NCBI GenBank assembly: GCA_035703895.1
Contig: DASSXJ010000137.1
Coordinates: forward strand, 1-43,332
Direction of reading: 5' to 3'
Source of the DNA: a bacterium
GTDB taxonomy: Bacteria; Sysuimicrobiota; Sysuimicrobiia; Sysuimicrobiales; Segetimicrobiaceae
DNA length: 43,332 bases
Shown: piece after piece, positions 1-43,332 of the stretch
Position numbering within the stretch: position 1 is the first letter of the stretch
How the letters are laid out: the number at the start of each line of letters is the position of its first letter
Translations under genes and position numbers: made by a program
The notes under the pieces: generated by a model
The model's database searches: none
What the model was told of the DNA's origin: nothing
Seen by the model: the letters and a program-made list of their open reading frames with translations, nothing else

Positions 1-99
1 ACGCCGATTCGATCCAGCCGGTGCGCTGGAGGTTCGCGGTAGGTTAGTGCATCAACGGGTTGGCAGCGTCACAGCCCCAACGCGGCGAACCGATTGCTC

Positions 100-390
100 T
101 TAGTTCTTATTAGAAGAGGTCGCAGCGCCGAATCTCTCCGCGGCCCGAGCTTTCGCTTTTGCCGCCTCCTCTTCTCGGTTCTTCGCCGGCGCGTTGGTGT
201 CGAGCGAACAGAGCAGGCGAGTCGAAACGCCGGCGATTTCGTCCACTGCAGCCTGGAACGCGCCTTCGTTTGCCTTCGACGGTTTCGAAAACCCGCTGAT
301 TTTTCTCACGTACTGAAGCGCCGCGGCCCGAATTTCCTCGACCGTGGCGGGTGGATGGTAATTGAAGAGCGTTCTGATGTTCCTGCACAT
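100..390 (-). CDS. DUF2277 family protein
   Basis: This is a 96-residue protein starting MCRNIRTLFN and carrying the conserved block around IRAAALQYVRKISGF, followed by a charged alanine/lysine/arginine-rich helix near the C-terminus. That pattern is the DUF2277 family, whose members are about this size and have no established biochemical role. The start at 390 is chosen because a strong Shine-Dalgarno (GAGGAGGAGC) lies about 8 bases upstream and the family signature begins right there; an in-frame extension to 489 would run into the upstream aldolase gene. The gap to the aldolase stop is about 32 bases, so it is probably the last gene of the leftward ABC/M24/aldolase operon. The family call is recognition from memory, and a function cannot be given. 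Confidence 0.85.
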   Translation of the reverse strand: MCRNIRTLFNYHPPATVEEIRAAALQYVRKISGFSKPSKANEGAFQAAVDEIAGVSTRLLCSLDTNAPAKNREEEAAKAKARAAERFGAATSSNKN

Positions 391-422
391 TGGAGCTGCT
401 CCTCCTCGAATAGGCCGGTCCG

Positions 423-1157
423 CTAGGACACCGCCCACACGGCCTGCAGCAGACCGCTCGCCCGGCCCCGGCCAACGTAATAGGCCCACAACTTGGCGAC
501 GTGGCGGTTCCGGTCGAATGCCCGCAGGAAGCCGGCGATCTCATCCCTACTCAACGGAACGACCGGCCCGAGCGCGGCGGCCCGGTACATCGCCTCGGCA
601 TTCTCGACGAAATGCACGCAATCGACCAATACGGCCGGCACCGACTCCGCCGTGACCACCTGGCCGTGGGCCCGCAGCAGCATGGCGTGATGCTGCCCGA
701 GAGACGCCGCCGCGGCGCGGCCCCGCGCCGGAGTGCTGACATGGCTCGGGTCGGGATGGATCGGGATGCCGTCCGCCCACCGCGCCGCGTGGTTCTTGAT
801 GGGTCTGAGCGGGATGCCGTCGACCAGGGTAAACACGGTCGCGACGTCATCGTGGAAATGCGCGACCGCGTGCACGTCACCGCGGGCACGAAAGATCTCG
901 CAGTGCAGATGAACTTCCGCGGGCGGCCGCAGCCCCGCGGGGCCGGTCTCTACCGAGCCGTCGAAGTCGCAGATCAGCAAGTCGTCGGGTCCCAGATCGG
1001 CACGGCTCTGGTCGAAGGATTGAACCAGGAGCGCTTCCCGTCCAGGCAACCGGGCGGCGAGGTGGCCGCTGTACCCCAAGATCCCCAAATCGTTGAGGAG
1101 CAGCGTGCACGCGGCGACCTGCTCGCGCAACCTCCGCTCGATCGCCTCGGCCCGCAC
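423..1157 (-). CDS. Class II aldolase/adducin family protein
   Basis: A 244-residue protein of the fuculose-1-phosphate aldolase/ribulose-5-phosphate 4-epimerase family, cytoplasmic and normally zinc-dependent. The metal site looks intact. There is a PAEVHLH segment supplying the usual glutamate, an H-F-H pair (in VAHFHDD, in place of the common HTH) and a third histidine in LLRAHGQV. Length is normal for the family. It begins with GTG 6 bases after the M24 gene stop, so the two are almost certainly co-transcribed behind a NitT-type ABC importer. Family members cleave or epimerise sugar phosphates or act on small hydroxy acids. The real substrate here is unknown and is presumably tied to what the importer brings in. 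Confidence 0.88.
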   Translation of the reverse strand: MRAEAIERRLREQVAACTLLLNDLGILGYSGHLAARLPGREALLVQSFDQSRADLGPDDLLICDFDGSVETGPAGLRPPAEVHLHCEIFRARGDVHAVAHFHDDVATVFTLVDGIPLRPIKNHAARWADGIPIHPDPSHVSTPARGRAAAASLGQHHAMLLRAHGQVVTAESVPAVLVDCVHFVENAEAMYRAAALGPVVPLSRDEIAGFLRAFDRNRHVAKLWAYYVGRGRASGLLQAVWAVS

Positions 1158-1163
1158 GTCCGT

Positions 1164-2444
1164 CTACGCTTCGGCAACCATCAGGTCGAGCGGCACCTGA
1201 GTCCCCAATCGCTCGTTGCCCGAATCTGTGATGATGAACGTGTGGCCGAAGAAGAGCCCCAGCAATCCATCCGGGGTGATCGGGTTGGGCTCGAGCATCA
1301 GGGTCATTCCGGGCTTCATGACCTTGTCCTCCGGATCGGCGTGAACGGCCTCGACCGAGACGTCCGGGGCGTGGCTGACCAGGTCCAGGCCATGCAGGAT
1401 CGTGGGGCGCGATTGGTACCCCTTTTGGCGGAAGAACTGTGCCTTCTCGCGCAGCCCCTCAAACGAATTGCCGGGGCGGAGCTCCGCCGCCAGCAGATTG
1501 AACCCAGGGAGCACGACCTCGTCGAACATCCGCCGCACCTGATCCGTCGGAGCACCGACGCAAATGGGCACTCCCACTTGAGCCGTATATCCCTCATAGC
1601 CTGCCGCGAGTTCGTTGAGGACAAGATCTCCTCGCTGCAGCCGGCGGGCGGACGGGCGTGGGCTCCCGAAGACCATCCGCGGGCGATCCATGGGCGTCGA
1701 CCCGATGATCAGGAAGTCGATCTCCCCGCCCCCTGCGAGGATCGCGTGAGCCGCGGCGGCCTTGAGGGCGTACTCCGGCACCCCCGGCCGCGCCGCCTCG
1801 ACCATCGCGAGGGTCGCGGCTGCGCACAGGTCGCCCGCCCGGCGAACCCGCTCCAGTTCCTCGGCGCTCTTCATGACCAGGAACTCGTGGAAGAAGTCGC
1901 CGACGAACTCCATCCGCGCCGCCGGGAGCGCCTCGGTCAGCGTTCGGTACTGGTTCACCGGCAGGTAGTCGCCGTACCGGGGATCGATCACCGTGATGCC
2001 CAGCCGTCCCTCCTCGAGCTGTAACTCCCGGATCCGCTCCACGAGGATCTGGGCGAACTGCCCCCGCCCGGCCGGCCGCACGTCCTTCACCGCGACGGCG
2101 CGGCGAATCGCCTCGATGTGCGTGCCGCCCATCCCATACAGCAGCGTAGGGTCGCCCTCGCGGGGGACGAGCAGGTAGAGCGTGAGCGCGTGCCATTCCC
2201 GGTGATTGGTCAGCCAGAACAGCCCGCTTCCGTAGGACCAGTGATTCGGCCCGCCGCAGACGATCAGGCCGTCGAGCCCCATCCGGTCCATCTTGGCCCG
2301 GGTCCGCTCGTACCGGCGGCGGTACTCACCCTCGGAGAACCGCTCATACACGGCATCTTCGTAGTACGGGGTGCCCCGCATCCGGGCAAACGTCGCGCCC
2401 TGGTCGAGCGTGGATCGGATGGCGTCAAAGCCGGCGTCCTGCAC
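1164..2444 (-). CDS. M24 (pita-bread fold) protein, creatinase-like, metal ligands lost
   Basis: A 426-residue protein with the two-domain layout of prolidase/creatinase: an N-terminal creatinase-type domain and a C-terminal pita-bread domain from about residue 190. Three of the five residues that bind metals in M24 peptidases are replaced. The first Asp is Asn277 (in VLNELAAGYEGY), the second Asp is Gln289, and the last Glu is Gly400. His351 (ILHGLD) and Glu385 (LMLEPN) remain. Creatinase itself also has Asn at the first position and works without metal, so a metal-independent hydrolase of a C-N bond is as likely as a peptidase. GTG at 2444 is preferred because GGGAGG lies 7 bases upstream; a longer form from 2495 would overlap the binding-protein gene. 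Confidence 0.85.
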   Translation of the reverse strand: MQDAGFDAIRSTLDQGATFARMRGTPYYEDAVYERFSEGEYRRRYERTRAKMDRMGLDGLIVCGGPNHWSYGSGLFWLTNHREWHALTLYLLVPREGDPTLLYGMGGTHIEAIRRAVAVKDVRPAGRGQFAQILVERIRELQLEEGRLGITVIDPRYGDYLPVNQYRTLTEALPAARMEFVGDFFHEFLVMKSAEELERVRRAGDLCAAATLAMVEAARPGVPEYALKAAAAHAILAGGGEIDFLIIGSTPMDRPRMVFGSPRPSARRLQRGDLVLNELAAGYEGYTAQVGVPICVGAPTDQVRRMFDEVVLPGFNLLAAELRPGNSFEGLREKAQFFRQKGYQSRPTILHGLDLVSHAPDVSVEAVHADPEDKVMKPGMTLMLEPNPITPDGLLGLFFGHTFIITDSGNERLGTQVPLDLMVAEA

Positions 2445-2451
2445 TCCCGCG

Positions 2452-2457
2452 CCTCCC
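2452..2457 (-). promoter_or_regulatory. Shine-Dalgarno fixing the M24 start
   Basis: GGGAGG on the minus strand, 7 bases before the GTG at 2444. It favours this start over the upstream in-frame GTG at 2495, which has no such site and would overlap the preceding gene by 28 bases. Confidence 0.5.
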
Positions 2458-2467
2458 GAGTCGTTGA

Positions 2468-3508
2468 TCACTGCCACCGCGCATCCCCGGTCCACCGGCC
2501 CAGCTTCGTCATCGTCGCGGTGATGAAGCCCAACTGCACGACCTGATCGTAGGTCGGCTTGATATCGGGCGTGATCGTGCCGATCCGGGTCTCCTCGTCC
2601 AGGCCGGCCTCGACCACGCTCTTCTGCAGTCCCTCGTTCACCGGCCAGATGCCCCGCGCCGCCAGCACATCGTAGGTGCGTCCGACAATATCCCGGTCGA
2701 ACTTCGTGTACTTGACGCCGATCTCGACCGTGCGGTCACGGTTCTTGTAGATGAACCGGTTGGCCTCCACCAACGCCGACACGGCATCCTGCAGCAGCTT
2801 GGGGTCACCCCGCATCACGTCGCCGGTGGTCACGTAGGCGGCGTACCACCCTTTGGGAAGCACGTCGGAGAGGTAGGCCAGGACGTGCAGCGAGGGTTTG
2901 ACTTTCGCCGCCTCAAACACCTGGTCGACGTGGATGACGAACGCATCCACCTGGCCGGTCGCGAGAGCGGGGACCCGCGAGCCCGTCGCGATGCTGACAT
3001 ACTGGACGTCCCGCGGCGTGAGGCCGCAGGTCTGCATCACCGCCCTGGCCATGGTCTCGGCATAGGCCCCGACACCGCCGGGCGTCCCGATCTTTTTCCC
3101 GCGCAGGTCTTCGCACCGCTTGATCTCGGCCTGGGCCACCATCGCCACGGGGTGTTTCGTGGCGTACGTCGCCACGGCCTTAAAGTCCCCTCCGCGCGCG
3201 GCCGCCGCGATGAACGGGGGGACGCCGGGGGCCGCGAGCTGAACCTCGCCGCGTCCGCCGATGAGGGCGCGGAGCGCAGCCACGCCGCCTTCGAACGTAA
3301 AGATCTTGACCTCGATGCCGTACTTGGCGAAGATCCCCGCATCCAGGGCCACCCACGGCGGGATGTGGACAAGATTGGGCGGGGTCGTCGGCATCGCCAG
3401 GCCCAACACCCGCAACTTCGGCTGCGCGGCCGCCATCCCGCCGAGCCCGGCGATCATGGCGGCGATAGCGATCACGGCGATCAGATGCCCCATCCACGTT
3501 CTCGACAT
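2468..3508 (-). CDS. NitT/TauT-type ABC transporter substrate-binding protein
   Basis: A 346-residue periplasmic or surface binding protein of the NMT1/THI5-SsuA-TauA class. It has a Sec signal peptide over residues 1-28 (hydrophobic core ending GGMAAA-Q). The segment PPWVALDAGIFAKYGIEVKIF is typical of this class, as are VGAYAETMARAVM and LATGQVDAFVI. No lipobox cysteine is visible. The start at 3508 has a good ribosome site (GGGAGGGG) about 9 bases upstream. It lies 35 bases after the permease gene and 23 bases before the M24 gene in the same direction. Relatives bind sulfonates, nitrate, pyrimidine precursors, riboflavin precursors or aromatic acids; the ligand cannot be read from sequence. 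Confidence 0.9.
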   Translation of the reverse strand: MSRTWMGHLIAVIAIAAMIAGLGGMAAAQPKLRVLGLAMPTTPPNLVHIPPWVALDAGIFAKYGIEVKIFTFEGGVAALRALIGGRGEVQLAAPGVPPFIAAAARGGDFKAVATYATKHPVAMVAQAEIKRCEDLRGKKIGTPGGVGAYAETMARAVMQTCGLTPRDVQYVSIATGSRVPALATGQVDAFVIHVDQVFEAAKVKPSLHVLAYLSDVLPKGWYAAYVTTGDVMRGDPKLLQDAVSALVEANRFIYKNRDRTVEIGVKYTKFDRDIVGRTYDVLAARGIWPVNEGLQKSVVEAGLDEETRIGTITPDIKPTYDQVVQLGFITATMTKLGRWTGDARWQ

Positions 3509-3543
3509 GTGCGCTGCCCCTCCCGGAATGTCGTGTGTGCCGG

Positions 3544-4308
3544 TTACTCGTGCTGGGCCACGTGCAGCCACGGCGCGAGCGACCGCTCGATTCTTCGCAG
3601 CAGGCTCGTCAGGCCGATCCCGAGGACCATCAGCACCACGATCGGCACAAACAGGCGGTCCGTGCGGAAGTTGTTGGCGTACTGCACGATCATGTACCCC
3701 AAGCCGGTGATCGCCGTGTAGAACTCGGCGACGATCATCCCGACCAGTCCCCGCCCGATGCCGAGCCGGATCCCTGCGAGGATGTACGGCGCGGCGGACG
3801 GCACCATGAGGTCGCGCCACATCGACCATTCGCCGGCGGAGAAGGAACGGGCGACCTCGAGCAGCTTGGCATCGGTGTTCTTGACCCCCTGGAAGGTGTT
3901 GATCAAGATGGGAAAGACGCAGAAGAGGAAGACGAGGATCACCTTGGCCTTCACCTGAAACCCCGCCCACAGGACGATCAGCGGGATCAGGGCCACCGTC
4001 GGCGTCGAGTACAGGGCGTTGATGTATGGCTCCAGCGCGTACTCGACCGCGGCCCGCCTGCCCATGACGATGCCGAGCGGGATCCCGATCGCGATCGCGA
4101 GCCCCAGCCCGAGCGCCAGGACCACGAGGCTGCCCTGGAGGTAGAACCACAGCTCCCCGGTGCGCGCGAGTTCGACGAACGCTCTCGCGATCTGTGACGG
4201 ATACGCGAAGATGACCGTATGGATCGTGCGGCCGTAGATCTCCCAGGCTGCCAGCCCGACGAGGACGGACGCGACTCGGATCACCGCGGGAGAGACCACC
4301 CCCCTCAT
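3544..4308 (-). CDS. NitT/TauT-type ABC transporter permease
   Basis: A 254-residue inner-membrane permease of the SsuC/TauC family with about six hydrophobic segments. The cytoplasmic coupling loop is visible as EVARSFSAGEWSMWRDLMVP, which contacts the ATPase. The substrate-class signature ALYSTPTVALIPLIVLWAGF is present near residue 100. Its ATG overlaps the TGA of the upstream ATPase gene as ATGA, a sign of translational coupling. Length is normal and no defect is seen. Confidence 0.93.
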   Translation of the reverse strand: MRGVVSPAVIRVASVLVGLAAWEIYGRTIHTVIFAYPSQIARAFVELARTGELWFYLQGSLVVLALGLGLAIAIGIPLGIVMGRRAAVEYALEPYINALYSTPTVALIPLIVLWAGFQVKAKVILVFLFCVFPILINTFQGVKNTDAKLLEVARSFSAGEWSMWRDLMVPSAAPYILAGIRLGIGRGLVGMIVAEFYTAITGLGYMIVQYANNFRTDRLFVPIVVLMVLGIGLTSLLRRIERSLAPWLHVAQHE

Positions 4309-5159
4309 GATGGCGCCGAGCCCGCCGTCACTTCCGGCCTCAACTGGTTCCAGATATAGCGGCGAAGGACCGCGTACCGGGGAGACGCGCGCACGGCCTC
4401 GGGATCGCGCGGCCGCGGGATGTCCACGTCGAGGAGTTCTTTGATGCGGCCGGGCCGCTGCGTCATCAGGGCGACACGGTCTCCCAGGATGATCGCTTCA
4501 TCGATGCTGTGGGTGACGAACACCAGGGTTTTCCGCTGGATCCGCCAGAGCCGAAGCAGCTCCTCCTGCATCACCTCGCGCGTCTGCGCGTCGAGGGCGC
4601 CGAACGGCTCGTCCATCAGGAGCGCGCCGGGGTTCACCGCAAAGGCGCGGGCCAGCCCCACGCGCTGCTGCATCCCGCCCGACAGCTGATAGGGGTAGTG
4701 TCGCTCGAAGCCCGTGAGGCCGACCAGCTCGATACAGCGCGCGACGGTCGCCCGGCTCTCCTGATCGAGCCGCTTCCGCACGCGCAACCCATAGGCCACA
4801 TTGTCATACACGGTTTTCCAGGGGAACAGCCCGAAATGCTGAAAGACCATGGCGACGTCCCGCCTGGGGGCGACGATCTCCGTCCCGTCGACGAGCACCC
4901 GCCCGCTGTCGGGGCGGCTGAGCCCGTCGATGATTCGGAGGAGCGTCGTCTTCCCGCACCCGCTCGGCCCGATCACGCAGAGCACTTCGTTTGGACGGAC
5001 CTCCAGCGTGCACTCCTGGAGCGCCGCCCCCGCGCCCTGCCGGAAACTCTTGCACACCCGCTCCACGGCGATCCGGGGCCCGGCGGGGACGGCCGCTTGG
5101 CCGGGGACGGCCGCGGGGTCTAGGCGGGCTTGATCCTGTATCATGTGCGTACGTTGCAC
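4305..5159 (-). CDS. NitT/TauT-type ABC transporter ATP-binding protein
   Basis: A 284-residue ABC ATPase of the SsuB/TauB family, first gene of the leftward operon. Walker A is GPSGCGKTT, the Q-loop is MVFQHFGLFPWKTV, the signature is LSGGMQQR, Walker B is ALLMDEPFGALD and the switch histidine is in FVTHSIDEA. The first in-frame start is GTG at 5159; an ATG at 5144 (MIQDQ...) is an equally good candidate, since neither has a convincing ribosome site. It overlaps the permease start by 4 bases. It is divergent from the beta-propeller gene at 5343, so promoters for both probably lie in 5160-5342. Confidence 0.93.
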   Translation of the reverse strand: MQRTHMIQDQARLDPAAVPGQAAVPAGPRIAVERVCKSFRQGAGAALQECTLEVRPNEVLCVIGPSGCGKTTLLRIIDGLSRPDSGRVLVDGTEIVAPRRDVAMVFQHFGLFPWKTVYDNVAYGLRVRKRLDQESRATVARCIELVGLTGFERHYPYQLSGGMQQRVGLARAFAVNPGALLMDEPFGALDAQTREVMQEELLRLWRIQRKTLVFVTHSIDEAIILGDRVALMTQRPGRIKELLDVDIPRPRDPEAVRASPRYAVLRRYIWNQLRPEVTAGSAPS

Positions 5160-5342
5160 GTTCGCGCGCCGCGCGCCCCGCTCCTGTACGCCGCCCCGTG
5201 CGCCGTTCGCTCTGGGAGGGCGCCGCCGGCGCAGGCGGTTTGACGATCCGTGGAGAAAGGGTCCGAGCCCGGGCCGTGCGCGCGGAGGCGATCTGCGCGT
5301 GGACGCCCCGGAGACCCGGGACCGTTGCGTGAGGAGGTCGGT

Positions 5343-6428
5343 ATGGAGTCAGTCAGGCAGTCTCTGTCCGTGCGTGCGCACCGCGCCCGCTCCCTGCTCT
5401 CCGCGGCGGCGGGCGTCATCGCGGTGTTCCTGCTCGGCCTGCCCGTCATCGGGGCCGACGTTGCGCTGCCGCTCCCGAACGTGGACATTCCGCCCGCCAA
5501 GGGGAAGACGGGATCCTTCGACATCATCGAGATCGACCAGGCCGCCCACTTGATGTACGTGGCCGACCGGACGACCGGGGGCGTGGACATCTTCGACATC
5601 TCCACCCCCTCGGCCAAGTATCTTCAGACAATCGCGACCGGGAGTCCACCGAACGGTGTGTCATTGGCCAAGAATGTGAACAAGGTGTTCGCCGGGACCA
5701 ACGACAGCAACATCGCTATCATCGACATCAACCCCGCCTCCTCCACCCGTAACACCGTGATCGCCCGCCTGTCGTCCGGTGGCAAGAAGCGGGTGGATGA
5801 AATGGACTATGACGCCAAAGACAAGAAGCTCTACGCGGCCAACAGCGACGACGGATTGGTCACCTCGGTCGATGCCGTCAAGAACACGATTATCAAGCAG
5901 TTCAAGAATCTCGGAGAGGGTCTCGAGCAGCCGCGCTACAACGCGGCCGACGGCATGATGTACATGACGAGTTCCGACCAGAACGCCGTCTACCAATTCG
6001 ATCCGGTGACGGACGCGCTGGTCGGGAAGCACAATGTCGGGGCCGACTGCGACCCGAACGGCCTGGCGATCAATCCGAGGACAAACCAGGCTCTGCTGGG
6101 ATGCTCGAACAAGAAAACCCCGATCACAGTGCTGTGGGACTTGAAGACGCACGCGGTCATCGCGAAGTTTGACCAAGCCGGTGCTGGGGATATGGCATTC
6201 TACAGTCCAAAGACGAACCTGTGGTTCTTCGCGGCGTCCAACTTTCCCAAGGGAGCAGCCCTCGCGGTCTTCGGCGGGTCGCCGGTCCGCTGGCTCGCCA
6301 ACCTGCCGACGGCGGTGGGGAGCCACGCCGTCGCCTTCGACGAGACGAACCACGTGATCTACACCTTGGACCAGCGCCCGAACAGCGCCGGGCTCATGGC
6401 GTTCTGGTTGCCTGAGATCCCGAAGTAA
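5343..6428 (+). CDS. Secreted YncE/YVTN-like beta-propeller protein
   Basis: A 361-residue exported protein. A signal peptide covers about residues 10-38 (hydrophobic run LLSAAAGVIAVFLLGLPVIGA). Repeated blade units follow of the kind MYVADRTTGGVDIFDIST, VFAGTNDSNIAIIDIN, LYAANSDDGLVTSVDAV and MYMTSSDQNAVYQFDP, typical of seven-bladed YVTN/YncE propellers. No catalytic residues are evident; such proteins usually bind ligands or partners outside the membrane. The start at 5343 is preceded by a strong GAGGAGG site. It ends at a GC-rich hairpin shared with the convergent dehydrogenase gene. The specific role is unknown. Confidence 0.88.
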   Translation: MESVRQSLSVRAHRARSLLSAAAGVIAVFLLGLPVIGADVALPLPNVDIPPAKGKTGSFDIIEIDQAAHLMYVADRTTGGVDIFDISTPSAKYLQTIATGSPPNGVSLAKNVNKVFAGTNDSNIAIIDINPASSTRNTVIARLSSGGKKRVDEMDYDAKDKKLYAANSDDGLVTSVDAVKNTIIKQFKNLGEGLEQPRYNAADGMMYMTSSDQNAVYQFDPVTDALVGKHNVGADCDPNGLAINPRTNQALLGCSNKKTPITVLWDLKTHAVIAKFDQAGAGDMAFYSPKTNLWFFAASNFPKGAALAVFGGSPVRWLANLPTAVGSHAVAFDETNHVIYTLDQRPNSAGLMAFWLPEIPK

Positions 6429-6439
6429 CCGGGTCGGGG

Positions 6440-6478
6440 CCGGGCCGGTGGCATCGAGCCGCCGGCCCGGTTGGTGTG
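6440..6478. terminator. Bidirectional hairpin between convergent genes
   Basis: A 12-base-pair stem (CCGGGCCGGTGG paired with CCGCCGGCCCGG, one G-U wobble) with a 7-base loop, 11 bases after the beta-propeller stop and followed by TTGGTGTGT. Its position between two convergent stops supports use in both directions, although the T-run is poor. Confidence 0.65.
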
Positions 6479-6493
6479 TCCGCGGGACGAGGG

Positions 6494-7375
6494 CTACCGC
6501 GGGAGGCCGGCGAGCCGGGCCAGCGCCTCGAATACCGCAGCGCAGTCCTTGTGCTCGAGCCCCATCGCCCGCGCGGCCGTCAGGAACTCGTTTCCGAGCG
6601 AGGTGGTGGGCAGGGCGACGTCGAGCGCCCGGCCCATCTCCAGCGCCAGCAGCATGTCCTTCTGCATCATGTTCACGTCGAAGAGGACCTCTTCCGGGTC
6701 CCGGAGCACGAACGGACCGCGGTACCGGAGCATCGGCGAGGCGAGGGCGCTGTTCAGGAGGACCTCGACCGCGGTCTCGCGCCGGATCCCGCCCTTCTCG
6801 GCCAAGAGCACGCCCTCGCTGAAGGCCAGCATCTGCGCTGTGAGGTTCAGGTTGGTCGCGATCTTCATGAGCGCCCCCTGGCCGTGACCGCCGACGTAAG
6901 TGACCTTGGGGCCGATGTCCAGCAGGATCGGCGTGACCGCATCGCACGTCGCCCGCTCTCCGCCCACCATGAACGTCAGCTTCCCTTCCCGGAGGCTGAC
7001 GGTGCTGCCCGACACGGGGGCGTCGAGCATCTTCCCCCCACGCTCGGCGACCCGCGCCGCGAGGTGCTTGCTCGCCGCCGGGCTGACGGTGCTCATGTCG
7101 ACGTAGATCTTGCCGGGGCCGAGACCCGCCAGGATCCCGTCGGGCCCCTCCGTCACGGCGTGAAGCGCCGGAGTGTCCCTCACCATCGTGAACACCACGT
7201 CGGCGGCCTCGGCGACCGCCCGCGGCGTCTCCGCCCACGTCATCCCGCGGTCGAGTAGGGGCTGGGCTTTGGCCCGCGTCCGGTTGTAGCCCACGACCTT
7301 GCGCTTCGCCGCAAGGAGCCGCCCGACCATGCCGCTTCCCATGGAGCCGAGCCCCACGAATCCCAGCGTGCTCAC
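6494..7375 (-). CDS. 3-hydroxyisobutyrate dehydrogenase family oxidoreductase
   Basis: A 293-residue NAD(P)-dependent beta-hydroxyacid dehydrogenase. The Rossmann motif GFVGLGSMGSGM is at residues 5-16. The substrate-binding segment DAPVSGS is near 118-124. The catalytic Lys171 with Asn175 sits in GHGQGALMKIATNLNL, as in 3-hydroxyisobutyrate, tartronate-semialdehyde and glyoxylate/succinic-semialdehyde reductases. Translation starts at GTG 7375, preceded by GAGAGGAGCGGAGG; there is no ATG nearby. It follows the creatininase-family gene by 38 bases in the same direction. The exact hydroxyacid is unclear, but the glycerate kinase at 19554 would suit a tartronate-semialdehyde reductase role (inference). 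Confidence 0.9.
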   Translation of the reverse strand: MSTLGFVGLGSMGSGMVGRLLAAKRKVVGYNRTRAKAQPLLDRGMTWAETPRAVAEAADVVFTMVRDTPALHAVTEGPDGILAGLGPGKIYVDMSTVSPAASKHLAARVAERGGKMLDAPVSGSTVSLREGKLTFMVGGERATCDAVTPILLDIGPKVTYVGGHGQGALMKIATNLNLTAQMLAFSEGVLLAEKGGIRRETAVEVLLNSALASPMLRYRGPFVLRDPEEVLFDVNMMQKDMLLALEMGRALDVALPTTSLGNEFLTAARAMGLEHKDCAAVFEALARLAGLPR

Positions 7376-7413
7376 GGCCTCCGCTCCTCTCGGTCCGTCC
7401 TCGGCGGCGCGGG

Positions 7414-8175
7414 TCAGCCCGCGAGAACGCCTTCTTCGATCATCCGGGCCACGCGCTCGATCCGCTCGTTGAACATCTTCTCGCCCAGTTCCGCGGTGGA
7501 GCCGCGCGCATCCCCCAAGATCCCGGTGGGGCTCATCGTGTCCATCGGCGGCGGTACCTTGGAACGCCAGCGGATCGACGCGTCGCCGACAAACCCCTCG
7601 CACGCCTTGGCCATCTGCACGAGCTCCGGGCGGTGCGCCAGCATGAGCGACGTCTCGCCCTGGGCCGCGTGCACCCCCAGCCGGGCCATATCCAGCCCCT
7701 CGCGGGCGGCAAACTTCTTGGTGCTCTCCAGCCACTCGTCGAAATCGGTGATCGTCGAGATCCGAATGTCCCGGTGCTCCTCGCGCAGCCGCGCGAGCAC
7801 GCTCCGGATCGCGCGGTAGTTGCCCCCGTGGCTGCAGAGGAGGATGATCTCGCGGAACCCGTGGTGCGCCAGCGATCGGCACACGTCGACGATGATGGCT
7901 TCCAGGGTCGATTCCTCGATGCTCACCGTGCCGGCCATCGGGAGGTGCCCGACCGAGTACCCGAGGGATACCACTGGCGCGACGAGAGCGTCCCCCAACC
8001 GCCGGGCCAGGCGCTCACCGGTCGCGTAACCGAGGTACGTATCCGTGCCGATCGGCAGGTGGGGACCGTGCTGTTCCATCGCCCCCAACATGACGATGAC
8101 GCGTCGCTTTCCCGAGGCGATCGCGTCGGTCACCTCGGGCCAGGTCATTTCCTCGATCAGCACCGTGTCTTTCAT
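7414..8175 (-). CDS. Creatininase family amidohydrolase
   Basis: A 253-residue member of the creatininase/formamidase-like family of binuclear zinc or manganese hydrolases. The first metal cluster is Glu34, His36 and Asp45 in GAMEQHGPHLPIGTDT, followed by His116 in LLCSHGGN and Glu174 in HAAQGETSLML. These are the usual ligand positions, so the enzyme is probably active. The start at 8175 is set by AGGAGG 8-10 bases upstream; a longer reading from 8301 has no support. The family opens cyclic amides (creatinine), removes formamide in riboflavin/F420 synthesis or cleaves mycofactocin precursor. Which applies here is not known. It is paired with the dehydrogenase downstream. Confidence 0.9.
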   Translation of the reverse strand: MKDTVLIEEMTWPEVTDAIASGKRRVIVMLGAMEQHGPHLPIGTDTYLGYATGERLARRLGDALVAPVVSLGYSVGHLPMAGTVSIEESTLEAIIVDVCRSLAHHGFREIILLCSHGGNYRAIRSVLARLREEHRDIRISTITDFDEWLESTKKFAAREGLDMARLGVHAAQGETSLMLAHRPELVQMAKACEGFVGDASIRWRSKVPPPMDTMSPTGILGDARGSTAELGEKMFNERIERVARMIEEGVLAG

Positions 8176-8285
8176 TGGTCTGTGACCTCCTCTTTGCGGC
8201 TCAGGTCCCGAATGGCAGGCGCACGAACCTTCCCAAGCGAACTTCGTGGCGAACGGCGCGGACTCCCGCGACCTGGCGCCCCATC

Positions 8286-8293
8286 GGAGGTGA
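8286..8293 (+). promoter_or_regulatory. Very strong Shine-Dalgarno for the small basic ORF
   Basis: GGAGGTGA, complementary to the 3' end of 16S rRNA over 8 bases, ends 9 bases before the GTG at 8303. It is the main evidence that the short reading frame is translated. Confidence 0.55.
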
Positions 8294-8302
8294 TTCCTCA
8301 TC

Positions 8303-8494
8303 GTGGCGTCGCGCAGAAAAAAGACGAGACGGATTCAGCGTCCGGCACCGAACGTGGATCAGCAGCGCCCGGCGAATCCACCGGTGCGGGGCCGGCCTCT
8401 GTCCGAGGCGGAAGAGAGAGCCAGAACCCAAGTCGCCAAGATGGAAAAGCGACTCAGAAAGTTGGTCTCGGGCCGCGATCGCGGCCCGAGGTGA
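8303..8494 (+). CDS. Small basic protein, unrecognised
   Basis: A 63-residue very basic protein (MASRRKKTRR at the N-terminus, then proline-rich, then a helix SEAEERARTQVAKMEKRLRKL). It starts with GTG 9 bases after GGAGGTGA, a near-perfect anti-16S match, which is the main reason to accept so short a gene. The composition suggests binding to nucleic acid or ribosomes, but no family is recognised. It is divergent from the creatininase gene and ends 10 bases before the convergent permease stop. Its last codons lie inside a 24-base perfect palindrome. It could be a chance reading frame; ribosome profiling or conservation would settle it. Confidence 0.5.
   Translation: MASRRKKTRRIQRPAPNVDQQRPANPPVRGRPLSEAEERARTQVAKMEKRLRKLVSGRDRGPR
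8467..8490. terminator. 24-base perfect palindrome at convergent gene ends
   Basis: Each half is CTCGGGCCGCGA or its complement, giving a perfect 24-base dyad centred at 8478/8479. It lies over the last codons of the small basic ORF and 15 bases beyond the stop of the convergent permease gene. As RNA it could fold with a 4-base loop and 10 pairs, so it is a candidate factor-independent or Rho-assisted terminator for both genes, but no T-run follows. A protein-binding site is the alternative. Confidence 0.5.
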
Positions 8495-8504
8495 TGGCGG
8501 TCCC

Positions 8505-9383
8505 TCAGATTCGCAGTCTGGGGTCGAGGACGTCCCGGAGGCCGTCGCCGAGGATATTGACGCCCAGGACCGTGAGCATGATCGCGATCCCGGGAAACGT
8601 CGAGATCCACCATCCGTCCCGGAGGTAGTCCCGGCCCTCGCTCAGCATCCGGCCCCACTCGGGGGTGGGCGGCTGGCTCCCCAGGCCGATGAACGAGAGG
8701 CCGGCCGCGGCCAGGATCGCGGTGCCCATCCCCAGAGTCGCCGCGACGATGATCGGCGCCACGACGTTCGGGAGGATGTGCCGGATGAGGATGGTCGAGA
8801 TCGGCACGCCGACGACCCGGGCGGCTTCGACGTACAGCTGTTCTTTGGCGATGAGCACCGATCCTCGGACGAGGCGCGCGTAGAACGGGATCGCAGAGAT
8901 GCCGACCGCGATCATGAGGTTGCGCAGGCTGGGCCCGAGCACGCTGACGATCGCCAGCGCCAGCAGAACGCCCGGGAACGCCAGCATGACGTCGATGAGC
9001 CGCATGAGGAGTCCGTCCACCCTCCCTCCGTAGAACCCGGCCACGAGGCCGACGGCGGTCCCCGCGGTCGCGGCGATCCCGACCGAGATGAAGCCGATGG
9101 TGAGCGAAATGCTGGATCCGTGGATGACCCGGCTGTAGACATCCCGGCCGTACTGATCCGTGCCCATCCAGTGGACTTTGTCGGGCGCGCGAAGTGCAGC
9201 CGCGATGTCGATCTTGGTGGCGCTTTGGGGCGCGAGCACGCTCTGACCGAACGCGATGAGGATGAGCACCATGACGATGCCCATCCCCGCCATGGCCCCC
9301 CTATGCCGGCGCACACTCGGCAGCATGCGCGCCCACGAGGAGCGAGGTGCCCGCGGGGCGATCGGAACGGCCATCTCAGCCAT
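8505..9383 (-). CDS. dppC: Dipeptide/oligopeptide ABC transporter permease (DppC-type)
   Basis: A 292-residue membrane permease with an N-terminal cytoplasmic tail and about six hydrophobic segments. The family motif HWMGTDQYGRDVYSRVIHG is at about residue 70. The coupling loop is EAARVVGVPISTILIRHILPNVV and the C-terminal region LSFIGLGSQPPTPEWGRML is typical of OppC/DppC. The ATG at 9383 overlaps the DppB stop by 8 bases; a second ATG at 9374 is possible. No ATPase genes (DppD/DppF) follow, so the pump must borrow ATPases encoded elsewhere, as is common for these sets. Confidence 0.92.
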   Translation of the reverse strand: MAEMAVPIAPRAPRSSWARMLPSVRRHRGAMAGMGIVMVLILIAFGQSVLAPQSATKIDIAAALRAPDKVHWMGTDQYGRDVYSRVIHGSSISLTIGFISVGIAATAGTAVGLVAGFYGGRVDGLLMRLIDVMLAFPGVLLALAIVSVLGPSLRNLMIAVGISAIPFYARLVRGSVLIAKEQLYVEAARVVGVPISTILIRHILPNVVAPIIVAATLGMGTAILAAAGLSFIGLGSQPPTPEWGRMLSEGRDYLRDGWWISTFPGIAIMLTVLGVNILGDGLRDVLDPRLRI

Positions 9384-10299
9384 AGCGAATCCGCGGATCG
9401 ACCGCGGCGTAGATCACGTCCACCGCGAGGTTGATCAGCACATATCCCAACGCCACGAAGAGCACGATGCCCTGCACCAGCGGAAAGTCTTTGTTCAGGA
9501 TCGCGCCGACGAGGAGCCGGCCGATCCCGGGCCGGCCGAACACGGTTTCAATGAAGACCGTCCCGGCGAGTAACTGGCCGAACTGCAGCCCGAAGATCGT
9601 GATGATCGGGATGAGCGCGTTCTTGAGGCCGTGGCGCAGCACGACCCCCGGGCTCGCCAGCCCCTTCGCCCGCGCGGTGGTCATGTACTCCATCCGCAGC
9701 ACCTCGAGCATGCTCGAGCGGGTGAGCCGGGCGATGATCGCCGCGGCGCCCAGGCCGAGGGCGAGGGCCGGCAGCGGGAGGTGATCGAGCCCGCCCCCGC
9801 CTGTGGCGGGCAGCCACCCGAGGTGCAGGGAGAAGGCGAAGATCAAGAGCAGGCCAAGCCAGAACGAGGGCATCGAGACGCCCACGAGAGCCACCAGCAT
9901 CGAGCCGAGATCCATCCACGAGTTCTGGCGGACCGCGGCGACGATGCCCAACGTCATCCCGACGGCACTGCTCAGGAGAAGGGCTGCGATCGCCAACTGC
10001 ATGGTGGACGGTGCGACTTCGATGATCTCGGTAGTCACCGGACGCCGGTCGCGAATCGAGTCTCCCAGATTACCGTGCGCGGCGTTCCAGACGAACCGGC
10101 CGTACTGCACGGCGAACGGCTCGTTGAGATGCAACTGGGCGCGCATCCTCGCGATCTGCTCCGGATTTGTGACGAACTCGCTCAACATCATCTTGACCGG
10201 GTCGCCCGGGATGAGGAACAGCATCGAGAACACGGCGAGGGTGACGCCGAAGACGACAGGGACGGTGACGAGAAGCCTCGCGGATATATATCGGGTCAC
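9376..10299 (-). CDS. dppB: Dipeptide/oligopeptide ABC transporter permease (DppB-type)
   Basis: A 307-residue permease starting GTG (MTRYISARLLVTVPVVFGVTL). It has the OppB/DppB hallmarks: the LIPGDPV motif early, an extracytoplasmic helical domain, the coupling loop MTTARAKGLASPGVVLRHGLKNALIPIIT and the C-terminal ETVFGRPGIGRLLVGAI. AGAGG precedes the start. It lies 57 bases after the binding-protein stop, separated from it by a strong hairpin that may lower its expression relative to the binding protein. Confidence 0.93.
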   Translation of the reverse strand: MTRYISARLLVTVPVVFGVTLAVFSMLFLIPGDPVKMMLSEFVTNPEQIARMRAQLHLNEPFAVQYGRFVWNAAHGNLGDSIRDRRPVTTEIIEVAPSTMQLAIAALLLSSAVGMTLGIVAAVRQNSWMDLGSMLVALVGVSMPSFWLGLLLIFAFSLHLGWLPATGGGGLDHLPLPALALGLGAAAIIARLTRSSMLEVLRMEYMTTARAKGLASPGVVLRHGLKNALIPIITIFGLQFGQLLAGTVFIETVFGRPGIGRLLVGAILNKDFPLVQGIVLFVALGYVLINLAVDVIYAAVDPRIRYG

Positions 10300-10321
10300 G
10301 GCCTGCCTCTGGAGAAGACGG

Positions 10322-10350
10322 GGCCGGGGCCGGTGAGACCGGCCCCGGCC
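10322..10350 (-). terminator. Intercistronic hairpin between DppA and DppB genes
   Basis: GGCCGGGGCCGGT pairs perfectly with ACCGGCCCCGGCC (13 pairs) around a 3-base loop, 6 bases after the binding-protein stop. No T-run follows. Such a hairpin between a binding-protein gene and its permeases commonly stabilises the upstream mRNA or lets only part of transcription through, giving more binding protein than permease. Confidence 0.55.
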
Positions 10351-10356
10351 GGGCGA

Positions 10357-11958
10357 TTACTTCGCGAGGGACACGTCGGTCAGGATGGGATACGCGGAGT
10401 AGTTGTAGGCGGTGCCCTTGACGTTCCCCCGCATGATCCAGACCGAGAGCTCATCCACCAGGGGCACGGTGACCGCCTGATCGACGAGGATTTTCTCGAT
10501 CCGCAGATAGATCGCCCGCCGCTTCGCGGGGTCAAACTCCACCTTGCCCTCGGTGATCAGCTTGTCCACGTCGGCGTTCGAGTAGCATGCCCAGTTGAAG
10601 TTGCTGTGCACGGTCGCCGAGGAGAATAGTCCGTACATCACGTTGTCCCAGTCGACGGATCGAAGGAACAGCACAGGTCCGTTGGTGGCGCAGTGGTAAT
10701 TGTCCTCGTACCACGGCGGCCTGGCCTGGCTCTTGATCCTCGCATCGACGCCCAACTGGAGCAGCTGCCCCTGCAGCAGCTCGATCTCCGGCAGGTTGCC
10801 GGCGCCGTAGTTGATCGAGTTGATCAGGATCGTGAGCGGCTTGCCGTCCTTCATCCGGACGTTGTTGGGCCCCAACTTCCAGCCGGCCTCGTCGAGGAGC
10901 TGGGCGGCTTTCTGGGGATTGTACGCATACTGTGCGCACAACGCCGGAGCGGGCAGCATCGCCTGGGTGACAGGGGCGCAGGCCGCCTTGCCGAGGCCCT
11001 TATAGACGGACTCGATGAACGCCGCCCGGTTCACCCCATAGTTCAGCGCCTGGCGCACCTTGAGGTCGTTGGTCGGTGGGATCGTGACGTTCAGCACCCA
11101 GATCCGCGGCGCCCCCGGGTAGGGAGTGCGCTCTACCCTGAAGTTCTTGTCCTTTTCTAGCCGTGCGAGGGCCGGCGCCGGAAAGTTTATGGTGCTGACC
11201 ATCTGCGTTTCCCCAGATTCGACTGTCGCCGTCCGGGTCCCCGGCTCGGGGATGATCTTGAACACGATCCGATCGAGGGGGGGTGGCCCCTGGCGATCGC
11301 TCCAGGGCGCCTTGCGGTTGTAGTCGGGGTTGCGGGCGATCGTGATGTGATCCTTCTGCGAGTACTCGGTCACGAGAAACGCCCCGCTGCCCACCGGTTT
11401 CTGGTTGACCGCGTCGCCCTGCGTTGGCGTGGTCTTCGGCGAGATCAGCGCGAGGGTTCCGCCGCTCGCATAGACCAGGAATGGCGCGTTGGCTTCCTTG
11501 AAGCTTACTTGAACCGTGTAATCATCGATCACTTTGGAGCCCGCGTATCCGATCAGCGCGAGCAGCGCCCCGCCCGCTTTGAAGTTGGGGTCGACGATCC
11601 GGTCGAAGTTCCACTTGACCGCCGCGGCGTTGAGCGGTGCCCCGTCGCTGAACTTGACGTCCTTCCGGAGGGTGAAGGTGTAGGACTTCCCATCCGGGGA
11701 CACCTTGTAGGCGGTGGCCAGCCAGGGCACGACCTTGCCGTCTGTCCCCTGGTACATGAGGTTCTCCATGACACTCGAGGTGATCTGGTACGTCACCGCC
11801 GAGGGTGAGGCGTGGGGGTCGATCGTCGGCGGCTCCTGGTCCAACCCCACCGTGAGGGTGCTGCCGGGGGTTGGTGCGGCTCCCGCCCCCGTGCCGGCCA
11901 GCGCCAGCACGAGAACGGCGACGGCCGCCGCCCACCACGCGCGTGGTTCAGTTCGCAT
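10357..11958 (-). CDS. Peptide/nickel-type ABC transporter substrate-binding protein (family 5)
   Basis: A 533-residue exported binding protein of the DppA/OppA family. A signal peptide (WWAAAVAVLVLALAGTGAGA) is followed by the family start LTVGLDQEPPTIDPHASPSAVTYQI. The segment DGKSYTFTLRKDVKFSDGAPLNAAAVKWNFDRI is diagnostic. No lipobox is present. ATG 11958 is chosen because GGGAGGG lies 7 bases upstream; a GTG one codon earlier is also possible. Ligands of the family range from peptides to glycosides, opines and heme, so the dipeptide label is only a class name. It is the first gene of the leftward set with the two permeases. Confidence 0.93.
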   Translation of the reverse strand: MRTEPRAWWAAAVAVLVLALAGTGAGAAPTPGSTLTVGLDQEPPTIDPHASPSAVTYQITSSVMENLMYQGTDGKVVPWLATAYKVSPDGKSYTFTLRKDVKFSDGAPLNAAAVKWNFDRIVDPNFKAGGALLALIGYAGSKVIDDYTVQVSFKEANAPFLVYASGGTLALISPKTTPTQGDAVNQKPVGSGAFLVTEYSQKDHITIARNPDYNRKAPWSDRQGPPPLDRIVFKIIPEPGTRTATVESGETQMVSTINFPAPALARLEKDKNFRVERTPYPGAPRIWVLNVTIPPTNDLKVRQALNYGVNRAAFIESVYKGLGKAACAPVTQAMLPAPALCAQYAYNPQKAAQLLDEAGWKLGPNNVRMKDGKPLTILINSINYGAGNLPEIELLQGQLLQLGVDARIKSQARPPWYEDNYHCATNGPVLFLRSVDWDNVMYGLFSSATVHSNFNWACYSNADVDKLITEGKVEFDPAKRRAIYLRIEKILVDQAVTVPLVDELSVWIMRGNVKGTAYNYSAYPILTDVSLAK

Positions 11959-12132
11959 CACACATCCCTCCCCTGAATGCGCATAGGACGCACCGGCCCT
12001 TTGGATGGATAGGCAAATGCGGCGAGTTCACGCTGTGATCGAGATGTGGCGACCGCGTGCTCCGGCGCGGGGTCGCAGGACCCCACTTTGGGATTCGGCG
12101 AAAACGGCCAGGCCCCTGGTTCCGGGCTCGGG

Positions 12133-13167
12133 TTACTCGGTCGGCGCCGGCTGGGTCGCGGGGACGGGGAAGACCGCTTCGCGCAGATACCGGGCCGCGT
12201 CCTCCGGAGGGACGGTGTTGATGTAAAAGCCCGACCCCCACTCGAACCCGGCCACCTGGGAGAGGCGCGGGATGATCTCGATGTGCCAGTGATAGAAATG
12301 GCCGACCTTGGTATCGTACGGGGCGGTGTGGATAATGTAGTTGTATGGGGGGTTGCTGAGGCATTGGTACAGGCGTCCCAGCGTCTGGTGCATGATGTCG
12401 GCGAGGGCAGCGATCTGATCGTTACCGATGTTGCCGAAGCTGGCCTCGTGACGCTTTGGCACGACCCAGCATTCAAATGGGCACCAGGCGGCAAATGGGG
12501 CGAACGAGAGGAATTCGTCGTTCTCCCACACGACGCGGAACCGCCCCTCCGCTTCCTGCTTGAGCACGTCGCAGTACACGCAGCGTCCTTCGCGGGCGAA
12601 GTGCGCCTGGGCGCCTTCGAGCTCTTCCGTTGCCCGCTTCGGCACGATCGGCAGCGCGATCAATTGGGAGTGGGGATGGCTCAGCGAGGCCCCCGCCGGC
12701 CGCCCGTGGTTCCGAAACAACAGGAGGTACTTGAAGCGGTCGTCTCGGTCGAGGTCGCGATATCGTTCCCGGTACATCCAGAACGCCGTGCGGATCTGCG
12801 CCGGAAGCATGGTGGCGGGGTGGAGCGCGTGTTGAGGGGTCTCGATGATGACCTCGTGGGCGCCCAAGCCGCCCATCGTCTCGAAGAGGCCGTCGACGGC
12901 CACCTGCGCCGTCCCCTCGATGCGCAGCGCCGGAAATTTATTGGCGACGACGCGGACTTCCCACCCGGGTGAGTTGGGAGCCGTCCCGGGACGCCGGACC
13001 GCGGCGATCTCCGGTGGCGTCCGCCCCTCCTGTCCTTCGCAGAACGGACAGGACGCGGAGTGGTTTTGCAGCGGCTCCCCGGGCGGGAAATCGGTCGGGC
13101 GCGCCGCGCGCTCCGTGGCAATGATTACCCACCGGCGGGTAATCGGGTCCTTCCGTAGCTCAGGCAC
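12133..13167 (-). CDS. galT: Galactose-1-phosphate uridylyltransferase
   Basis: A 344-residue nucleotidyltransferase of the HIT superfamily that exchanges UMP between UDP-glucose and galactose-1-phosphate. The active-site H-x-H-x-Q is His164-Pro-His166-Ser-Gln168 (HPHSQ), with His166 as the likely nucleophile. A zinc-type Cys40-x-x-Cys43 sits in CPFCEG. The N-terminus PELRKDPITRRWVIIATERAARP is characteristic. It starts at GTG 13167, 56 bases after the glycogen synthase stop in the same direction. Because no other Leloir gene is nearby, it may act on other sugar-1-phosphates linked to glycogen or starch metabolism (inference). Confidence 0.93.
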   Translation of the reverse strand: MPELRKDPITRRWVIIATERAARPTDFPPGEPLQNHSASCPFCEGQEGRTPPEIAAVRRPGTAPNSPGWEVRVVANKFPALRIEGTAQVAVDGLFETMGGLGAHEVIIETPQHALHPATMLPAQIRTAFWMYRERYRDLDRDDRFKYLLLFRNHGRPAGASLSHPHSQLIALPIVPKRATEELEGAQAHFAREGRCVYCDVLKQEAEGRFRVVWENDEFLSFAPFAAWCPFECWVVPKRHEASFGNIGNDQIAALADIMHQTLGRLYQCLSNPPYNYIIHTAPYDTKVGHFYHWHIEIIPRLSQVAGFEWGSGFYINTVPPEDAARYLREAVFPVPATQPAPTE

Positions 13168-13223
13168 TGCGCCACCACGTCCTTTCGCCGTTCCTCATCC
13201 TAGGTGCACTTCCCCGATGAGTT

Positions 13224-14720
13224 CTAGACTCTTGACGGAACCCCGGCTCCGGCCCGCGCCGCGACGACCCGGCGGTACGCCGCGACGTATCGGTCCGCCG
13301 ACCTGCCCCACGAGAAATCCTGGCGCATCCCCACGGCCTGAAGCCGCCGCCAGACCTCCGGCTTCCGGAATGTCACGAGGGCTCTCGTGACGGCGCCGAG
13401 GAGTGCGTCGGATGAATACCCCTCGAACACAAACCCGTTCGCGATCCCGCGCGCGCGGGCGTCGGGGGTGGCGTCGACGATCGTATCGGCGAGCCCGCCG
13501 GTCTTCCGCACCACCGGAACGGTGCCGTACCGGAGGCTGTAGAGCTGGTTGAGCCCGGACGGTTCGTAACGGGACGGCATGAGGAAGATGTCGGCGCCGG
13601 CTTCGATGCGGTGCGCGAGGGTCTCGTCAAACCCCAGGGTCACCGCCGCGCGTCCTCGATACCGCTCCCCGATCTCCTGAAATCGCGTGTGATAGGCCGG
13701 GTCCCCGGTGCCGAGGAGGGCGAACTGCGCGCCCATGTCCATCAGCGTCTCGATGATCGCCGAGACCAGGTCGAGGCCTTTCTGGTCCGCGAGCCGGGTG
13801 ATCATGCCGATGAGCGGCGCGCGCGGCTCGGGGGCCAGCCCCAACGCCCGCTGCAGCTGCTCCTTGCACGCGGCTTTGCCCGTGAGGTCCTCGGGCGTGT
13901 AGGTGGCCGGGATCAACCGGTCGGTCGCCGGATCCCATGCGGCGTAGTCGACCCCGTTCAAGATCCCAACGAGCGAGCCCGCGCGGTTGCGGAGCACGCC
14001 CTCGAGACCGCAGCCGAACTCCTCGGTCTGGATCTCGCGCGCATATTGTGCGCTGACTGTGCTGAGGAGATCGGCGAAGACGAGCCCGCCCTTGAGGAGG
14101 TTGATCTTCCCGTAGAACTCGATCCCGGCCGGGGTGAACATGTCTGCGGTCAGGCCCGTGACGGGCAGCTGCTCGGGCGGGAACAGGCCTTGGTAGGCGA
14201 GGTTGTGTACGGTGAAGAGGGTGCCGGTATTCGCGGTCACCGCGTCGCGCGGTTCCACACGAAGCCAGACAGGGAGCAGCGCGGTCTGCCAGTCCTGGCA
14301 GTGCAGGACCTGGGGCGACCAGCCGATGTGCCGCAACAAGGCGAGCGTGCCTCGGCAGAATGCCGTGAACCGCTCGAGATTGTCCGGATAGTCGTGCCCG
14401 CCCTCACCGTAGAGCCCCGGACGGTCGAAGTACCGGTTGCTGGCGACGAGATGCACGGGCACGGCGCTCCCCGGCAGCCGTGATTCGAAAAACTGAACCG
14501 GTACCCGGGCGGTTCCGAGGGGCACCGCCGCCTCCCCGATCGGCCGGAAGGCGAATCGGTCGCGATTGATCGATTGATACGCCGGAAGCGCGACGCGGAC
14601 GTCGCACCCCGCATCCGCGAGGGCCCGTGGGAGCGCTCCCGCCACATCGGCCAGGCCGCCCGTTTTGGCGAACGGCACCGCCTCGGAGGTGCAGACGCAC
14701 ACCCGCAGGCGATCGCTCAT
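13224..14720 (-). CDS. glgA: Glycogen/starch synthase (GT5)
   Basis: A 498-residue GT-B glycosyltransferase that extends alpha-1,4-glucan from ADP-glucose (or UDP-glucose). The N-terminal KTGGLADVAGALPRAL motif (Lys19) binds the sugar nucleotide. The C-terminal half has LIGMITRLADQKGLDLV and the catalytic-loop MPSRYEPSGLNQLYSLRYGTVPVVRKTGGLADTI. Length matches bacterial GlgA. The ATG at 14720 has no clear ribosome site. It is divergent from the LivK-type gene, with 246 bases between them, and leads the galT gene in a two-gene leftward unit. Confidence 0.95.
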   Translation of the reverse strand: MSDRLRVCVCTSEAVPFAKTGGLADVAGALPRALADAGCDVRVALPAYQSINRDRFAFRPIGEAAVPLGTARVPVQFFESRLPGSAVPVHLVASNRYFDRPGLYGEGGHDYPDNLERFTAFCRGTLALLRHIGWSPQVLHCQDWQTALLPVWLRVEPRDAVTANTGTLFTVHNLAYQGLFPPEQLPVTGLTADMFTPAGIEFYGKINLLKGGLVFADLLSTVSAQYAREIQTEEFGCGLEGVLRNRAGSLVGILNGVDYAAWDPATDRLIPATYTPEDLTGKAACKEQLQRALGLAPEPRAPLIGMITRLADQKGLDLVSAIIETLMDMGAQFALLGTGDPAYHTRFQEIGERYRGRAAVTLGFDETLAHRIEAGADIFLMPSRYEPSGLNQLYSLRYGTVPVVRKTGGLADTIVDATPDARARGIANGFVFEGYSSDALLGAVTRALVTFRKPEVWRRLQAVGMRQDFSWGRSADRYVAAYRRVVAARAGAGVPSRV

Positions 14721-14966
14721 GGGCGCGGGGCAAAGATGCGACGCACGAGGTCAATTCCCACGACGCCCGGTGTTCGCCATGAGCGAAACGGGTCCTTCAT
14801 ACGTTCGCGTGGAACCTCGCCCGCGCTTCATCCGTTCGAAGGAGGGATACCGCCGCCCTGAACCCTTCGTTTGGGGATCAGGTGCTGGTGCAGGAGGTCC
14901 TCGGGTGTGGCCGGAACATACCGGGCGACCGTCGTCACACCAGGGCGTCATCAGGGAGGGATGTGC

Positions 14967-16199
14967 ATGCGGTCATACACGAGGGCGATGTTTGCAGTAG
15001 TCATCGTGCCCGCGCTGCTCCTGGGCCTGGTGACGACCGGGCAGCCCGCTCCGTCCGAGATCAAGATCGGAGCGGTCCTGCCGCTCACCGGGCCGTTCGT
15101 CGCCTCGGGGCAGTACTTCAAGCAAGGCTACACGATGGCGATCGACGAGATCAACAAGGCCGGCGGGCTCGACGTCGGCGGCCAGAAGTACACGGTCAGC
15201 CTGACGATCCTGGACGACGGCAGTGACGCGACGCGCTCCCGGAGCCTCGTGGAAAAACTGGTCACCGACCAGCACGTCAACTTCCTCCTCGGAGGCTACG
15301 ACACGTCCCTGGTCGAGGCGCAAGAAGTCGTCCCCGATCAGTACAAGATTCCGTACGTCGAGGGCGGCGGGGCGGCCTCGGAGATCTTCAAGCGCGGCTA
15401 CAAGTACGTGTTTGGCACCCTGGCCAGCATCTACAACATGGGCAAGTTCACCGCGGACTTTATCAGCGCCCAGCAGTCGGCGGGGAAGCTGCCGAAGCCG
15501 CTCACGATCGCGCTCGTGTGGGAGAACACGGACCACGGAAAAGACTATGAGACGGCCTTGGTCGAGGAAGCGCAGAAGCACCCGGACCTGTTCAAGATCG
15601 TGCTGAACCAGCCGTTCCAGCTGAACGGGAGCGACTTCAGCCCGCTCCTCCAGCAGGTGAAGGCGTCCAACGCGCAGGCGTTTCTCTCCGACGCCCACCT
15701 GCCCGATTTCATCACGATGCACCGCCAGTATCTGCAGCTCGGCCTCTACCACCAGTTCGTCACCTACGGCGGCCGGGGACCGGACCAGCGGGGCCGGCAG
15801 GCGCTCGGACCGGGCGCCGATTACCTCGTCGCCGCGGTGTGGTGGACCCCCGCGCTCAAGGACCCGGCCTCGCAGCTCTTTACCGAGAAATACATGCAGC
15901 AGTACCATCAGATACCCGATTGGTTCCAAGCCCTCTCGTACGACACCGCCCGGGTGCTCTTCCAGGCGATCCGCGAGGCCAAGAGCCTCAACGGACCGGT
16001 GGTGCGCGATGTCCTCTCCAAGCTCGTGATGCGGAACTCGCTGCTGCCCGGCGGCGTGATCCGCTTTGCGCCCGACGGCCAGATCATCGCGCCGTACGTA
16101 ATGGTGCAAAACACGCCGGGCAACACCGTGCGAATCGTCTGGCCCAAGAAGCTGCCTGAAGCGCGGGACCCCAGCCTCCCGATGCCTCACGTGCAGTAG
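14967..16199 (+). CDS. Branched-chain amino acid-type ABC transporter substrate-binding protein
   Basis: A 410-residue exported binding protein of the LivK/Leu-Ile-Val family (type I periplasmic fold). The signal peptide is MRSYTRAMFAVVIVPALLLGLVTTG, followed by the family opening EIKIGAVLPLTGPFVASGQYFKQGYTMAIDEINKAGG. ATG 14967 is chosen over ATG 14961 because AGGGAGGG ends directly before the latter, leaving a 6-base spacer to the former. It heads a five-gene rightward importer operon. Relatives bind aliphatic amino acids, amides, urea or aromatic acids; the ligand is not evident. Confidence 0.93.
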   Translation: MRSYTRAMFAVVIVPALLLGLVTTGQPAPSEIKIGAVLPLTGPFVASGQYFKQGYTMAIDEINKAGGLDVGGQKYTVSLTILDDGSDATRSRSLVEKLVTDQHVNFLLGGYDTSLVEAQEVVPDQYKIPYVEGGGAASEIFKRGYKYVFGTLASIYNMGKFTADFISAQQSAGKLPKPLTIALVWENTDHGKDYETALVEEAQKHPDLFKIVLNQPFQLNGSDFSPLLQQVKASNAQAFLSDAHLPDFITMHRQYLQLGLYHQFVTYGGRGPDQRGRQALGPGADYLVAAVWWTPALKDPASQLFTEKYMQQYHQIPDWFQALSYDTARVLFQAIREAKSLNGPVVRDVLSKLVMRNSLLPGGVIRFAPDGQIIAPYVMVQNTPGNTVRIVWPKKLPEARDPSLPMPHVQ

Positions 16200-16227
16200 C
16201 GGGAGGGTCAGGCGGGATCAGGCGGAG

Positions 16228-17109
16228 GTGTTCTCGGCCCAGAACTTGATCTCGATCGGCATCGCTGCGCTGTTGACCGCGGGGCTGTACGCCATTATGT
16301 CGTACGGCCTCGCGATCATTTACGGGGTCATGAAGGTCATCAACCTCAGCCACGCGGGGTTTCTGATGCTGGGCGCATTCATGACCCTCGTGTACTTCCA
16401 GTGGTGGCATCTCGATCCGGTCGCGGGGGCGTTCGTCAACCTCCCGGTGTTCTTCGTGGCCGGGTGGGTGGTCTATCGGATTCTGGTCCGCCGCGTCGCG
16501 ACGGCGCTGCCGATCGCCTCGCTGCTGCTGCTCTTTGGCCTGTGGTTGGTGATCCAAAACCTCGCCGTGGCGATCTGGGGAGGCGAAGATCAGTCGATCA
16601 TCACCTCGTACACGTACAAGGCGCTGACCCTCTTTGGGTTTCGCATCCCGGTGACGCGGCTGATTGTGTTCGCCGTGGCGCTCGCGGTGCTCAGCATCCT
16701 CCACTTTGCCCTGGGCCACACCTTCATCGGCAAGGCGCTCCGCGCCACCGTCCAGGATCCGACGGCTGGGCTGCTCGTGGGCATCGACACCGAGCAGATC
16801 AGCGCGATGGCGTTCGGGCTGGGGACGGCGTTCGCCGGCTTCGCGGGGAGCCTGCTCACGCTCCTCTTCAGCTTCAATCCGGATTTCGGCGGATCGTTTC
16901 AGCTCAAGAGCTTCACGATCATCGTGCTGGGCGGACTGGAGAACCTCGCCGGTGTGACGGTAGGGGCGGCGGTCCTCGCGTTCACCGAGTCGTATGCGGT
17001 GTTGTTCATGCGGGCCAGCCTGCAAAACGTGATCGCGTACGCCCTCCTCGTCGTGGCGCTCGTCGTGATGCCCGGCGGGATCGGGCAGTTCCTCCAGCGG
17101 CGGTCCTGA
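16228..17109 (+). CDS. livH: LivH-type ABC transporter permease
   Basis: A 293-residue inner-membrane permease with about eight hydrophobic segments. The family motifs are YGLAIIYGVMKVINLSHAGFLMLGAF near the N-terminus and GLGTAFAGFAGSLLTLLF with KSFTIIVLGGLENLAGVTVGA near the C-terminus. It starts with GTG at 16228, 28 bases after the binding-protein stop. It forms the membrane channel together with the LivM-type protein. Confidence 0.93.
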   Translation: MFSAQNLISIGIAALLTAGLYAIMSYGLAIIYGVMKVINLSHAGFLMLGAFMTLVYFQWWHLDPVAGAFVNLPVFFVAGWVVYRILVRRVATALPIASLLLLFGLWLVIQNLAVAIWGGEDQSIITSYTYKALTLFGFRIPVTRLIVFAVALAVLSILHFALGHTFIGKALRATVQDPTAGLLVGIDTEQISAMAFGLGTAFAGFAGSLLTLLFSFNPDFGGSFQLKSFTIIVLGGLENLAGVTVGAAVLAFTESYAVLFMRASLQNVIAYALLVVALVVMPGGIGQFLQRRS

Positions 17110-17122
17110 CCATCCACCCGTG

Positions 17123-18103
17123 ATGCCGCGCGCCCGCATCGCCGTCGTTCCGGCGCTGGTCGTTGGGGTCATGCTCGCGTTGGTCCCGGTCCTCGCCCCC
17201 CGGAACATCACGCTCATCAACCTGGGGTTCCTGACGTTCCTCTTCGTCGCCCAGGGCGTGGCCTGGAATATCCTCGGCGGGTACGCCGGCTACGTGTCCT
17301 TCGGGTACGCCGCGTTCTTCGGCCTCGGCGCGTACACGACCGCGCTGCTCTGGCTCGGGGGATGGCCGCCCGTCCTCACCTACCCGGTGGCCGGGGTGAT
17401 CGCAGCTGCGTTCTCACTCGTCGTGGGCGTGCCGACGCTTCGGCTGGTCGGCCCCTACTTTTCCATCGCCACGATCGGCGTCGGCGAAGCGATGCGCATC
17501 CTGATGCTGAATCTGGACCGGGTCACCGGTGGCGCGTCGGGGTTGAACCTTCCCACGTCCGTTCCGTCGAAGAGCTGGTTCTATCTGGTGGCCCTGCTGT
17601 TCGCGGCCGCGGCCATCGCGGCGGCCGCCGTGATCCGCCGATCCCAGTTTGGGCTGGGGCTCCTGGCCCTCCGCATGGACCTCGAGGCGGCTGAGGGGCT
17701 CGGGGTGCCGACCGCGCTCTTCAAAAATCTGGCGCACATCGTGAGCGCATTCATCGTCGGGGCGTGCGGCGGCTTGTACGCGACGTATTTGCAGTACGTT
17801 CACCCGGACACCGTCTTCAGCTTTACACAAAGCATCAGCCTGGTGCTGATCGCGCTGATCGGAGGCATCGGCACCGTGTGGGGTCCCGTGGTGGGCGCCG
17901 TGGTCTTTTACGCGGTCCAGGACTACCTGCAGACGCGCTATCCGACCTTCCACCTCTTGGTGTACGGGGCGCTCTTGATCGTGATCCTGCTCTTCGAGCC
18001 GAACGGGTTGGTGGGGCTGGCCGCCAGACTGCGCCGGCCCCGCACCCCGGTGACTCCCGCGGGCGCGCGTCCCGCCGGCGCGGGGGCGGAGCGGCCGGCA
18101 TGA
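17123..18103 (+). CDS. livM: LivM-type ABC transporter permease
   Basis: A 326-residue permease with the LivM motifs GYAGYVSFGYAAFFGLGAYTTALL, GPYFSIATIGVGEAMRIL, LRMDLEAAEGLGVPTALFKNLAHIVSAFIVGACGGLYATY and IALIGGIGTVWGPVVGAV. A hydrophilic proline/arginine tail of about 30 residues ends the protein. Start ATG 17123; a GTG directly before it (17120) would add one codon. Its TGA overlaps the ATG of the LivG-type gene as ATGA, indicating coupled translation. Confidence 0.93.
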   Translation: MPRARIAVVPALVVGVMLALVPVLAPRNITLINLGFLTFLFVAQGVAWNILGGYAGYVSFGYAAFFGLGAYTTALLWLGGWPPVLTYPVAGVIAAAFSLVVGVPTLRLVGPYFSIATIGVGEAMRILMLNLDRVTGGASGLNLPTSVPSKSWFYLVALLFAAAAIAAAAVIRRSQFGLGLLALRMDLEAAEGLGVPTALFKNLAHIVSAFIVGACGGLYATYLQYVHPDTVFSFTQSISLVLIALIGGIGTVWGPVVGAVVFYAVQDYLQTRYPTFHLLVYGALLIVILLFEPNGLVGLAARLRRPRTPVTPAGARPAGAGAERPA

Positions 18104-18831
18104 GGCCCGCGCTGACGCTCGGCCACGTGACCAAACGGTTCGGTGGGCTGCAGGCCGTCCAAGACGTCTCGATGGAGGTCGTGGCAGGCCAGATTACCGG
18201 CCTGATCGGCCCGAACGGGGCGGGCAAGACCACGCTGTTCCGGATCATCAGCGGCGGCATGCGCCCGACGGCGGGCCGCGTGCGATTTGGAGACCGGGAC
18301 ATCACCGGCTTGAGCCCGCACGCGGTCTGCCGGCTCGGCGTGTGCCTCACGCATCAGATCGTCCGGCCGTTTCTCGACCTCACGGTGCTGGAAAACGTGA
18401 TGGTCTCCGCGGCGTTTGGCAGCGGAGGCCGGATCACGAACACGGCTCGGGCCGAGGCGCTGGACGTCTTGGAGTTCACTGGACTGTCCGCCCGACGCGA
18501 CCTTCCGGCGTCCGTCCTGACCCTCGCCGAACGCAAGCGCCTGGAGATCGCCCGCGCGTTGGCCACCCGGCCGGCCGTGCTCCTCCTCGACGAGGTCCTG
18601 GCCGGACTCAACCCCTCGGAATCCGAGCGGGCGGTCCATCTCGTCCGGCAGATTAGGTCTCGCGGGGTCACGATCGTAATGATCGAGCACGTCATGCGGG
18701 CGGTGATGGCGCTCTCCGATCGAGTGCTGGTGTTGAACTACGGGCAGCTCATCGCCGACGGGCCGCCCACCGACGTGGCCAACCTCCCCCAGGTGATCGA
18801 GGCGTACCTGGGGCAGCGGCTCGAGGGGTAG
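18100..18831 (+). CDS. livG: LivG-type ABC transporter ATP-binding protein
   Basis: A 243-residue ABC ATPase. Walker A is GPNGAGKTT, Walker B is VLLLDEVLAGLNPSE and the switch histidine is in VMIEHVMRAVM. The signature loop reads LTLAERKRLEIARAL in place of LSGGQ, a divergence seen in LivG-type subunits, which carry relaxed signatures. The start ATG is coupled to the LivM stop (4-base overlap). It pairs with the LivF-type ATPase, which retains a canonical LSGGE signature. Confidence 0.93.
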   Translation: MRPALTLGHVTKRFGGLQAVQDVSMEVVAGQITGLIGPNGAGKTTLFRIISGGMRPTAGRVRFGDRDITGLSPHAVCRLGVCLTHQIVRPFLDLTVLENVMVSAAFGSGGRITNTARAEALDVLEFTGLSARRDLPASVLTLAERKRLEIARALATRPAVLLLDEVLAGLNPSESERAVHLVRQIRSRGVTIVMIEHVMRAVMALSDRVLVLNYGQLIADGPPTDVANLPQVIEAYLGQRLEG

Positions 18832-18834
18832 GAC

Positions 18835-19545
18835 GTGGCCGTCCTCGAGGTGGCCTCGATCGTCGCCGCGTACGGCCAGGTGCGCGCCCTTTGGGATGTA
18901 TCCCTCGAGGTCGACGAGGGCGAGATCGTCACCCTGCTCGGGGCGAACGGCGCGGGGAAGACCACAACGATGCGCGTGCTCTCCGGGCTGATGCGGCCCC
19001 GGGCCGGGATGGTCACCTTTGCCGGCCAGCGCATCGACCGGCTCCCGCCCCCCCGCATCGTGCAGGCGGGCCTCGTGCAGATTCCCGAGGGGCGGCGCCT
19101 CTGGCCGCGGATGACGGTCCTCGAGAACCTCGAGCTGGGTGCCTACCCTCGGCACCTGCGCGCCCAGCGGCACGAGGCGATGGCCTGGGTGTTCTCGCTC
19201 TTCCCCCGTCTCAACGAACGGCGGGATCAGCTGGCCGGCACGCTCTCCGGCGGGGAGCAGCAGATGCTGGCGATCGGCCGGGGGCTCATGAGCCGCCCCA
19301 GGCTCCTCATGTTGGACGAGCCGTCGCTGGGGCTCGCGCCGATCCTCGTGCGGGAAGTCTTCAGGATCATCACCGAGATCAACGCCCGTGGGGTGACCGT
19401 GCTCCTTGTCGAGCAGAACGTGCGTCAGGCCCTTGAGATCGCCCACCGCGGGTACGTGCTGGAGACCGGGCGGATCGTCCGGTGCGGGTCCGCCCGGGAT
19501 CTGCTGGAGGATCCCGAGATCAAGCGCGCCTATCTCGGCCTGTAG
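18835..19545 (+). CDS. livF: LivF-type ABC transporter ATP-binding protein
   Basis: A 236-residue ABC ATPase and last gene of the importer operon. Walker A is GANGAGKTT, the signature is LSGGEQQMLAIGRGL, Walker B is LLMLDEPSLGLAPI and the LivF-typical IPEGRRLWPRMTVLENLELGAY is present. It starts with GTG 3 bases after the LivG stop, with GAGGGG as ribosome site inside the end of LivG. It converges on the glycerate kinase stop with only 8 bases between them. Confidence 0.94.
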   Translation: MAVLEVASIVAAYGQVRALWDVSLEVDEGEIVTLLGANGAGKTTTMRVLSGLMRPRAGMVTFAGQRIDRLPPPRIVQAGLVQIPEGRRLWPRMTVLENLELGAYPRHLRAQRHEAMAWVFSLFPRLNERRDQLAGTLSGGEQQMLAIGRGLMSRPRLLMLDEPSLGLAPILVREVFRIITEINARGVTVLLVEQNVRQALEIAHRGYVLETGRIVRCGSARDLLEDPEIKRAYLGL

Positions 19546-19553
19546 GCCCGTCC

Positions 19554-20921
19554 CTACTGCGGTTCACCGCAGAGAATCAGCATCAGGTCGTTGACGTTGG
19601 TGTTGGTCGGCCCAACTCGAATCAAGTCGCCGACGGCGTCGAGAAGGGGATACGCGTCGTTGTCGGTGAGATGCCGGATCGGATCGAGTCCCTTCGCGCG
19701 CGCCCGGGCCCACGCCGTCCCATCCGACACTCCCCCGGCCGCGTCGGTGGGCCCGTCCGTGCCGTCCGTCGCGAAGCTCACGAGGAGCACAGCGGGAAGC
19801 CCGGCCAGCGCGCGTCCCGCGCTGAGCGCGAGTTCCTGGTTCCGCCCGCCTCGACCGGGGCCGGTCACCGTCACGGTCGTCTCGCCCCCACACACGAGGC
19901 ACGCCGGAGGAGCGATCGGGTGCCCGGTGGCCGTGATCTCGCGTCCGATCGCGGCCAACAGCCGCCCCACCTCTCGGGCTTCGCCTTCTATATAGGTAGA
20001 GAGTAATCGGGCATGGAACCCGAGGCGCCCGGCCTCGGCGACCGCCGCGCGGGCGGCGAGAGCGTTGTCGGCGATGACGGTGGTGGCAGCGTTGGCGAAC
20101 GCCGGGTCTCCCGGCTTAGGTGTCTCGGTAAGGTTCCCCGCCGCGCCCTGCCGCAACGTAGCGAGGACGGCAGGCGGGACGCGCTCGCCGAGGCGGTACT
20201 TCTCGAGGACAGCCAGCGCGTCCGCAAACGTCGTCGGGTCCGGGGTGGTCGGCCCGGATGCGATTGCGTCGATCGGGCTGCCGACGATATCCGAGATGAG
20301 CACGGTGACGAGCCGCGCCGGCGACGCGGCTCGTGCCAGCTGTCCGCCCTTGATCCGGGAGAGATGCTTGCGAACGATGTTGATCTCTGTGATGTCCGCC
20401 CCGGAGCGAAGCAGGAGGTCGGTGGCGGCGATCTTGTCCTCGAGCATCAAACCTTCTCGAGGGAGGGGGAGCAGGGCCGATCCGCCGCCGGAGATCAGGC
20501 AGACGACCAGGTCCTGGCGGCTCAGCCCCGAGACGAGCGAGAGGGTCTCCGCCGCCGCCGCCTCTCCCGCGGTATCCGGGAGGGGATGGCCGGCTTCGAC
20601 CAGGGCAATACGTTTGAGGGAGACTGTGTAGCCCGTCTTCACGACGACGAGCCCGGCGGTGACCCGGTCCCCGAGGATGTCCTCCACCGCCCGGGCCATG
20701 GGGGCGCACGCCTTGCCGGCCCCGACCACAATCACGCGCCCTCCCGGCACGAGCGGGAACAGGTGGCCATCCACCACGAGCGTGTCGCCGTCGAGTGTGA
20801 CCGCGCGCGCCGTCGCGCCGTACGCATCGACGGCGCCGAGCGCGCCGCCGAGAATCTGGGTCGCCGCGCGCCGGAGCCCGGTCGTCCCCGGGACCAGGGT
20901 CAAGGCATCGTCGATGCGCAT
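19554..20921 (-). CDS. Glycerate 2-kinase (class II, MOFRL family)
   Basis: A 455-residue protein of the GckA/TtuD family that phosphorylates D-glycerate to 2-phosphoglycerate using ATP. The N-terminal DUF4147 domain shows VIVVGAGKACAPMARAVEDIL and LISGGGSALLPLP, with the lysine of the former expected in catalysis. The C-terminal MOFRL domain contains CLVCGGETTVTVTGPGRGGRNQELALSAG and SFATDGTDGPTDAAGG. Length is normal. It ends a leftward cluster that begins at 24324. A role in glyoxylate/tartronate-semialdehyde or serine-cycle catabolism is likely from family knowledge. Confidence 0.93.
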   Translation of the reverse strand: MRIDDALTLVPGTTGLRRAATQILGGALGAVDAYGATARAVTLDGDTLVVDGHLFPLVPGGRVIVVGAGKACAPMARAVEDILGDRVTAGLVVVKTGYTVSLKRIALVEAGHPLPDTAGEAAAAETLSLVSGLSRQDLVVCLISGGGSALLPLPREGLMLEDKIAATDLLLRSGADITEINIVRKHLSRIKGGQLARAASPARLVTVLISDIVGSPIDAIASGPTTPDPTTFADALAVLEKYRLGERVPPAVLATLRQGAAGNLTETPKPGDPAFANAATTVIADNALAARAAVAEAGRLGFHARLLSTYIEGEAREVGRLLAAIGREITATGHPIAPPACLVCGGETTVTVTGPGRGGRNQELALSAGRALAGLPAVLLVSFATDGTDGPTDAAGGVSDGTAWARARAKGLDPIRHLTDNDAYPLLDAVGDLIRVGPTNTNVNDLMLILCGEPQ

Positions 20922-20933
20922 CGGGATCCGGGA

Positions 20934-21305
20934 TCAGCCCACCCGTTCGACCTTCACGTTGCTCGAGCCGCGGACCGCCTTGAAGACCGCCGGATCGCCG
21001 TCGACCCGGCCAAAGACGTTGACCGGGCTTGCGGGCCGGATCTCCGAGCCGCGGCTCGCCGGCGTCGGCCCGAAGAAGATGCAGAATGCGGTCCCGGGCG
21101 GCCAGTAGCCGAGATCGCCTATCTCCACGACCTCGCGGGGGAACTCCGGCGCACAGGTCACCGGAATGGAGAAGTAGACCTCATCTCCCCACGTGCTGCC
21201 CCGCCCTTCGATGGGCAGCGCGTCCCAGATCGCGCTTGCGGTCCGGCTGCTGTTGAGCGTCGCCTCGCAGGTGACGTTCGCCGCGGTGATGCGAACCTTC
21301 CGCAT
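20934..21305 (-). CDS. Cyclophilin-like fold protein, TM1367/DUF369-like
   Basis: A 123-residue protein with the block AIWDALPIEGRGSTWGDEVYFSIPV, then VEIGDLGYWPPGTAFCIFFGPTPAS and RPASPVNVFGRV. This matches the TM1367-like family, small beta-barrel proteins with a cyclophilin-type fold but no proven prolyl-isomerase activity. The start at 21305 has GGAGGGACT directly upstream; longer readings toward 21461 lie inside the MBL gene. It is between the MBL hydrolase (8 bases) and the glycerate kinase (12 bases), so it is co-transcribed. The function is unknown. Confidence 0.85.
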   Translation of the reverse strand: MRKVRITAANVTCEATLNSSRTASAIWDALPIEGRGSTWGDEVYFSIPVTCAPEFPREVVEIGDLGYWPPGTAFCIFFGPTPASRGSEIRPASPVNVFGRVDGDPAVFKAVRGSSNVKVERVG

Positions 21306-21313
21306 AGTCCCTC

Positions 21314-22102
21314 CTATTCGAGGACGATCGCGCCCATCCGGCCGTTCGGAGGCACGGCGATCACGCGGGTCGCGGAACCCCCGCGCCGCGCGATCGCGGC
21401 CCGGGCTGTGTCGCGGGCGAGCGCCGCCAGGTTGTTCACCTCGCTCAAATGCGCCAGGCACACCGTCCGGGTTCGCTCCACCGCCGTGCGTGCCAGCGCG
21501 CGGGCGGCGTCATCGTTGCTGAGGTGCCCCTTGGGACCCAGGATCCTGTTCTTCAGGAACCACGGATACGCGCTGACGTTGAGCAGGGGCAGATCATAGT
21601 TGGATTCCAGGATCACCAGATCGGCCCTCGACAGGTACGGATCGAGGGTCTCGCCGGCGCTGCCCAAGTCGGTCGCGACCGCGATCCGATGCCGGCCGAC
21701 CTGGAACGCGAACCCCACGGGGTCCGCCGCGTCGTGTGAGACGGGGAACGCGGTCACCTCGAACGGTCCGACTTGAAACGGCCGGGCGGTGTCGAAGGGC
21801 GTGATCGTGGCGCCGGTCAGGCTCGCGCCGGCCGCGGCGACCGTGGCCGCGGTGGCCATCACGCGTATGCCAAACGCCCGGCCGAGAGGGCCCGCGGCGC
21901 GGGCGTGATCCTCGTGCTCGTGGGTGAGCAGGATCGCCGCGAGTCCGTGCGGGTCGACCCCGATTTCGCCGAGGCCGCGCTCGATCGCCTCGGCCGAGAG
22001 CCCCGCATCGACCAGGATCCGGGTCGGGCCCGCCTCGAGCAGCAGCACGTTGCCGGCGCTGCCGCTGGCCAGCACCACGGCGCGAGGCGCCTGGGGGAAC
22101 AT
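21314..22102 (-). CDS. MBL-fold metallo-hydrolase, WalJ/YycJ-like
   Basis: A 262-residue metallo-beta-lactamase-fold protein. Motifs run in order: LASGSAGNVLLLEAG, the dinuclear metal site LTHEHEDHARA (H-x-H-x-D-H), FPVSHDAADPVGFAF, VATDLGSAGE, LESNYD and LAHLSEVNN. This is the order seen in WalJ/YycJ exonuclease-like proteins. ATG 22102 directly follows the SppA stop (TGAGCATG) and has CAGGTGAG upstream; an in-frame GTG at 22126 would overlap SppA. Family members act on nucleic acid or cell-wall-linked signals, so the true substrate is open. Confidence 0.88.
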   Translation of the reverse strand: MFPQAPRAVVLASGSAGNVLLLEAGPTRILVDAGLSAEAIERGLGEIGVDPHGLAAILLTHEHEDHARAAGPLGRAFGIRVMATAATVAAAGASLTGATITPFDTARPFQVGPFEVTAFPVSHDAADPVGFAFQVGRHRIAVATDLGSAGETLDPYLSRADLVILESNYDLPLLNVSAYPWFLKNRILGPKGHLSNDDAARALARTAVERTRTVCLAHLSEVNNLAALARDTARAAIARRGGSATRVIAVPPNGRMGAIVLE

Positions 22103-22104
22103 GC

Positions 22105-23784
22105 TCACCTGAGCCAGATCTCCCACGGCATCAGGGTGAGCACACGCTCCTCGAGGAGCGTGGTGAGGCCCGTCCAGAGGTCTCCGAGTTCCGCGAGCAG
22201 TCCCGGTCCTCGCACCGGGACGTTCCGCGGGGGGCGGATCTGGACCACAGCGACCCCGCGCGATGCGGGAACCCCCATCAACTCTTTGGCGGCGATCACC
22301 GCGGCGGAAAAGTCTCCGAGGCGGTCGATGAGCCCGAGCTCCAGCGCCTGACGGCCCGTCCAGACGCGCCCGCGGGCGGCGGCCGCCACGTCCTCGCGGG
22401 CCAGCTGCCTGCCGGCGGCCACCCGATGCACGAACCGGTTGTAGATCTCGTCCATCTGCTTGTGGAGGCGGCGCCGCTCCTCGGGGGAGAACGGCGTGAA
22501 CGGTGAGGTCATCGCGGCGGCCTCTCCTCGCACGAGCGTCTCCCGGCTGATGCCCACGCGCGCGGCGAGGCCGCGGACGGTGAACTTGCCCGAGACCACG
22601 CCGATCGAGCCGGTGAGGGTGGCGGACTGGGCGACGATCCGGGTGCAGCCGGCCGCCACGTAGTAGCCCCCGGATCCGGCGACGTTGCTCATGTAGGCGA
22701 CGATCGGTTTCACCCGCTTCACCCGGTCGACTTCGCGCCAGATGAGTTCTGAGGCAAGGGCCGAGCCGCCCGGAGAATCAATGGAGAGGATGATCGCGCC
22801 AAACAGCGGGTTGCGCTCCACCGCGCGTAAAGCGCGGGCCACGGTGGCGTGTCCGGTGGACGCGCCGCCCAGGACGGGGATCGGGAGCGGAGGCGGGGTC
22901 CGGCTCTCGCCCATGTGGATCGCACCCCGCACGCCGATGAGGGCGATGGCCTGCCCCGGCGTCCGCCATCTAAACGGCTTCCTCAGGCGTTTGCGCGCGA
23001 GCGGCCACGGGAGGATCACCGGCACCCGCTGCCGCTTCAGGTGAAGGAAGCGGGGGAGCTCGTCTTCGAAACAGACCGCGTCAAGGAGCCCCGCCTCGAG
23101 AGCCTCCCGCGCGCTGAGCGGCGCCTGATCCATCAGCACGCGGAGGGCGGGCGGGTCGAGCCTGCGCGCGGCCGCGATGTGGGTGAGCACGTCCTCGAAG
23201 ACCGAGTCGAGGATCGCGTTGAGGCTGTCCCGCATCGGCTCCGACATCGTCCGCCGGGTGAACGGCTCCGCCGCCCCTTTGTACTCGGCGATCTGCGCGA
23301 ACTCACCGACGACGCCGATCCGATCCAGGGCCTCCTTGAGGAACGTCACGCCCACCTGCAGGCCCACGAGGTCGAGGATGCCCGCCTCCGGCATCACGAT
23401 CGTGTCGGCGGCGCTCGCCAGATAGTACAGGCGCGTGTTGGCCTGGGGGAGATAGGCGATGACCCGCTTGCCGCGGTTCCTGAACGCTTGGAGCGCCGTC
23501 CGGATGCCCTGGATCGTCGCGAAGCCGGTCTCCAGGGCGTGCGCCGTGATCACGACGCCCGCGGCATGCTCGTTCGCCGCGATCAGGTCGAGCTGATCGC
23601 GGAGGTCGTCGAGGCTCTGCGGCGATTGAATCCTCCATCGCCGGCGCGCACGGTGCTCCGGATACGGCCCCGAGAGTTCCAGCAGCACGTACACCGGCCG
23701 GGGACCGAAGAGCGAGATGACGAGATTGCGAAGGAAGATGTAGAGGTCATAGAGGAGATCGGTGGCGCGGATGAGGAAGCGCAT
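22105..23784 (-). CDS. sppA: Signal peptide peptidase SppA (S49)
   Basis: A 559-residue long-form SppA with two tandem S49 domains. An N-terminal hydrophobic anchor covers about residues 10-27. In the first domain Lys169 (AEYKGAAEPFTRR) is the expected general base; in the second Ser371 (SNVAGSGGYYVAAG) is the nucleophile, preceded by SIDSPGGSALASELIW. The layout matches the E. coli enzyme, in which the catalytic pair is split between halves. It degrades signal peptides and membrane fragments in the membrane. It lies 54 bases after a small membrane-protein gene and is followed by the MBL gene. Confidence 0.93.
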   Translation of the reverse strand: MRFLIRATDLLYDLYIFLRNLVISLFGPRPVYVLLELSGPYPEHRARRRWRIQSPQSLDDLRDQLDLIAANEHAAGVVITAHALETGFATIQGIRTALQAFRNRGKRVIAYLPQANTRLYYLASAADTIVMPEAGILDLVGLQVGVTFLKEALDRIGVVGEFAQIAEYKGAAEPFTRRTMSEPMRDSLNAILDSVFEDVLTHIAAARRLDPPALRVLMDQAPLSAREALEAGLLDAVCFEDELPRFLHLKRQRVPVILPWPLARKRLRKPFRWRTPGQAIALIGVRGAIHMGESRTPPPLPIPVLGGASTGHATVARALRAVERNPLFGAIILSIDSPGGSALASELIWREVDRVKRVKPIVAYMSNVAGSGGYYVAAGCTRIVAQSATLTGSIGVVSGKFTVRGLAARVGISRETLVRGEAAAMTSPFTPFSPEERRRLHKQMDEIYNRFVHRVAAGRQLAREDVAAAARGRVWTGRQALELGLIDRLGDFSAAVIAAKELMGVPASRGVAVVQIRPPRNVPVRGPGLLAELGDLWTGLTTLLEERVLTLMPWEIWLR

Positions 23785-23838
23785 CGCCCCGTTACTTTCG
23801 CGCCATGGCGATGCAGTCCCTGGACCAGGACGCGCCGC

Positions 23839-24324
23839 TCAGCCGATTCGTCCCCACAAGGACAGCGCGATCGCGGCTGCGGCGAAGACCGCCACCGGCC
23901 AGTTGATCGCCCGCGTGCGCACCCACAGCGGGGCATCGGGCGGGATCTCGGTCCAGACCAAGGTACCGCCGTCCCGACCGGTGGCGTTCGTGCCGACGAG
24001 CGCTCCGGGGATCGCCAGGGTGACCTTGACGGAGATCTGGGTGCCGGCCTGCTGGGCGAGGCGGACCGCGGTGACGCCGAGTTCCTGTCCATACGTCGTG
24101 ACCAGACCCCAGGTGCGCTTCGTCAGCCGGAGCGTTCCGATGGTGGCGATCCCGGGGTTGAGCAGCCGGCTCAGGGGCCCTTGGTCCACGCGCTCCGCAA
24201 CGACAATGCCGTTGGCCTCGCCGGGGACCAGATCGACATCCAGCGTCGAGGAGGAGGCCGTGAGCGTGAAGATGAGGTAGGTGAGCGCCACACCGATCCA
24301 GAACCCCAGCACTCCCTTGCGCAT
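23839..24324 (-). CDS. Membrane protein with two terminal TM segments, unrecognised
   Basis: A 161-residue protein. An N-terminal hydrophobic segment (GVLGFWIGVALTYLIFTL) and a C-terminal one (WPVAVFAAAAIALSLWG) flank an approximately 115-residue soluble region that should face outside the membrane. The start at 24324 follows GGGAGG by 9 bases. It is the first gene of the leftward sppA-MBL-cyclophilin-like-glycerate kinase unit and diverges from the M78-like gene at 24431. No family is recognised. Its position suggests an envelope role, possibly linked to SppA. Confidence 0.75.
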   Translation of the reverse strand: MRKGVLGFWIGVALTYLIFTLTASSSTLDVDLVPGEANGIVVAERVDQGPLSRLLNPGIATIGTLRLTKRTWGLVTTYGQELGVTAVRLAQQAGTQISVKVTLAIPGALVGTNATGRDGGTLVWTEIPPDAPLWVRTRAINWPVAVFAAAAIALSLWGRIG

Positions 24325-24430
24325 CGATGGAACCTCCCGGTGATGTGCGGTCGTGTTTCGCCGCCGCCCGGATCGGTCCTCCGGCGGCCGAGCGGAGGGC
24401 CGGCTCGAATGCGGCCCGAACTGAGAACCC

Positions 24431-25282
24431 ATGCACCCGCGGCATACGGCTCAGGTCTTGCGCCGCGCGCGCGCGGCAAGTGCGACGTTCGGTCTCGCGC
24501 GCCCTCCGGTTGCCCTGGAGCGTGCCGCGCATCGCTGCGGCATCGGGGAGATCCGCCCCGTCGACCTCCCCCGGGAACCTGCGGCGCTGATCACGCAGGC
24601 CCGCGGCCGCGCAGTCCTCGCCGTCGACGGCCGCATCCCGCCTCACACGCCGCAGTGGAACGGGCTCGTCGCCCTCGCCGTGGCGCGCACGCTGCTGCCG
24701 CCCGGCGCGGGCGACGCGGACACGAACGAACTGGCCGAGGTCGGTGCGGCCGAGCTCCTCCTTCCTGCGCGCGTATTCCGGCCGATCGCCGCCCGTACCG
24801 ACCTGACCATGGACGGCCTGAGGGACCTCGCCCGCCGGTTCTCCGCGCCGATCCGCCTCACCATCCGGCAGTGGCTGCTGACCGGAACCTGGGCCGGCTT
24901 TGCGCTGTTGTGGCGGCAAGACCCCGCAGGGATCCGGCTCGCGTGGCGTGCGGCGTCACCGGATGCCGCGTATCCGGCCACCGTGGTCCTCGGCGCGAGT
25001 GCCGACGAAGTCTGGCGGGATCGCTCGAGGCTCGACGCGACCCTCCGGACCGGCCGGCCCCACCACGGGGTGGAGGAGGTGGCGACCGGGTCGAGTCCGG
25101 TGTGGTGGTTTACCCGGTTTGGGATCGTCCGCGACGACGGCGGCCGCGCCGCGCTCGCGTTGGTGATCTTCGACCGTAGGGGGGGCCCGGCACACGCTCA
25201 CGGACCGGAGGGAATCAATTCCGGATCTGCGAATACAAAGCCGACGGCCGGGCGCCGGTCCTTTACCCGGCGTCGGCGGTGA
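24431..25282 (+). CDS. ImmA/IrrE (M78)-like protein without the zinc motif
   Basis: A 283-residue protein whose layout follows ImmA/IrrE metalloproteases: an N-terminal helix-strand region (LERAAHRCGIGEIRPVDLP), a strand with AVLAVDGRIPP, the active-site helix, the E-rich helix NELAEVGAAELLLPARVF (residues 99-116) and an LA-RRFSAP HTH-like segment. The zinc helix that normally reads AHELGH is ALAVAR at residues 81-86, so both histidines and the catalytic glutamate are absent. An extra C-terminal domain of about 110 residues follows. It is therefore predicted to be a pseudoprotease that may bind a regulator. The assignment is by pattern and not by search, and the start is not supported by a clear ribosome site. 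Confidence 0.65.
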   Translation: MHPRHTAQVLRRARAASATFGLARPPVALERAAHRCGIGEIRPVDLPREPAALITQARGRAVLAVDGRIPPHTPQWNGLVALAVARTLLPPGAGDADTNELAEVGAAELLLPARVFRPIAARTDLTMDGLRDLARRFSAPIRLTIRQWLLTGTWAGFALLWRQDPAGIRLAWRAASPDAAYPATVVLGASADEVWRDRSRLDATLRTGRPHHGVEEVATGSSPVWWFTRFGIVRDDGGRAALALVIFDRRGGPAHAHGPEGINSGSANTKPTAGRRSFTRRRR

Positions 25283-25291
25283 GACGGCGCC

Positions 25292-26008
25292 ATGAAGGTC
25301 CGCGGCGGTCGGAACCTCTACGGCCACCCCATCGGTGTACTCGTTCTCGACACGGCCTTTCCGAGAATCCCGGGCGACATCGGGCACGCGGGGACGTTTC
25401 CGTTCCCGGTCCTCTATCACAAAGTCCGCAACGCGTCCCCGTCGCGTGTGGTGCGCGAAAGCGATCCCGCCCTCCTCGATGGGTTCATCCAGGGGGCACG
25501 GACGCTCGAGGCCGCCGGCGTGCTCGCGATCACCACCTCGTGTGGATTTCTCGCGATGTTTCAGCGCCAGCTCGCGGAATCGGTGCGGGTTCCGGTGTTT
25601 TCCTCGGCGCTCCAATTGGTTCCGCTGGTGTCCCGCATGCTCGCGCCCGACCGCGCGGTCGGTATCCTGACCGTCGAGGGCCGCGCCCTCGGCCCCCGGC
25701 ATCTGGCCGGTGCGGGGATCGCTGAGGACGTTCCCGTGGTGATCTGGGGACTCGAGCGCGGGCAGGCGTTTACGCCGGTGCTGCTCGATAACGAACTCGA
25801 GCTCGACGTCGACGCCGCGCGGAGGGAGAACGTCGAGGCGGCTCGGGAGATGGTGGAGCGCCATCCCGAGGTGGGCGCGATCGTGCTCGAGTGCACCAAC
25901 ATGCCCCCGTACGCGGCGGCGATCCGGGAGGCGACGGGGTTGCCGGTGTTCGACATCACCACCTTGATGCGCATGGTGTACGCCGCACTCGTCCCTCCGG
26001 TGTACTGA
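25292..26008 (+). CDS. Aspartate/glutamate/hydantoin racemase family protein
   Basis: A 238-residue protein of the Asp/Glu/hydantoin racemase superfamily. The two catalytic cysteines expected on opposite faces of the substrate are Cys84 (ITTSCGFLAMF) and Cys201 (VLECTNMPPYA). The early segment DTAFPRIPGDIGHAGTFPFPVLYHKV resembles the aspartate/glutamate racemase family subgroup used in maleate/hydantoin-type chemistry. It begins 9 bases after the M78-like gene stop, and the two are likely co-transcribed. It converts or racemises an amino-acid-like substrate in the cytoplasm; the substrate is unknown. Confidence 0.87.
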   Translation: MKVRGGRNLYGHPIGVLVLDTAFPRIPGDIGHAGTFPFPVLYHKVRNASPSRVVRESDPALLDGFIQGARTLEAAGVLAITTSCGFLAMFQRQLAESVRVPVFSSALQLVPLVSRMLAPDRAVGILTVEGRALGPRHLAGAGIAEDVPVVIWGLERGQAFTPVLLDNELELDVDAARRENVEAAREMVERHPEVGAIVLECTNMPPYAAAIREATGLPVFDITTLMRMVYAALVPPVY

Positions 26009-26106
26009 TTCACCCGGCCGTGGATTCGGCCGACCTGCTCATCGTCGGCGCCGGCAGCGATGGGAATTTCTCGGCCTCCGCGAACGCTAGAGAAATCAAC
26101 GCGGGG

Positions 26107-26121
26107 TATAAAGACTATATA
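26107..26121 (+). promoter_or_regulatory. AT-rich candidate promoter of the S41 gene
   Basis: TATAAAGACTATATA stands out in the otherwise G+C-rich 189-base gap ahead of the S41 gene, about 75 bases before its start. It contains two -10-like hexamers (TATAAA, TATATA) but no convincing -35 at the right distance. Confidence 0.3.
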
Positions 26122-26197
26122 GAGTGGGGAAGGTCGTAGCGGAAGAGAATTCCCCAGATCCCGAGGGGGCAGTCTCATCACGATAGGAGCGTGAATC

Positions 26198-27553
26198 ATG
26201 TCCTTGGTGCGCGCGGTCTCTACGCGGTGGCTCGCGGTGATCCTTGCCGTCGTCCTCATGACGTCTCCACTTACTCCCGTCCAGCATGTCGCCGCCGCCG
26301 ATCAGAATCTCGTGTTCGCCGCCTTGCACGTGCTCGAGGACGAGTATGTGGACCCTGTGCAGCCGGTCGCCCTGCTGAACGCGGCGATCGTGACGTTGCG
26401 AAAGGCCGCCAACCTGAGCGCTACGGCGCTGCCCGAGATCCCCAGCGGGACACCGAGCAAAGAGGCGGAGGCGGTATTTGCCGCAACGTTCGCGCGCGCG
26501 GCGCAGGCCAGCCCGATGCCCCAGACACAGCTCGCCTATGCGGCAACCGCGGGCATGCTGGCCTCCCTCAAGGATACGCATACCAACTTCCTCGATCCCC
26601 AGCAGTTCCAGGAGAATCGCATGCAGCTCCTCGGCAGGCCGGGGTTTACCGGCATTGGGGTGCTCATCACCTCGCGCAAGGACCCCGCCACCAATGATGG
26701 GTGGATATTTGTCGAGGACGTGTTTCCGGGATCCCCGGCCGAGAGTGCCGGGCTCAAGCGCTTTGACCGGATCATCCAGGTCGACGGGCGGTCACTCAAG
26801 AACGCGACCAGTCAGGACGCCAGCCAATACATCCGCGGACCGGCCGGGTCGTCGGTGACCCTGACGGTGATGCGCGGCGAGCAGACGCTGCAGTTGCCGG
26901 TGGTGCGCGCGCCGATCCAGCAGCGCCCCGTCGAGGCCCGGTTCATCCAGCCGGGCGTCGCGTACGTGAAGCTCTATGAGTTCTCCCGGGGATCCGGCGC
27001 CAGGCTCCGGAGCACACTGCTGGCGCTTGCGCTCCAGGACCAACTGAAGTCTGTGGTCCTCGACCTTCGCGCGAACCCGGGCGGGCTGATCCATGAAGCC
27101 GTCGCGGTCGGGAGCCTGTTCCTTCCGCCCAGGACCGTGTTGTCGAAGATCACCGAGCGCGGGCACGCGCCGGACGTCCTTCAAACATCCGGAGTTCCGC
27201 TGTTTCCTAAGACACCGCTCGTCGTCCTCATCGACGGCGGGAGCGCGTCGGCTTCAGAGATCCTGGCAGGTGCGTTTCGGGACCATCATCGCGCGACCAT
27301 CGTCGGGGAGAAGACGGCGGGGGCCCTCGGCGGCTCGATCACCGTGCCGCTCCCCGAGCGCGCCGGAATGTCGGTGACCGTCGAACGGATCACGACCCCG
27401 CAGGGGACGGTGGTCGAAGGGGTCGGCATTACGCCCGACGTGGCCGTGGCACTGACGATCAACGACATGATGCGCGGTGAGGACACTCAGCTCACGGCCG
27501 CGCTCCGCGTAGTCGGCGCTCAACGAACGCACCTGCGCTCCCGGGCGGCGTAG
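26198..27553 (+). CDS. Exported S41 family (CtpA-like) protein with PDZ domain
   Basis: A 451-residue exported protein with signal peptide at 1-33. An N-terminal helical region is followed by a PDZ domain at about 147-235 (GFTGIGVLI ... AGLKRFDRIIQVDGRSL) and an S41 core with VVLDLRANPGG. The nucleophile region GGSASASEILAGAF puts the serine at Ser351. In tail-specific proteases the base lysine is 25 residues later; here that position is Ala376 (GEKTAGALGG), with Lys372 four residues before it. It may use Lys372, belong to a non-CTP S41 subgroup, or be inactive. The start has TAGGAGCG upstream. A small exported-protein gene follows. Confidence 0.88.
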   Translation: MSLVRAVSTRWLAVILAVVLMTSPLTPVQHVAAADQNLVFAALHVLEDEYVDPVQPVALLNAAIVTLRKAANLSATALPEIPSGTPSKEAEAVFAATFARAAQASPMPQTQLAYAATAGMLASLKDTHTNFLDPQQFQENRMQLLGRPGFTGIGVLITSRKDPATNDGWIFVEDVFPGSPAESAGLKRFDRIIQVDGRSLKNATSQDASQYIRGPAGSSVTLTVMRGEQTLQLPVVRAPIQQRPVEARFIQPGVAYVKLYEFSRGSGARLRSTLLALALQDQLKSVVLDLRANPGGLIHEAVAVGSLFLPPRTVLSKITERGHAPDVLQTSGVPLFPKTPLVVLIDGGSASASEILAGAFRDHHRATIVGEKTAGALGGSITVPLPERAGMSVTVERITTPQGTVVEGVGITPDVAVALTINDMMRGEDTQLTAALRVVGAQRTHLRSRAA

Positions 27554-27580
27554 CGTTCCCAGCAGGAAGGGACGATCGGG

Positions 27581-27967
27581 ATGGCGAGGGGTCGAATCGC
27601 CTTGATCTTCCTGAGCGCCGTGGTCGTCGGCGCCGGCATGCTCGCGGTCGTACGTCTTGCCCCGACCGGGCCCGTTGCGACGGGGCCGGTCGCGAAGCCC
27701 GCCGAGCCCCGGTCCGCCGAGCCTCCGCCCTCCGAACGGGCCATCGGTGCGGTGCCCGGCGGCGTTACAAAGGCGCTTGCGCGCCCGGCCGTGCCAAGGC
27801 GTTTCCCCGGCCTGCACATCACGTTCCCGCGGACGTCGCATCCCGTCACCTACGAGGTCCGCGGGCCGCAGAAGCCACCGGTCGAGCTGTTGTGCGGAGC
27901 GTGTCCTGCGGACAACCCCACGCGCACATCCGACGCCCGCATCACGCTGATGGAGTGGAACCCGTAG
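27581..27967 (+). CDS. Small membrane-anchored protein with CxxC, unrecognised
   Basis: A 128-residue protein with an N-terminal hydrophobic segment (IALIFLSAVVVGAGMLAVV). A proline/alanine-rich linker runs to about residue 60, then a short C-terminal region carries a Cys-Gly-Ala-Cys motif (LLCGACPADNP). It may be a lipid-free anchored periplasmic protein with a redox or metal-binding CxxC. AGGAAGGGA lies upstream of the ATG. It is 27 bases after the S41 gene and probably in the same transcript. No family is recognised. Confidence 0.65.
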   Translation: MARGRIALIFLSAVVVGAGMLAVVRLAPTGPVATGPVAKPAEPRSAEPPPSERAIGAVPGGVTKALARPAVPRRFPGLHITFPRTSHPVTYEVRGPQKPPVELLCGACPADNPTRTSDARITLMEWNP

Positions 27968-27985
27968 CGGCGCCCTGCGCCGGGG

Positions 27986-28723
27986 TCAGTGAATGAGGTT
28001 GAGTTCTTCGAGCCGGACGCGCATCGCCAGCGGGCTCACCGCGAACATTCGGGCGAGCGCGGCGACGACCTCGTCGGTCTCGGTCTGTCGCTGCCGGAGG
28101 CCGAGCGCCTGGTAGATTCGGGGCGCGAGCTCTGCGAACCGCCCGCGCACCTTTTCCTCGGGCATGAGCACCTCAGCGGCAAACCGTTTGGCCTCGCGTT
28201 CCTCGGCCCGGCGGCGTGGTTCCGCGATCCCCGGCGGGCGGCCGGGCGTGGAGCTGGCGACCAGCGCGCTGTGTTCTAGGACGGCGTGGCCGAGTTCCTC
28301 GGCGATCACCCAGCGCCGTTCGGCCTGGGAGCGTCCCCCCACTTCCCGGCTGATGACGATCACGGTGTGATCGCCTTCGCGGGCGATCGTCCCACGCTCT
28401 CCCTCCGGGAGCGGCCGCTCCCGGATCGGATAGCCGTGCTGCTCGGCGATTCGCTCGATGTCGACCGGAATGGTCCAGGCGTTTTCCAAGATCGCGCGGG
28501 CCCTGGCCTGGGCCCGGCCCAGTCCGGAGTGGTCTGCGGCGGCCCCCGAAGTCATGAACGCCTGGAGCGCGGCCAGCTCGCGACGCGCGGTCTGGGAGAG
28601 CGAGCGCAGGTCCTCTTCGAGGGCGACGCTCCCGCAGGTTTGGCACAGCCAGGCTACCGGAGGCTCGCAGGTGGAGTCGAAGAACGGTTCGAGTTCGTGA
28701 CCGCACTGCACGCAGTCGCGCAT
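27986..28723 (-). CDS. Zinc-ribbon ImmA/IrrE (M78) protein with altered HExxH
   Basis: A 245-residue protein. An N-terminal zinc ribbon (Cys4-x2-Cys7 and Cys27-x2-Cys30) is joined through a helical linker to an ImmA/IrrE domain: RRWVIAEELGHAVLEH at 137-151, EREAKRFAAEVLMPEE at 175-190 and an HTH-like VVAALARMFAVSPLAMRVRLEEL near the C-terminus. The zinc motif reads Glu142-Glu143-Leu-Gly-His146, so the first histidine ligand is glutamate, while the catalytic glutamate and second histidine remain. It could bind metal weakly or be inactive. Family members cleave XRE-type repressors such as ImmR or DdrO. ATG 28723 lacks a ribosome site but sits 9 bases after an extended -10, suggesting a leaderless transcript. 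Confidence 0.85.
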   Translation of the reverse strand: MRDCVQCGHELEPFFDSTCEPPVAWLCQTCGSVALEEDLRSLSQTARRELAALQAFMTSGAAADHSGLGRAQARARAILENAWTIPVDIERIAEQHGYPIRERPLPEGERGTIAREGDHTVIVISREVGGRSQAERRWVIAEELGHAVLEHSALVASSTPGRPPGIAEPRRRAEEREAKRFAAEVLMPEEKVRGRFAELAPRIYQALGLRQRQTETDEVVAALARMFAVSPLAMRVRLEELNLIH

Positions 28724-28732
28724 TGGAACTTC

Positions 28733-28741
28733 ATTGTAGCA
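28733..28741 (-). promoter_or_regulatory. Extended -10 promoter, nearly leaderless
   Basis: TGCTACAAT on the minus strand (TG-n-TACAAT) lies 9 bases before the ATG at 28723, which predicts a transcript with a leader of only about 2 to 3 bases. No good -35 is seen, as is usual for extended -10 promoters. Confidence 0.5.
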
Positions 28742-28806
28742 TACGAGGGAAGCGCCGCCTTGACGCGGGGTGCGCGCCGGGCGACGATCGGGGCGAGATG
28801 GATGCG

Positions 28807-29790
28807 TCAGTCCAGCCCGAACGGCTCGCCGATCTGGCGGTCGCGGGCCCGCTCGTACGCCAGCTGAGCCGTCGCGACGTCTTCCACCGCGAGTCCCAAT
28901 GACTTGAACAAGGTGATCTGACCGGGGTCCGTGCGACCGGGGCGCCGGCCGCTGAACACCTCCCCGATCTCCGCGTACACATGAGCGTCCGTGATGGCGC
29001 CCTCCCCGATGGGCCCGACGATGTCGCCCGCCTCGACCGCGGCCGCCGCGCGGGAATCGACGAAGAGTCGGGATCTCACGACCGCCTCGGTGTCCATCTC
29101 GCGCCAATCCGGGCGCGCCGCCCCGACCGCGTTGATGTGCGTCCCCGTGGACAGCCACCGCCCCCGGAGCACAGGGGTCGGGCTGCTGGTCACGGTGCAG
29201 ATGATCTCGGCGTCTTTGACCGCCCGCTCGGCCGACACCGTAGCGATCGCCCGCACGCCGTCGTGTTCCGCGACCTCCCGCGCGAACACGTCCGCGTGCG
29301 CGCGCGTGCGGGTCCATACCCGCACTTCGGCGGGAGCGCAGACCTCTCGCAGCGCTTCCAAATGACTCCGCGCCTGCACGCCGGCCCCCAAGAATGCGAC
29401 GACGGTCGATCCCCGACGCGCCAGGTGCTTGGTCGCGGCCGCCGAGACCGCCGCGGTTCGCATCTCCGTGATCAAGCGGCCGTCCATGACCGCGAGCAGC
29501 TCGCCCGTCGCCGGATCGTGCAGCAGCACCGTGGCCAGATGGGTCGGCAGCCCGCGGGCGGCGTTGCCGGGGTAAAACGTGACCGCCTTCAGCCCCATCG
29601 ACCCCTGGCCGACCAAGTAGGCGGGCATGACCCCCAGGAAGCCCTCGTGTTGGGGGACCGGGATCGCCGTGCGGACCGGTTGAACGACTCCTCCCGTGGA
29701 GAAGGCGGCGAGCGCGCGCTCCATCAGCGGGACGAGGTCGCGCATCGTGAGGAGCTGCCGCAGGTGAGACTCTCGCAGGAGCAGAGCCAC
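28807..29790 (-). CDS. Ornithine cyclodeaminase/mu-crystallin family protein
   Basis: A 327-residue NAD(P)-dependent protein. The substrate-binding half has LGVMPAYL, GLKAVTFYPGNAARGLPTH and GRLITEMRTAAVSAAATKHLAR. The Rossmann half has VVAFLGAGVQARSHLEAL and later INAVGAARPDWREMD. Members deaminate ornithine to proline or reduce or oxidise imino acids such as pyrroline carboxylate and ketimines. Its length matches the family. The GTG at 29790 gives this length, and the reading frame could extend further upstream only by overlapping the serine-protease gene. It is 35 bases after that gene. Confidence 0.9.
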   Translation of the reverse strand: MALLLRESHLRQLLTMRDLVPLMERALAAFSTGGVVQPVRTAIPVPQHEGFLGVMPAYLVGQGSMGLKAVTFYPGNAARGLPTHLATVLLHDPATGELLAVMDGRLITEMRTAAVSAAATKHLARRGSTVVAFLGAGVQARSHLEALREVCAPAEVRVWTRTRAHADVFAREVAEHDGVRAIATVSAERAVKDAEIICTVTSSPTPVLRGRWLSTGTHINAVGAARPDWREMDTEAVVRSRLFVDSRAAAAVEAGDIVGPIGEGAITDAHVYAEIGEVFSGRRPGRTDPGQITLFKSLGLAVEDVATAQLAYERARDRQIGEPFGLD

Positions 29791-29825
29791 AGTGCGGACG
29801 TCTTCGCGGCAGAGTGCCGAGTTCC

Positions 29826-30572
29826 CTACGGGCAGGCCGGCCTGAGCGCCGAGCTGCTGATCTCGAGCCCCGTCGTCGGATCCAAGGCGAGGTGCCAGGT
29901 ATGGATCCCTACGGCCTGGTCCTTGGTGTTCAGCACTGGGGAGCCGCTGTGGCCGGGCTCGGTTTTTCGGGTAAAGGTCACATTGAACACCGCCGTGCCG
30001 TCCGGCGCCTTGCCGGTCCCGCTCACCGTGCCCGTGGCCGACCACTCGTACGGCATCGGCGACGTGAGGTCGCCAAAGCCCAGAATCCGCACGCTGTCAC
30101 CCACGACGGGATCGTCACCCAACGGGATCGGCGGGAACGTGGGAAGGCGCCCGTAGTGCCCGGGGACGCGGATCCTGTCGTAGGTGAGCTCGGGTTCGCG
30201 CGGCGCCACGAGCCTGATCTCGGCGACGTCGCGCCCCGCGCCGTGAACCCCAGTCGTTGTTGGATCATACGGCAGATCGCTCGCGCACACGATCTCCACC
30301 CCGTAAAACTCTCGGTTCAGGAGGGCGAGCGCCTCGTAGATCAAATGCCGGGCTTTCACCGGATAGACGATGTGGCTGCTGGTCAGGGCCGTCCCATCGG
30401 CCTTGATAAAGAACCCCGTCCCGGCGGATACGGCGTGGCCGGTGGTTTTGTTGATGACCAGCACTTGGAAGACGCTGTGGAGCCGGAATTCCTGCGCCCG
30501 CCCCTGAACCGTCAGGGCCACCCCGATCAGGAGAACTCCCAAAAGCCCGCTGATACGCAGACGAGTGCTCAT
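29826..30572 (-). CDS. Exported trypsin-like (S1) serine protease
   Basis: A 248-residue protein with a signal peptide (LLGVLLIGVALTVQGRAQ). A trypsin-type triad is visible: His67 in GTALTSSHIV, Asp115 in GRDVAEIRL and Ser209 in EPGHSGSPVLNTKDQAVGIHT. The GTGFFIKADG strand before the histidine is typical of HtrA/S1C-type domains, but no PDZ domain is present. It is expected to act outside the cytoplasm, on an unknown target. It lies in a leftward run with two small membrane-protein genes upstream and an ornithine cyclodeaminase-like gene downstream. Confidence 0.83.
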   Translation of the reverse strand: MSTRLRISGLLGVLLIGVALTVQGRAQEFRLHSVFQVLVINKTTGHAVSAGTGFFIKADGTALTSSHIVYPVKARHLIYEALALLNREFYGVEIVCASDLPYDPTTTGVHGAGRDVAEIRLVAPREPELTYDRIRVPGHYGRLPTFPPIPLGDDPVVGDSVRILGFGDLTSPMPYEWSATGTVSGTGKAPDGTAVFNVTFTRKTEPGHSGSPVLNTKDQAVGIHTWHLALDPTTGLEISSSALRPACP

Positions 30573-30653
30573 CGCCGTGTGCTCGAGCCGGCCGCCGGCT
30601 CGGCGGCGTGGGCGTGCTACTCGTTCGCCGTCAGAACCGCCGGGCTCCTCTAC

Positions 30654-30869
30654 TCATTGCGGCGGGCGCGATCGCGGCGCTCGTTCGATGGGCGGCTTCG
30701 CCGGATCCCCGGCGTCCCGGCGGGTGCCGGGGTAGGGGAGGAAAAACGCCCACAAGGGGAACGAGTGCGTGAACTCTCTCGTGAACCGGTGAATAAAGTC
30801 AAGGAGCGGCGTGCCCAGAAAATAGTACGCGGCCGCTACGGCGAGGACCAGGAACAGCAGGGCCAGCAT
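30654..30869 (-). CDS. Small single-pass membrane protein, unrecognised
   Basis: A 71-residue protein. An N-terminal hydrophobic segment (LALLFLVLAVAAAYYFLGTPLL) is followed by an amphipathic aromatic stretch (IHRFTREFTHSFPLWAFFLPYP) and a basic proline-rich tail. AGGGGTGA lies about 7 bases before the ATG, supporting translation. It is 81 bases upstream of the serine-protease gene and 72 bases downstream of another small membrane-protein gene, all leftward. No family is recognised. Confidence 0.6.
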   Translation of the reverse strand: MLALLFLVLAVAAAYYFLGTPLLDFIHRFTREFTHSFPLWAFFLPYPGTRRDAGDPAKPPIERAPRSRPPQ

Positions 30870-30941
30870 GCCGGATCACCCCTTCATCCCGTTGGGCGCG
30901 GCGCTTATCTGTGTGGGGCCCACACGGGGAGAGACATGGGT

Positions 30942-31265
30942 TCAGGAGGCCTGGCGGCCCTCGGGGGTCTGCGCAGGGTTCAGCCGGGAGACGGCCACGA
31001 ACTGGATCGCCAGCGCGACCAGGTAGAGGCCCACTCCGATCGCCAGCCCCAACTTGATGTCGGAGAAGTTGAGCACGTGAAACCCGCTGAAGTACGTGTA
31101 GGATTTCGGATGGTTCGGCTGATTGACCCCCGGTAACGCCTGCTCGAACACCGTCACGGCCTTGGAGGCGTGACGAACGAGCACCGGCTTGAGGATCGCC
31201 GCAAGCGCAAGGATCTTGAGCACAACGACGCTCCCGTTGACCAATTTCCGTGTCGAGTCGCTCAT
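30942..31265 (-). CDS. Small two-TM membrane protein, unrecognised
   Basis: A 107-residue protein with hydrophobic segments at about 12-30 (GSVVVLKILALAAILKPVLV) and 70-93 (KLGLAIGVGLYLVALAIQFVAV). An extracytoplasmic loop of about 40 residues, rich in Tyr, Phe and His, joins them. AGGGTGAGAGC precedes the ATG at 31265; a longer reading to 31325 lacks such a site. It starts the leftward small-membrane-protein, protease and cyclodeaminase run and diverges from the isomerase gene at 31399. No family is recognised. Confidence 0.65.
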   Translation of the reverse strand: MSDSTRKLVNGSVVVLKILALAAILKPVLVRHASKAVTVFEQALPGVNQPNHPKSYTYFSGFHVLNFSDIKLGLAIGVGLYLVALAIQFVAVSRLNPAQTPEGRQAS

Positions 31266-31398
31266 GCTCTCACCCTTAGCGATTCGTACCCTAAAATCCG
31301 GGAGGCTAGACCTCTGTACGATCACGCCCCCCAGGGGGCGTGCATGGGGGTGCCTGATGTCGTATCCTTTGAGCGAGGGCGGTGAGCGGAGGAGTGGT

Positions 31399-32265
31399 AT
31401 GGTCCACGTGGGTTTGTCGATCCGGGGCGGGGAGCGCCGGGACGAGGAACTGCGGTTCGCCCGGAAGTTGGGCTACAACGCCGCCGAGATCAGCATGGAT
31501 GGCACCGGCCTGATCCTCGGCGGGCGGCTGCACCCGGCGATGATGCGGGACGCGCTCGAGGCGTTTGGGAGGCACGATCTCCGGTACTCGGTCCACAGCC
31601 CGAGCAGCCTGGACCTGCGGGACCGCGCCGACCGGGAGGTGCAGATGGCGCTGGCCCGCTCGACCTTGCAGTTCTGCCAGCGGGCCGGCGGCCGGGTGCT
31701 CGTCATCCACTTCGAACAGCGGAGCCAGGACCCCGAGGACGAGGCGGCGTTCGAGGAGGCCATCCTCAAACTCTCCGACGAGGCCGGAGACGTTCTCCTC
31801 GGGATCGAGAACATTGAGGTCGAACGGATCGAACCCGTCATCGAGTGCGTGCGCCGGATCAACCGCCCCAACGTCGCGATGACGCTCGACGTCGGCCATG
31901 CGCATCTTGCGGCCGCCTACTTTCGGTTCGAGTTCCTGGAGGCGATCCGGTCCGCGCTGCCGTACGTCCGGCACGTCCACATCAACGACAACTTCGGCCG
32001 CTACGATCCCCTCCGGCTGGAGAACTTTCCGCTGTACCGGACGCAGACCCCCTCCGACACCTTCCCGCTGGGGAAGGGGGATCTCCACCTGCCGGTCGGC
32101 TGGGGAAGCATTCCCCTGGACAGGGTGTTCGAGGTCCTGCGGGGGTACCAGGGTACCGTGATCCACGAGTACCGCTACCACCTCTTCCTGGGATCCGCGG
32201 AGGAGGATTTTAGCCGTATGGAGAGCCTCTCAACCATCCTTCACAGATCGGCCGAGGGGAGGTGA
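31399..32265 (+). CDS. Sugar phosphate isomerase/epimerase (TIM barrel, AP-endonuclease-2 fold)
   Basis: A 288-residue protein of the xylose-isomerase-like TIM-barrel family. Metal-binding positions appear in strand order: VLVIHFEQ, LLGIENIEVE, MTLDVGHAHLA, VRHVHINDNFG and TVIHEYRY. This fits the Glu/Asp/His cluster of IolE/YcjR-type isomerases and epimerases. ATG 31399 is chosen because GGAGGAG lies 5-11 bases upstream. It stands 64 bases ahead of an ABC importer binding protein in the same direction, so a sugar, polyol or inositol-like substrate for the importer is a fair inference. Confidence 0.87.
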   Translation: MVHVGLSIRGGERRDEELRFARKLGYNAAEISMDGTGLILGGRLHPAMMRDALEAFGRHDLRYSVHSPSSLDLRDRADREVQMALARSTLQFCQRAGGRVLVIHFEQRSQDPEDEAAFEEAILKLSDEAGDVLLGIENIEVERIEPVIECVRRINRPNVAMTLDVGHAHLAAAYFRFEFLEAIRSALPYVRHVHINDNFGRYDPLRLENFPLYRTQTPSDTFPLGKGDLHLPVGWGSIPLDRVFEVLRGYQGTVIHEYRYHLFLGSAEEDFSRMESLSTILHRSAEGR

Positions 32266-32329
32266 ACTCGCGTCCCGAATCAAGCATATGAAACGAACGG
32301 CTCCGAGGAGTCCTAAGGGGGTGTGAGTC

Positions 32330-33472
32330 ATGCGAAGGATGACCAGATTCCACAGGCCCGTTGTCGCCGCACTGGTCGCCGTTGCGCTGGTCCTGATAGG
32401 GTCGACCGTTCCCAACGCGGCCCGAGCCGCCGAAGCTGTCACCCTGAACCTCTACATCAGCGGCGACACCAACGTCTTCGATCTATTCCAGAAGGGTTTC
32501 ATTCCGGCCTTCACCCAGCGGTACCCGAAGTACAAGGTCAATTTCGTGGGCCTGCTGCACGGCAACGGGTCCGACGGCGTCTACGCCAAAATCCTCGGCG
32601 CCAAGCGCGCCGGACGCACCACGGACGTCGACCTCTGGGAGGCGGAACCTGGATACGTGGACGCGGGAATCCCCGAGAATCTCTGGGTCAAGCTGAGCCC
32701 CAAGCTGCTTCCGAATATCGCCAAGGTGCCTCAGGATATCTTGCAGGCCGTGGACTACTTCGGGGTGCCCTACCGAGGATCGTCGGTCGTCATCGGCTAC
32801 AACAGCAAGTTCATCAACACGGCTCCCCGAACGTTCGACGACGTTGTGGCCTGGATCAAGGCGAATCCCGGCAAGTTCACCTACTGCGACCCGAACACCG
32901 GCGGATCGGGCCAGGCGTTCGTGACGGCGGCGATTTACCGGTTCACCGGTCCGGACAAGTTCGCGAAGGGCTACGATCCCAAGGAGGAAGCCGCCTGGGA
33001 TCCCGGCTGGAAGTTGCTGCGAGAACTCCAGCCCGCAATGTACAACAACGGGTTCCACCCAAACGGCAATGTGGCTGTCCTGCAGCTGATGGCGCAAGAG
33101 AACATCTACATGGCGTCGGTCTGGTCTGATCAGGGGTTAGATTTCTTCAAGCGCGGCCAGCTCCCCAAGACTATGAAGTTCACCCAGATCACCCCACCCC
33201 TGATCGGAGATGACGCGCGAGTGATGCTCCCTGCAGGCGGGGCGCACCTGGAAGGCGCGATGACATTCCTTAACTGGCTTCTGACGCCCGAGGCCCAGAC
33301 GATGGTTATCAATATGATCGCCGGGTATCCGGGGATCGAGTGGAAGTACATGCCGGCCCCCCTGCGCGATCAGTTTAAGGATGTGGCGAAGGGATTCTCC
33401 CCGTATCCCAGTCCCAAGTATCTCGCCGACATTAAGCGTCTCTGGCACGAGAAGGTCGTGGTCGGTCAGTGA
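32330..33472 (+). CDS. ABC transporter substrate-binding protein (family 1, spermidine/iron/thiamine-like)
   Basis: A 380-residue exported binding protein. The signal peptide runs over residues 10-34 (VVAALVAVALVLIGSTVPNAARAA). The mature part starts VTLNLYISGDTNVFDLFQKGF and includes VPYRGSSVVIGYNSKFI, TFDDVVAWIKANPGKFTYCDP and a C-terminal LEGAMTFLNWLLTPEAQTMV, all typical of the type II fold shared by PotD, AfuA, ThiB and YnjB. There is no lipobox. AAGGGGGTG lies before the ATG. The two permeases and the ATPase follow. The ligand is not decidable from sequence. Confidence 0.92.
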   Translation: MRRMTRFHRPVVAALVAVALVLIGSTVPNAARAAEAVTLNLYISGDTNVFDLFQKGFIPAFTQRYPKYKVNFVGLLHGNGSDGVYAKILGAKRAGRTTDVDLWEAEPGYVDAGIPENLWVKLSPKLLPNIAKVPQDILQAVDYFGVPYRGSSVVIGYNSKFINTAPRTFDDVVAWIKANPGKFTYCDPNTGGSGQAFVTAAIYRFTGPDKFAKGYDPKEEAAWDPGWKLLRELQPAMYNNGFHPNGNVAVLQLMAQENIYMASVWSDQGLDFFKRGQLPKTMKFTQITPPLIGDDARVMLPAGGAHLEGAMTFLNWLLTPEAQTMVINMIAGYPGIEWKYMPAPLRDQFKDVAKGFSPYPSPKYLADIKRLWHEKVVVGQ

Positions 33473-33487
33473 TGTGACGGGCAGCCA

Positions 33488-34360
33488 GTGACGGACGCAC
33501 GAAAAGGAAGCGCGTCGGCAAGAAAAGAGGGAGCGCTGGGGCTCGCCCTGGTGCTCCCTCCCCTTCTGGTCCTGATTTTCCTGATCGTGGTTCCCGCCAT
33601 CACGGCCATCATCGAGACGCTGTCGCCGCCCGCTGGGACGACTACGGGACTGACCTTTAACACCTACGCGCAGGTGCTGGGCGCGCGCATCGTCCGGTCC
33701 GACATCATCTTTAGCGTCGACATCGCGCTCATCTCCGTCGCCGTGGTGTTTTGCCTGAGCTATCCGCTGGCCCTCTACCTGCGGTTCGCGCAGGGCCGGC
33801 TGCCGGCGTTGTTTGCCGTCCTGTTCACGATCCCGCTCTTTGTCCCGGTCGTCATCGCGTCGTTCGCCATGATCACGTTTCTCGTGAACCACGGCCTGAT
33901 CTCCACGATGCTCTACCGCCTGGGGATCGCACGGTTTCCCTCCCTCGTGTACAATGCGACCGGGATTGTCCTCACACAGGTGTGGGCCAGCATTCCGTTT
34001 GCCGTGCTGATCCTGGGCGCGGGGCTGCAGTCGATTGACGACGCGCTCATCGACGGCGCGCGGGACGTCGGGGCCGGCCCGCTGCGCACGTTCGTCTCGA
34101 TTATCCTCCCCCTCAACGCCATCCCCACCATGATCACGCTCACCCTGCTGTTCATAAGCATTTTCGGATCGTTCACGATCCCGTATCTCGTCGGCGGGAA
34201 CGCGCCGCAGATGCTGGGCGTGACGATGACGAACTACCTCACCCAGTACTTCCGGCGGACTGAGGCAGTGACGATGGCGGTGATCGCGTTCATCATTGCC
34301 GCTGCGGTGGGCGCCATCTACGTGACGAGCGTAAGCAGGCGGGAGAGGAACTTGTTGTGA
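33488..34360 (+). CDS. ABC transporter permease (PotB/AfuB-like)
   Basis: A 290-residue permease with about six hydrophobic segments and the coupling loop DDALIDGARDVGAGPLRTFVSIILPL, typical of the spermidine/putrescine/iron-type family. It begins with GTG 16 bases after the binding-protein stop; the N-terminal 15 residues are polar and basic. Its stop overlaps the GTG of the next permease by 4 bases (GTGA). Confidence 0.92.
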   Translation: MTDARKGSASARKEGALGLALVLPPLLVLIFLIVVPAITAIIETLSPPAGTTTGLTFNTYAQVLGARIVRSDIIFSVDIALISVAVVFCLSYPLALYLRFAQGRLPALFAVLFTIPLFVPVVIASFAMITFLVNHGLISTMLYRLGIARFPSLVYNATGIVLTQVWASIPFAVLILGAGLQSIDDALIDGARDVGAGPLRTFVSIILPLNAIPTMITLTLLFISIFGSFTIPYLVGGNAPQMLGVTMTNYLTQYFRRTEAVTMAVIAFIIAAAVGAIYVTSVSRRERNLL

Positions 34361-35181
34361 GCGGCCCCTGGTACTGGGCGATCGGAGGGCTGCGGCGCGC
34401 GGTCGCGCTCGGCGCATTCTGCGCCCTCGCCGCGTTCATCCTGGGGCCTCTGTTCACCCTCCTCCTGTGGGCCGTCGCGGGAAGCTGGTTGTTCCCCAAC
34501 CTGCTTCCGGAGTTTTCGCTCAAGTGGTGGGCCTACGTCGTTGGCAACTCCGATGTGCTGAAGGCGATTAAGATGAGCTTCCTGAGTGCGCCGGTTGCGA
34601 CGCTTCTCTCGGCCGTTATCTGCATCCCCGCCGCGTACGCCTTCGCGCGCCTGGACTTCCCGGGCCGCCGGGCACTCCTCCTGTCGTTTCTCAGCGCGAA
34701 CGCGTTTCCAAAGATCGGCCTGTACATCAGCATTGCGACTCTGTTTTACCGCCTGAACCTGATGGACACGTTCGCTGGCGTCGTCCTGATCCAGATCGTC
34801 AACACGCTGCTGTTCATGATCTGGATCCCTACGGGGACCTTCCGAGGGATCAACCGGAATCTGGAAGAGGCTGCTCGCGACGTGGGAGCCGGATCTCTCC
34901 GCACGTTTTTTCAGATCACCCTCCCGATCGCGCTGCCGGGGATCATCGTGGCGCTACTGTTCGCCTTTCTCGCCGCCTTCGACGAGGCGCAGGGCACGCT
35001 CATTGTGGGGACGCCCAACCACATGACCATGCCTGTCTTAATGTACACGCTCGTCCTCAGTTATCCTCAGCCGGTGGGCGCGGTGTTTTCCGTGCTCCTC
35101 TCCCTGCCGTCCCTCATCTTTCTGCTCCTGGCGCAGCGATACTTGCGGGCCGGGTACCTCGCCGCCGGATACAGTTTGTGA
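34357..35181 (+). CDS. ABC transporter permease (PotC-like)
   Basis: A 274-residue permease with about six hydrophobic segments. The coupling loop is LEEAARDVGAGSLRTFFQITLPIALPGI, and AFDEAQGTLIVGTPNHMTMPVLMY resembles the PotC/YnjC C-terminal half. It starts with GTG at 34357, coupled to the previous permease stop. The ATPase gene begins 12 bases after its stop. Confidence 0.92.
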   Translation: MSGPWYWAIGGLRRAVALGAFCALAAFILGPLFTLLLWAVAGSWLFPNLLPEFSLKWWAYVVGNSDVLKAIKMSFLSAPVATLLSAVICIPAAYAFARLDFPGRRALLLSFLSANAFPKIGLYISIATLFYRLNLMDTFAGVVLIQIVNTLLFMIWIPTGTFRGINRNLEEAARDVGAGSLRTFFQITLPIALPGIIVALLFAFLAAFDEAQGTLIVGTPNHMTMPVLMYTLVLSYPQPVGAVFSVLLSLPSLIFLLLAQRYLRAGYLAAGYSL

Positions 35182-35192
35182 GCGCGGGCTAA

Positions 35193-36281
35193 ATGGCGCG
35201 CCTCTCCCTGAGCCACGTCACCAAGCAGTTCGGGATCCACGCCGCGGTCCACGACGTCAGCCTGGAGGTGCAGGACGGCGAGCTAATGTGCCTGCTCGGC
35301 CCATCGGGCTGTGGGAAGACGACGACGTTGAGGATGATCGGCGGGTTCCTGATCCCGGACGCGGGGGATATCCAGATCGGCGGCCGGACCGTCGTCGCCC
35401 TCCCCCCGGAGCGGCGCCCGACCGCGATGGTGTTTCAGCGCTACAACCTGTGGCCGCACATGACCGTCGCAGGAAATATCGCGTTTGGCCTCAAACTGCG
35501 CCGCCTGCCGGGAGACGCCATCGGGCAGAAGATCAAGGACGTGCTCGCGCTGGTCGGGCTCCCGGGTTCCGCCCAGAAGTATCCGCATCAGCTGTCCGGC
35601 GGTGAGCAGCAGCGCGTCGCCGTCGCCCGCGCGCTCGTGCTGGAGCCGCAGATCCTCCTGCTCGACGAGCCGTTCAGCAACCTGGACGCACGCCTCCGGG
35701 TGCATATGCGCGAAGAGGTCAAGCAGCTCCAGCGGAAGATCGGGATCACCACCGTGTTTGTCACCCACGACCAAGAGGAAGCGCTCACGATCGCCGACCG
35801 CATCGCGGTGATGAAGGACGGCATCCTCCAGCAGGTCGACACACCCGACGCGCTGTACGCGCGCCCGCAGACATTGTTCGTTGCCGACTTCATCGGCACC
35901 ATGAACCTGATCCCCGCCAGCGCGCTGCCCGGTGGTCGAAGCATCGCGGCGGGCCCGTGGCGGCTGGCCGTGGTGGGGGGGCGGTGGCCGGAGGGCGACG
36001 CGGTGACGCTCGCCGTCCGCCCGGAAGACTTCGTGGTGAGTGCGGAGGGCGCGCCCGCCAGAGTCCGCCGGGTCGTCAATCTTGGGCACTACCTGCAGGT
36101 GCTGCTTGACGCCCCGGGCGCCGGAGCCCTTCGGATGTTCACCGAAAAGAGCGCATCGTTTGCCGAAGGTCAGGAGGTCCGGCTCAGCATCGCCCACGCC
36201 CTCGCGTTCCACGGCGCGGAGGTCGTCGAGATTGGCGGCCCGATGCGTCCGCCGGTAGCGACCCCCGCCGACCGGGCGTGA
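35193..36281 (+). CDS. ABC transporter ATP-binding protein with TOBE domain (PotA/UgpC-like)
   Basis: A 362-residue ATPase. Walker A is GPSGCGKTTT, the Q-loop is MVFQRYNLWPHMTV, the signature is LSGGEQQRVAVARAL, Walker B is ILLLDEPFSNLDARLR and the switch is FVTHDQEEALTIADR. A C-terminal regulatory TOBE-type domain runs from about residue 240 (VADFIGTMNLIPASAL ... LAVRPEDFVV). It is complete for the family. Its TGA overlaps the GTG of the next gene, so that unknown protein is made in step with the transporter. Confidence 0.93.
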   Translation: MARLSLSHVTKQFGIHAAVHDVSLEVQDGELMCLLGPSGCGKTTTLRMIGGFLIPDAGDIQIGGRTVVALPPERRPTAMVFQRYNLWPHMTVAGNIAFGLKLRRLPGDAIGQKIKDVLALVGLPGSAQKYPHQLSGGEQQRVAVARALVLEPQILLLDEPFSNLDARLRVHMREEVKQLQRKIGITTVFVTHDQEEALTIADRIAVMKDGILQQVDTPDALYARPQTLFVADFIGTMNLIPASALPGGRSIAAGPWRLAVVGGRWPEGDAVTLAVRPEDFVVSAEGAPARVRRVVNLGHYLQVLLDAPGAGALRMFTEKSASFAEGQEVRLSIAHALAFHGAEVVEIGGPMRPPVATPADRA

Positions 36282-37543
36282 CCCCAGCCCATCAACCGTA
36301 CGGATCCGTGCGATTGCGGGCCGGAGGCGCCCTCGATCATCGGTTCATGCTCGCTGACTCCGGCGAAGCGTGGGGGGCGCTCACCCTGGCCGCGCCCGAC
36401 ACATCCTGGCTGCGGGGGGAGTCGGCAGTGGTCGCGCTGACCGTCGATGGAGGCGACCGTCAGGAGATCATTCTGGCGGCCGGCGATGAGCCGGTCGAGT
36501 ACCACCGGTTCCTCGGCCGTCTCGCAAGAGGCGCCCATGTGTTGCGGATCGAGATGCATCCCGGGTTGTCTTCGCCGGCCGCTCAGGAAGTGGCGGTGGT
36601 GGGCGTGCGTACCGGGTGTGTCGAGGACGTCGATCCGGCCGCGCGCGTCTGGCGGCATGCCCCGATCATCCACTACCGGGCCCTCGATAGTCCTCTCGAC
36701 GGCGTCACGACGGACACCCCGCTCCTGCTCTTCTACCGCACGGCCGCTCGCGACGGCATGACCTCGGTCGAGTACCACGTCGTGTTGAGCCACGAGGATG
36801 CGGGGACGGATTTGACCGGCTTGCTCGCGCGGTGGGGGCACACGGTGGACATCGAATGGGTGTTGCGGGTCACGCTTGACGACGCCGGAGGCGTGATTGC
36901 TGAGGAGTTTCAAGGGCCCGGCCACCGTCCCCACCGCTACCGAGGCGGACGCGTCTTCGGCGGTCACCCCGTGCTTCAGATCGCAACTAGAAACGGCATG
37001 GTCGTGGACCGCACCGCCTGCCCGTACCGTACGGCGATCGCGCCGGCCTGTGCGCAGCCCGCCGGCGAGCCCCGCGAGGGCGTGCTGCAGCAGTTCCCTT
37101 GGATCTACCGGATCAGCGCCTTGGAAGTGCTCCGGCAGGTGCCGCTCGAGATGCCGCCGATGCCTGAATCCCCGGCGCCAGCAGATCCCCGATCGTATTT
37201 ATTCTTACAGTGGAGGCGCCTCCGCGGGCCGGTTGTCCCACTCGAGGCCAGTGCCCGGGTGGGGGACACCTGGTACACCTCGGCGTGGGGGCGGGTGGAC
37301 TTGATGTTCGATGGCGCGGACGCGGAGAGCACGGCGGTCAAACTGGCGCCCGGGGCGACCGAAACCAAGATCACCGGCATCGCGCTGCGCACCCCGACAC
37401 CGCCATCGACGCCGGTCGAGGTTGCACTAGTTCGCGCCTTTTTCCTGGACGAGGCCTATCGTCCTCGTCCGTCCCTGGCCGCCCCGGCGGCGTGCCGTTT
37501 GAGCGCCGGCGCGCCCTGCCGGGTGGTTTGGGCGCGGCAGTAG
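36278..37543 (+). CDS. 421-residue protein coupled to the ABC operon, unrecognised
   Basis: A cytoplasmic-looking 421-residue protein with no signal peptide or membrane segment. The first 115 residues look like a beta-sandwich (short strands, many Val/Leu/Ala). A middle part (WRHAPIIHYRALDSPLDGVTTDTPLLLFYR ... EYHVVLSHEDAG ... HTVDIEWVLRVTL ... FGGHPVLQIATRNGMV) faintly resembles the Vps62-like family. A last beta-rich domain of about 110 residues follows. It starts with GTG in a GTGA overlap with the ATPase gene, which is strong evidence that it belongs to the import pathway, perhaps as an enzyme or binding protein for the imported compound. The Vps62 resemblance is weak, and I do not assign a function. 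Confidence 0.75.
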   Translation: MTPAHQPYGSVRLRAGGALDHRFMLADSGEAWGALTLAAPDTSWLRGESAVVALTVDGGDRQEIILAAGDEPVEYHRFLGRLARGAHVLRIEMHPGLSSPAAQEVAVVGVRTGCVEDVDPAARVWRHAPIIHYRALDSPLDGVTTDTPLLLFYRTAARDGMTSVEYHVVLSHEDAGTDLTGLLARWGHTVDIEWVLRVTLDDAGGVIAEEFQGPGHRPHRYRGGRVFGGHPVLQIATRNGMVVDRTACPYRTAIAPACAQPAGEPREGVLQQFPWIYRISALEVLRQVPLEMPPMPESPAPADPRSYLFLQWRRLRGPVVPLEASARVGDTWYTSAWGRVDLMFDGADAESTAVKLAPGATETKITGIALRTPTPPSTPVEVALVRAFFLDEAYRPRPSLAAPAACRLSAGAPCRVVWARQ

Positions 37544-37596
37544 GCAAGACGGAGAGAAGTTTCGGTAAGATTGTCAGCGGAAAACTCTCCTCCGAA

Positions 37597-37620
37597 CGGA
37601 TGAATGATTTCATCCGAACG
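37597..37620. repeat. Small inverted repeat with overlapping direct repeat
   Basis: CGGATGAA and TTCATCCG form an 8-base inverted repeat around TGAT (37597-37616). TCCGAACG also occurs twice, at 37591-37598 and 37613-37620. It lies in the gap after the 421-residue protein gene. It could be a protein-binding site or an RNA hairpin (8 pairs, 4-base loop); nothing decides between them. Confidence 0.45.
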
Positions 37621-37693
37621 AGATGCCGCACCGTGACCGCCTCCGATGCCCCGGGGGCATTCATATGTGATGTAAGCAGTTCGTGGGGGGAGC

Positions 37694-37731
37694 AGACCCC
37701 CGGCGTTGGTCCACGCCGGGGGTCTTCGTTT
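37694..37731. terminator. Strong bidirectional terminator
   Basis: A perfect 13-base-pair stem (AGACCCCCGGCGT with ACGCCGGGGGTCT) and a 6-base loop are followed by TCGTTT. It lies between the stop of the rightward ABC operon and the stop of the leftward beta-lactamase-like gene, 6 bases from the latter. The upstream side is AGC-rich, so termination is likely better for the rightward operon. Confidence 0.8.
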
Positions 37732-37737
37732 ACCCGC

Positions 37738-38607
37738 CTAGACGCCCACGCGTTTTGCGCTCAATACGTCCCAGCAGGTCCGGCACAGGCGCGCGATGTG
37801 GTGATCGGCCGCTGCCTTCCCGGGCGTGCCGTCCGCCAGTTCCTCCGGGACGCCCCCGGTGTAGACCGTGAGGATGAACGCCGGGCGATCGTCTTGGAAG
37901 ATGATCCCGGCGTCATTGATGTTTCGCCCCGCGGTGCCCGTCTTGTGCGCGACTTTTGTGCCCGTCGGGAGCAACGCCGGGAGCCGCGTATTCAGGAGTT
38001 GCCAGCTCAGAATGTCGACGGCCAGACGGCAGAGCTCGGGAGTACCCCCGAGTCTCCCCGCCGCCCGGGCATCATGGGTCCCTTGCTGGACGAGATCCAG
38101 GAGGAGGCCGACGTCGGCCGGGGTCGTGACATTTATCCGCCCGAGGTCGGGGGGGCGATCCGCCTGCGCATCCGGATTGGGTGGAATCCCCTGCCGGTGG
38201 GTCGTGCCCGTCATGCCGGCCGACCGGCAGAACTCGTTGATCTGGTCCAATCCGAGCATATCCGCGATGGTCCCCGTGCACGTGTTGTCGCTGACGACGA
38301 TCATCATGACGAGGATGTCGTGCAGCGTCACCGAGAAACCGGGGCGGAGGTGCTGGAAGCACCCACTGTTGCTGATCTGATACTTGGCCTGAATCGTCAC
38401 GGGCTGGTCCAGCGAGAACCTGCCGGTGTGGACCGCGCGCAGCGCGGCCATCATGATGGAGATCTTCCGCGTGCTTGCCGATGGCACCACGACGTCGCCG
38501 CGCCGGTGGGTGGATTCACCGCTCGAGAGATCTTTCAGGTACCACCCGGTTTCGAAGGGGTGCGTGCCGCACAGTTCGTTGAGACGGGTCGCGAGACGCT
38601 CCATCAT
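37738..38607 (-). CDS. Class A beta-lactamase-like serine hydrolase without the omega-loop Glu
   Basis: A 289-residue protein with the serine beta-lactamase/DD-peptidase motifs: Ser45-Thr-Arg-Lys48 (S-x-x-K), Ser106-Asp-Asn108 (SDN) and Lys222-Thr-Gly224 (KTG). The omega-loop ExxLN that class A enzymes need for deacylation is missing; residues about 133-150 read GTTHRQGIPPNPDAQADR. No signal peptide is visible from this start, which is chosen because GGAGGA lies 10 bases upstream of the ATG at 38607. It may be a peptidase, esterase or slow beta-lactamase of the Beta-lactamase2 family. It diverges from the HTH gene at 38821. Confidence 0.85.
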   Translation of the reverse strand: MMERLATRLNELCGTHPFETGWYLKDLSSGESTHRRGDVVVPSASTRKISIMMAALRAVHTGRFSLDQPVTIQAKYQISNSGCFQHLRPGFSVTLHDILVMMIVVSDNTCTGTIADMLGLDQINEFCRSAGMTGTTHRQGIPPNPDAQADRPPDLGRINVTTPADVGLLLDLVQQGTHDARAAGRLGGTPELCRLAVDILSWQLLNTRLPALLPTGTKVAHKTGTAGRNINDAGIIFQDDRPAFILTVYTGGVPEELADGTPGKAAADHHIARLCRTCWDVLSAKRVGV

Positions 38608-38820
38608 GGGATGGCAGTCCTCCGCTGGGCAGGCTGTGAGTCGTTTAGGAGCCGCGGGGTCCTGTTCCTTCACCTGCCCGGCGGCCCCATCATCGGATAC
38701 ACCGCGCTCATCACAACGATGAATCGATTGATCCATTCGATGGGGGGGACCGTGTCCGCCGGGCAGAACGTTTTTCCGATAGAAACGCGATCACGAGAGG
38801 CGGGACGAGAGTGAATACCA

Positions 38821-39189
38821 ATGCGTAGGCCCTGCGCGATATGCACGCACGAGCGGCACGAGGAGGTCGATGCGGCGCTTCTCAATAACGAGCCGTTTCA
38901 GACCATCGCGAAGCGCTTCGGGACATCCGTGGTGTCGGTTCTGACCCACAGGAACCACCTCTCCGGGGGGCGCGAGAGGGCGGACGGGGCACACGGCATC
39001 GCCAGGGCATTCGAGGCCCTGGACCAGATGACCACCCTCGGTGGGAACTGTTTGACGTTGCTGCAGGTGGCGGAGGGTACGAGCGAACTGCGAAGCGTAT
39101 TTTCTGCGGTCGGCCAAGTCCGGAGGAACCTCGAAGCGCTGATGGAACTGACCTCACAATTGCACAAGGAGCTCAAGGCGCAAGCGTAA
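38821..39189 (+). CDS. Small HTH protein with N-terminal CxxC-H-H
   Basis: A 122-residue protein. The N-terminus has Cys5-x2-Cys8-His-x2-His spacing (CAICTHERH) that could hold a zinc ion. A helix-turn-helix (EEVDAALLNNEPFQTIAKRFGTSVVSVLTHRNHL) is followed by an approximately 75-residue helical region ending in LEALMELTSQLHKELKAQA, probably for oligomerisation. Similar short proteins occur on phages and in genomes without known function. It is divergent from the serine hydrolase gene (213 bases between), so a regulatory link is possible but unproven. Confidence 0.7.
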   Translation: MRRPCAICTHERHEEVDAALLNNEPFQTIAKRFGTSVVSVLTHRNHLSGGRERADGAHGIARAFEALDQMTTLGGNCLTLLQVAEGTSELRSVFSAVGQVRRNLEALMELTSQLHKELKAQA

Positions 39190-39249
39190 GCCGTTCCACC
39201 TGTCCCGCCGGTCCTGCGTCCGATCAGGGACCGGGAGCATCGCCGCGAG

Positions 39250-40119
39250 CTATCCGTCGCGCTCCCATCCGAAGGAGTTCCCCGCCGGCACGACGCGCCC
39301 CCAAGCCGGGAAGCGGTCGTGGCTGAAGACGGCGGTCGCGCGGCGCGCCGCGATCTCGCCGAATACGCGGACGCGGGAGTCGCGCGACGCGTCGAGGTCG
39401 CGGCCGGCCGGAATCCAGTCCGCGTGCTCCACCTCGCACGGGTGGTGGAAGAGATCGCCTACGTAATAGAAGCCCTCCCCGCTCGAATCGACGCGGACTA
39501 TACAGTGGCCGGGGGTTTCGCCCGGTGCGGGGATGATGGTGACGCCGGGCGCCACTTCGCGCTCCCCGTCGATCAGGTCGAGGAGGCCCGCCCGAGCGAC
39601 CGCGCCGAGACGCACCGACAGGTCGGAGGCGGGATCTCCCCGGGCCGGACTCTCCTCCCAGTCCCTGCGGCCGATAAAGTGGCGGGCGTTCGGGAAGCGC
39701 ACGACGTCGCGCCCGTTCCGCTCGACCATCACGCCCGCGAAGTGGTCGGCGTGCGCGTGCGTGATCGCCACATGCGTGACGCCGGCCGGATCGACGCCGA
39801 CGGCGGCCAGCCCGGCCCGCAGTCCGGGTGACCGGCGGAGGCCCGGCCATTTTGCCGCGAATCCCTGCTGCCAGGATGACGATGGGTCGTCGCATCCGGG
39901 GTCGATGACGATCGACGCGGCGCCGAGCGCCACGTGGACGAGATTGAGCCCGAGCGTGAGCGTGCCCCGCGCGCTGAGTTCGGGGATCGCCTGCCGCAGG
40001 GCGCCTTCGGGAGCCAGGATCCTTGGCGTCCACTCGAGCGTGCCGTCCGAGATCACAGTGATGCGCGCCCCGCCGATCCGGCGGCCAGCCACATACTGCG
40101 CGGGCGAATTCATGGCCAC
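39250..40119 (-). CDS. MBL-fold metallo-hydrolase
   Basis: A 289-residue MBL-fold hydrolase with the dinuclear site His121-x-His123-x-Asp125-His126 (THAHADHFAG), then ETPGHCIV and YYVGDLFHHPCEVEH, and a late FSHDRFPAWG. The order and spacing fit the glyoxalase II/AHL-lactonase/arylsulfatase-like branch. GTG 40119 is favoured because AGAGG lies about 9-13 bases upstream; an ATG two codons later is also possible. It is leftward and 28 bases after the MarR-GNAT gene stop, so it may be the last gene of the AlaX operon. The substrate is unknown. Confidence 0.85.
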   Translation of the reverse strand: MAMNSPAQYVAGRRIGGARITVISDGTLEWTPRILAPEGALRQAIPELSARGTLTLGLNLVHVALGAASIVIDPGCDDPSSSWQQGFAAKWPGLRRSPGLRAGLAAVGVDPAGVTHVAITHAHADHFAGVMVERNGRDVVRFPNARHFIGRRDWEESPARGDPASDLSVRLGAVARAGLLDLIDGEREVAPGVTIIPAPGETPGHCIVRVDSSGEGFYYVGDLFHHPCEVEHADWIPAGRDLDASRDSRVRVFGEIAARRATAVFSHDRFPAWGRVVPAGNSFGWERDG

Positions 40120-40147
40120 GACGGCGTTCCTCTCTCGATGCGGTCAG

Positions 40148-41110
40148 TCACAGTCTCAACTCCCATCGCTGTGTGACCAGGTCATGGCCGAAACGGTGAC
40201 GGGGTTCCTCGCGGACGAGGCGGAAGCCTGCTCGTTCGTAGACGCGTTGGGCGGCGCGAAGCGCGCTGTACGTGCACGCCGTGATCTTCCGGTAACGCGC
40301 CTGCCGGGCGAAGCGCATGGCCTCGCTCGCCAGGCGCGCGCCGATGCCCATCGTACGGGCCTTCGGCTCGACGAACAGCAGGCGGAGTTGGGCCACCGTC
40401 TTCGACTGATGGACGAGGAACACGGAGCCGGCCACCTCGCCGTCTTTTTCGGCGATCCAGCAGCGCTCCCGCTTCGGGTCGAAGGTCTGGATGAATTTCG
40501 CGACGACGCCCGCCACCAGCGCCTCGAACTGTTCGTCCCATCCGTGCTCGAGCGCGTACACCACACCGTGGCGGTGGACGATCCACCCCATGTCGCCCGG
40601 CTGGGGGGGCCGGAGGAGGTAGGGGGTCTTGGGTTCGGGTCGTGCACCGAGCAGCCCCTCGATCGTCTGCATCGCCTCGACCAAACGGATCTGCTCGACC
40701 GGGAACAGGTCGCGCAGCATCGCGCCGATCTCGTCGCGTGAGCGGGCGTTGAGCGGGGCGAAAGCCTCCCGTCCTTGCGCCGTCAGCGACAAGAGGCTCT
40801 GGCGACCATCGGTGTCCGAGGGCGATTTCTCGATCAGGCCGCGCTTCTCAAAGCCCTGCAGCATGCGGCTCAGATAGCCCGGATCCAAGGCCAGCTCCTT
40901 GCTGAGTTCGGCTGCGGTGGGCCGCATGCGATGCGCCAGCTCATAGAGGACGCGCACCTGGGCCAGGGGAAACGGGCTCCCCAAGAACCCTTCGTGCAGC
41001 ACGCCTATCTTGCGGGTGTAAAATCGATTGAAGCGCCGCACGGCGGCGACGCGCTGATCGAAACTCCCTTCGGCCTCCGCGTTCACGTCATCCAGGTCCG
41101 GATGGTCCAC
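40148..41110 (-). CDS. MarR-family regulator fused to GNAT acetyltransferase
   Basis: A 320-residue two-domain protein. Residues about 15-155 form a MarR winged helix (FNRFYTRKIGVLHEG, TAAELSKELALDPGYLSRMLQGFEKRGLIEKSPSDTDGRQSLLSLTAQG). Residues about 165-320 form a GNAT acetyltransferase, with the acetyl-CoA loop in VEPKARTMGIGARLASEAMRF and a GVVYALEHGWDEQFEALVAGVVAKFI segment common to this fusion. GTG 41110 is the first sensible start and overlaps the previous gene by 23 bases; the exact start is uncertain. It likely represses or activates promoters nearby, and the palindromes at 42542-42575 are candidates for its operator. Confidence 0.88.
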   Translation of the reverse strand: MDHPDLDDVNAEAEGSFDQRVAAVRRFNRFYTRKIGVLHEGFLGSPFPLAQVRVLYELAHRMRPTAAELSKELALDPGYLSRMLQGFEKRGLIEKSPSDTDGRQSLLSLTAQGREAFAPLNARSRDEIGAMLRDLFPVEQIRLVEAMQTIEGLLGARPEPKTPYLLRPPQPGDMGWIVHRHGVVYALEHGWDEQFEALVAGVVAKFIQTFDPKRERCWIAEKDGEVAGSVFLVHQSKTVAQLRLLFVEPKARTMGIGARLASEAMRFARQARYRKITACTYSALRAAQRVYERAGFRLVREEPRHRFGHDLVTQRWELRL

Positions 41111-41426
41111 CGCCGCCCGCGTCGTCCTTGACGACCAGCGTGTAGTGCCGGACGCGGCGGTCGAACTGAGTGAGCAGCGCAGCGGCTTCATCGGCGACGA
41201 CGGCATCCTCAGCGTCGGCTCCGGCAAACCCGTGGATGGCCTCGAGCGACCGCCACCAGGTAATGACGAGGACTTCGATCGCACCGGCGACCTCTCGCTC
41301 TAGGAGCATGGCACCGCTGTACCCGGGCACCTTCCTCACGGCCGGCAGGACGTGGGTCTTCAGATGATCAACGTAGGCGGGGGCCAATGCGGGTGTCGTG
41401 TGCGCCGACCAGACGCGGGCGATCAT
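41088..41426 (-). CDS. Dimeric alpha/beta-barrel (ABM-like) small protein
   Basis: A 112-residue protein with the ferredoxin-like pattern of antibiotic-biosynthesis-monooxygenase/Dabb proteins: MIARVWSAHTTPALAPAYVDHLKTHVLPAVRKVPGYSGAMLLERE, then VLVITWWRSLEAIHGFAGAD and a terminal RHYTLVV. The ATG overlaps the YciI-like stop as ATGA, so it is translationally coupled. Its end overlaps the MarR-GNAT start. Members include heme-degrading and quinol monooxygenases and many without catalytic role; no cofactor site is evident here. Confidence 0.8.
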   Translation of the reverse strand: MIARVWSAHTTPALAPAYVDHLKTHVLPAVRKVPGYSGAMLLEREVAGAIEVLVITWWRSLEAIHGFAGADAEDAVVADEAAALLTQFDRRVRHYTLVVKDDAGGGGPSGPG

Positions 41427-41737
41427 CGTCCGGCGCCCGCCGGAGGTGCGTCGGAGGGTTCGTTCCCGACGACGACGGACCAAGGCCGGACTTCCCACCG
41501 GGTGACCAGACGGCTGGACACGTACGGATCGTTCCGAACGAAGCGTTCGACGACCGAGCGATCGGAGGCGCGAAAGACCAGCAAGGCCCGATCCGCCGGA
41601 TCATTCAGCGCGCCCGCCAGCAACAGCTCCCCACGACGATGCGCGTCCCTGGCGAGGCGCAGATGTTCATCGCGATACGGGACCCTGCGGGACACAAAGT
41701 CGTCGACCACGTCGTAGAAGAGCGCGTAGTACTGCAT
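41423..41737 (-). CDS. YciI-like protein
   Basis: A 104-residue protein of the YciI/YCII family (small dimeric ferredoxin-like fold). Matching segments are YYALFYDVVDDFVSRRVPYRDEHLRLARDAHRRGELLLAGALNDPADRALLVFRASDRSVVERFVRNDPYV. A histidine (His25) and an aspartate (Asp70 region, NDPYV) sit where the family has its putative active site. GAGGTG lies before the ATG. It lies 23 bases after the AlaX gene and overlaps the ABM-like gene. The biochemical role is unknown for most members. Confidence 0.85.
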   Translation of the reverse strand: MQYYALFYDVVDDFVSRRVPYRDEHLRLARDAHRRGELLLAGALNDPADRALLVFRASDRSVVERFVRNDPYVSSRLVTRWEVRPWSVVVGNEPSDAPPAGAGR

Positions 41738-41760
41738 GGTGGCACCTCATCACAGACGCG

Positions 41761-42480
41761 TCAGCCGTCCGCCTGCCGGCCGAGCTTGATCTCCAGCCGG
41801 CGGTTCGCCTTTCCCTTGTTCTCGGTTTTCACGATCCTCAGCCCCTCGATCTCGCCCGCGCGCGAGACGTGCGTCCCGCCGTCGGCCTGAGCATCGTAGC
41901 CCTCGATCTCGATGACCCGGATCTGCTCCACGTCCCTCGGCACGAGGTCCCTGGCCAGCCGGACGAGGTCCGACCGCTCGAACTCTTCCCGCGAGACGAA
42001 CCGAACCAGGATGCGCCGATCCTCGACGATGACGCGATTGGTCTCCTGTTCGATCGCGGCGATGCGCTCTTTGTTGAGATCCTCCAGCGAGAAGTCCATA
42101 CGGGCACGATCGAGATAGATCGCCCCGCCCGTCACGCGGGCTCCGAAGAGCCGGTAGACCGTCCCGACCAGAATGTGCAGCGCAGAATGATAGCGCATGA
42201 TCGCATACCGTCGGTCCCAGTCCAGCACCGCGCGCACGCGTGTTCCCGCCGTTGGAGCGGGGCCATCCAGCACATGCCACACGGCCTCGCCGTCCCGCCG
42301 CATCTCGACCACCCGCCGCTCCTCTCCCGGCCAGCGCAGCGAGCCGGTATCGGCGGGCTGGCCGCCTCCGCCCGGATAGAAGATCGTGCGGTCGAGGACG
42401 ACGGCGCTGTCCTCCACCGCGGCGACGGAGGCGTCGACTTCTCTCAGGTAGCTGTCCTGCAGGTAGAGCAGCTCCGTCAT
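41761..42480 (-). CDS. alaX: Alanyl-tRNA editing protein AlaX
   Basis: A 239-residue free-standing editing domain that hydrolyses Ser-tRNA(Ala) or Gly-tRNA(Ala). The N-terminal beta-barrel contains FYPGGGGQPADTGSL. The editing core has His98-x3-His102 (RYHSALHIL) and QADGGTHVSRAGEI, where His204 is the third ligand. The cysteine usually preceding GGTH is Asp200 here; I believe some AlaX proteins share this, but it should be checked. It is the first gene of the leftward operon with YciI-like, ABM-like and MarR-GNAT genes, and diverges from the CoA ligase gene. Confidence 0.9.
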   Translation of the reverse strand: MTELLYLQDSYLREVDASVAAVEDSAVVLDRTIFYPGGGGQPADTGSLRWPGEERRVVEMRRDGEAVWHVLDGPAPTAGTRVRAVLDWDRRYAIMRYHSALHILVGTVYRLFGARVTGGAIYLDRARMDFSLEDLNKERIAAIEQETNRVIVEDRRILVRFVSREEFERSDLVRLARDLVPRDVEQIRVIEIEGYDAQADGGTHVSRAGEIEGLRIVKTENKGKANRRLEIKLGRQADG

Positions 42481-42541
42481 CCGGGCCTCCTCGCCGGCGC
42501 CGCCGCGCGTACCCGCTCGCGGCGGGACCCCGACGCTTTCA

Positions 42542-42552
42542 TGACATTGTCA
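42542..42552. promoter_or_regulatory. Palindrome 1 of candidate tandem operator
   Basis: TGACATTGTCA, a perfect dyad with 5-base arms about one central base (centre 42547), 62 bases upstream of the AlaX start. It repeats the TGACA/TGTCA core of palindrome 2. Confidence 0.5.
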
Positions 42553-42561
42553 CGCATCTAG

Positions 42562-42575
42562 TTGACAATTGTCAA
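42562..42575. promoter_or_regulatory. Palindrome 2 of candidate tandem operator (MarR-box-like)
   Basis: TTGACAATTGTCAA, a perfect 14-base dyad centred at 42568.5, 21.5 bases from the centre of palindrome 1, i.e. two helical turns. Palindromes of this TTG...CAA type are typical MarR-family operators, and a MarR-GNAT gene is in the flanking leftward operon. Each arm also contains a consensus -35 hexamer (TTGACA), on the plus and minus strands, so binding would overlap promoters. Confidence 0.6.
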
Positions 42576-42617
42576 GTTGTTTTACGAGCCCCTCTCCCGG
42601 CATGCGGGCGGGTGCAC

Positions 42618-42623
42618 TATAAT
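42618..42623 (+). promoter_or_regulatory. Consensus -10 box before a leaderless start
   Basis: TATAAT ends 7 bases before ATG 42631, so transcription would begin at or next to that ATG. A second in-frame ATG at 42622 overlaps the hexamer and is unlikely to be the start if this promoter is used. No good -35 is found 16-18 bases upstream. Confidence 0.5.
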
Positions 42624-42630
42624 GGCGTCG

Positions 42631-43332
42631 ATGGAGCTGGTCCACTTTGCCCGCAGGCCGTTCGAGACGCTCCACGCGACCTTTCGCTGGCGGATTCCCG
42701 CCGTGTACAACATCGGCGTCGACGTCTGTGACAAATGGGCGAGGGATCCCGGGCGCGTGGCATTGTTGGACGTCACCGCGGAAGACCCCGCGCCGTACAC
42801 GTTTGCGGAACTGGCGCGGAGGTCCAACCGGTGGGCGAACGCGCTGCGGGCCTCAGGCATCGGACGCGGGGACCGGGTGGCCATTGTGCTGTCGCAGCGG
42901 CCAGAGGTGCCCCTAGCCCACATCGCGACCTACAAGCTGGGGGCCGTCGCTGTGCCCCTCGCGGTGCTGTTCGGCGACGATGCGCTCGAGTTCCGGTTGC
43001 GGGACAGCGGCGCGCGGGCGGTCGTGTTCGACGGCCTGACCGCCCCCAAGCTCGACCGGATCCGGGACCGGCTGCCCAATCTGCAGCATCTCATCGCCGT
43101 CGACGAGACCGCGCGCGGCGTACCGGGAGCCCACGGGGCGGCTCTGCTCGAGGAGCGCGCCAGCGAAGACTTTGCGCCGGCCGAGACGCGTCCCGACGAT
43201 CCCGCGCTGATCATGTACACGTCCGGGACCACGGGTCCCCCCAAGGGCGCCGTGCTTCCCCACTCGGCCCTCATCGGGCACCTGCCCGCGTTCGTCCTCT
43301 TCAACAACCTCGCTCCCCGCGCGGGGGATCGG
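42631..43332 (+). CDS. AMP-dependent acyl-CoA synthetase/ligase, partial at window end
   Basis: The first 234 residues of an ANL-superfamily ligase, continuing past the window. The start MELVHFARRPFETLHATFRWRIPAVYNIGVDVCDKWA is like acetyl-/propionyl- or medium-chain acyl-CoA synthetases. The ATP-binding P-loop YTSGTTGPPKGAVLPHSAL appears at about residue 195. It activates a carboxylic acid to acyl-AMP and then to acyl-CoA. Start ATG 42631 is chosen from the -10 box position, with ATG 42622 as the alternative. It is divergent from the AlaX operon and probably controlled from the same operator region. The 3' part is not available, so the acid specificity is unknown. Confidence 0.9.
   Translation, partial: MELVHFARRPFETLHATFRWRIPAVYNIGVDVCDKWARDPGRVALLDVTAEDPAPYTFAELARRSNRWANALRASGIGRGDRVAIVLSQRPEVPLAHIATYKLGAVAVPLAVLFGDDALEFRLRDSGARAVVFDGLTAPKLDRIRDRLPNLQHLIAVDETARGVPGAHGAALLEERASEDFAPAETRPDDPALIMYTSGTTGPPKGAVLPHSALIGHLPAFVLFNNLAPRAGDR

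Follow-up and report, generated by a model that had tools for sequence, protein, structure and literature searches.

Tandem palindromes as a probable autoregulatory operator of MarR-GNAT fusion regulators in many bacterial phyla

Comparison of upstream regions indicates that two tandem palindromes in front of an operon encoding an AlaX-type protein and a MarR-GNAT fusion are a real DNA switch, conserved across many bacterial phyla. The GNAT-fused regulator very probably represses its own operon through these palindromes. They lie in the window, the whole stretch of 43,332 nucleotides that was analysed, between the operon and a divergent CoA ligase gene, and they overlap the predicted promoter of the operon.

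The palindromes, the operon and its predicted promoter

The first gene of the operon encodes an AlaX-type alanyl-tRNA editing protein (41761-42480, minus strand; Pfam and NCBIfam, with AlaXM as the closest model, below cut-off). It is followed on the same strand by genes for a YCII/YciI-like protein (41423-41737; Pfam and NCBIfam), an ABM (antibiotic biosynthesis monooxygenase fold) protein (41088-41426), which is barely above the Pfam cut-off and is kept in syntenic operons, and the MarR-GNAT fusion (40148-41086), which is the proposed regulator. A metallo-beta-lactamase-fold gene follows the fusion gene, and an AMP-binding CoA ligase gene (42631-43332, plus strand; Pfam), truncated by the contig end, is divergent from the operon. 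The MarR part of the fusion (approximately residues 1-145) contains a winged-helix domain (PF12802, 4.5e-11; PF01047, 1.2e-10) and the GNAT part (approximately 157-312; PF00583, 1.8e-15) contains acetyl-CoA motif A (Q/R-x-x-G-x-G/A), with R244, G247 and G249 found to be invariant in 24 homologues. The predicted GNAT fold resembles phosphinothricin and spermidine acetyltransferases in a fold search, a general GNAT likeness that did not point to a substrate.

Site 1 is the perfect 14-bp palindrome TTGACAATTGTCAA (42562-42575, minus strand, centre 42568.5) and site 2 is the 13-mer GTGACAATGTCAT on the AlaX strand (42541-42553, minus strand), with the core TGACATTGTCA at 42542-42552 and its centre at 42547. 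The earlier note had placed TGACATTGTCA and TTGACAATTGTCAA correctly to the base, with centres 21.5 bp apart, and its distances of 62-95 bases to the AlaX ATG (42480) and 56-89 bases to the ligase ATG (42631) were also right. When up to three mismatches are allowed, TTGACAATTGTCAA has one match within the window against 0.25 expected. A whole-genome pattern search found TTGACANNTGTCAA as a single copy in the 4.38 Mb genome at zero or one mismatch; at two mismatches the matches are as numerous as those for a reversed control pattern, so that only the exact copy is informative. Site 1 takes the form of a 13-mer, TTGAC-N3-GTCAA, across the family, where the sites are 21 bp apart, and the window, G008 and G010 carry one additional central base in this site.

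The predicted promoter of the operon (42546-42575, minus strand) scores 10/12, with a -35 box TTGACA at 42575-42570, a spacer of 18 bp and a -10 box GACAAT at 42551-42546; these assignments are consensus matches from a promoter scan of the window, in which the shuffles gave a mean of 0.0 promoter-like sites. The same arrangement was observed in relatives, with a 17-bp spacer. The left arm of site 1 on the AlaX strand coincides with the -35 box and site 2 overlaps the -10 box, and therefore two bound dimers would be expected to block RNA polymerase, an arrangement that suits a repressor. In about nine loci, for example L099, L105, L109, L113 and L117, the start codon is located 6-8 bp past the -10 box, as would be expected for leaderless mRNAs. 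The AlaX start in G009 and G011 (L036 and L037) is located about 35 bp from the start of site 1, a distance that is consistent with a leaderless AlaX transcript.

Conservation of the sites with MarR genes

The earlier note proposed a search for the motif upstream of MarR-GNAT operons in related genomes, and this is where it was found. We sampled 80 MarR-GNAT genes from GTDB genomes (54-73% identical), 79 of them with enough upstream DNA, from about ten phyla by record title (Pseudomonadota, Methylomirabilota, Rokubacteria, Gemmatimonadota, Myxococcota, Cyanobacteriota, Acidobacteriota, Chloroflexota, Bacillota and Verrucomicrobiota). The exact 10-base palindrome TTGACNNNGTCAA occurs within 150 bp upstream of 48 of the 79 genes, compared with none of 3,005 control windows taken from these loci and none of 1,580 shuffled versions of the upstream regions. 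When at least nine of the ten bases are required to match, the site is present in 69 of the 79 upstream regions against 8/3,005 control windows and 2/1,580 shuffles. L102 lacks the site.

Alignment gave a profile of approximately aTA-n-TTGAC-wnA-G(T/G)CAA-c-TAwwT-nn-TTGAC-naT-G(G/T)CA, in which the TA steps that flank site 1 symmetrically are also conserved. The second site is weaker, is usually located 21 bp downstream of the first and is degenerate at many loci. In this site a T replaces the A of site 1, and this T ends the -10 box, which is separated by 17 bp from TTGAC(A).

Homologues on plasmids that are 45-54% identical and lie outside all of our models also have 13-mer palindromes upstream. 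Both arms were observed to be altered together in several of these homologues, with TTGCC..GGCAA in Cupriavidus and Paracoccus and TTGTC..GACAA in Phyllobacterium, which points to recognition by a dimer and suggests switches of binding specificity. Changes in both arms were seen at L207, L211 and L212, where the palindromes lie no more than 150 bp ahead of the match that begins at 1501. The sites of two divergent homologues are 25 bp apart, so that the 21-bp spacing is a strong preference rather than a rule and placement on the same face of the DNA is not universal.

These patterns bear on whether a strong sigma-70 promoter alone might be conserved, with the palindromes being coincidental. TTGACA and GACAAT do match -35 and -10 boxes, but conservation is also strong in the right arm GTCAA and in the flanking TA steps, neither of which sigma-70 requires, and both arms change symmetrically in the divergent homologues. 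We consider a promoter without an operator to be extremely improbable.

In the close relatives, AlaX, YCII, ABM and MarR genes are found together in G006 and G008-G011, and all of these AlaX operons have a TTGAC-N3/4-G(T/G)CAA palindrome upstream. The MarR-GNAT gene is separate from AlaX in G002, G005 and G007, and an EamA exporter gene follows it in G002 and G005. The tandem pair is located upstream of the stand-alone genes in G002 (TTGACAAAGTCAActaactagTTAACAATGTCAA) and G005, with a degenerate form in G007. Among AlaX orthologues, the operator is present in all six cases beside a MarR gene and in none of the 16 without a MarR neighbour (P ~1e-5, Fisher). The MarR protein of G006, G009, G010 and G011 has no GNAT part, and these GNAT-less orthologues retain both the operator and the predicted recognition-helix sequence D/N-P-G-Y-L-S-R. 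The operator therefore goes with the MarR half of the protein. A comparison within one genus, of G010 (L070:11092-11592) with G008 (L068:7255-8442), showed the same AlaX operon with a GNAT part in G008 only; it appears to have been cleanly lost in G010.

Specificity within genomes and the divergent CoA ligase

We searched whole genomes with an independent profile built from 36 operators of other families, with no member of the source genome's family. The site in the window was found to be the only match in its genome (E=0.011), and the profile matches seven of the nine MarR-carrying genomes of the source family. Besides the source genome, these are G002, G005, G006, G009 and G011, and, with a weak match, G010 (E=0.26). 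This profile missed G007 and G008, whose sites can nevertheless be seen by eye. G001, G003 and G004, together with eight genomes of other families, gave no match to the profile; full-length MarR-GNAT is absent from G001, G003 and G004, of which G003 and G004 are incomplete assemblies. A family-inclusive profile, whose training set includes G000, G002, G005 and G010, gave a match at the MarR locus in every one of the nine MarR-carrying genomes.

Of 13 distant genomes, 12 have their best operator match at the MarR-GNAT gene, and other matches have E=0.06 or worse; many of these genomes supplied sequences to the model, and the independent part of this result is the absence of other sites. When a wider regulon was sought in the 12 relatives and the 13 distant genomes, the sole notable extra was the own site of a Mesorhizobium paralogue (E=0.06). 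This paralogue (G068, C6; L193:1501-2136) is a second MarR protein of the family that has no GNAT part, carries TTGACTTGGTCAA upstream and was found by the operator search alone. The near absence of further sites indicates control that is probably local to the regulator's own operon.

It might be argued that a different regulator owns the palindromes and happens to control MarR-GNAT operons, as MarR is linked to the site by sequence comparison. However, the site tracks the MarR gene through varied operons, gene partners and phyla, and it is not found where that gene is lacking. It is also usually the sole confident match in a genome, which counts against a separate regulator because such a regulator would have other targets. 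This alternative is therefore judged to be highly improbable. Autoregulation by MarR(-GNAT), as proposed in the earlier note, has strong support: operator and MarR gene go together over about ten phyla, the presence of the operator separates AlaX operons that have a MarR gene from those that lack one, and the only match of the independent profile in the source genome is the operator in the window.

The same two dimers might also repress a promoter that drives the divergent CoA ligase from the opposite strand. A weaker promoter-like match reads toward the ligase from within the operator (42541-42569, plus strand), with ATGACA at 42541-42546, 17 bp and GACAAT at 42564-42569 (9/12, a consensus match only), and the ligase ATG is just 56 bp away; it is this geometry that makes co-regulation of the ligase possible in the source genome. 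On the other hand, tandem palindromes give such a reverse match almost automatically, and TATAAT at 42618-42623 is an alternative candidate for the ligase -10 box, though without a -35 box. The motif is absent upstream of the ligase orthologues (68-81% identical) in G001, G004, G009 and G011, and the ligase does not adjoin the AlaX operon in those relatives whose flanks were read. Repression in both directions thus seems unlikely, and the CoA ligase is probably a bystander. The TATAAT is a perfect match right before the ligase start codon, with no recognisable -35 box, and could be a leaderless ligase promoter. The proposal that MarR-GNAT controls the ligase accordingly gained no comparative support. 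The idea that the regulator senses acyl-CoA or acetyl-CoA from the ligase is also unsupported; the operator is retained with MarR orthologues that have no GNAT part.

Regulatory model and possible function

Binding by the regulator, the stoichiometry of two dimers, repression rather than activation and the role of a ligand are what we infer from these comparisons. It is highly likely that the palindromes are the autoregulatory operator of MarR-GNAT. One MarR dimer would cover the -35 box and a second, roughly two helical turns away on the same DNA face, would cover the -10 box, so that RNA polymerase would be kept from the promoter of the AlaX-YCII-ABM-MarR-GNAT operon. The dimers would then be released by a ligand, which may be a small amine or a compound that resembles an amino acid.

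Classical MarR autorepressors such as MarR/marO, OhrR and MexR are winged-helix proteins that bind short palindromes over their own -35/-10 region, sometimes in two copies. The present system is similar in having a winged-helix MarR protein and short palindromes across the -35 and -10 boxes of the operon that encodes it. It differs in its fusion to GNAT and in its putative operator, TTGAC-N3/4-GTCAA, present twice and 21 bp apart. The best reading appears to be that the MarR-GNAT fusion represses its own operon locally, a type of control that is already known. In Pseudomonas aeruginosa, PA3458 is a MarR protein encoded beside a GNAT-containing operon; the divergent region holds a site that is palindromic in part, and the protein has the consensus TTTCAGTTGGAAGCA, more than 300 binding sites and an osmoprotectant regulon (PMC8070244). 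PA3458 therefore shares the GNAT-gene operon neighbour and the palindromic divergent site, but its MarR is not fused to GNAT (PMC8070244).

Full-length homologues with the same domain order (45-54% identical) are named in NCBI as 'bifunctional helix-turn-helix transcriptional regulator/GNAT family N-acetyltransferase' or 'helix-turn-helix domain-containing GNAT family N-acetyltransferase' (for example WP_151125575.1 and WP_011750750.1), names that are domain-based. We found no report of a MarR-GNAT operator or ligand in the open-access literature.

The neighbouring genes give some indication of function. At about 20 of 63 dereplicated MarR-GNAT loci the following gene belongs to one BLAST cluster, and EamA exporters make up 8 of the 10 scanned genes that follow MarR-GNAT. 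Together with the resemblance of the GNAT fold to small-amine and amino-acid-analogue acetyltransferases in general, the EamA neighbours make it a reasonable guess that MarR-GNAT handles an amine or amino-acid-like compound. A more speculative idea, which we regard as unlikely, is a one-protein sense-and-detoxify switch: MarR would repress, a toxic amine or amino-acid analogue would release it, GNAT would acetylate the compound, and the partner proteins would export it (EamA) or clear mischarged tRNA (AlaX).

A widespread and apparently unstudied regulator family thus gains a precise predicted DNA target, against which binding assays and ligand screens can be run directly and from which targets can be predicted and tested. 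The two functions of the protein also appear to be separable, as the operator belongs with the MarR half and the GNAT half can be lost.
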